Source: Chloroflexus aurantiacus J-10-fl
Lineage (GTDB): Bacteria > Chloroflexota > Chloroflexia > Chloroflexales > Chloroflexaceae
DNA length: 64,000 nt
Assembly: GCF_000018865.1 (NCBI RefSeq)
Contig: NC_010175.1
Location: 4,774,001 to 4,838,000, forward strand
Direction: 5' to 3'
The position numbers were made by a program, and so were the translations under genes. Below, one piece after another: positions 1 to 64,000 of this stretch (position 1 is the first letter of the stretch; each line of letters opens with the position of its first letter). The notes below the pieces were generated by a model, which had not been told where the DNA came from, ran no database searches, and saw only the letters and a program-made list of their open reading frames with translations.

Positions 1-41
1 CCTACCCATGCCCCGGTGTCCATAGTTGACACAGATTCTCC

Positions 42-1916
42 TCAAAACGAGAACAGGGCGATCAGAAATACCAGTGATCCGCTTAACAACGAAACCACCA
101 AAACTACTCCAACCACTACTGCCACAATCGTACCGGCAGTGACTGCGCGTTTGGGGCGCAATGACTCACCGGCCAGCACCTGACGCACAGCATCTGCCAG
201 TTGACGGGCAATCTCAGTCCCCGTCATCGGCTCCACTCCCACCCACATCCAGTTCGTATCGGTCAGCGGTACCAGCAATTTACGCGCCGGATAGCGATTC
301 AACCACTGTGGATTCTCAGTCTGGCGCCACGTGCCAACGATCAGGTTAGCGTTCGCTAGTTGCTGTTCAGCTTCGGCAGACTGATCCCTGACGTAGATGA
401 CCAGTTGTGGAAATTGTGCGCGCAATTCAGTGGCAATCTGATTGGCCAGACCATCATCGGCGACAACAGCGACCCGCGTCTGCGCCTGTTTCGCCAGCGC
501 TGCTTCCTCACGCACCCGCGTGTCAGATCGTAGCGCAAGCCCGTGAGTTGCCAGCACACCACTAGCAATCAGCGCGAAGGCCAACGCCTGGGCAATGTCG
601 GCCAGCAGCGAACCGGCAAACGGCTCACCCAGTGCGATACTGATGATGCGGAAGAGGATGTACATCATCGCCAGCAAAAGCGTCAATGAGGCGACGAACA
701 AGAAGCCGAAGAGGTAGATACGGCGTGTGAGTGAGCTACGCTCGGCCACACCTGCCTCACCCGTAGCGCTGGATATGCGCTGTATCCGACGCCAGCACAC
801 TGCCCAGACTGCCAGCCCGACAATCAGCATCGCCCCAAACCAGGACAGTGGTTCGCGGAGATCGGATGTTGTCTCGGCTCCGGCCACACCTCGAATGATC
901 ACACTCAACATTCCACCCAGACCACCAACCAGAGCCAGTTGCCCGACGGCTGCCACCAGGTACCATGCCACACGCCGCACCCCGGCCTGACGGGGAGCTT
1001 CGGGAATGACCGCTGCATCGGCCCGCAAGACCTGACTGTGATACAGGGCGATGACAAGGAAGACAACCGATGAGATCAGCACATCTAGCGGGCTACCGGT
1101 TACCGTCAATCCCACCATTTGGCGAAACACCCCGGCCAGCAGGATGGTTGCATTTGTCACTGCTGCCAGACTGCTCACCACAATCACCAGGTAGAGGTAA
1201 AACTTGCGCAACACTGATGCCCGTTCATCTTCTTCCGCACTGGCAAAAAGCTGTTGCGCACGCCACCAGTGACCAAGCCAGACGACCAGACCGATGATTG
1301 TGGAGGCGATGAGTTCGGGCAAGATCGGCAGCGAAAGGGAACCGCCGAAGGCATTGGCTATTTGCTGAGCCAACGTCGTAATACTACTTGCCCAGACAGC
1401 CAGACCAACCCCGGCGGCAAACAACAGGTAGAGACGCCTCACCAATGCACCACCACCGGTCAACGGTGCCTGATGGAGATCGTTACGGGCAACGACACTG
1501 TGGTAGGCAAAGAGCACACCAAGGATCGATGACGCAATGATCCCATATTCAAACTGCCCAACGCGGTCGCCGCCTGGGATGCGTAAGATAAACCGCAGTA
1601 TTGCTGTCAGCAGATCGAAAACACTTCCAATTAGTGCAATCAAAAACAGGGTCAGGTTGCCGTAGAGATAGAGTTTTCGTATCGCCGAAGCTCGTTCGTC
1701 CCGATCACGTCGCGCCAGCCGTTCACCCCACAACCAATGCCCCAACCAGAGCGGCAAACAGACCAGTATGGCCGCCAGTTGCAGCGCTGTCGCCTCGATA
1801 ACCGGCTGTTCATCGGCAACCAGAATTCCGTAGAGCAACCAGATCAACGACCATGTGAAGCCCTGGAGGCCAATCGTGGCACTCACAAACAGATACCAGC
1901 GCCTCACCGCTATCAT
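42..1916 (-). CDS. Multi-pass membrane protein with repeated DUF5671-type units
   Basis: Predicted 624-residue integral membrane protein of unknown function. The sequence repeats a two-helix pattern: a segment starting R-R/K-x-Y-L, a Trp-containing helix, and a second helix with a G-H-W/L-W signature. This matches my memory of the DUF5671 family, arranged several times in tandem. Roughly residues 485-600 form a soluble domain (starting near TRVAVVADDG), followed by one last hydrophobic helix at the C-terminus. I chose the ATG at 1916 because it overlaps the upstream gene's stop as ATGA; an in-frame start at 1961 would overlap that gene by 49 bases. It is likely co-translated with the small anchored protein upstream. 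The role is not known; a structural or sensory membrane role is only a guess. Confidence 0.8.
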   Translation of the reverse strand: MIAVRRWYLFVSATIGLQGFTWSLIWLLYGILVADEQPVIEATALQLAAILVCLPLWLGHWLWGERLARRDRDERASAIRKLYLYGNLTLFLIALIGSVFDLLTAILRFILRIPGGDRVGQFEYGIIASSILGVLFAYHSVVARNDLHQAPLTGGGALVRRLYLLFAAGVGLAVWASSITTLAQQIANAFGGSLSLPILPELIASTIIGLVVWLGHWWRAQQLFASAEEDERASVLRKFYLYLVIVVSSLAAVTNATILLAGVFRQMVGLTVTGSPLDVLISSVVFLVIALYHSQVLRADAAVIPEAPRQAGVRRVAWYLVAAVGQLALVGGLGGMLSVIIRGVAGAETTSDLREPLSWFGAMLIVGLAVWAVCWRRIQRISSATGEAGVAERSSLTRRIYLFGFLFVASLTLLLAMMYILFRIISIALGEPFAGSLLADIAQALAFALIASGVLATHGLALRSDTRVREEAALAKQAQTRVAVVADDGLANQIATELRAQFPQLVIYVRDQSAEAEQQLANANLIVGTWRQTENPQWLNRYPARKLLVPLTDTNWMWVGVEPMTGTEIARQLADAVRQVLAGESLRPKRAVTAGTIVAVVVGVVLVVSLLSGSLVFLIALFSF

Positions 1917-2407
1917 GAGCAGCCTCCCTCTTGCCCCCAGCACCACTGCCACGTGCGCCAATCGTCATTCGCAATTAATTTCCAGCTACCCTCGTGTTGC
2001 AGAAGCTCAACAGTAAATGTATAACTCGACGTGCTGCTGCCGAAGAGGCCGGTACGAAAGAATGTCGTCGCCTGTACCGTTACTGTTGCCCGATCACCAT
2101 TCTGCCGGCTATCGATTACCGCATAGCTAATCTCTTCCTGCGTGACAGCGAGACTTCTGAGCTGGGAACGCATCACCTGTGCATCACGTGGATAGCCCGG
2201 CAGGGTAGGCGAGAGCAGACTATGCGCTTGTTCGTAATCACCGCGCTGCAGAGCCAACAGATAATTGAAGACGACATCACCCGGTTCAGTACCGCTACGA
2301 TAGGTCGGCTCAGCACGGCTTAGCACTATCACCACGGCCACAAGAATTAAGAGGATTGAACCGCCAACAATCGCGAGTAAAAACCGATCACTTGATTGCA
2401 GACGCAT
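1913..2407 (-). CDS. Small membrane-anchored protein with NTF2/DUF4878-like extracytoplasmic domain
   Basis: About 164 residues. One N-terminal transmembrane segment (about residues 10-32, rich in I/L/V) is followed by a mostly polar domain that begins with a pattern like GDVVFNYLLALQRGDYEQAHSLL. That pattern is typical of NTF2-like/DUF4878 lipoprotein and anchor domains, where a helix pair precedes a curved sheet. The start at 2407 removes an unlikely 11-residue extension. Its stop overlaps the start of the DUF5671-type gene by ATGA, so the two are probably made together and may work together at the membrane. No catalytic residues can be recognised; the fold assignment is an inference from pattern only. 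Confidence 0.7.
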   Translation of the reverse strand: MRLQSSDRFLLAIVGGSILLILVAVVIVLSRAEPTYRSGTEPGDVVFNYLLALQRGDYEQAHSLLSPTLPGYPRDAQVMRSQLRSLAVTQEEISYAVIDSRQNGDRATVTVQATTFFRTGLFGSSTSSYTFTVELLQHEGSWKLIANDDWRTWQWCWGQEGGCS

Positions 2408-2512
2408 AAAGCACCCTGTTCTCTGGTATCGTATTGCCATTCAAGAGACACGTCATAGCCTGTGTTGTGTACCACCATGTAAAGACGTGTGACAGGTGCG
2501 AAAAGTTCTCGG

Positions 2513-3121
2513 TCATTGCCGCAAACGCTCTCGCCGTGGGAGCCACTGGTCATGATTGCGATAGCGCCGTCGTAACCGACGACCATACCCTCCCAGCAGC
2601 CAGTTCCCCTTCGTCACCAACCAATCGGCAATGGTGTGAGCAGCACTGCCGGTGCAAAAGCCGATGATAAATGCCCACGTCTCACGCGGATAGGTCTCGA
2701 TCAGAACGTTAACCTGCGTTGCCAGTTCACGGTGATAGGCCGGTGGTGCAAAACCGAGCTGGCCGAGACACCACCCGATACCGAGCAATAAGCCGTACAC
2801 AACAGCCGCAAAGTAGCCCAGCCGCAAGAGCGGGGAAATAATCAGACTATGACTCCAGAAGGCACGATGCGGGATCAACCACATGTAGGGACGCCATATC
2901 CAGAAAAAGATGCCCCAGCGGTTATCAATTGCCGAGTCGATGTCAAGATCGGGTGAAAACATAATGCCCGATACCAGATGCGCACCGCCAAACCAGAGAC
3001 TACAGGCAAGTGCCGTTGGCGGGCTAAATTGGGCATACTCAAGACAGGCATGGTATACCACCGGTGTCAATGCTATACCACTGACAACCGTTATCAGATC
3101 GTGAGTTCGCGCAGACGGCAT
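2513..3121 (-). CDS. DUF2227-type putative metal-binding membrane protein
   Basis: A 202-residue protein starting MPSARTHD, the usual beginning of the DUF2227 family (putative metal-binding proteins). Family hallmarks visible are the early T-H-D, the SPDLDID acidic motif, an R-x-G-I-F-F/W stretch and a W-S-H-S motif. Together these resemble the His/Asp metal ligands of the YdjM-like membrane hydrolases. Three to four hydrophobic helices follow. The longer open frame reaches 3370, but residues before MPSARTHD look like noncoding translation, so the start is set at 3121. It is divergent from the AlbA_2-type gene. Biochemical role unknown; family assignment fairly confident, metal binding inferred from the family. 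Confidence 0.75.
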   Translation of the reverse strand: MPSARTHDLITVVSGIALTPVVYHACLEYAQFSPPTALACSLWFGGAHLVSGIMFSPDLDIDSAIDNRWGIFFWIWRPYMWLIPHRAFWSHSLIISPLLRLGYFAAVVYGLLLGIGWCLGQLGFAPPAYHRELATQVNVLIETYPRETWAFIIGFCTGSAAHTIADWLVTKGNWLLGGYGRRLRRRYRNHDQWLPRRERLRQ

Positions 3122-3315
3122 AGATAACCTGTATTCAACAAAAGATACATTCGCTGCTGAAGGGTCGGTGAATGGTATCATCCCGCATTCTACCAGCCTT
3201 TTCTTCCCTGTGTGCGGTAGACGCGCGGGTGCAGTCTCCGGAAACGCGCGTCTCCGGCGCACACTCAGCAACGACCACCCTTGCCCCACCCACAACCAAC
3301 AACGCACAGCACTTC

Positions 3316-3324
3316 TGGTATAAT
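3316..3324 (+). promoter_or_regulatory. Extended -10 promoter for the AlbA_2/RecG-like gene
   Basis: TGGTATAAT is an exact extended -10 element (TG-N-TATAAT). It ends 33 bases before the ATG at 3358. No good -35 lies at the normal distance, as expected when an extended -10 is present. Confidence 0.65.
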
Positions 3325-3357
3325 AGCACGTGTGTTCGTGCCATGGCGGAGGTTTGT

Positions 3358-4728
3358 ATGGACATGCCATCCCTCACCGGATTCCCCGGTCAACCAGCCG
3401 GGTCGCGGCTCGCGTATGCCAGCGAGCGTGAGAGCACTACCGGGCTTGCCGAAACCCTGGCCGCCCTGGCCAACGCTCACGGTGGTACCCTGATCGTCAG
3501 TGGCGGACGCGGAACAAGCCTGGCGGCTCTCCACAATCCGGCAGCAGCGATTGAAATGGTGCTGGCGGCAGCCCTCTCGTGTACGCCACCACTCATCATT
3601 CCCCTCCCCCAGATCATCGAACACCAGGGCATGTCACTGCTCGCCGTTGAAGTGCCGAGCGGCCTGCCCTACGTTTACGCCGTGCAGGGGCGGTATCTCC
3701 GGCGTGAGGGGGCAAATAATGTACCGCTGTCGCCGGCGGCGCTGCATCGTCTGTTTAGCGAACGGGCTGATGTCGGTTGGGAACGGCAGACGCCCCCCGG
3801 CGCGTCGTTGCAGGAACTGGATTCCGACCTCATCACCGCCTATGCCCGCCGGGTTGGCCCGCCGGCAGGCGACGACCCGCTCGCCTTACTCACCCGGCGC
3901 GGCTGTCTGATCGATGGCATTCCAACCAATGCCGGCCTGCTGCTGTTTGGCCGCGATGTCGCTGCCCGCTTTCCCCAGGCCGAACTAACCCTGGTGAGTT
4001 ATCGTGGTCGCGAACCGGCAGACACCTTCGAGCGCGAAGATATTTGCGCTCCCCTTCCAGAGGCAATCCGCCGCGCCGAACGCTGGCTCAACGAGCATAT
4101 GCGTAAAGGTTCGCGCATGATCGGCCTCGAACGCGAAGACTGGACGCAGTTTCCACCCGGCGCGGTGCGTGAGGCACTGGTCAATGCAGTGGCCCACCGT
4201 GACTATGCCACACGTGGCGAGGGCATTCGCATCACCATGTTCAGTGACCGGCTTGAAGTCTATTCGCCGGGCCGGCTGCCCGGTCACGTCACCCTCGACA
4301 ATATCCGGGCTGAACGCTTCTCACGCAACCCGGCAATTGTGCAGGTACTGGCCGACCTCGGCCTGGTCGAACGGCTTGGCTACGGCATCGACCGCATGCT
4401 CCGCCAGTTAGCGTCTGCCGGCTTGCCACCGGCCACATTCCGCGAGACTGCTGCCGGCTTTCTGGTCATCTTACCAGGGCAGCCGATGGCCGAAGCTGTT
4501 CCCGGTGGTGTCGATACCGCAGCCTGGCGCCGCATGGGGCTTAATGATCGCCAGATTGATGCCTTGCTGTTCGTGGTCGAACACGAGCGGATCACCAACC
4601 GCGACTTGCAAGAGATGCATCCCGATGTCAGCCCCGAAACCATTCGCCGCGATCTCTCCGATCTGGTCAGCCGTGGCCTACTCTTGAAAGTCGGCGATAA
4701 ACGGGCCACCTACTACATTCTCAAATGA
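3358..4728 (+). CDS. AlbA_2 (Schlafen-like) ATP-binding transcriptional regulator
   Basis: About 456 residues. The N-terminal part (roughly 15-130) fits the AlbA_2/Schlafen AAA_4 domain: E-x-T-x-x-L-A-E-T-L-A-A-L-A-N-A-H-G-G-T followed by a Y-x-R-x-G-x-x-x-x-P-x-S segment. The middle (about 200-370) is the RecG-C/HATPase_c_4-like part with REALVNAVAHRDY, the conserved motif of this group, and SRNP plus GYGIDRM further on. The last 70 residues look like a DeoR-type winged helix (SPETIRRDLSDLVSRGLL). The start at 3358 is set by GGAGG five bases upstream. The stop overlaps the next gene by ATGA. Proteins of this build are usually annotated as RecG-related helicases, but no helicase motor motifs are present; a DNA-binding regulator is more likely. 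Confidence 0.85.
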   Translation: MDMPSLTGFPGQPAGSRLAYASERESTTGLAETLAALANAHGGTLIVSGGRGTSLAALHNPAAAIEMVLAAALSCTPPLIIPLPQIIEHQGMSLLAVEVPSGLPYVYAVQGRYLRREGANNVPLSPAALHRLFSERADVGWERQTPPGASLQELDSDLITAYARRVGPPAGDDPLALLTRRGCLIDGIPTNAGLLLFGRDVAARFPQAELTLVSYRGREPADTFEREDICAPLPEAIRRAERWLNEHMRKGSRMIGLEREDWTQFPPGAVREALVNAVAHRDYATRGEGIRITMFSDRLEVYSPGRLPGHVTLDNIRAERFSRNPAIVQVLADLGLVERLGYGIDRMLRQLASAGLPPATFRETAAGFLVILPGQPMAEAVPGGVDTAAWRRMGLNDRQIDALLFVVEHERITNRDLQEMHPDVSPETIRRDLSDLVSRGLLLKVGDKRATYYILK

Positions 4729-5444
4729 ACGACATTATTGTCATTCTCCATCAACCGCGTGATCCGCGCAACATCGGCGCAGTGGTACGGGCAATGCTCA
4801 ACACCGGCTGCCACCACCTGCGCCTGGTCGATCCCTGCCCGTTCGATCCCGCGACGATTAGCGCAGTTGCCCATCGCCCCGATCCCGTGCTGGCGAATCT
4901 CACCGTCCACGCACATCTATCGGAAGCTATCGCCGATATACGCTACCTGGTTGGCACCAGCGACCGCCCCCACCCCGGTCTGCCGTGGCGCAACGATGTC
5001 CGGCAATGGGCCAACGAAACCCGTCAACGCGCTGCCAGTACCGGCCCGGTCGCCATTCTTTTCGGTAGCGAAGGGAATGGCCTGAGTCGGGACGAATTAG
5101 TTTTATGTCAAGAAATTCTCGGCCTGCCGATGGCGTCTGACTATCCCGTCCTCAACCTGGCGCAGGCTGTTTTGCTTGTCTTGTATGAACTACAACAGGT
5201 GACGACTCCTCTTGCGCCACCTCCCCCGCCTGGTGAACCCCCGGCTACCCTGGCCGCACGTGAGAGTCTGTATACCGCTGTCGCAGATCTGATCAGCACC
5301 ACCAACTTTGTCAAGAGTGGCACTGGACAGGCACTGCATCAGCGCCTGCGCACCATCATTGCCCGCGCCGACCTCAGCGAGCGCGATGCTGCCGTGCTGA
5401 CGGCACTGCTACGCGAGGTGCTGAGGAAGTTGGAGAGGAGGTAG
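4725..5444 (+). CDS. SPOUT-family RNA 2'-O-methyltransferase (TrmJ/TrmH type)
   Basis: 239 residues. It transfers a methyl group from S-adenosylmethionine to a ribose 2'-OH in RNA. The three SPOUT motifs are present: PRDPRNIGAVVRAMLNTG at the N-terminus, FGSEGNGLSRDEL in the middle, and YPVLNLAQAVLLVLYEL, which forms the knotted SAM site. The C-terminal helical tail after residue about 165 and the LNLAQAV wording favour TrmJ (tRNA Nm32) over TrmL or rRNA enzymes, but substrate is not proved. It is translationally coupled (ATGA) to the AlbA_2-like regulator, an uncommon pairing. A GATA-rich minisatellite starts directly after its stop codon. Confidence 0.85.
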   Translation: MNDIIVILHQPRDPRNIGAVVRAMLNTGCHHLRLVDPCPFDPATISAVAHRPDPVLANLTVHAHLSEAIADIRYLVGTSDRPHPGLPWRNDVRQWANETRQRAASTGPVAILFGSEGNGLSRDELVLCQEILGLPMASDYPVLNLAQAVLLVLYELQQVTTPLAPPPPPGEPPATLAARESLYTAVADLISTTNFVKSGTGQALHQRLRTIIARADLSERDAAVLTALLREVLRKLERR

Positions 5445-5450
5445 GGTGTT

Positions 5451-5538
5451 AGGAGATAGAAGATAGGAGATAGAAGATAGGAGATAGAAGATAGGAGATA
5501 GAAGATAGGAGATAGGAGATAGAAGATAGGAGATAGGA
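5451..5538. repeat. GATA/AGAA minisatellite
   Basis: About six tandem, slightly irregular copies of the 14-base unit AGGAGATAGAAGAT (a doubled 7-mer). The strand contains only A, G and T. It lies directly after the methyltransferase gene. Confidence 0.9.
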
Positions 5539-5920
5539 AAGAGGGGGATACAGATTGCAGGGGTCGCTACGTGAACGGTTTGGAGTGTGGAAGCCATACT
5601 TGTGCACTCACCGTACTCCGGGTACGTGCAACGCTTGCATTCACCGATCACAGGCGAGGCGCTGGCGGATTATCGTCGGCGTGGTCGTGGGGGCACGGCA
5701 TGCCGTGCCCCTACGACTCCTGTCATACCAGGCAGGAGCGACGCATGCGTCGCCCTACTGACGACCAGCGGTGCATCGTTCAGATGCAGTATCGGGATCA
5801 TCGTTGGCTGGTGTGTCATGACTTCTATTCTGCCAGATTGATATAACAGCCCTTTGGAAGCAGAGCAGGAGAGTCTTTACCGGCTATCCACCTCAAATAC
5901 GAGCGCATAGTTTCACTTTC
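5539..5920. other. Intergenic region with palindromic repeat debris
   Basis: No convincing gene. It holds a fragment at about 5575-5620 resembling part of the dispersed repeat seen elsewhere (GGTTTGGAGTGTGGAAGCC). At about 5688-5716 there is a hairpin, GGGGGCACGGCATGCCGTGCCCC-like, of the same general type as other 'gtaggggc...gcccctac' palindromes in this window. Three overlapping short ORFs here look like chance frames. Confidence 0.5.
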
Positions 5921-5929
5921 TGGTATTAT
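5921..5929 (+). promoter_or_regulatory. Probable extended -10 promoter of the MFS gene
   Basis: TGGTATTAT fits TG-N-TATTAT and lies 50 bases before the chosen MFS start. A six-codon ORF (5943-5963) lies between promoter and gene; whether it matters is unknown. Confidence 0.5.
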
Positions 5930-5979
5930 TGTATTATCAAATATGTACTCGACCAACTTTTAACAGGGTTCCCGCTTGT

Positions 5980-7239
5980 ATGACCACCACCATTCCGTTT
6001 GCTGCATTTCGTTCACGTGACTTTCGCCTGCTCTGGTTTGGCAACTTTGTATCGCTTACCGGCACCGAAATGACGCGGGCCGCGGTAAGCTGGCACATCC
6101 TCGAACTGTCAGGTGGTGATCCCCTCGCTTTGGGGGCTATCGGGGCGGCACGTCTGGTCCCGCTGGTGCTGCTGGCGCTCGGCAGTGGTGTCCTGGCCGA
6201 TGCCATTGATCGGCGGCGGTTAATGATCGGTGCGCAGATTGCCATGATGCTCTGCTCGTTAGCCCTGGCCCTCACAGCGAATCTTGGCCTGGCAGCGCTC
6301 TGGACGATCTACACGGTTACTGCACTGGCAGCAGCCGCCAACACCCTCGGTATCCCGGCTCGCCAGGCCCTCATTCCATCGCTGGTGCCGCGTGAACACC
6401 TGGCCGGTGCGCTCAGCCTCAACATTGTCTCCTGGCAACTGGCAACCATTGTTGGGCCAACGATTGGTGGTCTGCTGATCGAATATGGTGGCGTAGGACT
6501 GGTCTACTGGGTTGATGTCGTCAGCTTCACTGCTATCTTGCTGGCGCTCCTGCTCATGCGTCCACGCCCAATTGCTGCCGAGAAGCGCGATATTAGCTTA
6601 CAGGCGGCAATTGAAGGGTTGCGCTTTGTCTGGCGCACACCACTCATCTGGAGCACAATGCTGCTCGATTTTCTCGCCACCTTCTTCAGTGCCGCCACGA
6701 CCCTGCTGCCCATTTACGCCCAATCTATTCTGAACGTTGGACCGCAGGGGATGGGAATGCTCTACGCCGCACCATCGGTAGGTGCCGTCATTGCCAGTGT
6801 TATCTGTTCGATCTGGGGTGCCGGTAATCGCCAGGGGCCACTACTGCTCTGGGCAGTGGCAATCTACGGTCTCAGCACTGTTATCTTCGGCCTGAGCACC
6901 AATTTTGCCCTATCGCTCCTCATGCTGGCCATCAATGGTGCTGCCGACACGGTGAGCATGGTGGTGCGGGGCAACATTCGCAACCTGGAAACTCCAGACG
7001 AGTTACGAGGCCGCATGGTCGCGGTGAACATGCTCTTCTTCGCCGGAGGACCACAACTCGGAGAGATCGAAGCCGGTATTGCCGCTCGCCTACTCGGCAC
7101 CCAACTCTCGGTAGCCCTTGGTGGCCTGGCGTGTGTGATCATGACCGGGATTGTCGCAGCAAAGGTGCCGGTGTTACGCAACTACACCAACGGACGGCGC
7201 TCACTGGCAGAGTCAACCTCGGTTGCGGCAGCTTCGTAA
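5980..7239 (+). CDS. MFS transporter, EntS/MFS_3-type exporter
   Basis: About 419 residues with twelve predicted membrane helices in two halves. The start FRSRDFRLLWFGNFVSLTGTEMTRAAVSWHIL is typical of the MFS_3/EntS group (enterobactin exporter and related drug exporters). The loop after helix 2, GVLADAIDRRRLMI, matches MFS motif A (G-x-x-x-D-x-x-x-R-R), and REHLAGALSLN in the first half and PDELRGRMVAVN in the second half are also family-typical. I chose the ATG at 5980 because the preceding residues do not resemble the family. It stands alone. Substrate unknown; such proteins usually export small lipophilic molecules. Confidence 0.85.
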   Translation: MTTTIPFAAFRSRDFRLLWFGNFVSLTGTEMTRAAVSWHILELSGGDPLALGAIGAARLVPLVLLALGSGVLADAIDRRRLMIGAQIAMMLCSLALALTANLGLAALWTIYTVTALAAAANTLGIPARQALIPSLVPREHLAGALSLNIVSWQLATIVGPTIGGLLIEYGGVGLVYWVDVVSFTAILLALLLMRPRPIAAEKRDISLQAAIEGLRFVWRTPLIWSTMLLDFLATFFSAATTLLPIYAQSILNVGPQGMGMLYAAPSVGAVIASVICSIWGAGNRQGPLLLWAVAIYGLSTVIFGLSTNFALSLLMLAINGAADTVSMVVRGNIRNLETPDELRGRMVAVNMLFFAGGPQLGEIEAGIAARLLGTQLSVALGGLACVIMTGIVAAKVPVLRNYTNGRRSLAESTSVAAAS

Positions 7240-7432
7240 CGTACTGGCGGCAATTGAAGTAGATCTGGTCAATCAGGCAGTGTGTTGCGCTGGATGGTAT
7301 CATTTCTATAGAGCAGGCTTTCGGCCTGCCCATTGCCAACCCGCTTGCAGCGAACCCGGCTACCTGTAACAACATCCAACAAATCGCACCTCACCAACCT
7401 GACATCACCTCCGTGCGGTAAACCTGCACGTA

Positions 7433-7461
7433 TTGACAGACAGCGATCCTTTTTCTACACT
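7433..7461 (+). promoter_or_regulatory. Sigma-70 promoter of the thiol peroxidase gene
   Basis: TTGACA (7433-7438), 17-base spacer, TACACT (7456-7461). Transcription should begin near 7468, leaving a leader of about 36 bases with AAAGG before the ATG at 7504. Confidence 0.8.
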
Positions 7462-7503
7462 ATCTCTTGCAGGAGCTATCTTGAAATAGAAAGGTACATC
7501 ACT

Positions 7504-8019
7504 ATGACTATCGAGCGCCCGGATGCGTTCGTCTTCTTCGGCCCGCAAACAGTTGTCGGCCCTGAATTAAAACCGGGAGACAAAGCCCCCGATTTTACGC
7601 TGATCAACAGCAAAATGCAGCAGGTAACGCTGGGTGATTTTGCCGGCAAGCCCCTCCTGATTAGTGTGGTTCCCTCGCTGGATACCGGTGTGTGCAGCAA
7701 ACAAACAACCCGCTTCAACGAAGAGGCGGCCCGCCTGGCCGGCCAGGCCAACTTCATCACCGTCAGCGCCGATCTACCTTTCGCCCAGGCGCGCTGGTGC
7801 GGCGCCAATAACGCCGATGCAATTCAGACCCTTTCCGACCACCGGGATATGAGCTTCGGCACTGCGTATGGCACGTATGTACCAGCTTATCGGATTGAGC
7901 AGCGGGCTGTATTTGTGGTTGACCGTGACGGTGTGATCCGATATAGCGAATACGTCCCGGTGGCCGGGCAGGAACCCAATTACGATGCAGCCCTTGAAGT
8001 ACTGAAATCACTTCTCTAG
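7504..8019 (+). CDS. tpx: Thiol peroxidase (atypical 2-Cys peroxiredoxin)
   Basis: 171 residues, normal Tpx length. It reduces H2O2 and alkyl hydroperoxides in the cytoplasm using thioredoxin. The peroxidatic cysteine lies in SLDTGVCSKQTTRFN (a PxxxT/SxxC-type site; here the first residues read P-S-L-D-T-G-V-C). The resolving cysteine is in ADLPFAQARWCGA, the wording that separates Tpx from other peroxiredoxins. SDHRDMSFGTAYG follows as expected. The longer open frame reaching back to 7333 is rejected because the -35/-10 promoter lies inside it. Gene stands alone, followed by a strong hairpin at 8049-8079. Confidence 0.95.
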   Translation: MTIERPDAFVFFGPQTVVGPELKPGDKAPDFTLINSKMQQVTLGDFAGKPLLISVVPSLDTGVCSKQTTRFNEEAARLAGQANFITVSADLPFAQARWCGANNADAIQTLSDHRDMSFGTAYGTYVPAYRIEQRAVFVVDRDGVIRYSEYVPVAGQEPNYDAALEVLKSLL

Positions 8020-8048
8020 GTTGACAATCAACCCTCGCAACTGTTTTG

Positions 8049-8079
8049 TAAGGGAGCGCTTGCCGCCAGCGCTCCCTTA
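8049..8079. terminator. Hairpin after tpx, containing the rpsB -35
   Basis: A perfect 12-bp stem, TAAGGGAGCGCT with AGCGCTCCCTTA, and a 7-base loop. There is no long T-run. It probably ends tpx transcription or separates it from rpsB, and the rpsB -35 starts at the end of its left arm and runs into the loop. Confidence 0.6.
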
Positions 8080-8088
8080 TGCTATACT
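8060..8088 (+). promoter_or_regulatory. rpsB promoter
   Basis: TTGCCG (8060-8065), 17-base spacer, TATACT (8083-8088). Start near 8095 leaves a leader of about 120 bases before rpsB, long enough for an S2-type autoregulatory structure, though I could not identify one. Confidence 0.65.
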
Positions 8089-8217
8089 GCCCGTCGGCAT
8101 AGCAAAATGCCAAATACGCACACCCTGAGGCACAGTCGCTCCTCCGGCATTTGCCGGCCCAGACTGTGAGACACGACGGGTGGAGGTGGTTTTAGCCAGA
8201 AAAGGAGCAAAACAGGT

Positions 8218-8934
8218 ATGACACAGGCATTGCCGCGCGTCGTCACAATTCGCGAATTGCTGGAAGCGGGCGCCCACTTCGGACACCCAACGAACCGCTG
8301 GAACCCGAAGATGAAGCCGTACATCTTCACCGCCCGCAACGGGATCCACATCATCGACTTGCAAAAGACGGTTACCGGGCTAAGCCGGGCGTATCAGTTC
8401 ATCACCGAACTTACCGCGCGCGGCGAAAAGGTTCTCTTTGTTGGCACCAAAAAGCAGGCGCAGGAAGCGGTGATGGAAGAGGCCGTGCGCTCTGGACAGT
8501 TCTACATCAATCAGCGCTGGCTGGGTGGCACGCTCACCAACTTCGCAACCATCAAACGCCGTCTCAAGCTGCTGAGCGATCTGGAAGAGCAGCGTGATCG
8601 CGGTGATTTTGCCCGCCTGACCAAAGCAGAAGCTGCCAAGCTCGAAGAGAAGATTGTCCGCCTCAACCGGGTCTTCGCCGGTTTGAAGGGTATGGATCGT
8701 CTGCCGGGTGCAGTGTTTATTATCGACCCGCGCAAGGAAGAGCTGGCAGTACGCGAAGCCGTCAAAGAGGGTATCCCGATTGTCGCAATGGTTGACACCA
8801 ACTGCGACCCCGATCCAATCGATTACGTGATCCCGTGCAACGATGACGCGATCCGCGGTATTCGCCTGATGGCGGGCAAGATTGCCGATGCCGCCATTGA
8901 AGGCACACGACGACGCGAGATGTCTCAGGAGTAA
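8218..8934 (+). CDS. rpsB: 30S ribosomal protein S2
   Basis: 238 residues. Structural protein of the small ribosomal subunit, needed to load S1 where present. The start ([28 protein letters not shown]) and the central [16 protein letters not shown] and [20 protein letters not shown] motifs are diagnostic. AAAGGAG lies ahead of the ATG at 8218. It begins the conserved rpsB-tsf-pyrH-frr-uppS-cdsA order seen in many bacteria. A 172-base gap with its own promoter-like element separates it from tsf. Confidence 0.98.
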
Positions 8935-8969
8935 CTTCCTGGGGACGGCCTGGCGCCTGACCGGAGACG

Positions 8970-8978
8970 TGGCATAAT
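8970..8978 (+). promoter_or_regulatory. Possible extended -10 promoter of tsf
   Basis: TGGCATAAT fits TG-N-CATAAT. The leader that follows (about 120 bases) contains a G/C-rich hairpin around 9008-9033. Internal promoter is plausible but weak. Confidence 0.35.
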
Positions 8979-9106
8979 ACTATCGGTCGAGCGCGCGCAA
9001 ACCGACGTGTACGGGGGGGCGCATGCCCCTCCGTCGCACGATCCACATCGCTTGTATTTGGATCAACAGCAGAAAATACAGGTTTACAGGCAGAGGGAGC
9101 ACAACT

Positions 9107-9634
9107 GTGGCAGTATCAATTGAATTGGTGAAGGAATTGCGCGAGCGTACCGGTGCTGGCATTAAGGAGTGCCGGGACATTCTTGAGCAGACTGGCGGTG
9201 ATATTAACAAGGCAATCGAGATTCTTCGCGAGCGTGGTATCGAGGCGGCTGCTAAGAAGGCTTCACGCGAAGCAAACGAGGGACTGATTGGCGTGTATGT
9301 GCACTATGGCTCGCGCATTGCGGCAATGGTTGAGCTGAGCTGCGAGACTGACTTTGTTGCCCGCACTGCTGAATTTGGCCAACTGGCCAACGACCTGGCC
9401 CAGCACATCGTCGCGCTCAATCCGCGCTTTATCAGCGTCAATGAAGTGACCGATGAAATGATCGCCGAGAGTGGTCAGTCACGCCAGGCGTTTATTGAGG
9501 AGACGGTACTGCTCGAACAGAAGTTCATCAAAGACCCGGCACGCACCATCGAAGAAAAGATCAAAGAAGCCATCGCAAAGCTGGGTGAAAACATCGTGGT
9601 CCGGCGGTTTATCCGCTACGAGGTTGGGGCATAA
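9107..9634 (+). CDS. tsf: Translation elongation factor Ts, short form
   Basis: 175 residues. It catalyses GDP/GTP exchange on EF-Tu. The UBA-like N-terminus (ELVKELRERTGAGIKECRDILEQTGGDINKAIEILRERG) and the core TDFVARTAEF motif are clear. At 175 residues it is much shorter than the E. coli factor (283) and close to the compact Thermus-type factor, lacking the second core subdomain. The start is the GTG at 9107, with GAGGGAG seven bases upstream; the ATG at 9023 would add an unrelated 28-residue extension. Confidence 0.95.
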   Translation: MAVSIELVKELRERTGAGIKECRDILEQTGGDINKAIEILRERGIEAAAKKASREANEGLIGVYVHYGSRIAAMVELSCETDFVARTAEFGQLANDLAQHIVALNPRFISVNEVTDEMIAESGQSRQAFIEETVLLEQKFIKDPARTIEEKIKEAIAKLGENIVVRRFIRYEVGA

Positions 9635-9643
9635 GAATCAGAT

Positions 9644-9684
9644 GAGCCGGGCAGTTGCGGGACAACACCAGCATTGCCCGGCTC
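9644..9684. other. Hairpin between tsf and pyrH
   Basis: Ten-bp perfect stem GAGCCGGGCA / TGCCCGGCTC with a 21-base loop, just ahead of pyrH. No T-run follows. It could tune readthrough or message stability within the operon. Confidence 0.5.
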
Positions 9685-9706
9685 GTTGCTACCTGCGAGT
9701 TGTTCC

Positions 9707-10441
9707 ATGCAGCAGCCAAAATATCGCCGGATTTTAATCAAACTCAGCGGTGAACAGATCAAAGGCAACGATGGCGAGGTTATCAGTTACGATATGCTTG
9801 ACTTCCTCGCCCAGGAGATTGGTCGCGTTCATCGCCACGGTGTAGAAGTAGCCGTAGTTGTCGGTGGTGGCAATATCTGGCGTGGTCATCGAGCCATTGA
9901 GCGCGGGATGGATGCCGCCCAATCGCACTACATGGGCATGCTGGCCACGATTATTAATGCTCTGGCCATGCAAGATGCCCTCGAACGCCATGGCCTCGAC
10001 ACGCGCGCAATGACTGCTATTAAGATGGATGAGGTGGCTGAGCCGTATATCCGCCGGCGGGCGACCCACCATCTGGAAAAAGGGCGCGTTATCATTCTGG
10101 CCGCCGGTACCGGCAACCCCTATTTCACGACCGACTCGGCAGCCGCTCTGCGCGCAGCCGAAATTCACGCTGAAGTCATCCTGATGGCAAAAAATGGTGT
10201 TGATGGCGTCTACGATGATGATCCCCGTCGCAATCCGGCAGCCACCCGCTTCGATCATATCCACTACCTCGAAGCTCTGAATCGTGGGCTGACGGTTATG
10301 GATAGTACGGCATTGACCTTCTGCATGGACAATAATCTGCCAATTATCGTGTTCAATGCGCTTGAACCCGGTACTATCGAGCGGATTGTGATGGGTGAAC
10401 ATGTCGGGACGCTTGTGAGTAATCAGCGAGGAGGCGCGTAA
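9707..10441 (+). CDS. pyrH: UMP kinase
   Basis: 244 residues. Hexameric kinase that turns UMP into UDP using ATP, in pyrimidine nucleotide synthesis. Visible family motifs: [12 protein letters not shown] at the N-terminus, [11 protein letters not shown] for nucleotide binding, [32 protein letters not shown] and the C-terminal [20 protein letters not shown]. The ATG at 9707 fits the family start (MQQPKYRRI); the upstream in-frame start at 9674 lies in the intergenic hairpin. The stop TAA shares its last base with the start of frr (TAATG), so the two are coupled. Confidence 0.97.
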
Positions 10442-10998
10442 TGCTGAACGATGTAATCTCTGAATATGAGGCGCACCTGAAAAAGGCCACTGAAGCATTG
10501 CGACATCACCTGGCATCGATTCGCACTGGCCGCGCCTCGTCGGCGCTGGTTGAGCATCTTCACGTTGAAGCGTATGGTATGACCATGCCGCTCAATCAAC
10601 TGGCCAACATCAGTGTGCCTGAGCCACGTCTGATTGTGATTCAGCCTTACGATGCCAATATGATCAAGGCAATTGAAAAAGCGATCCAGCAATCAGACCT
10701 TGGCTTGAACCCCAGCAACGATGGACGCGTGATCAGGCTGCCGGTGCCACCATTAACCGAAGAGCGCCGCCGTGAGCTGGTAAAAATGGTGCGACACCGG
10801 GTCGAAGAGGTGAAGATTTCAGTCCGTAATCAACGCCGCGATGCCATTGATGATCTGAAGAAGCTGGAAGCTGAAAAGCTGATCAGTGAAGATGAGCTAC
10901 ATCGTGGTCAGGAACGCATCCAACAGTTGACTGATCGCTGCACCCGTGAGCTTGACCAGATCGGTGCGGAAAAAGAGGCAGAAGTGATGGCAGTTTAG
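10441..10998 (+). CDS. frr: Ribosome recycling factor
   Basis: 185 residues, standard length. Works with EF-G to split the post-termination ribosome. Motifs: [43 protein letters not shown] and the C-terminal helical bundle with [16 protein letters not shown]. It starts within the stop codon of pyrH (TAATG), so it has no independent leader. It is followed 23 bases later by uppS. Confidence 0.98.
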
Positions 10999-11021
10999 CC
11001 ATCACTGAGAGGCACTGTCGT

Positions 11022-11747
11022 ATGAGCGAGGATAATGTACTGGCCGGCGTAGCTATTCCGCAACATATTGCGGTCATTATGGATGGCAATGGACGTTGGG
11101 CGCAGCAACGTGGTCTGCCGCGCATCGCCGGCCATCGCGCCGGAACAGAAAATATTCGGCCAATCGTGACCGAATGTGCCCGAATTGGAGTACGGGTCTT
11201 AACCCTGTACGCCTTTTCGACGGAAAACTGGAATCGGCCATCGCTCGAAGTCCAGGGATTGATGCAAATCCTGGGCGAGTTTATCGACCGCGAGATCCAA
11301 AATTTGCACGCCCAAAATGTCCATCTGCGTCACCTTGGTCGTCTCAGTGGCCTCAGTCCTCACTTGCGGGAAAAGGTCAACTACGCCATTGAACTTACCC
11401 GCCACAACACCGGCCTGACCCTGGCAATCGCGTTTAATTACGGTGGCCGTGCCGATATTGTTGATGCTGTGCGGGCTATTGTTGCCAGTGGTATCCCTGC
11501 TGACCAGATTACTGATGAGGTGATCAGTGCGCATCTCTCGACGCATGGATTACCCGATCCCGATATGATTATTCGTACCAGTGGTGAACGTCGCCTCTCA
11601 AATTTTTTGATCTGGCAGTCGGCCTACAGCGAATACTGGTTCACGCCGGTGTTCTGGCCCGATTTTCGACCCGAGCATCTGCATCAGGCAATTCTTGACT
11701 ATGGACGGCGCGAACGCCGCTTCGGCGGACTCCCCAAGCCGGGCTAA
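11022..11747 (+). CDS. uppS: Undecaprenyl diphosphate synthase (cis-isoprenyl transferase)
   Basis: 241 residues. Condenses isopentenyl diphosphate onto farnesyl diphosphate to make the lipid carrier for cell-wall polymers. Motif I HIAVIMDGNGRWAQQRGLPRIAGHRAG carries the catalytic Asp; YAFSTENWNRP, the FNYGGRADI segment and PDMIIRTSGERRLSNFLIWQSAYSE are the other conserved regions. The gene overlaps cdsA by 47 bases, so both are tightly linked. Confidence 0.97.
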   Translation: MSEDNVLAGVAIPQHIAVIMDGNGRWAQQRGLPRIAGHRAGTENIRPIVTECARIGVRVLTLYAFSTENWNRPSLEVQGLMQILGEFIDREIQNLHAQNVHLRHLGRLSGLSPHLREKVNYAIELTRHNTGLTLAIAFNYGGRADIVDAVRAIVASGIPADQITDEVISAHLSTHGLPDPDMIIRTSGERRLSNFLIWQSAYSEYWFTPVFWPDFRPEHLHQAILDYGRRERRFGGLPKPG

Positions 11748-12591
11748 TACGCTGGCAATTCGTGTGGCAAGTGTGGTAGTCCTGCTACCACTGATTATTG
11801 CCGGTGTCTGGTGGCCGCCGACCACTGCATTGCTGGCCGGCCTCGTCATTGCACTGGCAATCAGCGAGTTGTTTGCCATTTTTCGTCAGGGTGGTTATCA
11901 GCCGCGCCTGATAGAAGGAATTGCCATCGGTTGGCTGATCTGCACGGCAACCTTTTTTCAACCGCTCACAACTGTCGATCTGGTCCTGGTGGCGCTGGTC
12001 GTTTCGATCCTCGGTGCCCTGATCGCCGAAATTGCGCGCCGAGATCGGCAAACTAGCCTGCTTAGCTGGGCATTGACGTTCGCCGGTGCGTACTACGTGA
12101 GCGGTCTGCTCAGCAGCTATCTTTTATTACGTCAACTCGAATTGCCGTTGCAGAACGGCTGGCTGGCCTTCGCCAACATCCCCCCTGGCGCGGCCTGGGT
12201 CTTCTTCACCCTGGCCATCACCTGGCTGCAAGATACCGGCGCATTCTTTGTTGGTCGTGCCTTCGGACGCACCAAAATGGCACCTATCCTCAGCCCGAAA
12301 AAGAGTTGGGAGGGCTTTGCCGGCGGGATGGTTGCCGCTATCGCGACTGCCCTGTTCTGCGTTCCCCTGCTGGGACTCCCCATTACGCTGCTTGAAGCGG
12401 CTATTCTGGGTGTGATCGCCGGTATTTTTGGTCCGCTCGGCGATCTTGCCGAGTCGCTGATCAAACGCCAGGTCGGCGTCAAAGATTCAGGGTATATTAT
12501 TCCTGGTCACGGTGGGATTCTGGATCGCATCGATAGCATCCTCTTCACCGGGCCGGTTGTCTACTACATGATCGTATTGTTTACAAGGTAA
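11701..12591 (+). CDS. cdsA: Phosphatidate cytidylyltransferase
   Basis: About 296 residues with seven to eight membrane helices. Makes CDP-diacylglycerol from phosphatidic acid and CTP, the entry to phospholipid synthesis. The C-terminal signature is intact: the KSWEGFAGG segment and GDLAESLIKRQVGVKDSGYIIPGHGGILDRIDS. I placed the start at the ATG at 11701; a TTG six bases earlier is also possible. Either start lies inside uppS, an overlap of about 50 bases. In many bacteria dxr follows here; in this window an unrelated hydrolase follows instead. Confidence 0.95.
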   Translation: MDGANAASADSPSRANTLAIRVASVVVLLPLIIAGVWWPPTTALLAGLVIALAISELFAIFRQGGYQPRLIEGIAIGWLICTATFFQPLTTVDLVLVALVVSILGALIAEIARRDRQTSLLSWALTFAGAYYVSGLLSSYLLLRQLELPLQNGWLAFANIPPGAAWVFFTLAITWLQDTGAFFVGRAFGRTKMAPILSPKKSWEGFAGGMVAAIATALFCVPLLGLPITLLEAAILGVIAGIFGPLGDLAESLIKRQVGVKDSGYIIPGHGGILDRIDSILFTGPVVYYMIVLFTR

Positions 12592-12605
12592 GGCAGGAAC
12601 GGGTC

Positions 12606-13577
12606 ATGATTACAACCATCACGACCAGCCGGGAACAGTGGACTCCCGATACGGCACTGGCCGGCTTTGAAACGAGGTCGATCAATCTGCGCAGTGGCCG
12701 GGCAGTGTTGATCCGCCAGATCAACCCGCCAAACCAGGGCCGAGCCGTGCTGTACGTTCACGGCTACTCCGACTACTTTTTCCAGGCCCATCTGGCCGAT
12801 GTGTTCCGTGCCCACGGCTACGCATTCTACGCCATTGATCTACCCGGCCACGGTCGTGCAATTGAAACTGGTCAGATTCCCTGTTTCTACCGCGACATCA
12901 CCGAATTTTACCCGTTCCTCGACGCCGCGATAAACCTGATCGATGCCGAACAGCAGCAACCCTGGCTGGTATTGCACGGCCATTCGGCAGGAGGACTGAT
13001 CACTGCCCTGTACGCCGCCGAAGGTCAGCAGCGTGAACGGATCGGCGCCCTGGTGCTCAATAGTCCATTCTTCGACTTTTTTATTGATCGGGTGACCCGG
13101 GCATCGATCCCGTTGGTGATGTGGCTTGGGCGTATCCAACCAACGCGCGTCGTCGGCAAGCTCTCCCCGGTGTATGGCGAGAGCATCTATCGCGGCGCCG
13201 GTGGCGAATGGGAGTTCGATCAACGCTGGAAACCGGTGCAGGGAATTCCTATGCGAGCCGGCACAGCCCGGGCCGTCCTGCTGGCTCAACGCCGCTTGCG
13301 GCGTGGATTAGGCATTCGCTGCCCGATTCTGATCGCGCATTCAGCACGCTCGGCCTGGCCCATCGCCGGCAGTCCAGAGGTCGGACGCGCCGATGTGGTT
13401 CTCGACGTGGCCCATATGCGTCGTGATGGCCCAAGCCTGGGGGATGATGTGACCATGATCGCAATTGATGGTGGACTGCACGATCTGGCCCTCTCTCCTC
13501 CACCTGTCCGCGAACACTACTTTCGTGAGATGATGGCCTGGCTGGCAGAGGTAGCGGCGCGTCAACCGGTAACGTAA
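12606..13577 (+). CDS. Alpha/beta hydrolase, serine aminopeptidase S33/monoacylglycerol lipase type
   Basis: 323 residues. The nucleophile elbow GHSAGG has its serine at residue 127. VLYVHGYSDYFFQ supplies the oxyanion-hole region, DLPGHGRA follows as in monoglyceride lipases, and a late H-D (near GGLHDLALS) gives the catalytic histidine. No signal peptide, so it acts in the cytoplasm or at the membrane face. It begins 14 bases after cdsA with a good ribosome site (AGGAACGGG), so it is probably cotranscribed with phospholipid genes, which fits a lipid-ester substrate. Substrate not shown by sequence. Confidence 0.85.
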   Translation: MITTITTSREQWTPDTALAGFETRSINLRSGRAVLIRQINPPNQGRAVLYVHGYSDYFFQAHLADVFRAHGYAFYAIDLPGHGRAIETGQIPCFYRDITEFYPFLDAAINLIDAEQQQPWLVLHGHSAGGLITALYAAEGQQRERIGALVLNSPFFDFFIDRVTRASIPLVMWLGRIQPTRVVGKLSPVYGESIYRGAGGEWEFDQRWKPVQGIPMRAGTARAVLLAQRRLRRGLGIRCPILIAHSARSAWPIAGSPEVGRADVVLDVAHMRRDGPSLGDDVTMIAIDGGLHDLALSPPPVREHYFREMMAWLAEVAARQPVT

Positions 13578-13592
13578 AGCAGAGGGTACTTC

Positions 13593-16403
13593 ATGCGGCA
13601 GTGGCTCATCGCGTTCACGATTATCCTGACCAGCCTGTTGCCATTTCCAGCCTATCCACTGCCGCCAGAGTTTTGTTTCTGTCAGGCCACCCCTATTTGG
13701 GTTCACACTGATCCGCCGGCCCAACACGAAGTCGCGCTCTTTCGCCGCCAACTCGATCTCGCTACATCGGCAACTGATGTCACGCTCGCCATTTTTGCCG
13801 ACACACGCTATGAAGCGTATCTCAATGGTCAGCTTATCGGACGCGGGCCGGCTCGTTTCTCTCGCCAGCATCGTGAGTATGATCTGCTACCGGTCGGCAC
13901 ATTATCAGCAGGATCGCATGTGCTCGTTGTGCGCGTGCAATGGGCACCTAACAACCGTCGCAGCGAGTCGGAACGACCCTTTCTCTGGACTTTGTTACAA
14001 AGCGGCACCCGAACCCTGACTGCAAGCGGATCAGACTGGCAGGCGCAACTGCTCACCGCCTACCGCAGCGATGCCGCCCCGATTCATCGCTGGAACCTGA
14101 TCGGTCCGACCGAACTGGTTGATCTGGCCCTTCTCCCGCCCGACTGGCAAATAAACGGCGGTACCGGAACCTGGCGCTCTGCAGTACCGGTAAGTCCATC
14201 ACCAGCCACATTTGCTCCCCGCTCGATCCCGCAACTGGTTGATGTTCCTGTCCCGGTTGACGTGATCGGTACTGGTCGATTCGATCCTGCATTCATCCCA
14301 ATAGAGTTTGCGGGTGGCGTGGAAGCAGCGACTGTACCACTTACCGTCAATCGCCAGGTCGTACTGACCTTCCTGGGTCTCGACGATGCACTTACCAGAC
14401 AACTGACTGTAAACGGTCAATCCCTGAGCTGGCAGCCGGCAATCGGTCGCCCTCCGGGTATCGTCACTGCCCAGTACCCGCTCTCAGCCGGTAGCCATAT
14501 CCTGCGTCTGAACGGGTTACAGAACCAGCCGGAAGGCTGGACGATCCTTATTTCCAGAGATGGCTTGACGAACATCCCACCATTGACCTTTGGCGCACAC
14601 GCCGGACGACGATTGTTGCTGGCACCTCCTCAACCAGACCTACACGTAGTTAGCATGATCGGCCAGTCTTGGCAAACAGTGCGCTTCCAACCGGGAGGTG
14701 GGTATCTCGTACTCGATCTTGGTCGCACCGTCCATGGGCGATTAAGCGTCGGAGTGAGGGGAGCGGCAGGCAGTATCATCGATATCGGTTGGGACGAACG
14801 GTTATGGCAAAACGTTATACCACTTCCGTTTCCCGGCCCATTACACTCAGAATGGAACCAGGTTGACTCGTGGCGGCTCGATGGCCGTTCACATACCATC
14901 ACCACCATTGATACCCGAGCCGGACGCTATATTCTCATTGCTGTCTGGAGCAGTGAACCGGTAGAATTGCACAATCTTCAGGTTGTTGAAGAACGCTACC
15001 CGGTTACGCAAATCGGTTCTTTCACCAGCGATGATCCACTGCTCAATCACATCTGGCAGGTAGGTGTTGATAGTCTACTCCCCAACATGACCGACGCCTA
15101 CACCGATACACCCTGGCGTGAACGGGGACAATGGTGGGGCGATGCGTATGTTGCCGATCATATCAATCGCGTGGCGTTCGGCGATCACGCTTTACGACAA
15201 CGTGGCATACGTCAGATAGGCGATGCGTTTACCGCCGAAGGTGTTCCGGCAGCGCTTGCCCCCAATCCGGGATCGAATCGAATGCTTGACTACGGCATGT
15301 TGTGGGTGCAGTCGATTGCCGATGATCTACGCCTCACCGGCGATCTGGAACTGGCCCTTGAGGAATGGCCAACCATTGCCCGCTTTCTCGATCATCTCAG
15401 TACCTACCATAACCCAACCACCGGACTGCTCGATCTACCGGTTGGCCTATGGTCACAAACCACCTATCTTGACAGCAGCGCGACCAATGCCCGTTACGGT
15501 CAATCAACGGCGGTAAACGCAATGTACTACGGAACGTTGCGAGCGGCTGCATCCATTGCTACAGCTCTCGGTGAAACGGCAACAGCCGAACGTCTGGAAC
15601 GTACAGCAGCGACATTGCGCACTCAGATCAACCGTTACCTCTATGACCAGACCACACGTCGGTACATTACCACCATCATTGCCGGTCAACCGGTTCCTCC
15701 TGGCCCACATGTCCAGGCCCTGGCACTGACTTATGAGGTAGTACCGGACAGTGAAGTACCGGCTGTAGCTGATGCGTTACTTACCCTCATTGTTCGCGAT
15801 CCAACACGAGCGAATCTTCAACTCTACGGCATGTTCTGGGTCTTGCAGGGACTGAGCAATGCCGGACGCATACAGGATGCACTTGCTTTAATCAAGCAGC
15901 TCTACGGCTGGCAACTGGCGCAGGGCGCAACGACATGGTGGGAGCATCTGTTCGCCGACCAATACTGGTTTGCCAGTCGATCACATAGCTGGAGTGGTGC
16001 CCCCACCTGGTTTCTTTCCACCGTTATCGTGGGGGCACGTCAGATTGGTACAACAACCTGGGAAGTAATTCCGGCATGGCAAGGCGTCAGCACAGCTTCG
16101 GGAAAAATTCCCTTGTCATCCGGGTTTCTCAGTGTAACATGGGAACAGCCGGATTGCGCGCTACGACGAGTGACAATCCAGGCACCGACGGGAACCCAGG
16201 GGAGTATCTGGCTACCCCCACCCACAGCTTCGACTATTGTCACGCTGAATGGAGCTGAGATCTGGTCTGCAACATATCGTGATCCTATCATTGCTCAAGA
16301 CAGTAACAATCGTCTCCAAATCACCATCTCACACGGAGGCATCTATACAATCGAACAGCGCCAGACATGCACGAACATCTGGTTACCGATGATTCAACGT
16401 TAG
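13593..16403 (+). CDS. Secreted GH78-type alpha-L-rhamnosidase-like protein
   Basis: 936 residues with an N-terminal signal peptide (about 1-24). The first half holds beta-sandwich modules, including the rhamnosidase N-domain wording (DTRYEAYLNGQLIGRGPARFSRQHREYD). The second half is a six-hairpin (alpha/alpha)6 barrel: TDTPWRERGQWWGDAYV matches the GH78 region with catalytic acidic residues, and GATTWWEHLF...SHSWSGAPTWFLS matches the end of the barrel. It removes terminal rhamnose-like sugars outside the cell, by family. The protein ends IWLPMIQR, a tail similar to the end of another secreted protein here (59413-60255). The next gene, 20 bases on, is another glycoside hydrolase, so the pair probably acts on one polysaccharide. 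Confidence 0.85.
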   Translation: MRQWLIAFTIILTSLLPFPAYPLPPEFCFCQATPIWVHTDPPAQHEVALFRRQLDLATSATDVTLAIFADTRYEAYLNGQLIGRGPARFSRQHREYDLLPVGTLSAGSHVLVVRVQWAPNNRRSESERPFLWTLLQSGTRTLTASGSDWQAQLLTAYRSDAAPIHRWNLIGPTELVDLALLPPDWQINGGTGTWRSAVPVSPSPATFAPRSIPQLVDVPVPVDVIGTGRFDPAFIPIEFAGGVEAATVPLTVNRQVVLTFLGLDDALTRQLTVNGQSLSWQPAIGRPPGIVTAQYPLSAGSHILRLNGLQNQPEGWTILISRDGLTNIPPLTFGAHAGRRLLLAPPQPDLHVVSMIGQSWQTVRFQPGGGYLVLDLGRTVHGRLSVGVRGAAGSIIDIGWDERLWQNVIPLPFPGPLHSEWNQVDSWRLDGRSHTITTIDTRAGRYILIAVWSSEPVELHNLQVVEERYPVTQIGSFTSDDPLLNHIWQVGVDSLLPNMTDAYTDTPWRERGQWWGDAYVADHINRVAFGDHALRQRGIRQIGDAFTAEGVPAALAPNPGSNRMLDYGMLWVQSIADDLRLTGDLELALEEWPTIARFLDHLSTYHNPTTGLLDLPVGLWSQTTYLDSSATNARYGQSTAVNAMYYGTLRAAASIATALGETATAERLERTAATLRTQINRYLYDQTTRRYITTIIAGQPVPPGPHVQALALTYEVVPDSEVPAVADALLTLIVRDPTRANLQLYGMFWVLQGLSNAGRIQDALALIKQLYGWQLAQGATTWWEHLFADQYWFASRSHSWSGAPTWFLSTVIVGARQIGTTTWEVIPAWQGVSTASGKIPLSSGFLSVTWEQPDCALRRVTIQAPTGTQGSIWLPPPTASTIVTLNGAEIWSATYRDPIIAQDSNNRLQITISHGGIYTIEQRQTCTNIWLPMIQR

Positions 16404-16423
16404 CTGCACAGTGAGGTGACATC

Positions 16424-17896
16424 TTGTATCGACATCGTCTCATCTTTGTCCTGGTAATGTGGTTGATCGCCATTGCATTACCCGCAGCGGCCCAAACCCC
16501 AACCAACATCTCAACCATCTATCTCCCATTGGTATCGGCAAACACCATTCGTCCACTCGGTTTTGAAACAAACACTGGCTGGCTCTCTGCATCTAGTGTC
16601 TATCCCCAGGCTGCCAACCTCAATGCCCATTGGGTTCGGCTCAATACCCTGAGCTGGCGCGAAGCTCAGCCTACCATGGGATCATCGATTAATTGGAGTG
16701 CGCCCAGCTTTACGCGCTTTGAAGCCGAAGTAGCGGCTGCCAATGCCCTTGGCCTGCAAGTTATGGCCATCATCGATGACCATCCATCGTGGGCGACAGG
16801 GAGTAATCACATCTGTGCCGCCATCCTCGATCAATATCATGATGAATTCGCAGCCTTTGTCCGAGCCGTGGTTGCAAAATACAGTCAGGCACCACACTAC
16901 GTGCGCTATTGGGAGTTGGGCAACGAGCCAGATGTCGATCCCAGACTGGTTGGCGAGAACTCACCATTTGGCTGTTGGGGTGTCATTGAGGATGAATACT
17001 ACGGCGGTGAACGGTATGGACGGATGTTGATGACAGTGACGCCACAAATCCGTGCTGCCGATCCGGGAGCCAAAGTCGTTTTTGGCGGTTTATTACTGGC
17101 AAGACCGCAAAACGGCCCAAATAACAACGACGGTAAGCCATTCAATTTTCTCGAAGGGGCATTACGAGCGGGTGCGGGACCTTATTTCGATATCCTTGCT
17201 TTTCACTCCTACCCGACCTACTTTGAAGAAATTGGGGTGAATAATGCCCATGTCGATTTCGACAAACATCCGATAACGTTCGGTGGTGCATGGGCATCGC
17301 GTGGCGGGGCCACGCTGGGCAAGATAAACTTCTTGCGCGACGTAATGCAGCGTTATGGCATCAATAAACCTCTGTTCCTCAATGAAACCGGTTTGTTGTG
17401 TGATGACAGGTACACCTCTTATGTCCCGGTTTCCGGTAGTTGTAATGCAGCAGCCCCGACCCTTCAGCAGGCACAAGCCAATCACCTGATCCGCTCATCA
17501 ATGCGTGCGATAGCGGCCGGTGTTGAGACGTACATCTGGTATACCTTGCAAGGGCCAGGGTGGCGTCACGCAGGCTTGCTCGACGGAAGCCAACAACCAC
17601 GCCCGGCATATATTGCGATGAAAACGGCCATTGAGCGTCTCAATGAGGTACGCATTCCGCCGCAAGCCTTCACCGGGTACGGCACCGGTTTTGAAGCCTA
17701 CCGCTTCAGCGGCAATGGCTTTGTGCTCGATGTGGTCTGGTCGGTTGATGATACGCTCCGCCAGATTACGCTACCGGCCAGTTCGTTTATCGCCGCCTAT
17801 ACCCGTGATGGCGCACCAATTGTACCTACCATATCAGGTGGTACCGCAACACTTAACGTCGGTTTTGAGAATATCTATCTGAAACGAAAGCCATAG
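16424..17896 (+). CDS. Secreted (beta/alpha)8 glycoside hydrolase, clan GH-A (GH39/GH5-like)
   Basis: 490 residues with a signal peptide ending near AAAQ at residue 24. The clan GH-A acid/base is E168 in YWELGNEPD and the likely nucleophile E321 in LFLNETGLL, at the ends of strands 4 and 7. A C-terminal beta domain follows from about 420. The start codon is TTG at 16424, supported by GAGGTGA nearby and by the signal peptide starting at once. The segment ISTIYLPLVSAN just after the signal peptide resembles the tail motif of the neighbouring hydrolase. Substrate is not identifiable; probable partner of the GH78-like enzyme just upstream. Confidence 0.8.
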   Translation: MYRHRLIFVLVMWLIAIALPAAAQTPTNISTIYLPLVSANTIRPLGFETNTGWLSASSVYPQAANLNAHWVRLNTLSWREAQPTMGSSINWSAPSFTRFEAEVAAANALGLQVMAIIDDHPSWATGSNHICAAILDQYHDEFAAFVRAVVAKYSQAPHYVRYWELGNEPDVDPRLVGENSPFGCWGVIEDEYYGGERYGRMLMTVTPQIRAADPGAKVVFGGLLLARPQNGPNNNDGKPFNFLEGALRAGAGPYFDILAFHSYPTYFEEIGVNNAHVDFDKHPITFGGAWASRGGATLGKINFLRDVMQRYGINKPLFLNETGLLCDDRYTSYVPVSGSCNAAAPTLQQAQANHLIRSSMRAIAAGVETYIWYTLQGPGWRHAGLLDGSQQPRPAYIAMKTAIERLNEVRIPPQAFTGYGTGFEAYRFSGNGFVLDVVWSVDDTLRQITLPASSFIAAYTRDGAPIVPTISGGTATLNVGFENIYLKRKP

Positions 17897-17960
17897 GTAG
17901 ACGCGAGGATCTATTGCTCTGGTTGTCGTGCTAGGGTGTGCTGAAACAGGGTCGAATCCC

Positions 17961-17989
17961 TTGACGCGACCAGATCGATCCGGTACACT
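17961..17989 (+). promoter_or_regulatory. Promoter of the rseP operon
   Basis: TTGACG (17961-17966), 17-base spacer, TACACT (17984-17989). Start near 17996 leaves about 62 bases of leader with GGAGCG before the ATG at 18058. Confidence 0.8.
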
Positions 17990-18057
17990 ACCTATGCACA
18001 CGAGCGGCGGCGGGCGGTTGGCTCGTCGCCGTTATTACTCTACCATTGGAGCGAACT

Positions 18058-19224
18058 ATGCTCGTAGCAGATGTGACTTCTATCTGGCAACAGGTTGCAG
18101 GAAGTTTTCTTGACCCCTTACTGACTGTGTTAGTCTTTCTCCTGATGCTCAGCCTGCTGGTGATTGTCCACGAATTGGGACACCTGTGGGTTGGCCTGCG
18201 AATGGGGATCAAAGTTGAGGAGTTCGGGATCGGATTCCCACCCCGCGCTCTGGTGCTGTTTGAGCGAAACGGGATTAAGTATACCCTCAACTGGCTCCCG
18301 CTCGGCGGTTTTGTGCGCTTTGCCGGAATGGATGGCGAGAAAGATGCGGTGTACGGTACCGGCAGTCTGGCCGCTGCCCCACCGTGGCGTAAAATTCCGG
18401 TCATGCTGGCCGGCCCGGTGATGAACTTTGTGCTGGCCGTTGTGATCTTCAGCATCCTCTTCGCAACCGTAGGTGTGCCAACGCCAACCGGTCGGATGCT
18501 GATTAGCAATGTCTTTCCCGGTACTCCCGCAGCAGTGGCCGGTTTCCAGGCCGGGGATGAGCTGATCTTGCTTGATGGTGAACCGGTGTACGACGAAACG
18601 ACCATCCGTGCAGTTGCCCAACGCCGCCTGGGTACAACAATCGAGGCTGTTGTCCTGCGCAACGGGACAGAGGTTACGCTACAGGTCACCCCTGGCCCCT
18701 GGACGGCTCCTGACGGACGAGAGTTCAGTGCCGGTTTTGGCTTCAGTTACGGCCCACAAGTGGAGAATCAGCCGATCAATCCGCTTGCTGCATTTGGTGC
18801 CGGTTTGATGCACAGCGTTGATTTGACCGGTCGGATGGTGATGATGCTGGCCGACCTGCCGGCAGCCCTGGCCGGACTATTCAGTCCAACACCACCCCCA
18901 ACCGGAGAGCCTCTAGGGCCAGTTGGAATCGCCCGTGCCACCGGTGAGGTGATTCGGCAACCTGACGGCTTCGTCTCATTCTGGTCACTCACGGCAGTGC
19001 TGAGCCTGAACCTTTTTATCCTGAATCTGCTGCCAATCCCGGCCCTCGACGGGAGCCATATTCTGTTTGCGCTGATCGAGTGGGTGCGCGGGAAGAAGCT
19101 GCCACCAGAAAAGGAAGCCCTGGTTCACGCCTTCGGGTTTATGGCACTGATGGGTTTGATGGCGCTATTGACAGTGAATGATGTGTTGAATGCGGTGCAG
19201 GGAACGCCGATCTTTGGACGCTGA
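18058..19224 (+). CDS. rseP: Site-2 intramembrane zinc metalloprotease RseP
   Basis: 388 residues. Cleaves anti-sigma factors or signal peptides within the membrane. The zinc motif HELGH is at residues 38-42 in the first helix; a PDZ domain spans about 145-220 (GTPAAVAGFQAGDELILLDGE); the third zinc ligand lies in NLLPIPALDGSHI near the C-terminus. Start set by GGAGCG before the ATG at 18058; the frame also has an in-frame TTG at 18046. Its stop shares a base with the following gene (TGATG). In many genomes rseP follows cdsA and dxr; here a hydrolase and two glycoside hydrolases sit between cdsA and rseP. Confidence 0.95.
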   Translation: MLVADVTSIWQQVAGSFLDPLLTVLVFLLMLSLLVIVHELGHLWVGLRMGIKVEEFGIGFPPRALVLFERNGIKYTLNWLPLGGFVRFAGMDGEKDAVYGTGSLAAAPPWRKIPVMLAGPVMNFVLAVVIFSILFATVGVPTPTGRMLISNVFPGTPAAVAGFQAGDELILLDGEPVYDETTIRAVAQRRLGTTIEAVVLRNGTEVTLQVTPGPWTAPDGREFSAGFGFSYGPQVENQPINPLAAFGAGLMHSVDLTGRMVMMLADLPAALAGLFSPTPPPTGEPLGPVGIARATGEVIRQPDGFVSFWSLTAVLSLNLFILNLLPIPALDGSHILFALIEWVRGKKLPPEKEALVHAFGFMALMGLMALLTVNDVLNAVQGTPIFGR

Positions 19225-19451
19225 TGGAGATCATTCGGGCCAGTGAAATAGGTGAATACTACTACTGTGCACGGTCGTGGTGGCTGCGACGGGTGGCAGG
19301 CATTGAGCCGGACGGTGCAGAGCGTCGTGCCCTCGGTACGATAGGCCATATACGACACGGTCGGTTGGTGAACGCCAGCCAACGGCTGCTCTGGATAGGA
19401 GTTGTTCTCCTGCTCGGCGGTGCAGGTCTAGTCTGGTGGGCAATCCGATGA
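19224..19451 (+). CDS. N-terminal half of a split, membrane-anchored Cas4/RecB-like nuclease
   Basis: 75 residues. It begins MEIIRASEIGEYYYCARSWWLRR, the N-terminal Cas4 motif with the first iron-sulfur cysteine (C16). It ends in one hydrophobic helix (about 52-72) and a stop. Nothing of the nuclease core is present, but the rest of the Cas4 fold is encoded by the next gene, whose ATG overlaps this stop as ATGA. It starts one base into the rseP stop, so all three are co-translated. Either two subunits assemble, or one ancestral gene has been split by a frameshift in the inter-helix turn. Confidence 0.7.
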   Translation: MEIIRASEIGEYYYCARSWWLRRVAGIEPDGAERRALGTIGHIRHGRLVNASQRLLWIGVVLLLGGAGLVWWAIR

Positions 19452-19960
19452 TGGGATTGGGCATTGCTCTCATTCTTTGTGCGCTGGGCGTATTACTGAT
19501 AGCCATCATCCTGCGTCAACGCAGCGGCTTACCCTGGGCGCGGGTGGTCAGCACCGATGTCGGCGAGACACGGACGCTGACTCGCCCGCTCTTCAGTGCC
19601 CGCCTGGGTTTGACCGGTAAGCCAGATTACATCTTGCAACAGGGAGATTACCTCATCCCGGTTGAAGTGAAGCCTCATCGGCGTGCTCCACAACCATACC
19701 CCTCTGATCTGATGCAACTGGCTGCGTATCTGGTATTACTTGAAGAAACAACCGGTGTTGCGCCTCCCTACGGCCTGCTCCGCTATGCAGAGGAAACGTT
19801 CAGTCTTCGCTACACGCCGGCGGTGCGTGCAGAGGTATTAGCCACCCTGACCGAAATGCGTGATCTGCTTTCGGCGGTCGATGTTGCGCGCAACCACGAT
19901 GATGCCGCTCGTTGTCGGGGATGCGGTTTTCGTTCACAATGCGAGGACGCTCTTGTCTAA
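19448..19960 (+). CDS. C-terminal half of the split Cas4/RecB-like (PD-(D/E)XK) nuclease
   Basis: About 170 residues. After one hydrophobic helix (about 4-26) comes the nuclease core: GKPDYIL supplies the active-site Asp, VEVKPHR the E-x-K pair, and SDLMQLAAYLVLLEE the Q-x-x-x-Y motif of RecB-type exonucleases. The C-terminus RCRGCGFRSQCED carries the three remaining cysteines of a Cas4 iron-sulfur cluster; the first cysteine is on the preceding protein. No CRISPR array or other cas gene is nearby, so a role in DNA repair or envelope-linked DNA processing is as likely as adaptation. ATG 19448 overlaps the previous stop; a GTG at 19436 is also in frame. Confidence 0.75.
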   Translation: MMGLGIALILCALGVLLIAIILRQRSGLPWARVVSTDVGETRTLTRPLFSARLGLTGKPDYILQQGDYLIPVEVKPHRRAPQPYPSDLMQLAAYLVLLEETTGVAPPYGLLRYAEETFSLRYTPAVRAEVLATLTEMRDLLSAVDVARNHDDAARCRGCGFRSQCEDALV

Positions 19961-20057
19961 CGAATAGCGGGCTAATTCCTCACAATCAGATACCACCTTT
20001 TGGCTGACTTTGTGCTACCATGAAGCGCAGTATATATAGTCAATGGCAGGTAACCCT

Positions 20058-20309
20058 ATGTATCTCACCAGTGATAATGTCATGGCGGCAATTGCCGAGC
20101 ATCTTGCCGGACGTTTATCAATTGAGCAGTTAGCTGAATGGGCGTTCGATCACTTTTACAGCCTCGAACAGGGTGAAGTGACTGTTCCGGCAGGTGAGGA
20201 GTCGCTTATCCGCGAGGTGCTGGACGAGCTGATGTTTGCCGATAGCGATGTTTGTTCGTTATCGGCCCATGAATTACAACAGTTGATGGAACGATTGGCA
20301 CAGGTATGA
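20058..20309 (+). CDS. Small acidic protein of unknown function
   Basis: 83 residues, predicted mostly helical, starting MYLTSDNVMAAIAEHLAGRLSIEQLAEWAFDHFYSLE. No family recognised with certainty. I prefer the ATG at 20058, preceded by AGGTAA, to the ATG at 20043. A TATATA run near 20031-20036 may be its promoter. Its stop overlaps the next start (ATGA), so it acts with the following zinc-ribbon-like protein or at least is expressed with it. Confidence 0.6.
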   Translation: MYLTSDNVMAAIAEHLAGRLSIEQLAEWAFDHFYSLEQGEVTVPAGEESLIREVLDELMFADSDVCSLSAHELQQLMERLAQV

Positions 20310-20611
20310 AAATCCAACCACATCCCCGCTTACGCGGCATGATGGTCGGCGACGAAGTCTATTCATACCACTACAATCTGGCTGCAAAAGTAGCCGATAT
20401 CTTTCCAGCCGCTGTCTGTGTTCGGATCGGTGTCCTCTCCACCGAATCACCGATGGAGCTGAGTCACACACCACAGTTGTGGCGAGCCGATGAAATCGAG
20501 AATTTGTCGGTTTGCCGTTACTGTGGTACACGTGACGGTGTGCGGGTGGTGAGTGACCGGGGCATTCCTTTTCGGGTGTGCGTTCAGTGTTTGCCGCCTG
20601 ACGCAGAATGA
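20306..20611 (+). CDS. Small protein with a four-cysteine zinc-ribbon-like motif
   Basis: 101 residues. The C-terminal third has CRYCGTRDG...FRVCVQCLPP, two C-x-x-C pairs about 20 residues apart, which looks like a structural zinc site. The N-terminal 60 residues contain no motif I recognise. Coupled by ATGA to the small acidic protein. Not assignable further. Confidence 0.6.
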   Translation: MKIQPHPRLRGMMVGDEVYSYHYNLAAKVADIFPAAVCVRIGVLSTESPMELSHTPQLWRADEIENLSVCRYCGTRDGVRVVSDRGIPFRVCVQCLPPDAE

Positions 20612-21080
20612 GAACGCCGCGGTATTTCCGCAATCTACCCCTCTACCAGCACCATCGTCAGAGTGGGCATGGTTGCGGTCCTTGAGATACCTGCCCTATT
20701 GCGGGTATAGGAATCTGGCATTGTTCTCATCAAACTCACGTATGCCAACACAACGTGAGCGAAGGTTGCCTGGTATCAAATCTAAAAATACAGTGCATGG
20801 CCCGCAATTCAAAACGTGCTCTTCCACTACTCCCTCGTTCGCCACATCTCTCGTATGGTAATGCGAACAATCCGTAGGGGCGGGTTTTGAACCCGCCCCC
20901 TACGGAAACCTGCTCATCCGTATTATGTAGATGACACCTACGGATTGTTGCGGAAAAGATGAATTGTCATCATTCACCGCATATTCGGTGACAGGCAGTG
21001 ATGTTATCACTCAAGATTTGCTGTCATACCATCACCACGATGCATAGCAGCGTAACAGCCGGTACAGCGTCGAGACAGCT
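20612..21080. other. Intergenic region with one GC palindrome
   Basis: 469 bases without a gene I can support. At 20875-20905 lies a palindrome of the GTAGGGGCGGGTT...AACCCGCCCCCTAC type, flanked by short direct copies of CTACGGA/TACGGATTG. Nothing else is recognisable. Confidence 0.6.
20875..20905. repeat. GTAGGGGCGGGTT-type palindromic repeat
   Basis: Inverted arms GGGGCGGGTT and AACCCGCCCC, flanked by GTA and CTAC. The same element occurs at 39745-39773 and several times in 40169-40275. Confidence 0.8.
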
Positions 21081-21692
21081 TTATTCCCCTTTGCGGAGCC
21101 ACTTGACCATCTGCCAGCCACCCGGCAGTGCAATCGCAGCAAGGACGATCTTGAGCGCATCACCAGGCAGGAACGGCAATACACCCTTCAACAAGGCATT
21201 TTCAAACCCAATGAAGAAGCCCAACCACGTTGCGCCAATCGCGTAGATCAACAAGTTCGCTAACACCATGACGGCCACTGCCGGCATAAAGCGACGATCC
21301 CAGCCACGGTCGGCCAGCCAGCCACACAGTGCTGCCGCCAACGGGAAAGAAATCAAATAGCCACCCGTCGCCCCCACAAGGTGCGTGTACCCGCTTGAAC
21401 CACCGGCAAAGAAGGGCAAGCCAATGACACCTTCAAGCAGATAGAGCAAGAGCGCCAGCAATCCCAAACGCGGCCCCAGCAGACTCCCGACCAGCAAGAC
21501 ACCGAATGTCTGACCGGTAATCGGTACGGGCGAGAAAGGCAGCAGCGAGATACGAATCTGCGCACTCAGTGCTACCAGCAGACTTCCCAGCACAACCAGC
21601 AGCGTATCAGCGACCCAGGCCTTTGCCAGCCAGCCTCGACGTGGTAAAACCGCCTGCGCCAGTGTCCCCGTTGTGGTCAATGTCTGATTCAT
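21081..21692 (-). CDS. bioY: BioY biotin transporter S-component
   Basis: 203 residues with six membrane helices. Substrate-binding subunit of an ECF-type biotin uptake system, or a standalone importer. Family wording is clear: RISLLPFSPVPITGQTFGVLLVGSLLGPRLGLLALLLYLLEGVIGLPFFAGG and a glycine-rich GATGGYLISFP segment. The start at 21692 has GGAGGTGT close upstream; the longer frame to 21770 is rejected. No ECF ATPase genes (bioM/bioN) are adjacent, so it either works alone or shares a general ECF module. I found no BirA-type operator upstream. Confidence 0.93.
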   Translation of the reverse strand: MNQTLTTTGTLAQAVLPRRGWLAKAWVADTLLVVLGSLLVALSAQIRISLLPFSPVPITGQTFGVLLVGSLLGPRLGLLALLLYLLEGVIGLPFFAGGSSGYTHLVGATGGYLISFPLAAALCGWLADRGWDRRFMPAVAVMVLANLLIYAIGATWLGFFIGFENALLKGVLPFLPGDALKIVLAAIALPGGWQMVKWLRKGE

Positions 21693-21874
21693 GACACCTC
21701 CACTCAGTACAGCGTACTTCTTCCCTCTCTGAAAGACCTGATGATCCGATGGCACACTATCCATGACCACCGCTAACCAGGTACATCACATCGGTGCTGA
21801 TAGTATATCCGATCTTGTACCGGTGCAGTAACAGGCGTTCTACCACGAGAGAAGCGTTAGATCAGGTTCCTGGA

Positions 21875-23059
21875 TCAATACCCGCTTAATCCACACAATG
21901 ATGGCTCAACCTCCAGTTCCAAAGCCTCTTCATCAGTCAGAGGTTGCAGCCCCAAATTGACACGCCAGAAGGTATCGACCGCTGCCGGCAGCTCTGATGA
22001 TGGCGTGGTCACCATTGGCAGCAACGACGCTGCACTGTCAACCTGCAACGCCGGATGCTGTGCGCGCAGCGCAGCAAACGGTGCGGCTACTACACCATCG
22101 GATCGGGTTTCAGCCAGACTCAGGAATGAAGATGGTAGTATCAGCGTCCGATCATCGACCAGCGTCGGCAGAACTTCCTGCAAACTACGGAAGAGCAACG
22201 CTGTCCATTCCTGGGCATGACCACCGAGGTCGGTACGACCACATCCATTCAGAAGCAGGGCATCACCGGTCAACAAGAAGCGATCACCCATTGGCGAGAT
22301 CACGCGGTAGACCAGATGACCGGGTGTGTGACCGGGGAACCAGTGGGCTTCGATCAATAATTGCCCCAGTGCTACCCGTTCACCGCCAAGCAAGGGGACA
22401 TACGTCAGATGAGCCGGCGATAGGGTTCGTGGATGAAGGGCATCGTAGGGATGCATCGCCAGTAACGCCTTCCGCTCACCGGCCAGCGCTGCTCCACCCG
22501 ACAGCCGCCCTGCTGCGAGATGGGTTAACAATACCCGTGTTATGTCGGCGTCAGCCGCAGCAGCCACCTCCTGATACAGGTGAATATGGCGACCAGGATC
22601 AACGACAGCAGCTTCACCGGCACTGATGATCACATAACTGAGATCACCACGCGCCGGGCGGATGATCTGGATAATGCGTCCCCAACCGGCATTAACCACA
22701 TCGCGAACATCGTAGAAATCAAGCCAGGCTTGAAATCCGCCACGCAGGTAGCGGGTGGCAATCCCACGAGCGGCTAACAGTTCGGCGACATACTGCGATG
22801 AACCTTCTTTAGCGCAAATAACTGTCAGGAGTTGATCCGTCGGCACCTGGGCTACCGCACTCTCTTCATCTTCGATAAACGCAAAGTACGGAATGTTGAG
22901 GGTTGGTACCGGGTATCGCCCACGTATCCGATTGCGGGCATATTCCAGTTCATTCCGCACATCAAGAATAAACAGGGGTTGTCCGGCCAGGAGTTCGGCA
23001 TACAATTCCGCCGGTTCTAAGACACTAAGCCCGGATGGCGGATAGTTGAGAGTTGTCAT
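21875..23059 (-). CDS. Rhodanese fused to a degenerate metallo-beta-lactamase-fold domain
   Basis: 394 residues. Residues about 10-120 form a rhodanese domain with the active-site loop CAKEGSS (Cys82), intact for sulfur transfer. Residues about 125-320 are a metallo-beta-lactamase fold, but the HxHxDH motif reads THLAAGR (only H180 kept) and the final LPGH reads LPSS. FPGHTPGH (H244) and TGD (D266) remain. Most metal ligands are therefore lost, unlike persulfide dioxygenases and rhodanese hybrids of the ETHE1/BLH group, which also usually carry rhodanese after, not before, the lactamase part. The start at 23059 has AGGAGCG upstream. Probably a sulfur-handling protein with a structural or substrate-binding lactamase domain. 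Confidence 0.8.
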   Translation of the reverse strand: MTTLNYPPSGLSVLEPAELYAELLAGQPLFILDVRNELEYARNRIRGRYPVPTLNIPYFAFIEDEESAVAQVPTDQLLTVICAKEGSSQYVAELLAARGIATRYLRGGFQAWLDFYDVRDVVNAGWGRIIQIIRPARGDLSYVIISAGEAAVVDPGRHIHLYQEVAAAADADITRVLLTHLAAGRLSGGAALAGERKALLAMHPYDALHPRTLSPAHLTYVPLLGGERVALGQLLIEAHWFPGHTPGHLVYRVISPMGDRFLLTGDALLLNGCGRTDLGGHAQEWTALLFRSLQEVLPTLVDDRTLILPSSFLSLAETRSDGVVAAPFAALRAQHPALQVDSAASLLPMVTTPSSELPAAVDTFWRVNLGLQPLTDEEALELEVEPSLCGLSGY

Positions 23060-23363
23060 TGTACGCTCCTTTGCGTTGGTTGATTGTGCAGGCAAATACA
23101 ACGTTAAGATGAGTGTAGAGGTTGCAACACGGTGAAACAAGTACAATCCAGGTGACCTGAGTTGTCGTTTGTTTCTCGAATATATCATTGGGCAGGCGCA
23201 CCGGCTCAGCAGGTTTTGAACCCGTCGCCATACCATACCCGGCAAGACTGCGACTCAGGCCGCCCGCATACCTCGCCTGATCACAATCCACCGCTCAGAA
23301 TGGCTGCACAACCCTATACCTGTTCCAGCCTAGAGCCTGCCAGCCCCTCACGCAGTCACCCCA
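23060..23363. other. Divergent intergenic region
   Basis: No gene supported. It lies between the minus-strand rhodanese-lactamase gene and the plus-strand YbdK-type gene. The only structure I see is the operator-like palindrome at its right end (listed separately). Confidence 0.5.
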
Positions 23364-23385
23364 TATATCGCAAAGACGCGATATA
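23364..23385. promoter_or_regulatory. Operator-like inverted repeat over the ybdK-type promoter
   Basis: TATATCGC-N6-GCGATATA, a perfect 8-bp inverted repeat with a six-base spacer (23364-23371 and 23378-23385). It overlaps a TATAAT -10 at 23382-23387. Geometry and outer half-site match the two sites in front of the ars-like genes (31589-31610 and 32073-32094). Confidence 0.55.
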
Positions 23386-23387
23386 AT
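23382..23387 (+). promoter_or_regulatory. -10 element of the carboxylate-amine ligase gene
   Basis: TATAAT, 44 bases before the GTG start. No clear -35 at the usual distance. Overlaps the palindrome at 23364-23385, so a repressor bound there would block RNA polymerase. Confidence 0.5.
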
Positions 23388-23431
23388 ACAAAGTACCGGA
23401 GGTCAGTCTCATAACCAGTGAGGAGTGCGCG

Positions 23432-24604
23432 GTGAGCGTCTATAATCCCAATGATGCCGATTTTGCGTTTACGCTTGGGATCGAAGAGGAGTACCAGATT
23501 GTTGATCCCGAAACACGCGAGTTACGCAGTTACATTACGCAAATTCTTGAGCCGGGCCGTACCATTCTACGCGAGCAGATCAAGCCAGAGATGCACCAGA
23601 GCATCGTTGAGGTAGGCACACGTCCCTGCCGCACGATCAGTGAGGCAAGAGCGGAAATTGTTCGTCTGCGGAGTGCGATTGCCGGCCTGGCAGCACGTCA
23701 TAACTTGCGGATTGTCGCTGCCGGTACCCATCCCTTCTCCTCGTGGATGCAGCAAGAGATCACGCCCGATGAACGCTACCATATGGTCGTGGGCGAGATG
23801 CAAGACGCAGCGTTACAACTGCTGATCTTCGGTATGCACTGCCACATCGGGATGCCAAATAACGAGGTTGCAATTGAGCTGATGAATGTGGCCCGCTACA
23901 TCTGCCCGCACTTACTGGCCCTGAGCACCTCTTCACCGTTCTGGATGGGACGCAATACCGGCTTTAAGTCCTACCGCAGTGTTATCTTCAGCACCTTCCC
24001 GCGCACCGGGATTCCGCCAACCTTCCACTCAGCCAGCGAGTTTGAACGGTACGTTCAATTGCTGGTCAATACCGGCTGTATCGATAACGGCAAGAAGATC
24101 TGGTGGGATCTCCGCCCGCACCCCTTCTTTGGCACACTCGAATTCCGCGTCTGCGACATTGCCACGAAAGTCGAAGAGTGTCTGGCCCTTGCCGCAACCA
24201 TGCAGGCCCTGATCGTGAAGTTCTATACCATGTTTGAAGAGAACACGACCTTCCGCGTCTATCGCCGCGCCCTGATCAACGAGAACAAGTGGCGCGCTCA
24301 GCGTTGGGGGTTAGACGGGAAGCTGATCGATTTCGGCAAACGAAAAGAGGTTGAGGCAAAGGCGCTGGTGCACGAAATCGTCGAACTGGTCGACGATGTG
24401 GTTGACATGCTGGGGTCGCGACGTGAGGTAGAATATCTGCTCAAGATCGTCGAAAACGGCACCAGTGCTGATCGACAGTTGCGTGTCTTCGCCGAAACCA
24501 ATGATCTCAAGGCAGTGGTTGATAATTTGATGGTGGAGACGATGGAAGGTGTGCCGGCGATGGCATTTGAGGCGGATGTGCAAAGCCAGGCAGCGCATAG
24601 CTAG
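23432..24604 (+). CDS. Carboxylate-amine ligase, YbdK/GCS2 family
   Basis: 390 residues, starting at a GTG (23432) preceded by GAGGAG. Family: glutamate-cysteine ligase type 2, ATP-grasp-unrelated enzymes that join an amine to a carboxylate through an acyl phosphate. Motifs: FTLGIEEEYQIVDPETREL at the N-terminus, HPFSSWMQQEITPDERY, MHCHIGMPN, and WWDLRPHPFFGTLEFRVCD, where metal and ATP ligands lie. It may make gamma-glutamylcysteine or another amide; true substrate is uncertain in this subfamily. It is 26 bases upstream of an acyl-CoA dehydrogenase gene and probably shares its message. Confidence 0.9.
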   Translation: MSVYNPNDADFAFTLGIEEEYQIVDPETRELRSYITQILEPGRTILREQIKPEMHQSIVEVGTRPCRTISEARAEIVRLRSAIAGLAARHNLRIVAAGTHPFSSWMQQEITPDERYHMVVGEMQDAALQLLIFGMHCHIGMPNNEVAIELMNVARYICPHLLALSTSSPFWMGRNTGFKSYRSVIFSTFPRTGIPPTFHSASEFERYVQLLVNTGCIDNGKKIWWDLRPHPFFGTLEFRVCDIATKVEECLALAATMQALIVKFYTMFEENTTFRVYRRALINENKWRAQRWGLDGKLIDFGKRKEVEAKALVHEIVELVDDVVDMLGSRREVEYLLKIVENGTSADRQLRVFAETNDLKAVVDNLMVETMEGVPAMAFEADVQSQAAHS

Positions 24605-24630
24605 GCCAGCATACTAGAGAGGATTTCAAC

Positions 24631-25779
24631 ATGGACGTTGAATTAACCCCAGAACAGCAGTTTATTCGGCAAACGGTGCGTGAATTCGCCGAAAAAGAGA
24701 TCGCGCCGAAAGCGCGATATGTCGATGAGCATAGTGCATTTCCAAGCGAAACCTTCGCCAAAATGGCCCAGCTCGGCCTGATGGGGCTGCCTTTTCCCGA
24801 AGAGTACGGCGGTGCCGGTGCCGATAGTGTCAGCACCGCTATCGCCATCGAGGAAGTTGCTCGCTGCTGTGGCAGCACGGCGCTTGCCTACGCTGCCCAT
24901 CTCGGTCTGGGTAGTGCCCCAATTGCGATGTTCGGCACTGAAGAACAGAAACGGCGCTTTCTCGTACCGGCTGCCAAAGGTGAGTATCTGGCAGCGTTCG
25001 GTCTGACCGAACCGCACGCCGGTTCAGACGCCGGTGCCACACGCACCACTGCCCGCCTGGTCGGCGACGAGTGGGTGATCAACGGCCAGAAGATGTGGAT
25101 CACGAATGCCCCCATCGCCGGCCACATCATCGTGACCGCCGTGACCGACCCCGATCTGGGTAAGAAGGGTATCTCGGCGTTTATCGTTCCCCGTGGCACC
25201 CCAGGGCTAAGCTTCGGCAAGCACGAACCGAAGATGGGGTTACGTGGTTCGGTAAGTACTGCGGTGATGCTTGACGATGTGCGTGTTCCCCGGGAAAATC
25301 TGCTCGGTGAGCGCGGACGCGGATTCATCCAGTTTTTACAGGTTCTCGACGGTGGTCGGATTGGGATCGGGGCGATGGCGATCGGCCTGGCTCAGGCCGC
25401 CTACGAGGCTGCGGTAGCCTATGCCCGCGAACGAACGGCGTTTGGCAAACCGATTGGCGCTCATCAGTCGGTTGCGAATATGATTGCCAATATGGCGGTT
25501 GATCTGGCCGCAGCACGTGCGCTGGTCTACGGCGCGGCCCGCCTGAAAGATGCCGGTCGCCCCTATACCCGCGAGGCAGCGATTGCCAAACTCTTTGCCT
25601 CGGAAGCGTCAGAGCGTATCTGTCGCGATGCCATTCAAGTCTTTGGTGGTTATGGCTACAGCCAGGAGTATCCGGTGGAACGTCTCTACCGTGATACCCG
25701 CCTGTTGACCATTGGCGAAGGAACGTCGGAAATCTTGCGTGGAGTTATCGCCCATTCCGTTCTTGGCCTGCGCGGATAG
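24631..25779 (+). CDS. Acyl-CoA dehydrogenase
   Basis: 382 residues, standard length. FAD enzyme that puts a double bond into acyl-CoA and passes electrons to ETF. FGLTEPHAGSDAGATRT is signature 1, WITNAPIAGHIIVTA lies at the flavin site, and QVFGGYGYSQEYPVERLYRD with IGEGTSEI forms the C-terminal region that holds the catalytic glutamate in many family members. Starts at 24631 with AGAGAGG upstream. Substrate chain length cannot be read from sequence. Pairing with the carboxylate-amine ligase could be convenience only. Confidence 0.93.
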   Translation: MDVELTPEQQFIRQTVREFAEKEIAPKARYVDEHSAFPSETFAKMAQLGLMGLPFPEEYGGAGADSVSTAIAIEEVARCCGSTALAYAAHLGLGSAPIAMFGTEEQKRRFLVPAAKGEYLAAFGLTEPHAGSDAGATRTTARLVGDEWVINGQKMWITNAPIAGHIIVTAVTDPDLGKKGISAFIVPRGTPGLSFGKHEPKMGLRGSVSTAVMLDDVRVPRENLLGERGRGFIQFLQVLDGGRIGIGAMAIGLAQAAYEAAVAYARERTAFGKPIGAHQSVANMIANMAVDLAAARALVYGAARLKDAGRPYTREAAIAKLFASEASERICRDAIQVFGGYGYSQEYPVERLYRDTRLLTIGEGTSEILRGVIAHSVLGLRG

Positions 25780-25786
25780 CAGCTTG

Positions 25787-25795
25787 TGCTACAAT
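25787..25795 (+). promoter_or_regulatory. Extended -10 promoter of the sigma factor gene
   Basis: TGCTACAAT (TG-N-TACAAT) lies 55 bases before the ATG. A GAGGAAG ribosome site precedes the start at 25851. Confidence 0.55.
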
Positions 25796-25850
25796 GGAGG
25801 AACGAACGATAGCTTGCTATTGCCTGTGAGGTCTCAGACGAGGAAGTAGT

Positions 25851-27047
25851 ATGACGCAGAGCCAGCCCGAGACCGACCGCGCCGCTCCTGCTATTAATCC
25901 CGCAGATTTGCAGGCACTGATCGCGCAGGGACGGCAACAAGGCTTCGTTACATTTGAGGATATTCAGCGGCTGGTTCCCAACCCTGATGAGTCGATTGAA
26001 TTGATCGACTCCATCTATGCCGCATTAGCCGAGGCCGGTGTTCCGGTTCAGGAAGGTGATGAAACAGCTCTGGACGATGAGCCGTCATCACCTGCCACAA
26101 TGGACCTCGATCTCGATGACGAGTTGTCAGACGCATTGCTCAGCGATAGCGTCCGCCTCTATCTGCGCGAAATTGGTCAGGTTCCCCTGCTCACCGCAGA
26201 ACAAGAGAAGCGACTCGCGCAGTTGATCGAGCAGGGCCAGGAGGCCGAGCGCAAGCTGGCGACGCTGCCACCCGATAGCCCGGAAGCAGCCCGCTTGAAA
26301 CAATTGAAGGCGAAGGGTGAAGAGGCGCGACAGCAAATGGCAGCCGCTAATCTGCGCCTCGTGGTTAGTATTGCCAAACGCTACCGTGACCGTGGCCTGC
26401 CCCTCCTCGATCTCATTCAAGAAGGCAGCCTCGGATTACTGCGTGCCATCGAAAAATTTGATTACACCAAAGGCTACAAGTTCAGTACATACGCCACATG
26501 GTGGATCAAGCAGGCACTTTCCCGGGCCCTCGCCGATCAGTCACGCCTGGTACGACTCCCGGTGCATCTTGGCGAAACCCTTAACCGGATTCAGTCGGCC
26601 CGTCGGCAACTCACCCAATCGCTCGGTCGTGAACCAACCGATACTGAGCTGGCGAACCATCTTGGGATGAGCGAAGAGAAGCTGCGCGAGCTGCGCCGTA
26701 CTGCCCAAGACCCGGTATCGCTGGCTACACCGGTCGGCGAAGAGGCCGACAGTACGCTGGCCGACTTCATTCCCGATCCGCACGCGCTCGATGCCGATGA
26801 TGCTGCTGCCAGCGGCATGCTGCGCCAGCAGATTACGGCTGCTCTCGATCAGCTCAGCGAACGTGAGCGACGGGTGCTTGAGTTGCGTTACGGCCTGGTT
26901 GATGGTCAGCCGCGCACGCTCGAAGAGGTCGGTAAAGCGTTTGGCGTTACCCGCGAGCGGGTACGGCAGATTGAAGTCAAGGCGCTGCGCAAGTTGCGCC
27001 ATCCACGGTTGGGCAAGCTGCTGAAGGATTACCTCGATCAAATTTGA
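25851..27047 (+). CDS. RNA polymerase sigma-70 factor, RpoD/SigA type
   Basis: 398 residues. Contains a region 1.1-like N-terminus ([35 protein letters not shown]), then an acidic stretch, region 1.2 ([22 protein letters not shown]), region 2 ([41 protein letters not shown]), region 3 and region 4 ending [21 protein letters not shown]. The presence of region 1.1 and full length argue for a primary sigma factor or a close paralogue; whether it is the only one in this genome cannot be told. It stands alone, followed by a palindromic terminator. Confidence 0.92.
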
Positions 27048-27065
27048 GGGTTTGCGGGTACGTTG

Positions 27066-27095
27066 GGGCACGTCGCGACGTGCCCATATTTTATT
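27066..27095 (+). terminator. Palindromic terminator after the sigma factor gene
   Basis: A perfect 20-base palindrome, GGGCACGTCG/CGACGTGCCC (27066-27085), followed by ATATTTTATT. Confidence 0.65.
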
Positions 27096-27109
27096 GACAG
27101 GCTAGAACC

Positions 27110-27560
27110 TCCCAGCCTGCCGGTATGGCAGCGCAGAGTATGACCATCACGCACTGGATTGGGTGCCTTACCCACTCATCATGCGCGTGGCGCGGCGTTT
27201 GGCGTGCGGCAGCCATGCTGCCGCGCCAGCCGTACACACGATCCGGTGCGTGGCACACCGTTGACCCAAGCACGGAGTCGGTCAGTATTGAGTCTGGTTG
27301 CCTTGATCGCTTGTTATGCGCGTGGCGCGGCGTTTGGCGTGCGGCAGCCATGCTCACGATCCAGCGCGTAGCCCACCGTTGACACAAGCATAGACTCGGT
27401 TAGTATTGAATCTGGTTGCCTTGATCGCTTGTTATGCGCGTGGCGCGGCGTTTGGCGTGCGGCAGCCATACTGCCGCGCCAGCCGTGCTCAAGATTCGGC
27501 GTTTGTCAGGCCGTTGACCCTGTTGGTTTGAGGGATGCCGTGTTTGCCTGTCACGATCAT
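27110..27560. repeat. Three tandem-like copies of the dispersed palindromic repeat
   Basis: Copies centred near 27210, 27340 and 27465. Each contains GCGCGTGGCGCGGCGTTTGG and a CGGCAGCCAT core; the first and third complete a hairpin with GCTGCCGCG. Copies two and three share a long identical lead-in (ttgccttgatcgcttgttatgc). Together with 27048-27109 this fills the gap between the sigma gene and the next gene; ORFs across it are repeat translations. Confidence 0.8.
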
Positions 27561-27620
27561 GGGGTCGGTCAGTAATGGCGGGTTTCCAGCCCGCGCGCAG
27601 CCATCCCCGCCACCGCCGGA

Positions 27621-28961
27621 TTACTTCCGTGCCAGATTAGCCGCCACCAGGATCGGATCCCAAACCGGCGCAAATGGCGGCGCATAGCTCAGATCAAGCT
27701 CAGCCAGATCATCAATCGTCCAGCCGGCTTGCAGCGCAGCCGCAATCGTGTCAATCCGCTTCGCCACACCTTCGCGACCAACCATCTGACCGCCTAGCAA
27801 ACGGCGTGTATTCCGATCAAATACCAGCGAAACGGTAATCGGCTGATGGCCCGGCATATAGTGTGCCCGTGAGCCAGCTGTGGCCTGCACCGCCTCGGCG
27901 GCAAACCCCTCGGCCTGCGCCCGTGCCAGTGACAGCCCGCTCATTGCGGCCTCTAGCGCAAAGACCTTGACCGCTACCGTACCGACAATACCACCAAACC
28001 GGGCATCGCCACCCGCCAGATTCTCACCGGCCACACGCCCCTGCTTGTTGGCCGTAGTACCGAGCGGCATCCATACCGGTTTCTGAATCACCCGATGCCA
28101 CGCTTCAGCCACATCACCCGCTGCCCACACCTGCGGAAGGTTGGTCCGCTGATGATCATCGACGGCAATCGCTCCGGTCGGCCCCAACCCGATCCCGGCA
28201 GCCTGGGCAAGCGCAACACCTGGTTTGACCCCAACGGCGAGAATCACAATCTCTGCCGGGATAGTCTGCCCTTCAGCGATAACCGCACGTACCCGTTCAT
28301 CGCCGACAAGCCCCTGCACCGTCTGGTTCAAACGCAGATCCACCCCCTGTCGGATCAGCTCTGCCTCGATCTGGCTCGCCAGATCGGCATCCATAGCCGG
28401 TAGCACCTGGGGCAACCGTTCGATCAGGGTGAGCGATATGCCATGCGCGGCCAGCGCTTCAGCCATCTCTAACCCGATATACCCACCCCCGATAATCACG
28501 CCGCTACGCGGTCGTTGTTCGTTCAACCATTCCTTGATCGCCAGCGCATCCTCAACCTGACGCAGCGCAAAGACACCCGCCAGATCAATCCCCGGTAAAG
28601 GCGGACGACCAGGTTGCCCACCTGTCGTCACCACCAGGTCGTCCCAATGGTCAACAAACTCGCGTTCGCTGCGCAAATCCCGCACACGCACCGTCTGCCG
28701 GTCTGGATCAATCTCCAGCACTTCGTGTCGCACCAGGGCTTGAATGCCTTGCCTGGCGAATTGCTCTGGCGTGCGCACGATCAGGTCTTCAACCCGCGCA
28801 ATCTCGCCCTTAATGGCATACGGAAAGCCACAGGCACCGTAGCTCACAAATCCCGACCGCTCATACACCACAATTTCAAGCGTTGGATCGGTGCGGCGGG
28901 CTTTGGCCGCTGCACTCATGCCTGCCGCCCCACCACCGATCACGACCACCCGTCGCCCCAT
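27621..28961 (-). CDS. cdr: CoA-disulfide reductase-like FAD/NAD(P)H oxidoreductase
   Basis: 446 residues. FAD-binding GGGAAGM near the N-terminus, NAD(P)H site GGGYIGLEMAEALAAHG near residue 160, and a single active-site cysteine C44 in SYGACGFPY, the pattern of CoA-disulfide reductase and NADH oxidase-type enzymes (S-x-x-x-C-x-x-P-Y). The C-terminal dimerisation domain is complete. By family it keeps CoA or another low-molecular thiol reduced, or acts on polysulfide. It is the last gene of a minus-strand run behind an arsR-type regulator, so it probably supplies thiol reducing power during metalloid stress. Confidence 0.88.
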   Translation of the reverse strand: MGRRVVVIGGGAAGMSAAAKARRTDPTLEIVVYERSGFVSYGACGFPYAIKGEIARVEDLIVRTPEQFARQGIQALVRHEVLEIDPDRQTVRVRDLRSEREFVDHWDDLVVTTGGQPGRPPLPGIDLAGVFALRQVEDALAIKEWLNEQRPRSGVIIGGGYIGLEMAEALAAHGISLTLIERLPQVLPAMDADLASQIEAELIRQGVDLRLNQTVQGLVGDERVRAVIAEGQTIPAEIVILAVGVKPGVALAQAAGIGLGPTGAIAVDDHQRTNLPQVWAAGDVAEAWHRVIQKPVWMPLGTTANKQGRVAGENLAGGDARFGGIVGTVAVKVFALEAAMSGLSLARAQAEGFAAEAVQATAGSRAHYMPGHQPITVSLVFDRNTRRLLGGQMVGREGVAKRIDTIAAALQAGWTIDDLAELDLSYAPPFAPVWDPILVAANLARK

Positions 28962-29023
28962 TCAAATCCTCCGGGTTGCTGAACAGAAAACACCTTTGAC
29001 TATAAAGATGCACTTGTCACCGC

Positions 29024-30247
29024 TCAGGTTACGTTTCCGCTCCCCACCAGCGCCAGCACCCCCAGCCCCAGCAACCCGATCAGACACCACGCCATCCCAT
29101 CATACCCGATCCATCCCACCAGCACCCCTGCACCCACCGGCGCCACCGTGCGGGCCACGGTCAGCAGCGCATTTTGCAGCCCGCTGATCACACCGTAGTT
29201 TGCCACCCCGTACTGTTCGGCAATCAGCGCTGCCCGCATGATCGTTTGGGTACCGGCCCCCGCTCCAAACAGCGCCACATAGACCAGCACAGCGATAGGG
29301 TGGGTTGAGAGCGTCAGAATCGCCAGGCCAATCATCTGCAACCCAAACAGACCGCCGGTCACCAGCCAGCGCGGCCAGCGTTCGCCGAGAGGGCCGATCA
29401 ACAGCCGACCGAGGAGCGACATCAAACCGTGCAGGCCGGCCATTGCCGAGGCGAAGGTAAGCTGTTCACCGCGACTGATCAGGTACGGAATGAGATGAAC
29501 GGTCATAGCGACCGTCGCAAAGCTGCTGATCGCAAACGCAAGGCTGATCAGCCAGAAGCGCGACCTGGCAACCACCGCTCGCCATTGTAATGAAGGTTCA
29601 GGTGGATGATTGAGATGGGGGTTTTGAGATACACCATCAGGTTCCAGCCCAAGATCCGCCGGACGGCGGCGCAGTATCAGCGCGTGCGGTGGTATTGTCA
29701 GAGAGAGTATCAGCGCCAGGACGATCAGGGCCGAACGCCAGCCCAGCCAATCGACCAGCCAGCCGGAAAGCGGGATGAAGACGAAACTGGCCCACGCCCC
29801 GAAAAAGGTCAAAATCTGCAAGGCCCGACCCCGTTCGCGGCGAAACCAGGTTGCGACAATCGCAAAGGCCGGCTCGTAGAGCACAGCAGCACTCGCCAAA
29901 CCAATCCCAGCCATCACCAGGTAGAGCTGCCCTGGCGTCGTGATTTGTGACCACACGACCAGCAGACCACATCCCAGACTTGAACCAGCCGTCATCAACC
30001 ACCGACTACCGGCCCGGTCGAGCCACCAGCCCACCAGTGGCGCTGCCAGACCATTGGTCAGCAGCGCCACCGCATAACCGGTAGCGACGACCAGTTGATC
30101 AACCGCTAAATCACGGCTCATCGGCAAGATAAAGACGCTGTAGGCATAGTACAAAATGCCCCACGAAATAACCTCCGTGATCGAAACGGTCAAGAGCATG
30201 ATCCAGCCGTAGTAGATACGACCGGAGTGTAAACGTTTTAACAGCAT
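29024..30247 (-). CDS. MFS transporter, oxalate/formate-antiporter-like family
   Basis: 407 residues, twelve predicted helices. The N-terminus (YYGWIMLLTVSITEVISWGILYYAYSVFILPM) and GWWLDRAGSRW loop are typical of the MFS_1 group often called monocarboxylate or oxalate/formate antiporters. It overlaps the upstream flavoprotein gene by ten bases (30238-30247), so both are translated together. Given the ArsR-type regulator at the head of the run, export of a metalloid or organic product of the flavoprotein is a reasonable inference, not shown by the sequence. Confidence 0.85.
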   Translation of the reverse strand: MLLKRLHSGRIYYGWIMLLTVSITEVISWGILYYAYSVFILPMSRDLAVDQLVVATGYAVALLTNGLAAPLVGWWLDRAGSRWLMTAGSSLGCGLLVVWSQITTPGQLYLVMAGIGLASAAVLYEPAFAIVATWFRRERGRALQILTFFGAWASFVFIPLSGWLVDWLGWRSALIVLALILSLTIPPHALILRRRPADLGLEPDGVSQNPHLNHPPEPSLQWRAVVARSRFWLISLAFAISSFATVAMTVHLIPYLISRGEQLTFASAMAGLHGLMSLLGRLLIGPLGERWPRWLVTGGLFGLQMIGLAILTLSTHPIAVLVYVALFGAGAGTQTIMRAALIAEQYGVANYGVISGLQNALLTVARTVAPVGAGVLVGWIGYDGMAWCLIGLLGLGVLALVGSGNVT

Positions 30248-31566
30248 GAGCGTGATGTTGGCTGCAATTCAATCGTGGCGGAAAACGTATTTGGCACTGG
30301 CGAACAGCACACACTGCCATCAGCATCTGGCCCGCTACAAACCCCTGTTTCCGGTAACGTCAACTCAAGTCGCTGCGCAGCTTGCCAATCACCACACAGC
30401 GCCGCAGTCACCGAACGCACCTGTTCGTAGCCGGTCAGCAGCAAGAAGGTTGGCGCCCGCCCGTAGCTCTTCATCCCGACCACGAAAAAGTCCGGTTCTG
30501 GATGCTGTAATTCTGTCACCCCGTGCGGTGGTACCGTCCCACAACTGTGCAGGTTGGGATCGATCAATGGGGCCAGCGCGACCGGAGCCTCAACAATCGG
30601 ATCGAGCGCCAGCCGCAATTCACGCACTGGTGCCAGGTCGGGTCGAAACCCGGTACAAACCACAATCTCATCGACTGGCGGCAGAGTACGTTCGCCATCA
30701 CGCACAATCAACCCATCGGCAGTACGCTGAACCTGATCGGTGTGCCAGCCCGTGACCAGACTCACCCGCCCCGAATCGACCAGTGCCCGTACCTGCTGGC
30801 CCAGTCGCCCCCGTTCCGCCAGCGCATCGGCCTCACCACCACCAAAAATCCGTTCGAGCGTAGTCGCATCACGCCGCACCACCCAGGTCACCTGGGTATC
30901 TGGGGCGGTCTTCCCGAGCCTGACCAGATCGAGCAGGGTATTGAACGCCGAATGCCCACTCCCGGCTACCAGCACTCGCCGGTTTGCGTAGCGCGCCCGA
31001 TCCCGACCAAGCACATCGGGAATACCGTAAAAGATATTGTCGGCGGCGTCGCGTTCACCAGGCGCCGGTACCCCGGCTGCACCTAATGGATTGGGCGAGA
31101 GATAGGTACCCGAAGCATCGATCACGGCCCGTGCCAGCAACAACGACTCTTGCCCGTTATCGTCAACGATTGTCAACTGAAAGGGCACACGCTGGCGATC
31201 ACGACCGCGCTGCCGGTCATGGCCACGACGGGCAACAGCCACGACCCGCCGGCGATAGCGAATATGCGGTGCAATCGCCGGCAGATCAGCCAGCGGCATC
31301 AGATAGTGCGCAACCAGTTCGGAACCGGTCGGAAATGTATCAGCCGACGGCATCTGCCAGCCGGCAGCAGAGAGCAGACGATTGGCTGCGGCGTCGACGC
31401 AATAGCGCCATGGCGTAAACATCTGCACGTGCCCCCAGCGTGAGACAGAAGCACCAGCCTGGTCACCGGCTTCCAGAACGATAAACGATGCACCACGTTC
31501 AGCGAGATGGGCAGCCGCAGCCAGACCAACCGGACCGGCACCGATAATCGCGATTGGGAGAGTCAT
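30238..31566 (-). CDS. Flavoprotein monooxygenase-like protein with cysteine-rich C-terminus (ArsO-like)
   Basis: 442 residues. FAD site IIGAGPVGLAAAAHLAERG at the N-terminus and an NAD(P)H site VLVAGSGHSAFNTLLDLV near residue 200 place it among flavin monooxygenase/thioredoxin-reductase-like proteins. The last 35 residues are unusual: C410, C420-C421 and C441-C442, the last pair being the final two residues. The CCSP motif there resembles CCAP in the neighbouring regulator. It follows an ArsR-type repressor with an operator-like site over its own promoter. It may oxidise or process arsenic compounds or thiols (ArsO-like), which is inferred only. Confidence 0.8.
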   Translation of the reverse strand: MTLPIAIIGAGPVGLAAAAHLAERGASFIVLEAGDQAGASVSRWGHVQMFTPWRYCVDAAANRLLSAAGWQMPSADTFPTGSELVAHYLMPLADLPAIAPHIRYRRRVVAVARRGHDRQRGRDRQRVPFQLTIVDDNGQESLLLARAVIDASGTYLSPNPLGAAGVPAPGERDAADNIFYGIPDVLGRDRARYANRRVLVAGSGHSAFNTLLDLVRLGKTAPDTQVTWVVRRDATTLERIFGGGEADALAERGRLGQQVRALVDSGRVSLVTGWHTDQVQRTADGLIVRDGERTLPPVDEIVVCTGFRPDLAPVRELRLALDPIVEAPVALAPLIDPNLHSCGTVPPHGVTELQHPEPDFFVVGMKSYGRAPTFLLLTGYEQVRSVTAALCGDWQAAQRLELTLPETGVCSGPDADGSVCCSPVPNTFSATIELQPTSRSCC

Positions 31567-31586
31567 GACGTGTCTTCCTTTCAGCT

Positions 31587-31592
31587 ATTATA
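31587..31592 (-). promoter_or_regulatory. -10 element of the flavoprotein-MFS-reductase operon
   Basis: TATAAT on the minus strand, about 20 bases before the start codon at 31566. It overlaps the inverted repeat at 31589-31610. Confidence 0.55.
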
Positions 31593-31610
31593 TCGAAGAT
31601 CATCGATATA
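31589..31610. promoter_or_regulatory. ArsR-type operator 2
   Basis: TATATCGA-N6-TCGATATA, a perfect 8-bp inverted repeat. Same geometry as the site over the arsR promoter (TATATTGA-N6-TCAATATA); the half-sites differ at one base. It covers the flavoprotein operon -10. Confidence 0.7.
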
Positions 31611-31618
31611 CAAACCAC

Positions 31619-31676
31619 AAAAAAACGCCTCTCCATCACCCCATCCAGATCAAGCCTTATCCGGCGTAAGAGAGGC
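31619..31676 (-). terminator. Possible terminator overlapping the arsR stop
   Basis: On the minus strand GCCTCTC (31676-31670 side) pairs with GAGAGGC (31633-31627), followed by seven T residues. The loop is long (36 bases), so strength is uncertain. Confidence 0.4.
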
Positions 31677-32033
31677 AAAAAACTGATCGATCAACAACCG
31701 CACTGTTGCCAGTGCATCCTGGCGAATCGCGTAATAAATCCACTGCCCGCGCCGCTCGCCCTCGATCAGACCACCATCGCGCAGCAATCGCAGGTGGTGC
31801 GAAACGGTTGGCTGCTTGACAGGAAGGGCCGCTTCAAGATCACAAACGCAGACGTGACCGGCATTGCGGGCCAGAATGGCCAGCAAGCGCAGACGGATCG
31901 GATGCGCAAGCAACGACAATGCATCGGCAAGCTGCGCAGCCTCAGCATCGCTGAGCGTGACCGTGATCGCCGGTGCACAGCAAGACATCACCTGCACGGC
32001 TGGTGTTTCCTGATCTGTAGGCTGTGCATTCAT
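31650..32033 (-). CDS. arsR: ArsR/SmtB-family metalloid-responsive repressor
   Basis: 127 residues. Winged-helix repressor with VCVCDLEAAL (C62-V-C64), the As(III)/Sb(III)-binding CVC motif of arsenic-sensing ArsR proteins, directly before the recognition helix KQPTVSHHLRLLRDGGL. A further pair C18-C19 (SCCAP) lies in the N-terminal tail. GGAGGTAGT precedes the ATG at 32033. The promoter and a perfect inverted repeat overlap just upstream, so it should repress itself; a matching site controls the next three genes. By family, binding of trivalent arsenic or antimony releases the repressor. A longer start at 32171 would place the promoter inside the gene and is rejected. Confidence 0.92.
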   Translation of the reverse strand: MNAQPTDQETPAVQVMSCCAPAITVTLSDAEAAQLADALSLLAHPIRLRLLAILARNAGHVCVCDLEAALPVKQPTVSHHLRLLRDGGLIEGERRGQWIYYAIRQDALATVRLLIDQFFASLTPDKA

Positions 32034-32062
32034 ACTACCTCCCCGAAATCTTCGACACAGGT

Positions 32063-32090
32063 AGTATAGCAGTATATTGAAGATTGTCAA
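32063..32090 (-). promoter_or_regulatory. arsR promoter
   Basis: Minus strand TTGACA (32090-32085), 16-base spacer, TATACT (32068-32063): close to consensus. The operator covers the -35 and spacer. Confidence 0.85.
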
Positions 32091-32096
32091 TATACT
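32071..32096. promoter_or_regulatory. ArsR-type operator 1
   Basis: AGTATATTGA-N6-TCAATATACT, a perfect 10-bp inverted repeat over the arsR promoter. Such AT-rich dyads are typical of ArsR/SmtB binding sites. Confidence 0.85.
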
Positions 32097-32184
32097 GTGC
32101 GTGGTGATATTAGCGTAAAGCCTGCGTGCCAGAACTTCAGCTACTCTTAATATTTCCTTAACCAACGACATAGCGTCAGAACGC

Positions 32185-32190
32185 TATAAT
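32185..32190 (+). promoter_or_regulatory. -10 element of the PstS-like/histidine kinase operon
   Basis: TATAAT 57 bases before the start of the PstS-like gene. The -35 region is weak, which would suit a promoter that needs an activator. Confidence 0.5.
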
Positions 32191-32247
32191 AAGACAGGTT
32201 GTGCGGTACAACAGAATGACGGCATTAAAGCATAAACACAGCCACGT

Positions 32248-33336
32248 ATGCGATTATTGCGTATCATCTACTTCAGTTTGATCACGCTCCTGCTTGTTGC
32301 CTGCGGTACAGGTTTATCACCTACCGCACAGCCAGAAGCTACCCCTTCTCCAACCTCCGAAGCGCCGCTGCTCTCGCCCACAGCGGCGCTTCGCTTGCCG
32401 GATACCGATCTCGCCCGGCTTGCCGGCGAAATCAAGATCGACGGATCGAGTACCGTCTTTCCAATCACTGAACGGGTAGCAGTTGCATTCGGCGACCTGG
32501 CTCCTGATGTTACAATCCGCCTGGGAGTGAGCGGTACAGGGGGTGGATTTACCCGCTTTTGCGCCGGTGAGACCGACATCTCGAACGCTTCGCGGCCCAT
32601 CAAGCAGAAAGAAATCGACGCCTGCGCGGCGTCTGGTATCACCTTTATCGAATTACCGGTCGCGTTCGATGGCCTGTCGGTGGTTGTGCATCCGCAAAAC
32701 ACCTGGGTCGACTGTCTGACCGTCGCTGAGCTGAATCTGATGTGGGCGCCAGAGGCAACCAACCGGATCACGCGCTGGAATCAGATTCGCGCCGAATGGC
32801 CCGCTGAGCCTTTGCATCTCTACGGTGCCGGTGTTGACTCCGGAACCTATGACTACTTCACCTCGGCAATTGTTGGCGCAGAGGGAGTGAGTAGAAGCGA
32901 CTATACTGCCAGCGAAGACGATTATCTCCTGGCCCAGGATGTTGCCGCCGACCGGCTGGGTTTGGGCTTTTTTGGCTATGCCTATTACGCTGAATATGCC
33001 GATCAATTACGTGCGGTCGCCATCGATAATGGTCAGGGCTGTGTTGCGCCAACAGTTAAAACAATTGTTGATGGAAGCTATCAACCGCTCTCGCGCCCAA
33101 TCTTTATCTATGTGCGCGCCGACAGTCTAAATCGACCAGAGATTGCAGCATTTGTCAGATTCTACGTACAAAATGGTGCCATGTTTGCTGAGCAAGCCCT
33201 GTACGTTCCCCTACCGGAAACTGTCTATCAGCTTGCCTTACAGCGGGTGGAGCGACGGATCACCGGTTCCGTCTTTTCCGGCGGGTCGCAGGTCGGTCTA
33301 TCAATCGAGCAACTGTTGCAACTAGAGGATCGCTAG
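32248..33336 (+). CDS. PstS-like phosphate-binding lipoprotein
   Basis: 362 residues. Lipoprotein signal with lipobox LVAC (C19), then a Pro/Ser/Thr-rich linker. The PstS-type fold follows: IKIDGSSTVFPITE for the first oxyanion-binding loop, GVSGTGGGFTRFCAGETDISNASRPIK for the second, and GVDSGTYDYF for the third. By family it binds phosphate outside the membrane. No pstC, pstA or pstB is nearby; the histidine kinase gene starts two bases after its stop. This points to a sensing rather than a transport role. The ligand could be another oxyanion. Confidence 0.88.
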   Translation: MRLLRIIYFSLITLLLVACGTGLSPTAQPEATPSPTSEAPLLSPTAALRLPDTDLARLAGEIKIDGSSTVFPITERVAVAFGDLAPDVTIRLGVSGTGGGFTRFCAGETDISNASRPIKQKEIDACAASGITFIELPVAFDGLSVVVHPQNTWVDCLTVAELNLMWAPEATNRITRWNQIRAEWPAEPLHLYGAGVDSGTYDYFTSAIVGAEGVSRSDYTASEDDYLLAQDVAADRLGLGFFGYAYYAEYADQLRAVAIDNGQGCVAPTVKTIVDGSYQPLSRPIFIYVRADSLNRPEIAAFVRFYVQNGAMFAEQALYVPLPETVYQLALQRVERRITGSVFSGGSQVGLSIEQLLQLEDR

Positions 33337-33338
33337 CG

Positions 33339-35003
33339 ATGCGCTTTCCGATTCGCGTAAAGTTGTTGGGAGCACTGGCCATCGACCTCCTGTTGATGAT
33401 GATCCTTGGCGTCTTTGCCATGCATCAGATGGCCGTCATGAATGAACGTGCCGTCTTCATTGAACGTCACACAATCCCATCGCTCGACACGGTTGGCGAT
33501 ATGACAGCAGCGATCAATCGCTATCGTGCTCGCCAGCTCGAATTTCTGATTTATACCAACAACGGCGACCGTGCCCGCATCCTTGATCAGATGCGTGTGA
33601 TTGAAACCGAAATGGCCGGCTACGTGCAGGCGTACCGTGCCCTAGTTGACTCCGAGAGCGAACGTCGTCAATTAAATGCTGTTGAAGCAGCCTGGCACGA
33701 GGTGGTGCGCGCCAATCACGAACGCTTCATTCCGGCTGTACGCCTGGTGAGCGATGGCAGTGTGCAGCCTTTCTATTCACGCATGAACCCCGTTTACGCC
33801 ACGCTTGATCGGGAAATGAACCTTCTGGTGCAAGAGAATCAGCAACAGGCACGGGCATCACTCGATGTTGTCGCCAGCAGTTATGCGACTGCGCGTACCT
33901 TCATCTTGTTCGATACAGCGGTTGCGATTATCATCTCGGCGGCGATTGGCTTGTTCCTGTCTGCCCGCATTGCACGTCGGTTGCGACGACTGGCCCATGC
34001 TTCTAATCGCGTAGCCGCCGGTGACTTTGTCGGTTCCATCAATGAGCGGACTCGTGATGAGATTGGCGATCTGGCCCGCGCATTCGATCAGATGTTGAGC
34101 AGCCTGCGGGCACAACGTGCCGAACTGGAAGAACGCAACCGCGCACTGCAAGAGAGTCTCTCGCGTCAGGCGCAGTTGATGGAAGAGATTGTGCGTGGCA
34201 AACAGGCCGAAGCTGAAGCAGAACGGGCGCGCGCTGCCGCAGAGGCCGCCAGTCAGGCCAAGAGCGCCTTTTTGGCGACAATGAGCCATGAACTACGTAC
34301 TCCGCTCAATGCCATTCTCGGATACGCGCAGTTGCTGCATCTGAGTAATGCCGTGAGTGAACCGCACGCTGACTATCTGGAGCGCATTCTCTCGTCTGGC
34401 CGTCATTTACTCACCTTGATCAGCGACGTACTCGATTTTGCCCGTATTGAACAGGGAGCACTCGAACTGGAGTACCGCCAGGTTGCAATCGCACCACTGG
34501 TCGAAGATGTGGCAACAATGACGCTGCCCCTGGCGCAACGCAACCACAATCAGGTGATCACCTGTTACCCGGCGGACATTGGCTCTATCGAGACCGATGA
34601 CCGCCGCTTGCGTCAGGTTTTGATCAATCTCCTCGGTAATGCAGCTAAGTTTACCGAACGGGGAACAATTCGGCTTAATGTTGTGCGAGAGCAGCGCCAC
34701 GGGATCGACGGCATTCGCTTCGACGTTATCGATACGGGGATTGGCATCCCCCGTGATAAGCAGGACAAACTCTTCAAACCGTTTAGCCAGATCGACGAGT
34801 CGGTCACCCGCCGTTATGAAGGCACCGGTCTCGGTCTGGCGCTCAGTAAGCAGATCGTGCTGGCCCTTGGTGGCACAATTGACGTAGAGAGCGACTTTGG
34901 TGTTGGCTCAACCTTCACCGTTTGGCTGCCCACTGCACCTCTTGCTGCGGCAGACTCCACATCGTTACCATCGCAACCACACCTGATAGGAGAACCCGCA
35001 TGA
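33339..35003 (+). CDS. Membrane sensor histidine kinase (4HB-HAMP-HisKA-HATPase)
   Basis: 554 residues. Helix 1 at about 8-28, an extracytoplasmic four-helix-bundle-like sensor (30-185), helix 2 at about 187-208, HAMP (210-262), a coiled coil with Ala/Glu repeats (262-308), HisKA with the phospho-acceptor H317 in FLATMSHELRTPLN, and HATPase_c with DTGIGIPRDKQDKLF and GTGLGLALSKQI. It follows the PstS-like lipoprotein by two bases and overlaps the response regulator by ATGA, so all three form one module. The binding protein probably presents its ligand state to the sensor bundle. That link is inferred from gene order. Confidence 0.92.
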   Translation: MRFPIRVKLLGALAIDLLLMMILGVFAMHQMAVMNERAVFIERHTIPSLDTVGDMTAAINRYRARQLEFLIYTNNGDRARILDQMRVIETEMAGYVQAYRALVDSESERRQLNAVEAAWHEVVRANHERFIPAVRLVSDGSVQPFYSRMNPVYATLDREMNLLVQENQQQARASLDVVASSYATARTFILFDTAVAIIISAAIGLFLSARIARRLRRLAHASNRVAAGDFVGSINERTRDEIGDLARAFDQMLSSLRAQRAELEERNRALQESLSRQAQLMEEIVRGKQAEAEAERARAAAEAASQAKSAFLATMSHELRTPLNAILGYAQLLHLSNAVSEPHADYLERILSSGRHLLTLISDVLDFARIEQGALELEYRQVAIAPLVEDVATMTLPLAQRNHNQVITCYPADIGSIETDDRRLRQVLINLLGNAAKFTERGTIRLNVVREQRHGIDGIRFDVIDTGIGIPRDKQDKLFKPFSQIDESVTRRYEGTGLGLALSKQIVLALGGTIDVESDFGVGSTFTVWLPTAPLAAADSTSLPSQPHLIGEPA

Positions 35004-35392
35004 GCTATATTCTCGTTGTAGACGATAATTTCGATAATCGCCATATTATTGGACAGATGTTGCAATTCAGTGGCTTTACCGTTGAGCTGGTTGCTGATGC
35101 CCATTCTGCACTTCAGATCGCCCGCACGCGGCGTCCAGGTCTTATCTTGATGGATTTATCGATGCCCGGTCTTGATGGCTGGACGGCAACTGAATACGTC
35201 AGGCGTGATCCAGAATTACACTCAATCCCGATTGTCGCCGTGAGTGGTCATGTCACCCGCAACGATATTGAACGGGCAAAGCGCGCGGGATGTGTCGAGT
35301 TTCTAGCCAAACCGATTGACTACGAACATCTGATTGAGGTTGCCCGTCGCTACACCGGGCAGGCATCTCGTTCATCTTCACACACATCATGA
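35000..35392 (+). CDS. Single-domain response regulator (CheY-like receiver)
   Basis: 130 residues, receiver domain only. Acidic pair D8-D9, phospho-acceptor D52 in LILMDLSMPGLDGW, conserved T/S near VAVSGH and lysine in FLAKPIDYEHL. There is no DNA-binding domain, so the output is by protein contact or phosphorelay. I set the start at 35000, with AGGAGA upstream and ATGA overlap with the kinase. The kinase lacks its own receiver, so this is its likely partner. Confidence 0.92.
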   Translation: MSYILVVDDNFDNRHIIGQMLQFSGFTVELVADAHSALQIARTRRPGLILMDLSMPGLDGWTATEYVRRDPELHSIPIVAVSGHVTRNDIERAKRAGCVEFLAKPIDYEHLIEVARRYTGQASRSSSHTS

Positions 35393-35999
35393 ACGTACCG
35401 GTCGGTCAGGCGATGCCTGACCGACCGCGACGAGGCGGAGCCGTGGCCTGCAAGCGTCCTATTGCACGGCCATGCTCTAGGGATAGTCTGAAAGCCGGTG
35501 AACTGGCATGAACAACGTTCAAGGCTACAGGTAGGCAAAGACACGCTTACGCCTACCCATCAGTTCGTCCCCGGCACCATACGACGTAGCGCGTAGAGCT
35601 TATGTCATAAAAGCTGTGCTGTCGTGCTACCAGCCTGTCGCACAGACTCCTGAACGCTCGCCCATTACCAACGACAGTATCTCCTGTTCCCAGGCTGCCG
35701 GTATGGAAACGAGGAGCGCTAATAACCATACCATCGCCAGGGCAATCACTCGTTGGATTGGTTGCCTTGCCCGCTCGTCATGCGCGTGTCGCATCGTTTG
35801 GAGTGCGGCAGCCATGCTGCCGCAGCAGCCGTACTCACGATCCGGCGCGTGTCACGCTGTGTACCCGACCAGTCACGGGGATGCTGAGTGTTCTCGTCAC
35901 GATCATGTCGTCTGTCAATAATGAATGAGATAACTTCTAGCATACGAAACTCAGGAAGTCTATCCAGATGAATGCTGCCGTCCAGCGGTTGGCTAGTTA
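35393..35999. other. Intergenic region with one dispersed repeat
   Basis: No supported gene in about 600 bases. Positions 35393-35730 show no clear structure. A full copy of the dispersed palindromic repeat lies at about 35740-35915 (listed separately). Confidence 0.6.
35740..35915 (-). repeat. Dispersed ~170-bp palindromic repeat, copy
   Basis: Core GCGGCAGCCATGCTGCCGC, flanked by CTCGTCATGCGCGTGTCGC on the left and GATCCGGCGCGTGTCACGC plus CTCGTCACGATCATG on the right. Orientation is opposite to the copies at 39590, 49450, 59000 and 61340. Confidence 0.85.
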
Positions 36000-36008
36000 T
36001 GGTACGAT
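36000..36008 (+). promoter_or_regulatory. Extended -10 next to the methyltransferase start (probable leaderless mRNA)
   Basis: TGGTACGAT ends six bases before the ATG at 36015, so transcription would begin at or next to the start codon. Confidence 0.5.
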
Positions 36009-36014
36009 GAAGTT

Positions 36015-36842
36015 ATGGACCCTCGACTCTTACCTTTGCTTAGCTGTCCACGCCACCCAACAGTGACGTTGACAGTAGAACAGGTTGAACGTGTAGTCAA
36101 CGGTGCGATTGTGTCTGGACGGCTACGCTGTCCGGTATGCGCCACGACATACCTGATCAAAGACGGTATTCTCGACATGATCGGTCAACACCGGCCAACC
36201 AGTGCTGCGCAGGTGGTCAACGAGGTGCCGGTTGCCGCATGGGCTTACGAACGCACCTGGCGACCATTCGCGCTCAGCTTACTCAGCGGTGAGCAATTTC
36301 CCCTTACCCGCGAACTCAAACTGATTACCGGTCTGGCGGGTGCCGAGCGGGGAGGGCTGATGGTTGACGTTGGTTGTAGCAATGGTCTATACGCACGTGC
36401 ATTGGAACATGTCCGCCGTCAGCGTGGCGCCGGTGGTTTTGTGGTTGGCATTGATCTGAGTATGGCAATGCTCCAGGAAGCACAACGGCGTGCTCGCCAC
36501 GAGGGGCTGTCGATCAGCTTTATTCGTGCCAGTGCCCAGGCCATGCCCTTTGCCGATGGAACCGTCGATGCGCTGGTTATGGGGGGCAGCTTGAATGAAA
36601 TCGGCGATATTCCGGCAGCACTATCAGAATGGCGACGGCTCTTGAGTCCGCAAGGACGCGGTGTAATGATGAGCCTGGTTGCAGCATCCACACCGATTGG
36701 CCAGGGGATTCAGCAGCTCCTGGCAAGTGGTGGGCTTCAGTTTCCTTCGCTTGCTGAACTGAACCACTACTTCACCGCTGCCGGCCTGCGTCTGCGCGCC
36801 CAGTGGCAATACGGGATTGTGGTGTTTAGTGTGCTCCAGTAA
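36015..36842 (+). CDS. SAM-dependent methyltransferase with Trm112-like N-terminal zinc domain
   Basis: 275 residues. Residues 1-60 resemble a Trm112p-like domain (LLSCPRH...LRCPVCATTYLIKDGILDM), a small zinc-binding lid with cysteines C10 and the C-x-x-C pair. The class I methyltransferase follows: motif I LMVDVGCSNGLYARAL, acidic motif II VGIDLSMAMLQEAQRRA, and motif IV region MPFADGTVDALVMGGSLNEI. These resemble UbiE/ubiquinone-type or small-molecule methyltransferases, but the substrate cannot be named. No Shine-Dalgarno sequence is near the start, consistent with a leaderless message. The tRNA-His gene follows in the same direction. Confidence 0.82.
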   Translation: MDPRLLPLLSCPRHPTVTLTVEQVERVVNGAIVSGRLRCPVCATTYLIKDGILDMIGQHRPTSAAQVVNEVPVAAWAYERTWRPFALSLLSGEQFPLTRELKLITGLAGAERGGLMVDVGCSNGLYARALEHVRRQRGAGGFVVGIDLSMAMLQEAQRRARHEGLSISFIRASAQAMPFADGTVDALVMGGSLNEIGDIPAALSEWRRLLSPQGRGVMMSLVAASTPIGQGIQQLLASGGLQFPSLAELNHYFTAAGLRLRAQWQYGIVVFSVLQ

Positions 36843-36853
36843 TGCTCATCTAT

Positions 36854-36882
36854 TTGACGAGAAGGGCCGGTTATGCTATATT
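36854..36882 (+). promoter_or_regulatory. tRNA-His promoter
   Basis: TTGACG (36854-36859), 17-base spacer, TATATT (36877-36882). Start near 36889, just before the tRNA. Confidence 0.85.
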
Positions 36883-36896
36883 CATAATCGTTGTAC

Positions 36897-36972
36897 GGTG
36901 CCTGTAGCTCAACGGCAGAGCGCCTGACTGTGGATCAGGAAGTTGTGGGTTCGAATCCCATCAGGCACCCCA
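36897..36972 (+). tRNA. tRNA-His (GTG anticodon)
   Basis: Full cloverleaf. G-1 at 36897 opposite C73, acceptor stem GTGCCTG/CAGGCAC, D-arm GCTC-AACGGCA-GAGC, anticodon stem CCTGA/TCAGG with loop CTGTGGA (anticodon GTG at 36930-36932), T-arm GTGGG-TTCGAAT-CCCAT and an encoded CCA at 36970-36972. The extra 5' G is the identity mark of histidine tRNA. Confidence 0.97.
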
Positions 36973-36983
36973 CACGAATGAAA

Positions 36984-37009
36984 AGCTGGGAGTTATCCCG
37001 GCTTTTTTT
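36984..37009 (+). terminator. Rho-independent terminator of tRNA-His
   Basis: AGCTGGGA - GTTA - TCCCGGCT hairpin (8-bp stem, 4-base loop) followed by seven T residues. Confidence 0.92.
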
Positions 37010-37021
37010 GTACCAGACGCT

Positions 37022-37426
37022 ATGGCCCACAAAACCGTTATTCCTTTCCAGAATGCCCTGGTCGTATTAATGGACTCCATCTCATACCTCAACGAACACG
37101 ATCAGGGGGCATTCGTGGTGAGCGGCTCGCACGGTGGTATCAGCTCGGCCCGTTACGCGCTCGCGGTGTCGCTGAGAGGTGTTGTCTTCAACGATGCCGG
37201 CATTGGCAAAGATCAGGCCGGTATTGCCGGCCTGGAGCTACTCGATACCGCTGGTGTTCCGGCAATCGCGGTTGCTCACACCAGCGCTCGTATCGGTGAT
37301 GCTGCCGACACGTGGGCTAATGGCCTGGTCAGTGCCTTCAACCAGGCTGCGGCAGCACGTGGTGTACGCATGCACCTATCGGTACAGGAAGCTGCAACCT
37401 GCATCCTCTCCGACAACGTCAGATAA
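37022..37426 (+). CDS. Conserved-looking small protein of unknown function
   Basis: 134 residues beginning 13 bases after the tRNA terminator. Glycine- and alanine-rich, with FVVSGSHGGISSARYAL, VVFNDAGIGKDQAGI and a later SARIGDAADTW, patterns that look like conserved loops of an enzyme or binding protein. I do not recognise the family reliably. No ribosome site is visible before the ATG, and no promoter between terminator and gene, so expression may depend on a leaderless start inside 37005-37022 or on readthrough. Codon pattern looks coding. Confidence 0.6.
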   Translation: MAHKTVIPFQNALVVLMDSISYLNEHDQGAFVVSGSHGGISSARYALAVSLRGVVFNDAGIGKDQAGIAGLELLDTAGVPAIAVAHTSARIGDAADTWANGLVSAFNQAAAARGVRMHLSVQEAATCILSDNVR

Positions 37427-37603
37427 ACAGTTGCGCGAACTGTGCGATACGCACGAAACCCGGGCAAAACCGGTCATGGTGTCCTGTAGACACCCCACTC
37501 TGACAAACTTTTTACCCAGGTTCAGTTGCGTAGCGGCTGCGAGTGCGATATACTCAGCAATAGCCGGTAAAAAGCGTATCGTATAGTTATAGACAGGTGG
37601 CTT

Positions 37604-37882
37604 GTGGATCTTGTTCGTGCTCATGTCTTTATTTCCGGTCGCGTACAAGGGGTGAGTTTCCGGGCGTACACACGCGACCGGGCGCGGGAAGCGCAAGTCA
37701 AAGGGTGGGTACGGAACCTGAGCGATGGTCGCGTGGAGGCAGTCTTTGAAGGAACACGACCAGCCGTTCAAAAACTCATCAGTTGGTGCTACAGTGGCCC
37801 CAGTCAGGCGCAAGTCGAACGGGTCGAAGTTCACTGGGAAGAGCCGACTGGTAAAGAAGGGATCTTTACCATTGTCTGGTAG
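37604..37882 (+). CDS. acyP: Acylphosphatase
   Basis: 92 residues, standard size. Hydrolyses acyl phosphates such as acetyl phosphate. GRVQGVSFRAYTRDRA contains the catalytic arginine (R20) and GWVRNLSDGRVEAVFEG the catalytic asparagine (N38). Starts at a GTG (37604) with ACAGGTGG upstream. A long unrelated open frame crosses it from 37725; the true start of that downstream membrane protein is after this gene. Confidence 0.95.
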   Translation: MDLVRAHVFISGRVQGVSFRAYTRDRAREAQVKGWVRNLSDGRVEAVFEGTRPAVQKLISWCYSGPSQAQVERVEVHWEEPTGKEGIFTIVW

Positions 37883-38003
37883 AGAGAAACGCCGCACAAT
37901 AAAACGGGGAAGAGCGATTGTGCAGAAACAAAAGCGTTCTCCGCATAGTGCTGTTACTCCTGTCAGCATCGAAACAGAGACTCCGCGGCGTGAAAGGACA
38001 CAT

Positions 38004-39053
38004 ATGGGAGTCAAACGGTGGAAACTGATTACCAGTGCCCTGATTAGCATCGGTATCGCTACTCTGGCGATCCTTAACCGTGAATGGATAGTAGAAGCGT
38101 TCAGCCTTTTGAATGAAGCCAAACATGGCTGGCTCCTGGTGGCGCTGGTGTTGATAGCCATCAGTTATCTGATGAGCGCACAGGTCTTTAATCTCGTGCT
38201 CCATTCACTTGGCTACCGCATAGGTCTTCTCCGTCTTTGGGCAACTGCTCTCACTGCGATTATCATCAGTCAGTCGGTACCTGCCGGCGGCGTTGGTAGC
38301 TATGCGTTTCTTATGAGCTACTTCAATCGCCGTGGCATTCGTGCCGGCGAATCGGCATTACTGGCTTCCCTGGAGACGCTGAGTTATGTGGTTGCCATGC
38401 TGCTGGTCTTCTCGTTTAGCCTCGGCTATTTTGCCTGGCGTGGCCTTGAAGCGACCGGTGCCAGCTATATCGCCGGTCTGGTGGGTCTTTCAGTGATCGG
38501 TATTGCGATCTTTGTCCTGAGCCGTAGTGAGCAGACGCTACGCCAATGGCTCGGTGGTCTGCAATCTCGGGTTGGCCGCCTCATCGGTAAGCAGTGGAGT
38601 AGTGCCTGGATTGATCGCATTGTTGCCGATTTGGCCCGTGGGCGTAGCCTGCTCATTCATCGTCGCCGTGATGTTATGATGCTGGTTTTGATACAGTTAA
38701 CTGCCCTCAGCGGTCATAGCCTGGCGATGTTGATCGTGTTGCACGCTCTGGGGACTGATGTCAGTTTTGCGGTGGTGCTGGCAGCGTTCGGGGTGGCACT
38801 GGTAACGTCTACATTTAATGTTTTGCCCGGTGGTGGTGGTACGGTTGAGGCTGCGCTGGTAGCCGTGCTGAGCCAGATGGGAGTAGGCCCGGCAGCAGTG
38901 CCGGCTGCGATTATTTTCCGTCTCTTCAACTACTGGCTGGCCGCTCCTATTGCCGCAATTTGTTACCACTGGCTGATGCACGAGCCGGTAACACCACTGG
39001 TACGCAGTTCAAAAGTGCGCACCAGCTCGTTAGAGGCATCGTCGCACGACTAA
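38004..39053 (+). CDS. Flippase-like / lysylphosphatidylglycerol synthase TM-region family membrane protein
   Basis: About 349 residues with seven to eight helices. QSVPAGGVGSYAFLMSYFNRRG and, later, FNVLPGGGGTVEAALVAVLSQMGV are the two conserved glycine-rich motifs of the UPF0104/LPG_synthase_TM family, members of which move lipids or polyprenol-linked sugars across the membrane. ATG at 38004 has AAGGA upstream; an in-frame GTG at 37920 would add a 28-residue basic tail. A paralogue of the same family lies at 56480-57511. Transported lipid is unknown. Confidence 0.82.
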   Translation: MGVKRWKLITSALISIGIATLAILNREWIVEAFSLLNEAKHGWLLVALVLIAISYLMSAQVFNLVLHSLGYRIGLLRLWATALTAIIISQSVPAGGVGSYAFLMSYFNRRGIRAGESALLASLETLSYVVAMLLVFSFSLGYFAWRGLEATGASYIAGLVGLSVIGIAIFVLSRSEQTLRQWLGGLQSRVGRLIGKQWSSAWIDRIVADLARGRSLLIHRRRDVMMLVLIQLTALSGHSLAMLIVLHALGTDVSFAVVLAAFGVALVTSTFNVLPGGGGTVEAALVAVLSQMGVGPAAVPAAIIFRLFNYWLAAPIAAICYHWLMHEPVTPLVRSSKVRTSSLEASSHD

Positions 39054-39081
39054 ATGACCAGCCGACGCACAAGGGGGGGTT

Positions 39082-39576
39082 ATGAACAAAAGTGTCGTCG
39101 AGAATCTGCGACGGGTCGAGCTGTTGAGCGGTCTGAGTGATGAAGAGTTGTTGCAGATTGCCACTATCTGCAAGGTGAGACGGCTTGCCGGCGGCCAGCA
39201 CGTATTTAACGAAGGTGATGAGGGTGACGAGCTGTTCGTCATTCACGAGGGTTGTGTGCGCATTGTGATCAACACTCGTGGCCCTGACGGAACATTCACG
39301 CCTTCAACCATCAATCTGCTCTACAGCGGCCAGAGCTTTGGTGAGATGGTGCTCCTCGGTGGTGCTACTCGCTCCGCAACGGTGGTCTGTGTTGATCCAT
39401 GCGTATTACTGGTCATTCGTGAACGCGATTTTGCCGCGTTATGCGAACGCAACCCGCGGATCGGGTATCTGGTGATGCGCAATATGGCTGCCGATCTCGC
39501 GTATAAACTCCGCTCATCGAATTTACTTCTCCGCGGCAATATTCGCTGGCAGCAGGGTGAGCTTGGTAAGCGTTGA
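39082..39576 (+). CDS. Stand-alone cyclic-nucleotide-binding-domain protein
   Basis: 164 residues. One CRP-type cNMP-binding domain: GGQHVFNEGDEGDELFVIHEG, and a phosphate-binding cassette region GQSFGEMVLLGGATRSATVVC with E in the expected place and R replaced in part of the usual R-A-A (here R-S-A). No DNA-binding helix-turn-helix follows; the last 40 residues are a helical tail (VMRNMAADLAYKLRSSN). So it acts through protein contacts rather than as a regulator of promoters. It follows the flippase-like gene by 28 bases and is probably in its operon. Confidence 0.85.
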   Translation: MNKSVVENLRRVELLSGLSDEELLQIATICKVRRLAGGQHVFNEGDEGDELFVIHEGCVRIVINTRGPDGTFTPSTINLLYSGQSFGEMVLLGGATRSATVVCVDPCVLLVIRERDFAALCERNPRIGYLVMRNMAADLAYKLRSSNLLLRGNIRWQQGELGKR

Positions 39577-39589
39577 ATGGCATGGTTGA

Positions 39590-39710
39590 ATGGCATGACA
39601 TGCGCCGGATCGTGAGCACGGCTGGTGCGGCAGCCATGCTGCCGCACTCCAAAAACTGCGACGTGCGCATGATAAACGAGCAAGATCACCAATCTAACGT
39701 AACGATGATG
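39590..39710 (+). repeat. Dispersed palindromic repeat, copy
   Basis: Contains CGCCGGATCGTGAGCACGGC, core CGGCAGCCATGCTGCCG and CTGCGACGTGCGCATGATAAACGAGC. Same element as 49450, 59000 and 61340. Confidence 0.85.
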
Positions 39711-39725
39711 GGGATCACCTGTATG

Positions 39726-40151
39726 TTACAGATAGACAGGTGCCGTAGGGGCGGGTTGAGAACCCGCCCCTACGCGATCTCCCCGGCGTAGCGGCAGCCA
39801 GAGGCGTTGGAACGCGGTTTGGATGGCGTAACGGGTCAATGTCCGTCGCAATGCCTGACGACGGTCTTCGGTTGGCACACGGGTCACCGCACCACGGCGG
39901 TAACGCTCGGCAACGCAGGCAGTTGCAATACCGTAAATGGTCGTTGCGTGTTCTGGAAACAGATGTGCCAGACGTTGTGCATATTCCGCCGGCGTCTCTG
40001 CGGGGTGTTGAGGCAGACCGGCAATATTGGCCAGCCAGCCCATCTCTGCATAGGCCGCAGCAAACAGGCGGAGACCGCGCAATTCGCGCGCAAGCCACAA
40101 CCGGACGCTGAGCATAATCAGGCCAATCCCCATCAGTATAACCAGTACCAC
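39726..40151 (-). pseudogene. Duplicated C-terminal fragment of the transglutaminase-like gene
   Basis: A 141-residue open frame that is nearly identical to the last ~135 residues of the neighbouring transglutaminase-like protein, from VVLVILMGIGLIMLSVRLWLA to RRGDRVGAGS. The DNA blocks 39761-40169 and 40262-40670 match over 409 bases with an exact offset of 501 bases and only scattered differences. It lacks the rest of the protein, a start region and a ribosome site, so it is a dead or very recent partial duplicate. Palindromes of the GGGGCGGGTT type lie at the junction. Confidence 0.88.
39745..39773. repeat. GTAGGGGCGGGTT-type palindromic repeat
   Basis: GTAGGGGCGGGTT and AACCCGCCCCTAC arms. 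It sits at the end of the duplicated gene fragment. Confidence 0.8.
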
Positions 40152-40168
40152 CGAAAACCAGCCGGTCA

Positions 40169-40275
40169 GGGGCGGGCTGAGAACCCTGGGCGGGTTTAGA
40201 CCCCACGGTGGGTTTAGAACCCTGGGCGGGTTGAGAACCCGCCCCTACCGGGCAGGTTTGGAACCCGCCCCTACG
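40169..40275. repeat. Cluster of GGGCGGGTT-type palindromic units between the duplicates
   Basis: Four to five degenerate units of GGGCGGGTTNNGAACCC(GCCCC) in a row, ending at the stop of the full-length gene. Probable site of the recombination that copied the 3' end. Confidence 0.75.
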
Positions 40276-42644
40276 CGATCTCCCCGGCGTAGTGGCAGCC
40301 AGAGGCGTTGGAAGGCGGTTTGGATGGCGTAACGAGTCAGTGCCCGTCGCAATGCCTGACGACGGTCTTCGGTTGGCACGCGGGTCACCGCACCACGGCG
40401 ATAACGCTCGGCAATGTAGGCGGTTGCGATACCGTGAATGGTCGTTGCGTGTTCAGGAAACAGGTGTGCCAGACGTTGTGCATATTCCGCCGGCGTCTCT
40501 GCGGGGTGTTGAGGCAGACCGGCAATATTGGCCAGCCAGCCCATCTCTGCATAGGCCGCAGCAGACAGGCGGAGACCGCGCAATTCGTGCGCAAGCCACA
40601 ACCGGACACTGAGCATAATCAGGCCAATCCCCATCAGTATAACCAATACCACAGAGAACCAGCCGGTCAGTAGGCTACTGCCAGCCGCAGAGGGATTGTT
40701 CGCTGCTGTCGAGCTGGCAGCACCACTATTCACACCGCTGGCAGTGAGATCGTCCTCAAGCTCCTCGAAGCGACCTGGGTCGGGCACGGTGCCGCCGAAG
40801 CTGCCGGCAACTCCCTCTTCTTCCTCACCGAATGCTGATTGCAAAGGCCGCTCTGGAAGCGAGGTATAACTCGCCGCTGTTGGCTCAAACCGTTCCCAGC
40901 CAATACCGGGGAAGTAGACTTCGGGCCAGCTATGCGCAACGTTCTCGCGTACCAGGTAGATACCCTGTTCTGGGTCATAATCACCACTGGCGTAGCCACG
41001 CACCCACCGCGCCGGAACCCCAACCGAACGCAGCATCACCACCATCGCCGAGGCAAAGTAGTCGCAATAGCCGGCTCGCTGCTCGAAGAGGAACCAGTCG
41101 ACCAGATCAACATTGCTGGGTGGAGGAGGGATGTCCTCGCTGTAGGTCAGGCGGCGTAGGTAATCCTGAATCGCAATCGCCTGATCGTAGGGTGTTTCGG
41201 CATTAGCTGCGGCAATCACCCGCGCTGCTTCAGCCCGCACGCGTGCCGGCAAGTCAGGCGGTAATTGCAGGTAGCGTTCCCGAACCCACTGCGGGTAATC
41301 GGTGCCGGCATTCCGCAGGCTCTGCACATCAGCAACCGAAACCAACGCCGTCACGGTATAGGTCGTTTCTGCACTGAGTGGCGTCAGCGAGGTGACCAGT
41401 GATACATCATCGTAAATCGGCGTGATACCGCCATTCTCGTCACGGCCAACCAGGTGCTCAACCTGAGCCGGCAAGCTGAATTGCACCGGTGTTCCACCAA
41501 AAGACAGCAGATCATCATTCCGCTCTTGGGCCAGCGTGATCGTTTGAGTAATCAATCGCCGCGCTCGCCGATCAGTCACCGGCAGCGTTTCACCGGCAGC
41601 CAGTGGCGTCCGCGCCTGTTCGGCAGTAGCGACACCCAGGGCCGAACGAGCCAATTCCCCCGTCGTATTAACCCAGCCCGAACCGTCGTAGCGATCAAAC
41701 GCAACGGCTCGCCAGTATTCAAGGCGTGATGAGCGTACCGTCATCACTAGATCGAGACCCGGTGATCGCGCCCCACCGAGCGGCGCCGTGCGGGCAGTAA
41801 ACGAGATGCTCCCGGCACCGGGTGGGGCATTAATGGTGCTAAAGGCATCTTCCCACGCGGCACGAGCCATGCGAAACGGGATGCGTAGCGTCTCCCATGT
41901 CTGCGCTGCACGTTCGCTGGTAATGGTTGAGGGAAGAAAAGCCGTTAGCAGGATGAGCACTACCCCCACAACTGTTGCTGCCCACATTGCGCGGAGGGGC
42001 AACAGGTCTGGATAATTGATCTGTTGAGCTTCCCAGGCAGCTCGACGCTGCATCACGTGGTGATACACCAGCAGCAACAAAGCACAGGCAATCAACACCA
42101 GTGCTTCTGTATCCGGTTTAGGCAGGACATAGGTATAGTTAACCAGAAATACCGTACCGTTCGCGATGACAGGCAGCCAGGGACGGCGTTGGCGAAAGAC
42201 TGCCCACACTGTTGCGTAGACCAGCCACCACGAAAGAAAGGCAAGTGCAACAACAAACAGCACAATATCTTCGCCACGACCACCACTGGCGAGCACGCGG
42301 ACCCAGCCAATAATCCGAATCACCAGCTCGGCAGCCTGATCGCGCCAACTGGTCAGGCGCTCATCGAGCAAGGGGCCGACCTGTTGCACAATCCAGACCC
42401 ACGCCAACAGGAACGAGACCGTGTGGGCCGCCCAGCGATGAAGACGTTGCCAGTTTACCAACACCAGGCTAACCACGAACGCCATCGTGCCGACCGCGGG
42501 CAAAATCGACAGACCTGTGGCCCAGCCGGAGATAGCCAGGCTACGAATAACCGCACCGGTTAAAAGCCCAATCAGCCCAAGACCCGGTAGCATCCACCAG
42601 ATGTTCAGCGAACTGGTTGAAACTGACAACGAAGAACGGTTCAT
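40245..42644 (-). CDS. Transglutaminase-like membrane protein (DUF3488/Transglut_core/DUF4129)
   Basis: 799 residues. Six to seven N-terminal helices (about 1-250, DUF3488-like), a large extracytoplasmic part with the transglutaminase core, QRAGYCDYFASAMVVMLRSVGVPARWVRGY (catalytic Cys), a later NVAHSWPEVYF (His) and ERFEPTAA, then one further helix near 675-695 and a DUF4129-like cytoplasmic tail. Such proteins are thought to act on envelope or peptide substrates; the reaction is unproven. Starts five bases after tatD. Its final 135 codons have been copied downstream, and its last residues run into palindromic repeat DNA, so the natural C-terminus may have been replaced. Confidence 0.88.
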   Translation of the reverse strand: MNRSSLSVSTSSLNIWWMLPGLGLIGLLTGAVIRSLAISGWATGLSILPAVGTMAFVVSLVLVNWQRLHRWAAHTVSFLLAWVWIVQQVGPLLDERLTSWRDQAAELVIRIIGWVRVLASGGRGEDIVLFVVALAFLSWWLVYATVWAVFRQRRPWLPVIANGTVFLVNYTYVLPKPDTEALVLIACALLLLVYHHVMQRRAAWEAQQINYPDLLPLRAMWAATVVGVVLILLTAFLPSTITSERAAQTWETLRIPFRMARAAWEDAFSTINAPPGAGSISFTARTAPLGGARSPGLDLVMTVRSSRLEYWRAVAFDRYDGSGWVNTTGELARSALGVATAEQARTPLAAGETLPVTDRRARRLITQTITLAQERNDDLLSFGGTPVQFSLPAQVEHLVGRDENGGITPIYDDVSLVTSLTPLSAETTYTVTALVSVADVQSLRNAGTDYPQWVRERYLQLPPDLPARVRAEAARVIAAANAETPYDQAIAIQDYLRRLTYSEDIPPPPSNVDLVDWFLFEQRAGYCDYFASAMVVMLRSVGVPARWVRGYASGDYDPEQGIYLVRENVAHSWPEVYFPGIGWERFEPTAASYTSLPERPLQSAFGEEEEGVAGSFGGTVPDPGRFEELEDDLTASGVNSGAASSTAANNPSAAGSSLLTGWFSVVLVILMGIGLIMLSVRLWLAHELRGLRLSAAAYAEMGWLANIAGLPQHPAETPAEYAQRLAHLFPEHATTIHGIATAYIAERYRRGAVTRVPTEDRRQALRRALTRYAIQTAFQRLWLPLRRGDRVGAGSKPAR

Positions 42645-42649
42645 ACTTG

Positions 42650-43447
42650 CTATCCTAAAGCAGTGGACAGACGGGGAAATGCGTGTAACGTATTCTGCCA
42701 GAGCTGTGGTGCCAGAGCGTCCAGCGTCTGCCCACGCAGTTCAGCCAGTTTCTGCCCGATATATACCAGTCGACTCGGTTCATTGCGCTGCCCACGGTGT
42801 GGATGGGGACTGAGGTAGGGGCTATCGGTCTCGATCAACAGCCGATCCGCCGGTGCCAGACGAGCTACTTCGTGTAAGGCTACAGATTTGGGAAACGTCA
42901 GCGGGCCTGACAGCGAGAGATAAAAGCCCAATTCCAAACACTCCTGTGCAGCAGCCCAATCACCTGAGAATGAATGCATGATCCCCGGCCCACGGGCGGC
43001 ATCGCGCAACACGGCAATCGTCTCGGCCATCGCATCTCGCGAGTGGATCACAACCGGCAAGCCCAGCTCACCGGCCAGCGCCAGTTGGGCACGAAACGCC
43101 GCATCCTGCTCACTTGGTGGCGATTTCATCCAGTAGTAGTCGAGACCAATCTCACCAATCGCGACCACCTTCGGATGGGCGGCCAGCCTGCGTATCTGGT
43201 CAATCCAATCGCCTGGCAGATCGTGCAGATGATTGGGCTGAATCCCAACAACCGCAAATACCGCCGGATGCGCATTCGCCAGCGCGACTGCCGCGTGACT
43301 GGATGCCAGATCGTAGCCAATCTCGATCATCGCTGCGACCCCGGCATCGATGGCCCGCAAGATGACCGCACTGCGATCCTCGTTGAATTGTTCCGACGCG
43401 AGATGGAGATGGGTGTCAATTAAGCGTAGTGTAGATTTCATAGGCAT
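42650..43447 (-). CDS. tatD: TatD-family metal-dependent deoxyribonuclease/hydrolase
   Basis: 265 residues. (beta/alpha)8 metal-dependent hydrolase: DTHLHLA at the N-terminus, GEIGLDYYWMKSP with the metal-bridging Glu, PVVIHSRDA, GIMHSFSGDW and LLIETDSPYLSPHPHRGQRNEP. These are the standard TatD motifs. An extended -10 lies eight bases before the first ATG (43447), so the message is probably leaderless; the ATG at 43441 is an alternative. First gene of an operon with the transglutaminase-like protein. YcfH/TatD substrates include 3'-ended DNA in repair; the exact role is not readable here. Confidence 0.92.
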   Translation of the reverse strand: MPMKSTLRLIDTHLHLASEQFNEDRSAVILRAIDAGVAAMIEIGYDLASSHAAVALANAHPAVFAVVGIQPNHLHDLPGDWIDQIRRLAAHPKVVAIGEIGLDYYWMKSPPSEQDAAFRAQLALAGELGLPVVIHSRDAMAETIAVLRDAARGPGIMHSFSGDWAAAQECLELGFYLSLSGPLTFPKSVALHEVARLAPADRLLIETDSPYLSPHPHRGQRNEPSRLVYIGQKLAELRGQTLDALAPQLWQNTLHAFPRLSTALG

Positions 43448-43455
43448 CCCACATC

Positions 43456-43464
43456 ATTGTAGCA
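43456..43464 (-). promoter_or_regulatory. Extended -10 of the tatD operon (probable leaderless mRNA)
   Basis: Minus strand TGCTACAAT, ending eight bases before ATG 43447. Confidence 0.6.
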
Positions 43465-43499
43465 TACATGCCCATACCAGGTCAGGTGTATTATAACGG

Positions 43500-43660
43500 G
43501 AGACGGTGAGACGTGCAGAAGCACAGCCGGACCCAGGGCACATAAGCAACTGCGCCGAATCGTGATGATTACACGAACGTGAGCAGATGCACCGATAGCC
43601 GGTATAGTCATGCTACAGCGACAGTGGCGTATATCTCACAAAGACATTAATCTTTCGCAA
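43500..43660. other. Intergenic DNA without recognisable structure
   Basis: Part of the 617-base gap between tatD and nuoM. Nothing convincing is seen until the CRP-like palindrome at 43667; base composition becomes AT-rich from about 43620. Confidence 0.4.
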
Positions 43661-43666
43661 GATTTT

Positions 43667-43682
43667 TGTGACAACGGTCACA
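43667..43682. promoter_or_regulatory. CRP-type palindrome upstream of orphan nuoM
   Basis: TGTGA-N6-TCACA, a perfect match to the CRP-class site, in AT-rich flanks. It is centred about 128 bases upstream of the predicted transcription start. Confidence 0.7.
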
Positions 43683-43767
43683 ATTTAATGAACCGTTCTG
43701 ACCCTTTAAATTACGTCTTGACACCATATCTTTCTCAAAGAACCATACAGAACCGAAAAAAAGGTAG

Positions 43768-43796
43768 TTGACAAGAAAGCAGAATTGGAGTATAAC
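43768..43796 (+). promoter_or_regulatory. Promoter of orphan nuoM
   Basis: TTGACA (43768-43773), 17-base spacer, TATAAC (43791-43796). Start near 43803; leader about 260 bases before the ATG at 44065. Confidence 0.8.
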
Positions 43797-43815
43797 ACTA
43801 CAGGCAGAATGCAAA

Positions 43816-43831
43816 CGTGATATTTATCACA
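43816..43831. promoter_or_regulatory. Second CRP/FNR-like palindrome, at the start of the nuoM leader
   Basis: CGTGA-N6-TCACA (also readable as GTGAT-N4-ATCAC). Centred about +20 relative to the predicted start, where bound protein would usually repress. Confidence 0.6.
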
Positions 43832-44064
43832 AAAGGGAGTGACTGCCTTGGTGTAGCCTCATGTCACGGTGGTAGAACAAAGAGCCTGGTACCTCGATGG
43901 CAGTACCGGATTGACAACACTGTTCTACACACAACACAATTTCCTCCCTCGACGAAGCTGTCATAAGAGGTAACGAAGCTGCGTTAGCTGTTGACTTGCG
44001 ACATCGTACTTTGGTCGCAGCGTAGGTTTACTTTGTTTATGTAAAAGAAAGAAGGTCTGGCGTC

Positions 44065-45663
44065 ATGAACCTGCTCGGCCTACCCATCCTGTCACTGTTG
44101 CTCTGGTTACCGGCGTTTGGCGCTCTTATCATCCTGTTGCAGCCGGCTGGTCGCCCTGCGCTTTATCGCTGGACAGCGATGAGTGCAGCTCTGGCGACAT
44201 TCGTTGTTGCGGGAATTGTTATTGGTCTCTTCTATACCGGCCCATACGGCCCGGTCTCCGGTGTCGTCGTTGGCCCACCACTACAATTCGTCGACTCAAT
44301 CGCATGGTTACCGGCATTTGGCGCCAGCTATTTCATTGGCGTTGATGGGATCAATTTGTGGCTGGTCGGTCTGACTGCATTTCTGGCGCCATTCGCGATT
44401 GCAGCGACCTGGCAACGACAAACGCGCAGCCTGCGCTTGCTTCTGGCACTATTGCTCCTGGCCGAGACTGCGTTTCTGGGTGTGTTTCTTGCCCAGGACA
44501 TGCTGCTCTTCTACGTCTTCTACGAGCTGGCCCTGATCCCGATGGTATTTCTGGTTGGGATGTGGGGTGGTCACGGTCGAGCCGCAGCGGCTTTGAAGCT
44601 GTTCCTTTACACCTTCAGCGGTTCACTGCTGATGCTGCTGGCGATTATCGGTCTGCACATCCTGCATCGCAACGCGATAGCAGCGGTTGAACCGGGTTAC
44701 ACCGGTACGTTCGCGCTGAACCAGATTGTGGCCGATCTGCGGGCCGGTCTCTTCACGCTTGACCCGCTGGTTGCCCGTTTGCTGTTCGGGGCATTCTTTG
44801 TGGCATTTGCGATCAAACTGGCGCTCTGGCCATTCCACACCTGGCTGCCTGACGCATACAGCGTGGCCCCGACGCCGGTCGCAATTATTCTGGCCGGTTT
44901 GATGGCAAAATTCGGCGTCTACGGTTTGATCCGCTTCAATGCCACCCTGTTCCCCGAAGTGATGTCCTGGGTAGCCCCGGTTGTCGCTGTACTGGCCGTG
45001 ATCGGGATCATTTACGGCGCACTGATCGCCTTCACGCAGCGCGACATGCAGCGAATGATCGCGTATGCCTCGATCAGCCACATGAACTTTGTAGCCCTCG
45101 GCGTTATGGCACTGAATACCATTGGTATCAACGGAGCGTTGTTCCAGATGGTTGCCCACGGTGTTATGATGGCTGCGCTCTTGCTGATTGTGGCTGTGAT
45201 TGAGGAACGCCGCGATAGCCGCGATTTCAGCACCCTTGGCGGTTTGTGGCAGGTGACCCCTGTCTACGCCGGTTTGACATTACTGACCCTGCTGGCGATG
45301 GCCGGTCTGCCCGGTCTGAGCGGGTTTGTCGGTGAGTTCACGATGCTTCAGGGCATCTTTACCTCGCCTCTGTTGGGATGGCCGTTTGCCATCGGGGCGG
45401 CAATTGGGATCATTCTGGCTGCGGTTTACGCGCTGCGGGTGTTCCACATGGGCTTTATGGGTGAAGTCCGCAATACCGCTCATCTCGATCTGCCGGATTT
45501 GCAGCGCTGTGAATTGCTGACGCTGGGTGTGTTGGCGGCGGCAATGGTTGTTCTGGGCCTGTTCCCCAACCTGCTGCTGAGTGGTACAACCGGTTCTGTT
45601 CAGGGTCTGGTTGACGCTTTGACGCCGGCAGTGCAGGCCGCAGCCCAGTTGAATGGGTGGTAG
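44065..45663 (+). CDS. nuoM: NADH-quinone oxidoreductase subunit M, orphan copy
   Basis: 532 residues, about fourteen helices. Proton-pumping antiporter-like subunit of complex I. Key residues are present: E154 in FYELALIPM, K251 and H258 in FAIKLALWPFHTWLPDAY, and the family signatures SGSLLMLLAIIGLH and QRDMQRMIAYASISHMNF. Length fits NuoM. No other nuo gene is near, and the gene has its own promoter with flanking CRP-like sites, so it is an extra or swapped-in subunit used under certain conditions, or part of a dispersed complex. Could also belong to another antiporter-type complex, but NuoM wording is strong. Confidence 0.92.
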   Translation: MNLLGLPILSLLLWLPAFGALIILLQPAGRPALYRWTAMSAALATFVVAGIVIGLFYTGPYGPVSGVVVGPPLQFVDSIAWLPAFGASYFIGVDGINLWLVGLTAFLAPFAIAATWQRQTRSLRLLLALLLLAETAFLGVFLAQDMLLFYVFYELALIPMVFLVGMWGGHGRAAAALKLFLYTFSGSLLMLLAIIGLHILHRNAIAAVEPGYTGTFALNQIVADLRAGLFTLDPLVARLLFGAFFVAFAIKLALWPFHTWLPDAYSVAPTPVAIILAGLMAKFGVYGLIRFNATLFPEVMSWVAPVVAVLAVIGIIYGALIAFTQRDMQRMIAYASISHMNFVALGVMALNTIGINGALFQMVAHGVMMAALLLIVAVIEERRDSRDFSTLGGLWQVTPVYAGLTLLTLLAMAGLPGLSGFVGEFTMLQGIFTSPLLGWPFAIGAAIGIILAAVYALRVFHMGFMGEVRNTAHLDLPDLQRCELLTLGVLAAAMVVLGLFPNLLLSGTTGSVQGLVDALTPAVQAAAQLNGW

Positions 45664-46140
45664 AGGTACGTTACGCCCCCACCCCTGCCCTCTCCCGCTG
45701 GGGGAGGGTGTTTTTTATGTAGCGATACCCCACTGGGAGAGGGTGGTTTTTTTATGGAGTGTTTCTCCGCTCCCCGTTGGGGGAGTGGGGATGGGCATGC
45801 TCCGCAATGATCGCCGATCACCGCAATCCCGGACCCTCACCTCACCCCCCAGCCCCCGCTCCTCTCCCGTCAGGGGAGAGGAGCGGGGGTGATGAGGAGC
45901 GTGCTCCTTACTGGTTCCCGATCACCGCAATCCCGCCCCCCTCCTGGCCTCCCCCCGTTGGGGGGAGGCAAACTCCCGCCCCCAGCGGGGGCGGGGTGGG
46001 GTGGGGGGGTGTCTCCATCACAGCGGGGGCGTGGAGATGGGTGCGCTCCGTAATGTTCCCGTTCACCTTAATCCCGGCCCCCCTCCTGACCTCCCCCCGT
46101 TGGGGGGAGGAATTGTACGGTGATTCCCCCGCTAGGGGGA
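45664..46140. repeat. Cluster of GC-rich inverted repeats
   Basis: Repeated units of CCCTCTCCC-GCTGGGGGAGGG, CCTCCCCCCGTTGGGGGGAGG and similar, with recurring text such as 'gatcaccgcaatcccg'. Similar motifs recur at 49150-49270. Open frames across it are repeat translations; no gene supported. Confidence 0.75.
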
Positions 46141-46259
46141 GGAACGGACAGAACACAAGAACGAACCTACCGTATATTCCATCAGAACGCGCCAGCTATG
46201 CTCGCCGCTCTCCCCTCGCCCGCGCACGCGGGCGAGGGGCCGGGGGTGAGGGCGTTCCC
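46119..46259 (+). repeat. ~145-bp element, copy 1 (right after the NTPase gene)
   Basis: Runs from GGTGATTCCCCCGC through CATCAGAACG...CCGCTCTCCCCTCGCCCGC and the hairpin GCGGGCGAGGGGCCGGGGGTG to GAGGGCGTTC. The reverse complement of 49047-49193 matches it, closely in the last 75 bases. It ends within a few bases of the NTPase stop codon (46260-46262). Confidence 0.8.
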
Positions 46260-48086
46260 TCACGGCCAGCAACGCCCCGCCTCAATAATCGCCGTCGCTA
46301 GCATTGACAGCAGCGTCGGATCGTGCCGTTTCGCCAGCGCCTCCAGCCACGGCTGCAAGGCGTTCAAATCGTGAAGCAATGCAGGACGGCCACGGCGGGC
46401 CAGGATGCGTAGGGTAGTCGCGAATTCGTTGTCTGGTGTAGGTAACGCAGCCAGGTGGGGGGCGAGGGCGGCCAGCGCGTTGCTGCGACTCCAATCATCA
46501 GCAATCTCACGGGCGGCGGCGAGGGCCTCGGGCAGCAGCGGCGGCGGCAGGTGGGGGGCGAGGGCGGCCAGCGCGTTGCTGCGCCACACCCCATCGGCAA
46601 TCTCACGGGCGGCGGCGAGGGCCTCGGGCAGCAGCGCCGGCGGCAGGTGGGGGGCGAGGGCGGCCAGCGCGTTGCTGCGCCACACCCCATCGGCAATCTC
46701 ACGGGCGGCGGCGAGGGCCTCGGGCAGCAGCGGCGGCGGCAGGTGGGGGGCGAGGGCGGCCAGCGCGTTGCTGCGCCACACCCCATCGGCAATCTCACGG
46801 GCGGCGGCGAGGGCCTCGGGCAGCAGCGCCGGCGGCAGGTGGGGGGCGAGGGCGGCCAGCGCGTTGCTGCGCCACACCCCATCGGCAATCTCACGGGCGG
46901 CGGCGAGGGCCTCGGGCAGCAGCGCCGGCGGCAGGTGGGGGGCGAGGGCGGCCAGCGTCTGGCTGCGCCAATATTCACGCTCAATCGTCCGGGCGGCGGC
47001 GAGGGCCTCGGGCAGCAGCGCCGGCGGCAGGTGGGGGGCGAGGGCGGCCAGCGCTGTTGCCCGGTCAGCGGCGTCCTCAATCTCACGGGCGGCGGCGAGG
47101 GCCTCGGGCAGCAGCGCCGGCGGCAGGTGGGGGGCGAGATAGGCCAGCGCCTGCGCCCGTGCCCCTGAACCCCCTATCGCCCGCGCCACCTCCAGCGCTC
47201 GTTCCCACGGTAGCTCCACCCCGGCTTCAAGCAGTGCCTCAATGCAGTCGGCCTGTCGCGCACTGCCGGGCATGTGGGCAATGTGCTCCAGTGCCGCCGC
47301 TGCGCTCCATCTGCCCGCCAGCGTTCCCACCTGCACCAGCGCCACCAGCAATGCCGGCGGCAGGTTGCCGCTCCGGCTGCGCAGGCTGGCTGCAATCACG
47401 GCGCAACGCAGCGCCAGCCCCCAGTCCCGTCGCTCCTCCGCCCACCGCCATAAGCGGTCGAGGTCACCCAGGTAGCCGCTGTCGCTGCCCTCGGCGGCGT
47501 AGCGCGCCACCTGCCAGGGCTGCTCCACGCCCCGCCCGTCGGCGGTCGGCACTATCGCGCTCACCACCTCGCGGTTCAGCGCCCATTCCCCCAGCGCTGC
47601 GCAGTGCTCCAGCCAGAACTGGCGCAGATAGGTCGGGAGTGATTGCTGGCGGTTCGCCCACCAGGCCCTGCCGTATTCGACCAGTCGCCGGTGCAGCCGC
47701 TCGCGTTCGGCAGGCGGATAAATCTCTTCCAGAAACACCTCGCGCAAGCGCTGGTGGCTAAACACGTAGCTGTGATCGCCGACGGTGATAATGAACCGCG
47801 CCACCTCATCGCTGTATACTGCATCAACGATGGTGCTCTGGTCGGTGAAAACCGTCGGTGCCAGCGCTGCCAGGTCGTCACTGCTCAACGGCCCATAGGC
47901 AATCGCACACAGCGCCAGCAACTCACGGATGGCCTGGCTCTGCTGACGCTGACGGCGTAGCTTCTCGACCCACTCGCGGAGAAAGGCGCTCAGCCCCGGC
48001 GGGCGACGGCTCAGGTTCTCAGGGGTCAGTGTGCCGGCGCGCAGGGCTTTGATCAACAGATTGCAGTTCGAGCGGGTCGCCCTCAC
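46260..48086 (-). pseudogene. C-terminal part of a STAND-type NTPase with 32-residue repeats (frameshifted from the gene upstream)
   Basis: 608-residue frame that continues the NTPase protein encoded at 48019-48903. Around 48060-48070 the upstream frame reads GDPLELQ and this frame reads NLLIKALRAG; removing one T in CTGCAATCTGTTG fuses them as ...LELQLLIKAL. Residues about 20-280 hold winged-helix and helical parts (FSHQRLREVFLEEIY). Then come seven 32-residue repeats of the type ALAALAPHLPPALLPEALAAAREI-x6-R-S-N plus a partial eighth. No ribosome site precedes the first ATG. Either a pseudogene half, a programmed frameshift product or a sequencing error; the repeats look HEAT-like. Confidence 0.75.
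46448..47140 (-). repeat. Seven tandem 96-bp repeats within the NTPase gene
   Basis: Period 96 bases, in frame (32 codons). Units 3-7 are nearly identical at the DNA level, differing mainly in PPALL/PPPLL and in the last unit; units 1 and 2 have diverged. This pattern points to recent expansion. Confidence 0.92.
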
Positions 48087-48903
48087 TGACCCGCTCGAAC
48101 TGGGTGATGAACGCCGGGTCGGCGGCCCGAGTTGCGAATGGCTCTCCCTGCGCCCGCAGCAGGTCGGTCAGCGCAGCACGGTTGAGCGTGGCAAGGGGGA
48201 AGTGCCGACAACGGTGAACGTGCCAGCCCAAATGTTCACGCCACGCATCGTAGCCACGGTCGGCGCGTTGGCGGGCTGACGCCACCACTTTTAGCCTGCT
48301 ATTCGCCGGGATGACCAACAGCGTTCTCACCTCCCAGCCCACCGTTTCATCCAGACCATCAATCACCAGCAGGCAGCGTACTCCGTCGGGCAAGGGGCGC
48401 CTCAGATAATCTTTGATCAATGCCCGCAGCGCATCGGGCGATGAGCGGTCGTACTGCTGGAACTGGGCCAGGTCGTCGTGCAGGTCGGCCAGGCTGTAAG
48501 CCAGCGTATGCAGCACCAGTTGTTCTTTGTTAGTCTGGAAGCGGATACTGATCGGAACAAAGATCACTCGCCAGTCGCCCTGCTGCAAGAGGCGGGCCAC
48601 CCAGCGCACCAGCAGGGCGCTCTTGCCGCGCCCGGTCGGCGCGACCAGCAGGGTGTAGGGGTTGGGGTCATGCAAGACAGCATCGAGGGCGTTGAGTTCC
48701 GCCTCGCGACCACCAAACACATCATCGGTGTAATAGGTGATGAAGTCCTCGAATACGGTTCGTACCGGTTCCGGCAGTGAGCGCTGAAATATCTGTACGT
48801 TGTCACCGGTAATCAGGGTGCTCTGTGTGACATTACCCTTAATCTGTATTGAACGTTCACCACCCGGTGCAGAATTGGCTGGCGAAGGTGATGGCGTGCT
48901 CAT
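48019..48903 (-). CDS. STAND/NACHT-type P-loop NTPase, N-terminal part
   Basis: 294-residue frame. Residues 17-40 carry IQIKGNVTQSTLITGDNVQIF, a short beta segment often found ahead of NACHT/STAND modules in Chloroflexota and cyanobacteria. Walker A is APTGRGKS (88-95), Walker B CLLVIDGLDE (D182, D185, E186), with a sensor-like ARQR region near 212-216 and FPLATLNRAAL later. The last 15 residues after VSEGDPLELQ are out of frame with the continuation at 46260. STAND proteins often act as signal-triggered switches in defence or regulation; no effector domain is visible at the N-terminus, so the effector, if any, is unclear. AGGAGCACG precedes the ATG. Confidence 0.8.
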   Translation of the reverse strand: MSTPSPSPANSAPGGERSIQIKGNVTQSTLITGDNVQIFQRSLPEPVRTVFEDFITYYTDDVFGGREAELNALDAVLHDPNPYTLLVAPTGRGKSALLVRWVARLLQQGDWRVIFVPISIRFQTNKEQLVLHTLAYSLADLHDDLAQFQQYDRSSPDALRALIKDYLRRPLPDGVRCLLVIDGLDETVGWEVRTLLVIPANSRLKVVASARQRADRGYDAWREHLGWHVHRCRHFPLATLNRAALTDLLRAQGEPFATRAADPAFITQFERVSEGDPLELQSVDQSPARRHTDP

Positions 48904-49017
48904 CGGTCGTGCTCCTGGCAGGTGTGATGGTGCCTGGGTCGGATGGTGGTACGCAGCAGACTGCTACCCGCCGCCGGTTGCGCATTGGCTGCTTCGATAT
49001 GAAATGTGACATGATAT

Positions 49018-49026
49018 AGTATAGCA
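49018..49026 (-). promoter_or_regulatory. Extended -10 promoter of the NTPase gene
   Basis: Minus strand TGCTATACT. It lies between the gene start (48903) and the outer inverted element, giving a leader of about 108 bases. Confidence 0.5.
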
Positions 49027-49039
49027 TAAGCCGCTGGGG

Positions 49040-49195
49040 GTGGGAGAACGCCCTCACCCCCGGCCCCTCGCCCGCGCAAGCGGGCGAGGGGAGAGCGGCA
49101 AGCAGCGCTGGAGCGTTCTGATGCATCAGACGGCGGGTTGGTGATTAGGTTCGGGCCGTTCCTTCGCCCCGGCGGGGGAATCACCTTACAATTCC
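49040..49195 (-). repeat. ~145-bp element, copy 2 (inverted, upstream of the NTPase promoter)
   Basis: Reverse-complement match to 46119-46259, including hairpin GCCCGCGCAAGCGGGC and the CGTTCTGATG end. Together the two copies bracket the NTPase transcription unit. Confidence 0.8.
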
Positions 49196-49273
49196 TCCTC
49201 CCAGCGGGGAATCACCTTATTACCATTCCTCCCCCCGCTGGGGGGGAGGAGAGACCCTCCTCCTAACCTCCCC

Positions 49274-49950
49274 GCTATGCATTACCCACATGTCACGCTG
49301 CATTAGGCCAGACTGCACGCGCTCCCCGTGGCGCGGGCTTCCAGCCTGCGTGGAGGAATCTCTCTATCGCCGGCATGGGAGGCTGTGGCTGCTGGGACGC
49401 AGGCGAGAACCTATTGCAACAAAACGTCTACGCGCATTCCTGACCGACACAATGATCGTGACGAGCACCTACAATATCTTTGCAACCCGCAGGGTCAACG
49501 GTATGCCACGCGCCGGATCGTGAGCACGGCTGGCGCGGCAGCATGGCTGCCGCACTCCAAACTGCGCGATAGGCGCATGACGAGCGGCTACGGCAATCCA
49601 TCCAGCACGTGATAGCACGGCTGGAGCGGCGCACTGCCACCGGCCCAGTCGCCTACAACAGCACCCATAGCGATCATCCCCGCTGATACGCACGTGATTG
49701 ACACCAGGTATGGGTAATGCGTAGCCCCTGGGGGTGGGAGAGGGGAGGGCAGACGTTTGATCGAGGGCTTCCTGATAGGGTAGACGTTGGGTTCGATCAT
49801 CTGTCCTGGCCGTCCGTGCATACCGCCAGGGGCGGGAGCTTGCGCCTGGCTCCTCCCTTCAGCACTGGTACCGGCACCATGCGCGCCTCCGGCGCGCGCT
49901 CCCAGCGCCCGGCAAAGGATGGGAAGCACACTCCCCCTCATTCCTTCAAT
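49274..49950 (+). repeat. 677-bp tandem repeat, copy 1
   Basis: Begins GCTATGCATTACCCACATGTC. Contains one dispersed palindromic repeat (about 49450-49620) and a CGCGCCTCCGGCGCGC hairpin. Copy 2 follows with no gap. Small differences only (for example GGCATGGGA versus GGCATGGGT). ORFs in it repeat identically and have no coding hallmarks. Confidence 0.93.
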
Positions 49951-50627
49951 GCTATGCATTACCCACATGTCACGCTGCATTAGGCCAGACTGCACGCGCT
50001 CCCCGTGGCGCGGGCTTCCAGCCTGCGTGGAGGAATCTCTCTATCGCCGGCATGGGTGGCTGTGGCTGCTGGGACGCAGGCGAGAACCTATTGCAACAAA
50101 ACGTCTACGCGCATTCCTGACCGACACAATGATCGTGACGAGCACCTACAATATCTTTGCAACCCGCAGGGTCAACGGTATGCCACGCGCCGGATCGTGA
50201 GCACGGCTGGCGCGGCAGCATGGCTGCCGCACTCCAAACTGCGCGACACGCGCATGACGAGCGGCTACGGCAATCCATCCAGCACGTGATAGCACGGCTG
50301 GAGCGGCGCACTGCCACCGGCCCAGTCGCCTACAACAGCACCCATAGCGATCATCCCCGCTGATACGCACGTGATTGACACCAGGTATGGGTAATGCGTA
50401 GCCCCTGGGGGTGGGAGAGGGGAGGGCAGACGTTTGATCGAGGGCTTCCTGATAGGGTAGACGTTGGGTTCGATCATCTGTCCTGGCCGTCCGTGCATAC
50501 CGCCAGGGGCGGGAGCTTGCGCCTGGCTCCTCCCTTCAGCACTGGTACCGGCACCATGCGCGCCTCCGGCGCGCGCTCCCAGCGCCCGGCAAAGGATGGG
50601 AAGCACACTCCCCCTCATTCCTTCAAT
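49951..50627 (+). repeat. 677-bp tandem repeat, copy 2
   Basis: Complete copy, near-identical to copy 1 at a constant offset of 677 bases. Confidence 0.93.
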
Positions 50628-50940
50628 GCTATGCATTACCCACATGTCACGCTGCATTAGGCCAGACTGCACGCGCTCCCCGTGGCGCGGGCTTCCAGCC
50701 TGCGTGGAGGAATCTCTCTATCGCCGGCATGGGTGGCTGTGGCTGCTGGGACGCAGGCGAGAACCTATTGCAACAAAACGTCTACGCGCATTCCTGACCG
50801 ACGCTATGATCGTGACGAGCACCTACAATATCTTTGCAACCCGCAGGGTCAACGGTATGCCACGCGCCGGATCGTGAGCACGGCTGGCGCGGCAGCGTGG
50901 CTGCCGCACTCCATACTGGGCGATAGGCGCATGACGAGCG
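50628..50940 (+). repeat. 677-bp tandem repeat, truncated copy 3
   Basis: First ~313 bases of the unit, ending inside the dispersed palindromic repeat at ATGACGAGCG, after which the sequence diverges. Confidence 0.9.
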
Positions 50941-51141
50941 AGCAAGACAACCAGTCCGGCACGGAATGGCACTGACGATAGTCGGTAGCACTTCTCGCTG
51001 CGATACCGGCAGACTGAGAGCAAGATATACTGTCGTTGGCGATTGACAGGCGTGCATGCGCCTGGATGACCGGCTGGGAGCACAACCGCACAGCTTTTAC
51101 GTTCTGAATAAGCGGCACCCGGTTGCTCCAGCAACGTTCTA

Positions 51142-51150
51142 TGGTATAGT
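51142..51150 (+). promoter_or_regulatory. Extended -10 near the ParB/USP-fusion start (probable leaderless mRNA)
   Basis: TGGTATAGT ends ten bases before the ATG at 51161; no Shine-Dalgarno sequence between them. Confidence 0.6.
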
Positions 51151-51160
51151 ATCTCCTGCT

Positions 51161-52873
51161 ATGGAAGAATCAACCAATGGACGCATTGTTGCGGCATTAC
51201 ACGACTTTCAGCGCTTGCGCTGGCGTGCCGATATTGAGCATCTGCTGGCCCGTTTGCAAGGCCGGTCTGATGATTTGTTGCCGTTTGAAGAGGTGCGTCA
51301 ACGTGTACACGCAAAACTGGCCGGTGAACGCCAACTGCGCGAGATTCCACTCAATGCGATTGTCGGCAGTGTTGGTCGTTATCACGACTTCAACCGCAGT
51401 TTTTTGCCACGCCGCGACGATAACTGGCAACGCTGGTCGCGGGTGATGGCAGCCGTTGACAGTTTGCACGGCTGGCCACCGATTGAAGTCTACCAGATTG
51501 GCGACGCCTACTTCGTTATCGATGGCAATCACCGCGTCTCTGTTGCCCGTCAGATGGGGATGAATCACATCCAGGCGTATGTTGTGCCATTGAAGGCACG
51601 AGCGCCAGTTGACCCGTCGATGACTCTGGAAGAGATCATTATTGCCGGTGAATACGCCGATTTTCTCGAAGCGACCCGCCTCGATGAATTACGCCCCGGC
51701 TGTGATTTGCGGGTCACGGTTGCCGGTCAGTACGATAAATTACGCCAGCAGATCGAGCACATTCAGCAGCGACTCACGACAGCCGATCACACACCATCGC
51801 TCTCTGAAGCGGCATGCGTCTGGTACGATCAGGTCTATCGGCCAATAGCCGAACTGATCCACGAGCGCGGTCTGCTGCGCGATTTTCCCCAGCGCAGCAC
51901 CACCGATCTCTATCTCTGGCTCTGCGATCACCGCGATGAGCTGAGCAAACAGTTGGGCTGGGACATTAGCCTCACCCAGGCAATCGAAGACCTGACAGAG
52001 GCGCCAGGACGGGCTGAACAATTGCTTGACCGGATGATCCCCGACAACCTCGAACCGGCGGTTCCAGCCGGTGTCTGGCGACGAAACCGTACTCTCGATC
52101 CGGCATCCTGGCTCTTTCGCGAGGTGCTGGTGCCGGTAAACGGCACGCCGGATGGGTGGCAGGTTCTCGAACAGATTCTGGCCTGGGCACAACGCGAGCC
52201 GATACGACCGCTCGGTATCCACGTGGTACGCAGTGTCAATCAACGCAATTCAGCAGCCGCTCAGGCGGTGGCCCGTGAGTTTATCGAACGCTGTGCTGCC
52301 GCCGGTGTCCACGGCGAGTGTGCGATTGACGTCGGTACTATCGACCGAATCATCCGCGAGCGTACACGCCTGGTCGATCTGGTAGCGATTCAGGTCAATC
52401 ACCCACCCGGACGCTCGCCACTGGCCAGGCTGACGTCTGGTCTGCGCACTATTCTCCGCTGCTCGGTACGCCCGGTCTTAACGGTGCCGCGTGCGGTAGA
52501 GCATGTTGAGCGGCTGTTGCTGGCGTATGATGGTAGTCGCAAAGCTGAAGAAGCGTTGTACCTGGCCACGTACCTGGCCGCACGCTGGCAATTGTCACTC
52601 AATGTGGTCACTGTCCTTGAAGGAAAAGCTGAAGCGGAACAGGTGCGATTACGGGCATTTCGCTATCTCGAACGGTATAACATTGCCGCCGGTTATATCC
52701 TCGAACGGGGTGAACCGGCGGCAGCGATTATCCATGCTGCCGAGCAGACCCGCAGTGATCTGGTGGTGATGGGAGGCTACGGTCATCGCGATCCGTTAAG
52801 TGATCTGGTGATCGGCTCGACCACCGAAGCTCTGCTGCGCAGCCGCCGGCTACCGACAATTATCTGCCAGTAA
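51161..52873 (+). CDS. ParB-like nuclease-type domain fused to two universal stress protein domains
   Basis: 570 residues. About 55-150 resembles a ParB/Srx-type fold: a [21 protein letters not shown] segment and [20 protein letters not shown], the ParB-N GNHR motif. The middle (170-320) is helical and unassigned. Two USP domains follow: one from [24 protein letters not shown] to VRPVLTVPR, the second from [17 protein letters not shown] to the C-terminus, with the ATP-loop G-G-Y-G-H-x9-GSTTEALL. The start at 51161 is favoured by the promoter position; the frame extends back to 51056. It may read nucleotide levels to control a ParB-like domain. Function unknown. Confidence 0.82.
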
Positions 52874-52944
52874 AATTCGTGCGCACCTTTTGGCATCTCT
52901 CAACGGTATATATAGTAGAGCCGTCATTTCAGCGCGAGGGATGC

Positions 52945-53634
52945 ATGATCTCACTACGAATCCACGAACAACCGATCCACGATCAACCACGAGAGCGGCT
53001 GGCCCGCCAGGGGGCAGGAGCGTTGAGCGACGCCGAATTACTGGCTATCCTGTTGCGGGTTGGCACCAACGGTACCAACGTCTTACAACTGGCGCAACAA
53101 CTGCTTGCAGAAAGTGGTGGGCTGCAAGGACTACAGCGCCTGGACTTTCAAGAGCTTTGTCGGCTGCATGGGATGGGGGTGAGTAAAGCGGCCAGCGTCA
53201 AAGCCGCGCTTGAGATCGGGCGTCGTCTGGCCAGAAGCGCTATCGAGGAGCGGTTTCCCATCCGCTCACCGGCTGATGTGGCGACACTGCTGTTAGTCGA
53301 AATGAGTCATCTCGATCAGGAGCATCTGCGCACGATCTTACTCGACACCAAAAATCGGGTGCAGCAGATCACCACGGTATATATTGGCAGCCTCAACTCG
53401 GCAAATGTGCGCGTCGGCGAGGTGTTCAAAGAGGCGGTGCGGCGTAACAGCGCTGCTATCATCGTTGTCCATAACCATCCATCGGGCGAACCGACACCGT
53501 CTATGGAAGATATCGAGATCACCAGGCAACTAGTTTCCGCTGGTCGTCTGCTGGATATTGAGGTGGTCGATCACCTGATTATCGGCAATGGCCGCTACGT
53601 CAGTTTGCGCGAACGAGGTCTGGGGTTCGAGTAG
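52945..53634 (+). CDS. radC: RadC-family JAB1/MPN protein
   Basis: 229 residues. N-terminal helix-hairpin-helix-like part ([39 protein letters not shown] and [22 protein letters not shown]), then the JAMM metalloprotease-like domain with [20 protein letters not shown]. The metal-binding HxH...S..D pattern is intact. The true role of RadC is unsettled; it is often called a DNA-repair protein. Start at 52945 has GCGAGGG upstream. Convergent with prs. Confidence 0.93.
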
Positions 53635-53640
53635 GCACAG

Positions 53641-53671
53641 GGGTGCGACACCGGTATATGAGGTCGCACCC
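53641..53671. terminator. Hairpin between convergent radC and prs
   Basis: GGGTGCGAC and GTCGCACCC arms (9 bp) with a 13-base loop, one extra G allowing a longer stem with a bulge. Likely shared by both genes; no T-run. Confidence 0.6.
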
Positions 53672-53677
53672 TGTAAT

Positions 53678-54676
53678 CTAGCTTAATGCTGGATGGCGAC
53701 GATGTTGAAATATCGTATCGACACTCACACCGCTATGGATGCGCTGGATGACTTCAGCAATCAACGTACTGACCGAGAGGATTGTCAGGCCGGGCCAGCG
53801 TCGTTCCGGAGCAACCGGTAATGTATCGGTCACCACAAGCTCGCGGATCGGACTTGCCCGCAGGCGCTCGATAGCATTCCCGGCGAACACCGGGTGGACG
53901 CAGCAGGCATAAATCTCGCTCGCGCCCTCCTTTTCGAGCAACTGCACGACTTCGAGGATCGAGCTACCGGTGGCAATCTCGTCGTCTACAATCAGACAAC
54001 GCTTGCCGCGTACATCACCGATCAGATTCAGAATTTCCGGAACGGTGAGTGAACCGTCTTTCCGATCAAAGTGTTGCAGCCGGCGCTTTTCAGCAATCGC
54101 CAGCGGCGCATTCAGGGCTTCGGCGAAGTTGCGGGCACGTTTGGCAAAGCCAACATCGGGCGAGACGACAATCAGATCGTTCCAGCCCTTATCGGCAAAA
54201 TAGCGCACCAGCAGATTCATGGCTGTCAGTTCATCCATCGGGATCGAGAAAAAGCCCTGAATCTGCCCGGCGTGCAGGTCAATCGTCATCACCTGATGCG
54301 CGCCGGCAACCTGGATCATATCGGCCAGCAAGCGGGCGGTAATCGGTACACGGGGCTGGTCTTTCTTATCAGTACGCCCGTAAGCGTAATAAGGAATGAC
54401 AGCGGTAATCCGCCCGGCAGAGGCACGCTTACAGGCATCGAGTAAAATCAGCAATTCCATAATCCGATCACTGAGATCGGGCATTGACAGTGATTGAATA
54501 ACGAAGACATCCTTTTCACGTACACTTTCATTAAGCCTGACAAAGATATTCTCATTGCTAAACTTCACAATGGTAACATCACCCAGCGGAACGCCGAGGC
54601 GCTCACTGATGGCCCTGGCCAGTGGTAGATTACCATTGCCGGCAAAAATCCGCATCTCGTCGAAGCGGCTTCCCAT
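53678..54676 (-). CDS. prs: Ribose-phosphate pyrophosphokinase
   Basis: 332 residues, a little longer than the usual 310-320. Makes PRPP from ribose 5-phosphate and ATP for nucleotide and amino acid synthesis. Motifs: NENIFVRLNESVREKDVFVIQSL, YYAYGRTDKKDQPRVPITARLLADM, MTIDLHAGQIQGFF and the PRPP loop VDDEIATGSS. Start at 54676 with GGAGGAAGG upstream. Last gene of a five-gene minus-strand operon. Confidence 0.96.
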   Translation of the reverse strand: MGSRFDEMRIFAGNGNLPLARAISERLGVPLGDVTIVKFSNENIFVRLNESVREKDVFVIQSLSMPDLSDRIMELLILLDACKRASAGRITAVIPYYAYGRTDKKDQPRVPITARLLADMIQVAGAHQVMTIDLHAGQIQGFFSIPMDELTAMNLLVRYFADKGWNDLIVVSPDVGFAKRARNFAEALNAPLAIAEKRRLQHFDRKDGSLTVPEILNLIGDVRGKRCLIVDDEIATGSSILEVVQLLEKEGASEIYACCVHPVFAGNAIERLRASPIRELVVTDTLPVAPERRWPGLTILSVSTLIAEVIQRIHSGVSVDTIFQHRRHPALS

Positions 54677-54705
54677 TCCTTCCTCCTTAGCCTGCGAGGT
54701 ACCGT

Positions 54706-55176
54706 TCAAACAACGCCTGAGTCGATTGCAAACATCGCCAACAGCTCAGTCCGCGACAACCGCCAGCCTACCGGTAATCCATCAGAAGCCGGCACATCAT
54801 CGTATGCGATATGCAACGCACTCAATCCCGACTGTTGCAGGAGAACTGCCAATGCACGTGCTGGTGAAATGGTCAGCAACCGCGGTGAGCGTGACAGCCC
54901 GGTGCGTTGGGCAAAACCGACAGCAGCGTCGGCGCTAAGAAACGCGAGCAGCAGCCGTGGCCGGGCAGACGGTATTGCATCAGGGCCAGGAGGCGCCGAT
55001 GAACGCTCTGCCGAACCGGCAGAACGATAGACATACAGCGTCTGCACTGGTTGTTGACCATCGGCGATGAGCCGGTGGCGAAACAATTCTAACACATGCG
55101 CAACCTGACTCGATTCGCCACCCACTTGCCGCACGACAGCCGCCAGAATAGCCAGATCGAGTTGTGCTGACGCCAT
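54706..55176 (-). CDS. Small hypothetical protein upstream of prs
   Basis: 156 residues with no family I recognise. Two halves: an N-terminal helical stretch (MASAQLDLAILAAVVRQVGG) and a C-terminal part with PRLLLAFLSADAAVGFAQRTGLSR and SRTELLAMFAIDSG, separated by a Pro/Ser-rich linker near 65-85. Start chosen at 55176 with GGAG upstream; stops 29 bases before prs. It might be a regulatory or structural protein; no evidence for more. Confidence 0.6.
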   Translation of the reverse strand: MASAQLDLAILAAVVRQVGGESSQVAHVLELFRHRLIADGQQPVQTLYVYRSAGSAERSSAPPGPDAIPSARPRLLLAFLSADAAVGFAQRTGLSRSPRLLTISPARALAVLLQQSGLSALHIAYDDVPASDGLPVGWRLSRTELLAMFAIDSGVV

Positions 55177-55204
55177 ACCTGCTCCGTTCCCGCTCGTAGA
55201 GGTA

Positions 55205-56065
55205 TTACGGTACCGGTGTCGGACGAGGTTGCACGGTCTGTGGCCGCGGCTCACCAAAGTAGAGGGCCGAACCCAAGAGACCTAATTGCACCACATAAGG
55301 TGTACCGGCAGCTTCAGGATGCAGCTCAAAGCGGGCACGCTCGAAATACTGGACCCGAAACGCCCGACCATCTGGTTGCACCTCGTCGAATTCAGCGCTG
55401 ATAGGATACCCGAACGACATCAGACCGCCGTTCTCTTCCCAGAACTCCAGGAAGAGACCACCAACACCAAAGCCGGTTTCGGGAAAATAGCGTAAATCTG
55501 GACGCGACTCAAACGGTTCGGGGCGCAAGAAGGTGCGCCCGGCAACGTACTCTACTCCCACCAGGCCAATCTGAAACTCATAGGGCGTACCGGCCAGCTC
55601 AGGCCAGTATTCCACTCTGGCCCGTTCAAACCACTGCACCTCGCGCCCGTTTAACAGCAGCGCGGGGCTGATCGGTAGGCCAAGCCGGCGCAAACCGCCA
55701 AGTTGTTCGTAGGCATCAGCAAAACGTGGGGCAATGTCAACAACGGTAGTTGATGCACTTGATTGGAGAGCAACAGTGGTGGCAAAGGTCGTCGGTTGCA
55801 AAATCAGATCGCGTGGTGTGAGCCGGTTTTGGGCAGAGGATGGACGGCGAACGCCACCAATCCCGGCGATAATCAGTGCCAGAATGATGAACAAGAGCAC
55901 AACCAACGCCACCACCATACCGGTGCGTAACCGATTGTTACGGGCCGGACGCTGCCGCAACGGCCTGGTGGCCGCAGGCTCTGCCGCCGGTGCCGGTGTC
56001 GATGGCGTAGCACTGTTCGGCTCAGTTTTCGTCGTTGGTGGCGGAGGAGAAACAGATTCGCTCAT
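55205..56065 (-). CDS. Membrane-anchored extracytoplasmic protein with WFERAR/YFERAR repeats
   Basis: 286 residues. A Pro/Thr/Ala-rich cytoplasmic start, one helix (about 50-70), then two related repeats outside: each has a GLPIS or GYPIS stretch, a W/Y-F-E-R-A-R motif and GTPYxxQxGLLG. The two units (about 115-175 and 195-262) differ by changes such as WFERARVEYWPELAGTPYEFQIGLVG versus YFERARFELHPEAAGTPYVVQLGLLG. I recall this build as common in secreted Chloroflexota proteins. Role unknown. Start has GAGGTGT upstream. It sits between hit and the small protein in the prs operon. Confidence 0.7.
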   Translation of the reverse strand: MSESVSPPPPTTKTEPNSATPSTPAPAAEPAATRPLRQRPARNNRLRTGMVVALVVLLFIILALIIAGIGGVRRPSSAQNRLTPRDLILQPTTFATTVALQSSASTTVVDIAPRFADAYEQLGGLRRLGLPISPALLLNGREVQWFERARVEYWPELAGTPYEFQIGLVGVEYVAGRTFLRPEPFESRPDLRYFPETGFGVGGLFLEFWEENGGLMSFGYPISAEFDEVQPDGRAFRVQYFERARFELHPEAAGTPYVVQLGLLGSALYFGEPRPQTVQPRPTPVP

Positions 56066-56075
56066 CGGTCACACC

Positions 56076-56483
56076 TCAGATATGAGCGAGTATCTCGTCG
56101 GCAACGGCCCGCAGATCGTCCATACTCATTGTTCCGGGACGCCAAAGCTTGACCGAGCGATCCCCTTCCCAGCGCGGAATAATATGTACGTGATAGTGAA
56201 AAACAACCTGGCCAGCGGCTGCACCGTTGTTTTGAATGACGTTGAAACCATCCGGTTTGAGTGCCTCAACAATTGCTCGTGCAACGCGCTGCGTTGTGAG
56301 AGCTACAGCAGAAACTAACTCAGGAGGTAAGTCGAGGAGACCAGGCAATTCGGGTTTGGCAATCACCAGCGCATGACCGCGTGCTGCTGGATTGATGTCA
56401 AGAAACGAGAGGGTCAGATCATCTTCATACAGCTTGAACGCCGGAATTTCACCGCGGACAATTCGCGTAAAGACCGATGTCAT
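56076..56483 (-). CDS. HIT-family nucleotide hydrolase/transferase
   Basis: 135 residues. Histidine triad HYHVHIIPRW (H96, H98, H100), with SFLDINPAARGHALVIAKPE upstream as in the Hint/HINT branch. It cleaves bonds in adenosine phosphoramidates or dinucleoside polyphosphates by family. The start overlaps the flippase-type gene stop (ATGA), so the two are coupled. Confidence 0.93.
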   Translation of the reverse strand: MTSVFTRIVRGEIPAFKLYEDDLTLSFLDINPAARGHALVIAKPELPGLLDLPPELVSAVALTTQRVARAIVEALKPDGFNVIQNNGAAAGQVVFHYHVHIIPRWEGDRSVKLWRPGTMSMDDLRAVADEILAHI

Positions 56484-57511
56484 AGCACCTCCGAAACATC
56501 ACTCAACGAAGTTACATCGTCTTGCACACCTGCTGTGGCCGAACGACGGCTCAGCCAGGCCAGTGCGATCACTCCCAACAATACCCCGAACCACAGTGTA
56601 CAGAACCTGATCACAATCGTTGCCGTCGTTGCGGCACTGGCGCTTAAGCCAACCAGGGCCACCAGTAAACCAACGCTACTTACTTCTGATGCACCCAAAC
56701 CGCCGGGCAGAAATGAGACCAGACCGAAGAGGGTGCTGGCAGCAAAGATAAATGTTGCCTGCAACAGCAACAACCACGAGGGATCGCTACCTACTCCCAT
56801 CAGCACGAAGAAGAAAGCAACACACTCAAAACCCCATGAAACCACGCTGATCAGGGTGGAAACCAGCAGAATGCGCCAATGCAGTAATTGCGCGGTGGTT
56901 GTGTAAATTGTTTCCAGACGAGGGGCCACGCGCTGCCCAAATGGTAAGCAGGCGACGAACCTGATGATCGAGAGCGCCAGCGCCTGACGCTGGACAATCA
57001 CGATCCCGGCAATCGTCAGCAGTACCAGCACGATAAACAGTGGTCGCGCCGGCGGGTAGAGCGTCAGCCCCAATCCCATTAAGAGAAGCATGGCAATGCC
57101 ATCGGTCAGACGCTCGGCCAGAACAATCGGCGCCGACCGGCTGATCGCGGTGCCGTTGCGCTGGCGCAGCAGAAATGACTTCAAGACTTCTCCCATCTTG
57201 CCCGGTGTTACCGACATGACCAGACCGGCAGTAAAAATGAGACCGCTGGTCGAGCGGTCGATATTGCGGTCAAGCTTCAGGTAGCGTAGATAGTAATCCC
57301 ATTTCAGCCAGCGTAGCCAGTAATTGATGATGGTGCCAACCAGGATCAGCGGCAACAGCATCCAATCGAATGACAGCAGATCATTACCGACGGCACGTAG
57401 ATCGCTGAACAGACTGATCACGATCACGACCGCCAGGCCGATGGCGAGCGAGGTGAGAATTGATTTGCGCAGGCTGGTGCGCAGTGAAGTTGCAGGTGCT
57501 TTTTGTTCCAT
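56480..57511 (-). CDS. Flippase-like / lysylphosphatidylglycerol synthase TM-region family membrane protein (second copy)
   Basis: 343 residues with seven to eight helices. MSVTPGKMGEVLKSFLLRQRNGT and VSFLPGGLGASEVSSVGLLVAL match the two conserved Gly/Pro motifs of the UPF0104/LPG_synthase_TM family. Paralogue of 38004-39053. First gene of the prs operon. An extended -10 lies nine bases before the ATG at 57511, so the message is probably leaderless. Substrate unknown. Confidence 0.85.
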   Translation of the reverse strand: MEQKAPATSLRTSLRKSILTSLAIGLAVVIVISLFSDLRAVGNDLLSFDWMLLPLILVGTIINYWLRWLKWDYYLRYLKLDRNIDRSTSGLIFTAGLVMSVTPGKMGEVLKSFLLRQRNGTAISRSAPIVLAERLTDGIAMLLLMGLGLTLYPPARPLFIVLVLLTIAGIVIVQRQALALSIIRFVACLPFGQRVAPRLETIYTTTAQLLHWRILLVSTLISVVSWGFECVAFFFVLMGVGSDPSWLLLLQATFIFAASTLFGLVSFLPGGLGASEVSSVGLLVALVGLSASAATTATIVIRFCTLWFGVLLGVIALAWLSRRSATAGVQDDVTSLSDVSEVL

Positions 57512-57520
57512 AGCGGCTCA

Positions 57521-57529
57521 ATTATAGCA
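57521..57529 (-). promoter_or_regulatory. Extended -10 of the flippase-hit-prs operon (probable leaderless mRNA)
   Basis: Minus strand TGCTATAAT ending nine bases before ATG 57511. Confidence 0.65.
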
Positions 57530-57711
57530 TAGAGGCTATGATGTTCATGTGCTGTTGGCATACCATCGCGCACAAATGGGGTGATTGATCGGGATTCAAT
57601 TACCTGACGGCGGTGGCGAGGATGGCTGCACGCGGGCTGAAAACCCGCGCCACGGTGAGCCTGCACACCCTCAGACCGAGTGCGTTGCCGGGCCACCAGG
57701 TCATCATCGCG

Positions 57712-57717
57712 TATAAT
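57712..57717 (+). promoter_or_regulatory. -10 element of the amino-acid-oxidase-like gene
   Basis: TATAAT 42 bases before the chosen start at 57760. No good -35. Confidence 0.45.
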
Positions 57718-57759
57718 TTTTCATCAGGTTCAGGGAGAAGTACCCCTGCGCAGGAAGCA

Positions 57760-58896
57760 ATGGAGCCACTGATGCACAACGAACCGATTTGGAATGATGG
57801 GACAATTCCCACTTTTCCGGCACTCAACGATGAGATTGCGGTTGACGTATGCGTGATTGGGTTAGGCGGATCGGGGTTAAGCTGTATTTATGAACTGCTG
57901 ACCCTTGGCGTTCGTGTGGCCGGCATTGATGCCTCGACTGTCGGTGGTGGGGCGGCAGGGCGGAACGGTGGATTTTTGCTTGCCGGTCTGGCCGCGTTCT
58001 ATCACAACGCAGTAGCCAAACTTGGTCGCGAGCGGGTGGCTGCTATTTATCGCTTGACAATCAGTGAAATCGAACGAATGGCAGCACTGATGCCGACGAT
58101 TGTGCGCCAGGTGGGGTCGTTGCGTATCGCCGCATCGCCAGAAGAACTTGCCGATTGCACAGCGCAGATGACAGCAATGCGTGCCGATGATCTGCCGGTC
58201 GAAGCGTATCGCGGGCCAGAAGGCGAAGGTCTGCTCATACCAACCGATGGCGCATTCCAGCCGTTACACCGCTGCATCTGGCTGGCCCGGCAGGTCGAGC
58301 GCGGCGGTGCGCTCTTGTTTACGCACACGCCAGCGTTAGACATCAGCGGGACAACGGTTCACTGTTCGCAAGGCACCATCCATGCCCGCCAGGTCATCGT
58401 CGCCGTTGACGGTGGTCTTGAGCGATTACTGCCCGAACTCCGCGCTACCGTGCGCACCACTCGCCTCCAAATGCTGGCGACAGCCCCCGATCCGCATTGC
58501 ACTATTCCCCGGCCCGTGTACACCCGCTGGGGTTACGACTACTGGCAGCAACTTCCCGATGGTCGCATTGCGCTGGGCGGTTGTCGTGACCGCTTTGCGG
58601 AGAGCGAATGGGATGCGCCGCCACAACCCTCACCGGCAGTCCAGTCTGCGCTCGAACAGATACTGCGGGAACGGATCGGTAGCCAGGCAGCGATTGAACG
58701 GCGCTGGGCTGCTCAGGTGGCGTACCGTCGCGATAGCATCCTGCCGATTGCCCGCCAGGTTCGCCCCGGCGTTTGGGCTATCGGTGCCTACAACGGTACC
58801 GGCAACGTGATCGGTGCGATCTGTGGTCGAGCTGTAGCGCATGCCGCTATTCGTGGACAAACGCAGTTGCTGGATTTGTTGGGGATGGATGGCTGA
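57760..58896 (+). CDS. FAD-dependent oxidoreductase, DAO/PuuB-like family
   Basis: 378 residues. FAD-binding VDVCVIGLGGSGLSCIYELLTLGVRVAGIDAS near the N-terminus and GGAAGRNGGFLLAGL, the signature of the DAO/gamma-glutamylputrescine-oxidase group; the C-terminal IGAYNGTGNVIGAICGRAVAHA closes the flavin site. It oxidises an amine or amino acid substrate, not identifiable here. I set the start at the ATG at 57760 (AGGAAG upstream); 57772 also has a GGAG. It stands alone with repeats after it. Confidence 0.85.
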   Translation: MEPLMHNEPIWNDGTIPTFPALNDEIAVDVCVIGLGGSGLSCIYELLTLGVRVAGIDASTVGGGAAGRNGGFLLAGLAAFYHNAVAKLGRERVAAIYRLTISEIERMAALMPTIVRQVGSLRIAASPEELADCTAQMTAMRADDLPVEAYRGPEGEGLLIPTDGAFQPLHRCIWLARQVERGGALLFTHTPALDISGTTVHCSQGTIHARQVIVAVDGGLERLLPELRATVRTTRLQMLATAPDPHCTIPRPVYTRWGYDYWQQLPDGRIALGGCRDRFAESEWDAPPQPSPAVQSALEQILRERIGSQAAIERRWAAQVAYRRDSILPIARQVRPGVWAIGAYNGTGNVIGAICGRAVAHAAIRGQTQLLDLLGMDG

Positions 58897-58906
58897 TCCG
58901 CTCACC

Positions 58907-58935
58907 GGCATGACAGTAGGGGCAGCGCATGCGTC
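58907..58935. repeat. GTAGGGGC...GCCCCTAC palindrome
   Basis: GTAGGGGC and GCCCCTAC arms around an inner CGCATGCG palindrome. Located just after the oxidoreductase gene. Confidence 0.75.
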
Positions 58936-58999
58936 GCCCCTACAACTCTCAAATATGGAAGAATAACTATGCACTGCTGGACGCCAGCGCTGGCATGAT

Positions 59000-59170
59000 T
59001 AATGATCGTGACGAGAACACATGGTAGCGCCGAGACCAGCAGGATCAACGGCCCACCACGCGCCGGATTGTGAGCACGGCTGGTGCGGCAGCATGGCTGC
59101 CGTACTCTAAACGCTGCAACACGCGCATGATGAGCGTTCAAGGCAACCAATCAAACGAGTGATGGCACTG
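59000..59170 (+). repeat. Dispersed ~170-bp palindromic repeat, copy
   Basis: Left end ATGATCGTGACGAG, centre CGCCGGATTGTGAGCACGGC, core CGGCAGCATGGCTGCCG, then ACACGCGCATGATGAGCG. The remaining part of the 58897-59412 gap shows only the two hairpins listed. Confidence 0.85.
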
Positions 59171-59352
59171 GAGATGGTCGTTAGCCATCCTCGCTTACCC
59201 GGCAAGCACCCACTGTCGTGCGCTGGTTCAGGGATGCACTGCGCCGCTAGCAACAGGTACGGCGAGCGGTGTTGGGTGATGAGCGAGCCGGAGGCTCGCG
59301 CTCCCAGGGCACCATGATAAAGTCGGAACCGGCTATCCTCATTGTAGAGCCA

Positions 59353-59384
59353 GGGCCGGGCAGCGAGAGATCGCTACCCGGCCC
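59353..59384 (-). terminator. Hairpin after the repeat-protein gene
   Basis: GGGCCGGG-x-AGCGA - GAGA - TCGCT-x-CCCGGCCC: stems of 8 and 5 bp separated by one mismatch, 4-base loop. Lies just 3' of the minus-strand gene at 59413. No T-run. Confidence 0.6.
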
Positions 59385-59412
59385 AACCGATCAGCAAGCG
59401 CACAAGAGACGT

Positions 59413-60255
59413 TCACCGGGTTACGATTGGTACATAGACCCCAAACTGACGTGCAACGCTCCCGATGAGCGGGACATCACCGGCAATTCCGAATGCAATG
59501 ACCAGATCAGCATCACCGCCATCGCGGGCAGTATCACAGAAGAAACGCTGCACCGAGGGGCGATAGACACACGGCTCATCACGGCCATCACCGTTGAGAT
59601 CGCCGAGTAAAGGGATGTCATTGGCTATTCCAAACGCAATGATCAGCTCGGCATCACCACCGTTGCGGGCAGTATCGCAGAAGAAACGAAGTACCGACGG
59701 GCGATAGACACACGGGTCATCGTGACCATCACCGTCGAGATCACCGAGTAAGGGGATGTCATCAGCAATCCCGAACATGATGATTTGCTCGGCGTCACCA
59801 CCATTACGGGCAGTATCGCAGAAGAAACGCTGCACCGAGGGGCGATAGACACACGGGTCATCACGACCATCACCGTCGAGATCACCGAGTAAGGGGATGT
59901 CATCAGCAATCCCGAACATGATGATTTGCTCGGCGTCACCACCATTACGGGCAGTATCGCAGAAGAAACGCTGCACCGAGGGGCGATAGACACACGGGTC
60001 ATCACGACCATCACCATTTACATCACCAAGCAGGGGCGTATCACCGGCAATTCCGAACACAAGCACAAATTCAGCATCGCCACCACCACGGTTGGTATCA
60101 CAGAAAAAACGGAGAACTGAGGGGCGATAAACACAGGGATCATCACCGGGAAGGACAGCAGACAACGTTGAGGTAGGAGAAGCGGACTGGATCGGAGACG
60201 ACAACCAACCGAACGACAAGAGGAACAGGAGAGACAGGATAAGCCCCGGTTTCAT
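59413..60255 (-). CDS. Secreted protein with five 47-residue FG-GAP/VCBS-like, cysteine-containing repeats
   Basis: 280 residues. Signal peptide about 1-25, then five repeats of 47 residues. Each repeat reads DDPCVYRPSVxRFFCDT...GGDAE...FGIAxDIPLLGDLDGDGR, with slight changes. The GDLDGDGR end is a calcium-binding-like D-x-D-x-D-G loop, and the YRPS...FGxxxDxPLxGD build matches FG-GAP/VCBS-type beta-propeller blades. Unusually, each blade carries two cysteines (P-C-V-Y and F-F-C-D). The protein ends GVYVPIVTR. The DNA repeats (141-base period) are nearly identical, suggesting recent expansion. Start at 60255 has AAAGGAAAA upstream. Function unknown; likely cell-surface. Confidence 0.82.
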   Translation of the reverse strand: MKPGLILSLLFLLSFGWLSSPIQSASPTSTLSAVLPGDDPCVYRPSVLRFFCDTNRGGGDAEFVLVFGIAGDTPLLGDVNGDGRDDPCVYRPSVQRFFCDTARNGGDAEQIIMFGIADDIPLLGDLDGDGRDDPCVYRPSVQRFFCDTARNGGDAEQIIMFGIADDIPLLGDLDGDGHDDPCVYRPSVLRFFCDTARNGGDAELIIAFGIANDIPLLGDLNGDGRDEPCVYRPSVQRFFCDTARDGGDADLVIAFGIAGDVPLIGSVARQFGVYVPIVTR

Positions 60256-60370
60256 GCTTTTCCTTTCTATATGTATAGACGGGAGCACTAACCGAGACAA
60301 AGTATATCTTTCGCGAACTGCCATCGTCAATCGACGGACACATTACTTTTGTACTATTCCGGTGCGAGTG

Positions 60371-60379
60371 TGTTATTAT
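60371..60379 (+). promoter_or_regulatory. Extended -10 promoter of the ABC transporter ATPase gene
   Basis: TGTTATTAT (TG-N-TATTAT), 33 bases before the ATG at 60413; TTGTAC at 60349-60354 is a possible weak -35 at 19 bases. Confidence 0.5.
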
Positions 60380-60412
60380 GCAACAAAGCAAGATAGCAAA
60401 CGAACACGTCAT

Positions 60413-61312
60413 ATGAATGCGATTGAAACCATCGAACTCACCAAACGGTATGGTAAACGGCTTGCCGTTGATCGGCTCAATTTGACCGTCGGCAAAGGGG
60501 AAGTGTTCGGTTTTCTCGGCCCCAACGGTGCCGGCAAGACCACGACCATCGCCATGCTGTTGGGGCTGGTGCGACCGACGAAGGGACAGGCTATCGTGCT
60601 TGGACACGATGTCCAGCGTGAACCGGCGGAGGCGTTGCGCAGGGTGGGGGCAATGATCGAGGCTCCAGCGTTCTATCCCTACCTCAGTGGTGCCGACAAT
60701 CTCCGTGTTCTGGCCCGTGCCGGCGGTATCCCGGCTGAGCGGGTTGGTCAGGTACTGGCAACGGTTGAATTGAGTGACCGTGCCCGTGATAAGGTGGCAA
60801 CCTATTCGCAGGGCATGAAGCAACGGCTGGCGATTGCGGCTGCCATGTTACCCGATCCCGAATTGATCATGCTCGATGAGCCAACCAATGGCCTCGATCC
60901 GGCAGGTACGGTTGAAATTCGCAATCTGATCCGCGAACTGGCCGCCGGTGGTCGCACGATCCTGCTCTGTAGCCATCTGCTGTACGAAGTTGAGCAGCTC
61001 TGTAGCCGGGTAGCCATCTTGAAAGAGGGCAAGTTGATCGCGTCTGGCGATGTGGCAACGTTGCTGCGCCGTGGGCAAGGGGTGCGGCTGCGAGTGCAAG
61101 GCGATCCAGGGCCGGCAGTAAGCCTCTTGCGCACGCTGTCGTGGGTCAATAGCGTAACCGTGCAGGGAGACGCGATCCTGATTGATGCCCCGGCGGATCG
61201 AACAGCAGAGATCAATGCGCTCTTGATCCGGGCCGATATTGTCGTAGCCGAGATCGGGGCCAGTCACAGCTCGCTAGAGGAGTTTTTCTTGACTGTGACT
61301 AAAGCTGAGTAG
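60413..61312 (+). CDS. ABC transporter ATP-binding protein (ABC-2/CcmA type)
   Basis: 299 residues. Walker A GPNGAGKTTT, Q-loop region, signature TYSQGMKQRLAIA, Walker B LIMLDEPTNGLD and the H-loop LLCSHLLYE are complete. The C-terminal 80 residues form the accessory domain common to BcrA/NatA-type exporters. Its probable permease partner starts 387 bases later, with a dispersed repeat inserted between them. Substrate unknown; drug, antibiotic-peptide or sodium export are family options. No clear ribosome site. Confidence 0.9.
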   Translation: MNAIETIELTKRYGKRLAVDRLNLTVGKGEVFGFLGPNGAGKTTTIAMLLGLVRPTKGQAIVLGHDVQREPAEALRRVGAMIEAPAFYPYLSGADNLRVLARAGGIPAERVGQVLATVELSDRARDKVATYSQGMKQRLAIAAAMLPDPELIMLDEPTNGLDPAGTVEIRNLIRELAAGGRTILLCSHLLYEVEQLCSRVAILKEGKLIASGDVATLLRRGQGVRLRVQGDPGPAVSLLRTLSWVNSVTVQGDAILIDAPADRTAEINALLIRADIVVAEIGASHSSLEEFFLTVTKAE

Positions 61313-61339
61313 GGGTGTGATGTCAAATCTCTCATGCAT

Positions 61340-61520
61340 TGACATTATCGCGACGAGTACACTCAGCATCGCCGTGATCGGCATGGTGAACGGCGTGATA
61401 CGCGCCGGATCGTGAGCGCGGCAGGTTGCGGCAGCATGGCTGCCGCACTCCACACGACGCGACAGGCGCATAACGGGTAGGCAAGGCAGGCAAGCCGGCG
61501 AGTGATTGTGATGGTTGCCA
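61340..61520 (+). repeat. Dispersed ~170-bp palindromic repeat, copy between ABC genes
   Basis: ATTATCGCGACGAGTACACTC, CGCCGGATCGTGAGCGCGGC, core CGGCAGCATGGCTGCCG, CACGACGCGACAGGCGCATAACG. It accounts for most of the gap between the ABC ATPase and permease genes; 61521-61699 shows no further feature. Confidence 0.85.
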
Positions 61521-61699
61521 GTGCTGCCGCCGATAATGCAAGTATCCGGCTCGCAGATCATATCGGCAACACGGGAGAATGCCGCTGCAAGCAAGACGTT
61601 GCCCGGACTCAGACAGGGGTTCATCTGTCAGAGAAATTTCACAACGTTACCGACAGGTAGTGACGGGATGAAGATAGATACAGCATTGGGTCATCGCTT

Positions 61700-62617
61700 A
61701 TGACTACTCGTACCATGTTTGTGAATCTGCTGGCGGCGGAATGGATCAAAATTTCACGCCGACCGATGGCACTGCTGTTGTTAGGTATCTTTCTGCTGCT
61801 GACTGCGCTGCAACAGACCCTCTGGTTTCTGGTTGTGGCTCTGCAAGAAGGCGTGTTCAGTGGTGGGCAGGTCACCTTTAGCCTGCTCAGTGACGCAGCG
61901 ATTGCACAGATCAAACTCCAGCTCAGTCTGCCCGGTGTGTTCGGCGCGATGCTGAGTGCGATTAACGGTACCGGTGGCATCCTGGCGATTATCCTCACCG
62001 CCGGGATTTTTGGGAGCGATTTTAACTGGGGAACGCTGCGTATTCTGTTGACGCGAGCGCCGCATCGAGGTGCCTATTTGCTGGCTAAACTGGTAGCGTT
62101 GCAACTGGCATTGCTGGTCGCCATTCTTATCACGCTTGTCCTCGGCACCCTGCTGGCACTGCTCTTCGGTGCGGTACTTGGTTTGCCACAACGCATCGGG
62201 TTCTTAGAGGTGCTTCTCTTGCCGGTTGGTATCTTGCGGGCATTAGTGGTGATGTTGCCCTACACCCTGATTGCCGGCGCCAGCGCTATCTTTGGCCGCT
62301 CGGTGATCGCCGGCGTCGGTGGCGGTTTGATCTTTCTCGCTTTTGATGTGAGTGCCGGTTCGCTCAACACCATCGGCGCGGTCGATCCGCTTATTCGCAC
62401 GCTGGTCAATCTCTTGCTCCAGCCTAATATCAACCGACTGGTCGTCGAGAATAGTCGAATGTTCGGCCTCGATCAAAGTGTGCTGACCTCGGCCCTCGAC
62501 CTCAGTCTGCTGCCATCGCAGTGGCAGGCGCTGATCATTGTCGCAGTCTACAGTGCTATCTTTGGCTACAGCGCCTACCGCACGCTCTCCCGGCAGGATA
62601 TTGGTGGTGCGAACTAA
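61700..62617 (+). CDS. ABC-2 type transporter permease
   Basis: 305 residues with six predicted helices. FVNLLAAEWIKISRRPMALLLLGIFLLLT at the start and GGILAIILTAGIFGSDFNWGTLRILLTRAPHRGAYLLAKL are typical of ABC-2/NatB-like permeases. Partner of the ATPase at 60413-61312 by position and family. The start at 61700 lacks a strong ribosome site. Substrate not determined. Confidence 0.85.
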   Translation: MTTRTMFVNLLAAEWIKISRRPMALLLLGIFLLLTALQQTLWFLVVALQEGVFSGGQVTFSLLSDAAIAQIKLQLSLPGVFGAMLSAINGTGGILAIILTAGIFGSDFNWGTLRILLTRAPHRGAYLLAKLVALQLALLVAILITLVLGTLLALLFGAVLGLPQRIGFLEVLLLPVGILRALVVMLPYTLIAGASAIFGRSVIAGVGGGLIFLAFDVSAGSLNTIGAVDPLIRTLVNLLLQPNINRLVVENSRMFGLDQSVLTSALDLSLLPSQWQALIIVAVYSAIFGYSAYRTLSRQDIGGAN

Positions 62618-62629
62618 AAATATTTTATG

Positions 62630-64000
62630 TCAACCTATTCGTAGACCTACTTCACGCAGGCTATCAGGCTTACCGACAATGGTTAGCTCGTCGCCGTGGC
62701 GTAGCCGGGTGTAGCCGTGAGGGACTATTGCCTGACCATCACGGCTGATCTCAAGCAACAACACATCAGCAGGTAGCCGCAGATCGCGCACCAGACGACC
62801 ATCGATCTCGCGATTGGTGACGGTCATCTGCACCACGTCGTACACCGGATCGGTATGCAGGAGAAGCGAGAGGGATTGGGGCGCACGTACCGCCTGCTCT
62901 AGCAGGTTCACCATCGCCGTCGCTGGATCGACGATGATCGCACCCAACTCGCGGAACTGCTCGCGCAATTCAGAGCGATTGGGTCGCACGATCAGGCGCG
63001 GTACGCCAAACTTTTCCAGTGCGATCTGGCAGGCGCGCAGATTGTCTTCGTCTTTTTCCAACAGAGCCACCACCGCATCAGTAGCGCGTGTAATCAGGCC
63101 ACTCAACGTCTGCAAACTAACCTCTGGAATGTAGCGCTCGTCCACATCCTCGGCTGCCAGGCGTTGCACGTGATCGCGATCCGTATCCGCCACCCGTACC
63201 TGCCAGCCCCGCGCACTCAATTGGCGAGCCAGGGCGATAGATTGCTGCTCGACGCCGAGGATGAGGACATCGCGAACATCGTCGCGAATGCCGGGTTCAG
63301 GCAGGTTGGCTTCACCCAGGCGTTGCAGGGCAAAACGCAACGTAAGCGGCCCGAAGATTTCATTCAGCACGATCACAGCAATGATCAACGTGGCAAAGGC
63401 ATCGCCCGACATCGGCAACAGCAGCGAGGCTTCGCGCGCTAAACCCAGTGCAATGCCTGCCTGCGTTATCAAGCCCAGCCAGAGGAGTGACCGAAAGCGT
63501 GACGGTTCACCGGCAATCGTCAGGCCCAGCATACTCCCGCTAAAGATTGCCAGTGCGCGCACGAGGAAGATAACCGCAGCAAAGATCAGCGCCGTCAAGA
63601 GAATATCAAGCTTAAGCCCCAGGCCGGTGATGGTGAAGAACGCAACATAGACAACCGGACTGATGTCGTGCAGCAATTCGGCAAACTCATCACGGTACGG
63701 CGAGAAATTGGTTATCAGGAAACCACTGATTAACGCGACGAGAAGCGGCTCAATTACGATTTTGATCGACCAGCTCGCTGCTGAAACCGTCTTGAGCCAG
63801 TCGGCACCGGCAAAGATGCCGTAACCGAGGGCAACAATAAGCGTCAGCTTCACCCATCGCGACCAGCTCTGGCGTAAAATAACTTGCAGCACCTGACCGA
63901 CACCATAGCCGGCAATACCCGACAGGATCAGATCGAGCAGTAACAAGGCGAGGAAGGCGAGATTAACTCCGCTGCCCTCAACCAGCGCTACGGCAAACGA
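62630..64000 (-). CDS. CPA2 cation/proton antiporter with TrkA regulatory domains (5' end outside the window)
   Basis: At least 456 residues; the frame is open to the window edge (codons before 63946 read SFAVALVEGSGVNLAFLAL), so the N-terminus is missing. Residues to about 215 hold membrane helices of a CPA2/KefB-type Na+ or K+/H+ exchanger. A Rossmann TrkA-N domain follows, though its glycine motif ILGVEQQSIALARQL lacks the usual GxGxxG. The last ~80 residues are a TrkA-C domain ending LTIVGKPDSLREVGLRIG. Likely a nucleotide-regulated exporter of K+ or Na+. The altered Rossmann loop may change NAD binding. Confidence 0.85.
   Translation of the reverse strand, partial: SFAVALVEGSGVNLAFLALLLLDLILSGIAGYGVGQVLQVILRQSWSRWVKLTLIVALGYGIFAGADWLKTVSAASWSIKIVIEPLLVALISGFLITNFSPYRDEFAELLHDISPVVYVAFFTITGLGLKLDILLTALIFAAVIFLVRALAIFSGSMLGLTIAGEPSRFRSLLWLGLITQAGIALGLAREASLLLPMSGDAFATLIIAVIVLNEIFGPLTLRFALQRLGEANLPEPGIRDDVRDVLILGVEQQSIALARQLSARGWQVRVADTDRDHVQRLAAEDVDERYIPEVSLQTLSGLITRATDAVVALLEKDEDNLRACQIALEKFGVPRLIVRPNRSELREQFRELGAIIVDPATAMVNLLEQAVRAPQSLSLLLHTDPVYDVVQMTVTNREIDGRLVRDLRLPADVLLLEISRDGQAIVPHGYTRLRHGDELTIVGKPDSLREVGLRIG

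Follow-up and report, generated by a model that had tools for sequence, protein, structure and literature searches.

The window (the whole analysed stretch of DNA, 64,000 nucleotides) carries a run of four genes, all on the minus strand, together with two candidate operators and a promoter. The features are as follows.

31650–32033, minus strand: arsR, ArsR/SmtB repressor, 127 aa, with an N-terminal C18-C19 pair and a CVC (C62, C64) in a helix.
30238–31566, minus strand: flavoprotein (ArsV-like), 442 aa, with FAD and NAD(P)H Rossmann motifs, core C342 and a disordered Cys tail.
29024–30247, minus strand: predicted MFS exporter (ArsK-like/ArsW-like), 407 aa, PF07690, best NCBIfam match ArsK.
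27621–28961, minus strand: CoA-disulfide-reductase-like flavoprotein (CDR), 446 aa, containing SYGACGFPY; neighbouring backbone gene, outside the cassette.
32073–32094, no strand: candidate arsR operator, perfect dyad TATATTGA-N6-TCAATATA over the -35 element and spacer, kept in related loci.
31589–31610, no strand: candidate second operator, perfect dyad TATATCGA-N6-TCGATATA over the putative flavoprotein -10 element, kept in related loci.
32063–32090, minus strand: arsR sigma-70-like promoter, TTGACA-16-TATACT, 11/12 matches.

The sequence-only reading had described this gene run (arsR with CC and CVC, Cys-tailed flavoprotein, MFS gene, CDR-like gene) and the absence of arsenate reductase, ArsB and Acr3. 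Both descriptions hold; arsC, arsB and acr3 are absent from the operon. The MFS gene overlaps the end of the flavoprotein gene by 10 bases, and 62 bases separate the MFS stop from the CDR gene on the same strand. The start of arsR was set at 32033, because a longer open reading frame starting at 32171 would enclose the operator within the gene.

The repressor matches PF01022 and the winged-helix HTH family NF033788 (91.4 bits, curated cut-off 55). Its cysteines are C18, C19, C62 and C64, and the predicted sites C18-C19 and C62-V-C64 are placed as in known metalloid sites. The best PDB relative is 6j0e, 'Arsenic responsive repressor ArsR', presumably CgArsR; its CC aligns with C18-C19. In the available part of PMC13236881 the metalloid site of CgArsR is given as Cys15-16-55. 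An N-terminal vicinal Cys pair is thus common to both proteins, whereas the window ArsR additionally has a CVC resembling Cys32/Cys34 of EcArsR, as the latter are given in the same partial source. Both an N-terminal CC and a CxC were found in 22 of 37 ArsR-like proteins neighbouring members of the flavoprotein family, and 15 of 37 lack the full set, as counted by a simple regular expression on rough open reading frames with one duplicated genome included.

The arsR dyad overlaps the -35 element and spacer of the 11/12 sigma-70-like promoter, and the flavoprotein dyad overlaps a TATAAT at 31586–31591, located by eye. The promoter scan of the region returned two promoter-like sites (0.9 expected) and no full promoter at the flavoprotein dyad. 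With the degenerate dyad pattern, the arsR and flavoprotein sites match in the window with no mismatch and a third site, at 23365, with two; 0.37 sites would be expected by chance at up to two mismatches. Across the whole 5.26-Mb genome only the two operator sites differ from the arsR dyad at two positions or fewer, and eight others differ at three. The pattern ATATYGA-N6-TCRATAT (0–1 mismatch) occurs upstream of the flavoprotein gene in 14 of 19 Chloroflexota loci, or 13 of 18 when the window's locus is excluded; 19 of 24 such loci entered the test, one being the window's own and four from its genus. At up to one mismatch it is absent from coding controls, has a mean of 0.0 in shuffled sequence, and is present in only 10 loci of the best 80 of 589. 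Both dyads, claimed earlier from the window, are present and conserved in related loci, and they look like genuine operators on sequence grounds, because the pattern recurs in Chloroflexota and is absent from shuffles and coding controls.

The flavoprotein contains nine cysteines: C56, C304, C342, C391, C410, C420, C421, C441 and C442. Conservation was scored in 109 homologues, comprising 80 genome loci, the window, 18 Chloroflexota loci and 10 plasmid loci; 106 sequences are distinct, three genomes occur in both sets, and reading frames are untrimmed to true starts. Searches with two peptide patterns, IDPNxHSCG and [VIA]G[MAL]KSYGRA, gave 589 confirmed stretches, of which the best 80 serve as the genome loci. 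Selection by pattern accounts in part for the invariance of C342 and KSYGRAP in these 80; C342 is also kept in the remaining 29, which were not found by pattern. Among the 109 homologues (best 80 of 589 loci included), C410 is invariant (109/109), C420 and C421 are almost invariant, being kept in 94 and 99 sequences, and many members end in Cys or CC. The Cys tail noted earlier (C410, C420-C421, C441-C442) is real, and a Cys-rich tail is conserved in the family. The tail is disordered in the predicted structure (AF2 model, pLDDT 88.1). A CC-[AS]-P motif, put forward as common to ArsR and flavoprotein, is present in both, but conservation is limited to CC: of the 109 homologues (best 80 of 589 included), 57 have G and 18 have A at position 422, and position 423 is mixed. 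CC-[AS]-P was rejected as a shared signature. Public labels of family members are mostly 'NAD(P)-binding protein' or 'FAD-dependent oxidoreductase'.

The MFS protein matches PF07690 with 151 bits. Its best NCBIfam match is ArsK (NF033733) at 135.3 bits, below the cut-off of 400, and ArsK membership was rejected on this score. ArsW is of the MFS class. Elsewhere, profile searches of the genome gave no match for Acr3, none above cut-off for ArsM, a strong match for arsenite oxidase AioA (1025 bits), and an ArsB-superfamily match, PF02040, at C1:105229 (66 bits); an ArsB-type pump may exist there. Weak NF008823 matches in the genus were rejected as evidence; all 14 of 14 control genomes also give them.

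The flavoprotein family spans many phyla. Neighbours within 5 kb were searched by tblastn with representatives checked against NCBIfam, the strict ars set being arsC, acr3, arsB, arsJ, arsH, arsM and arsN. Among the best 80 of 589 loci, a strict ars gene was found in 46 and not found in 34 (present in 42 when low-molecular-weight arsC, whose representative misses the curated cut-off, is left out); arsR was a neighbour in 63, an ArsK-like MFS gene in 44 (directly downstream in 38), and ArsO in 19; seven had neither ars gene, ArsR nor MFS, four of them on pieces of 3.1–7.6 kb unable to show both flanks. Canonical ars genes including ArsO and GAPDH numbered 53 by tblastn and 41 by longest-ORF calling in the same best 80 of 589; tblastn was used, because long antisense ORFs were judged to displace true genes. 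No strict ars gene, arsR or ArsK-like MFS gene was found in any of 20 arbitrarily placed control regions of 13 kb; these came from six Chloroflexota genomes, whereas most of the 80 loci belong to other phyla. A strict ars gene is nearby in only 2 of 20 Chloroflexota flavoprotein loci. Of ten annotated plasmid neighbourhoods, picked non-randomly for diversity from 132 records, seven contain a named arsenic gene besides arsR; the exceptions are Hydrogenophaga (arsR and MFS), Cellulosimicrobium (arsR and pst) and Agreia (arsR, low-molecular-weight phosphatase and aquaporin). Two Ensifer adhaerens plasmids have the order arsR, FAD oxidoreductase, arsK.

The arsR, flavoprotein and MFS genes quite likely make up a cassette of the ArsV/ArsW(ArsK) kind that detoxifies metalloids under ArsR repression, and the gene set probably oxidises and exports toxic trivalent arsenic or antimony compounds. 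In the absence of metalloid, ArsR would occupy both dyads and block its own promoter and that of the flavoprotein and MFS genes. A trivalent arsenical or antimonite would bind ArsR via the N-terminal Cys pair and/or CVC and release it from DNA. The NAD(P)H-reduced flavoprotein would then oxidise the trivalent species, held by its conserved thiols, to a less toxic pentavalent form, the substrate most likely being methylarsenite or another organoarsenical, and/or Sb(III). The MFS protein would export product or substrate. The neighbouring CDR gene may be co-transcribed in this genus, outside the module. Mercuric reductase has a C-terminal Cys pair that hands over Hg(II). By analogy, and tentatively, the flavoprotein tail could be a mobile thiol arm that would pick up the trivalent metalloid and pass it on to an active site holding the invariant core C342. 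Given the missing monooxygenase signature and the disulfide-reductase-like fold, the oxidase chemistry would then differ from that of canonical flavin monooxygenases and have an origin separate from ArsH and AioA; such an arm is possible, though the odds are somewhat against it.

The CDR gene bears on a wider reading, in which all four genes form one purpose-built metalloid route of oxidation, export and CoA-thiol repair. The close spacing and shared strand favour it, as do the position of CDR downstream of MFS in five of six cassette-bearing genomes of the genus (one with two intervening ORFs) and a CDR-like gene within 5 kb in four loci of the best 80 of 589 (Microbacterium, Tersicoccus and two Curtobacterium; L093, L102, L108, L123), a fifth match, in L063, being only 26% identical. 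CDR is, however, present in eight of eight genomes of the genus, two of them without intact cassette; it lies 358 kb from the cassette in genome G230, directly adjoins pstS with no cassette gene between in genome G052, and is matched in 3 of 20 Chloroflexota flavoprotein loci, all from the window's genus. A four-gene system is very improbable. CDR is chromosomal backbone outside the cassette, because it occurs throughout the genus, even in genomes that lack the cassette or carry it far away; it was rejected as a committed cassette partner, and the thiol-repair arm that the sequence-only reading had assigned to it is not supported. The CDR protein scores under both equivalog cut-offs (TIGR03385, 456.3 against 578.8; NF007123, 443.4 against 458).

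Two further readings keep the three-gene cassette and change its chemistry. The flavoprotein may be a reductase of thiol-disulfide type that consumes NAD(P)H in freeing cellular thiols or arsenic-thiol adducts, with MFS exporting the arsenical. The model does have the two-Rossmann FAD/NADPH fold of class B flavin monooxygenases (Z 25–26 to bacterial flavin monooxygenases), but the solved structures closest in fold are those of Bdr/YpdA, with Z scores of 30.1, 28.6 and 28.3 against about 26 for flavin monooxygenases, Bdr also ranks first in the profile search, and the class B signature, FxGxxxHxxx[YFW], is found in 0 of 109 homologues (best 80 of 589 included). Oxidation by the flavoprotein is putative for these reasons: the class B motif is missing and the nearest fold is a thiol-disulfide reductase. 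YpdA, for its part, has a cysteine in the first Rossmann motif, GxGPCG. That cysteine occurs in 0 of 109 homologues and a CxxC before residue 400 in 1 of 109 (best 80 of 589 included in both counts), the structural alignment shows about 20% identity with Bdr, and the gene context suits the published oxidase-exporter pair, so that a reductase is improbable. Alternatively, the cassette would serve inorganic arsenite, the flavoprotein making arsenate and MFS exporting As(III) or As(V). The genome may otherwise lack a dedicated arsenite exporter, given no Acr3 match and no ArsM above cut-off, and the best curated relative of the MFS protein is the arsenite exporter ArsK. The missing ArsM says little, because methylarsenite could come from neighbouring microbes. 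The strong AioA match, and the ArsB-superfamily match elsewhere in the genome as a possible pump, speak against this reading, as do the reported ArsV substrates, organoarsenicals and Sb(III), in the available parts of PMC11719878 and PMC10080717; an inorganic substrate is rather unlikely. The preferred cassette of oxidase and exporter ties a Chloroflexus-type operon to a module on soil, water and human-associated plasmids. Its conserved Cys set gives exact residues for mutation, and its conserved dyad an operator motif usable to find such operons in Chloroflexota. A thiol arm, if true, would explain how the enzyme class handles a thiol-poisoning substrate.

Among known systems, ArsO (NF040505) resembles the flavoprotein in binding FAD and NAD(P)H and in its linkage to ars genes, and it frequently shares neighbourhoods with the family; the window protein scores 58.8 bits, under the cut-off of 425, so ArsO membership was rejected and the two are separate families. 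Bdr/YpdA bacillithiol disulfide reductase shares the overall two-Rossmann fold (Z 30), whereas the window protein lacks the YpdA cysteine motif and has the extra Cys-rich C-terminal tail. The Ensifer adhaerens plasmids (L150, L151) have the gene order of the window, with flavoprotein identities of 47.5% (L150, covering 95% of the query) and 49.0% (L151, covering 91%); the L150 MFS is only 28% identical, and the L150 ArsR is of another type (39% over 62 residues, no CVC in the aligned stretch). The flavoprotein gene is not described in the available text of PMC7466150 or PMC6514093. ArsV and ArsW of Paracoccus sp. SY (Chen 2021, Zhang 2022, as cited in PMC10080717 and PMC11719878) are known here through partial sources: ArsV oxidises methylarsenite and ArsW extrudes methylarsenate (PMC10080717), a cited title links ArsV to organoarsenicals and antimonite (PMC11719878), and a cited title calls the scheme widely present in soil bacteria (PMC10080717/PMC11719878). 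Compared by description, both pair a flavin enzyme with an exporter against trivalent organoarsenicals, and the window pairs an MFS gene with an FAD/NAD(P)H flavoprotein gene that stands in an ars context. The window differs in its Chloroflexus-type genome, its two operators, the lack of any other ars gene in the operon and the absent class B motif, and none of the NCBIfam matches listed for the cassette proteins bears the name ArsV or ArsW. The earlier proposal of an ArsR-controlled metalloid-handling operon pairing flavoprotein with exporter is supported by ars linkage, operators and the conserved Cys tail. Its further proposal of a distinct metalloid route is not, since the family is widespread beside classical ars genes and the pair fits ArsV/ArsW as given in the available part of PMC10080717; the claim of novelty probably falls to an already named system. 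The cassette fits the ArsV/ArsW scheme, as judged from gene order and enzyme class, and the module corresponds to a type of resistance that is widespread and was named recently, with the conserved, disordered, Cys-rich tail of the enzyme as its one unexplained feature.

The locus lies in bases 4,774,001–4,838,000 of a single-contig genome (5,258,541 bases). The cassette, consisting of arsR, a flavoprotein gene and an MFS exporter gene, is a conserved, widespread arsenic/antimony module, apparently under ArsR regulation. Genes of the locus (window positions) are:

32248–35392, divergent from arsR: pstS-like gene, histidine kinase gene and response-regulator-like ORF (the last an ORF reading only)
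31650–32033, minus strand: arsR
30238–31566, minus strand: flavoprotein gene, 442 aa
29024–30247, minus strand: MFS gene, 10-base overlap with the flavoprotein gene
27621–28961, minus strand: CoA-disulfide-reductase-like gene (CDR), 62 bases past the MFS gene

The gap between a sigma-factor gene and CDR (window 27160–27577) contains imperfect direct repeats of 108–118 bases, 63–88% identical, and a 29-base repeat family.

Both perfect dyads described in the sequence-only reading, before arsR (32073–32094) and before the flavoprotein gene (31589–31610), are correct and were found again by sequence scan; the cysteine positions it listed in the two products are also correct. Allowing up to two mismatches to the arsR dyad, a whole-genome scan yields these two sites only. 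The arsR dyad overlies the −35 element and spacer of an 11-of-12 promoter. The degenerate form ATATYGA-N6-TCRATAT (≤1 mismatch), searched from 900 bases upstream to 150 bases inside the flavoprotein ORF, is carried by 14 of 19 Chloroflexota loci, as it is by 10 of the best 80 of at least 589 genome-collection loci; for both sets the coding control is 0 and the shuffle mean 0.0. Each of four genus relatives tested carries two dyads (≤1 mismatch), before arsR and before the flavoprotein gene, matching the window layout. On this footprint evidence (pattern conservation) both dyads appear to be real operators, presumably bound by ArsR. Five loci of a second family of the order, probably Herpetosiphonaceae (L041, L042, L043, L045, L046), possess flavoprotein and MFS genes; no ArsR match is present within the 16–18 kb searched per locus. 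Their matching loci (L018, L019, L020, L022, L023) have one or two dyads upstream (≤1 mismatch). A regulator may act there from elsewhere in the genome.

The window ArsR possesses both an N-terminal cysteine pair, aligned with that of 6j0e, and a CVC motif. PMC13236881 places the CgArsR site at Cys15-16-55 and the EcArsR site at Cys32-34-37. A simple regex applied to 37 ArsR-like proteins encoded near the flavoprotein finds Cys pair plus CxC in 22, with one or both missing from the other 15.

Members of the flavoprotein family occur in 22 of 301 Chloroflexota genomes (E up to 1e-20), on 132 of 72,556 plasmid records and, in the GTDB genome collection, in at least 589 stretches that were confirmed. 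Going by record titles and general taxonomy, the best 80 of these at least 589 loci come from phyla that include Chloroflexota, Pseudomonadota, Actinomycetota, Bacillota, Gemmatimonadota and Bacteroidota. Within 5 kb (tblastn), the same best 80 of at least 589 have a strict ars gene (arsC, acr3, arsB, arsJ, arsH, arsM or arsN) in 46 cases (42 without low-molecular-weight arsC), an ArsR-like gene in 63 and an ArsK-like MFS gene in 44; ars gene, ArsR and MFS are all absent in 7. ArsR is next door in 46 of these best 80, MFS directly downstream in 38, and both in 29. Control regions (20 × 13 kb at arbitrary positions in six Chloroflexota genomes) yield no match in any gene class. Neighbour-cluster representatives exceed curated cut-offs for ArsO, ArsN1, Acr3, ArsJ, glutaredoxin ArsC, ArsB-type TIGR00935, ArsJ-associated GAPDH, ArsH and ArsM; those of low-molecular-weight ArsC (125.8 vs 174.3) and MFS (160.4 vs 400) fall below. 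With arsR not counted, a named arsenic gene appears in 7 of 10 annotated plasmid neighbourhoods examined. Flavoprotein neighbours on plasmids are:

Ensifer adhaerens E-60 and M8: order arsR, FAD-dependent oxidoreductase, arsK
Shinella and Priestia: acr3 and arsC adjoining arsR, flavoprotein and MFS
Mycolicibacterium: acr3 and arsC adjoining arsR, flavoprotein and MFS
Neotabrizicola (hot-spring biofilm): arsJ adjoining arsR, flavoprotein and MFS
Pseudomonas nitroreducens: flavoprotein flanked by arsN1 and arsD
Hydrogenophaga: arsR and MFS only
Cellulosimicrobium: arsR and pst
Agreia: arsR, low-molecular-weight phosphatase and aquaporin

The pst genes adjoin the flavoprotein also on the Ensifer and Cellulosimicrobium plasmids.

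CDR is present in 8/8 genus genomes, the flavoprotein in 6/8. Genome G052 lacks the cassette genes, with pstS 217 bases from CDR. Genome G086 has the order CDR, unrelated ORF (which looks like a REP-type transposase), truncated arsR, pstS. In G230 the cassette adjoins pstS, and CDR lies 358 kb off, next to a sigma-factor gene. The cassette has therefore been acquired or lost at a position in the chromosome normally neighboured by CDR. The pstS/kinase/regulator trio is retained in G052; L154:1761-3396 (G086) is a decayed cassette, with truncated arsR and the transposase-like ORF in place of flavoprotein and MFS. A CDR-like gene occurs within 5 kb in 4 of the best 80 of at least 589 flavoprotein loci, all Actinomycetota (L093, L102, L108, L123), perhaps an independent association. 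An ArsR-like match is also nearby in each.

Cysteines C342 and C410 of the flavoprotein are invariant among 109 homologues (106 distinct; best 80 of at least 589 genome-collection loci included), the C342 count being partly biased by the search pattern for genome loci, the C410 and tail counts unbiased by it. In this set Cys is present at C420 in 94, C421 in 99, C441 in 46 and C442 in 83; conservation does not extend to C56, C304 or C391. The AlphaFold2 model (42-sequence alignment, mean pLDDT 88.1) has pLDDT <50 at residues 367–372, part of the invariant KSYGRAP loop, and at 407–437 and 439–442; the latter two predict a flexible Cys-rich tail. Among solved structures, bacillithiol disulfide reductases come nearest in fold (Z 30.1, 28.6, 28.3), followed by bacterial flavin monooxygenases (Z about 26). 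Sequence-based search yields no solved structure that is a close family member (best 70.1 bits). By regex over the same 109 homologues (best 80 of at least 589 included), the first Rossmann motif, GxGxxG, is present in 100 and the second in 104; the FMO signature FxGxxxHxxx[YFW] and the YpdA cysteine motif GxGPCG are each found in 0. Of interest for follow-up are the conserved, predictedly flexible thiol arm and the expected monooxygenase role versus the missing monooxygenase signature.

A strong AioA match (1025 bits) and a weak ArsB-superfamily match (66 bits) lie elsewhere in the genome, which gives no Acr3 match and no ArsM match over cut-off. At 1.83 Mb, a single open frame holds both an ArsR-type and a low-molecular-weight-ArsC-like domain:

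G000:C1:1832114-1832782, outside the window: ArsR-ArsC-like fusion frame, 315 aa (ArsR-type HTH 67 bits, ArsC-like domain 110 bits)

This match pair is present in 7/8 genus genomes. A figure legend of PMC6514093 names an ArsR-ArsC2 fusion.

Among the literature matches listed (for Chloroflexus aurantiacus and arsenic, by title), no description of the cassette operon in Chloroflexus was found. For Paracoccus sp. SY, PMC10080717 has ArsV oxidising methylarsenite and ArsW extruding methylarsenate. ArsV is classed with organoarsenical oxidases and arsV is among Sb(III)-induced genes (PMC11719878), and ars efflux transporters include ArsW (PMC9144182). The proposal of a distinct metalloid route is not supported, and the cassette is no new kind of system. 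In gene order and enzyme class it fits the ArsV/ArsW scheme, on which grounds the flavoprotein is probably ArsV-like.
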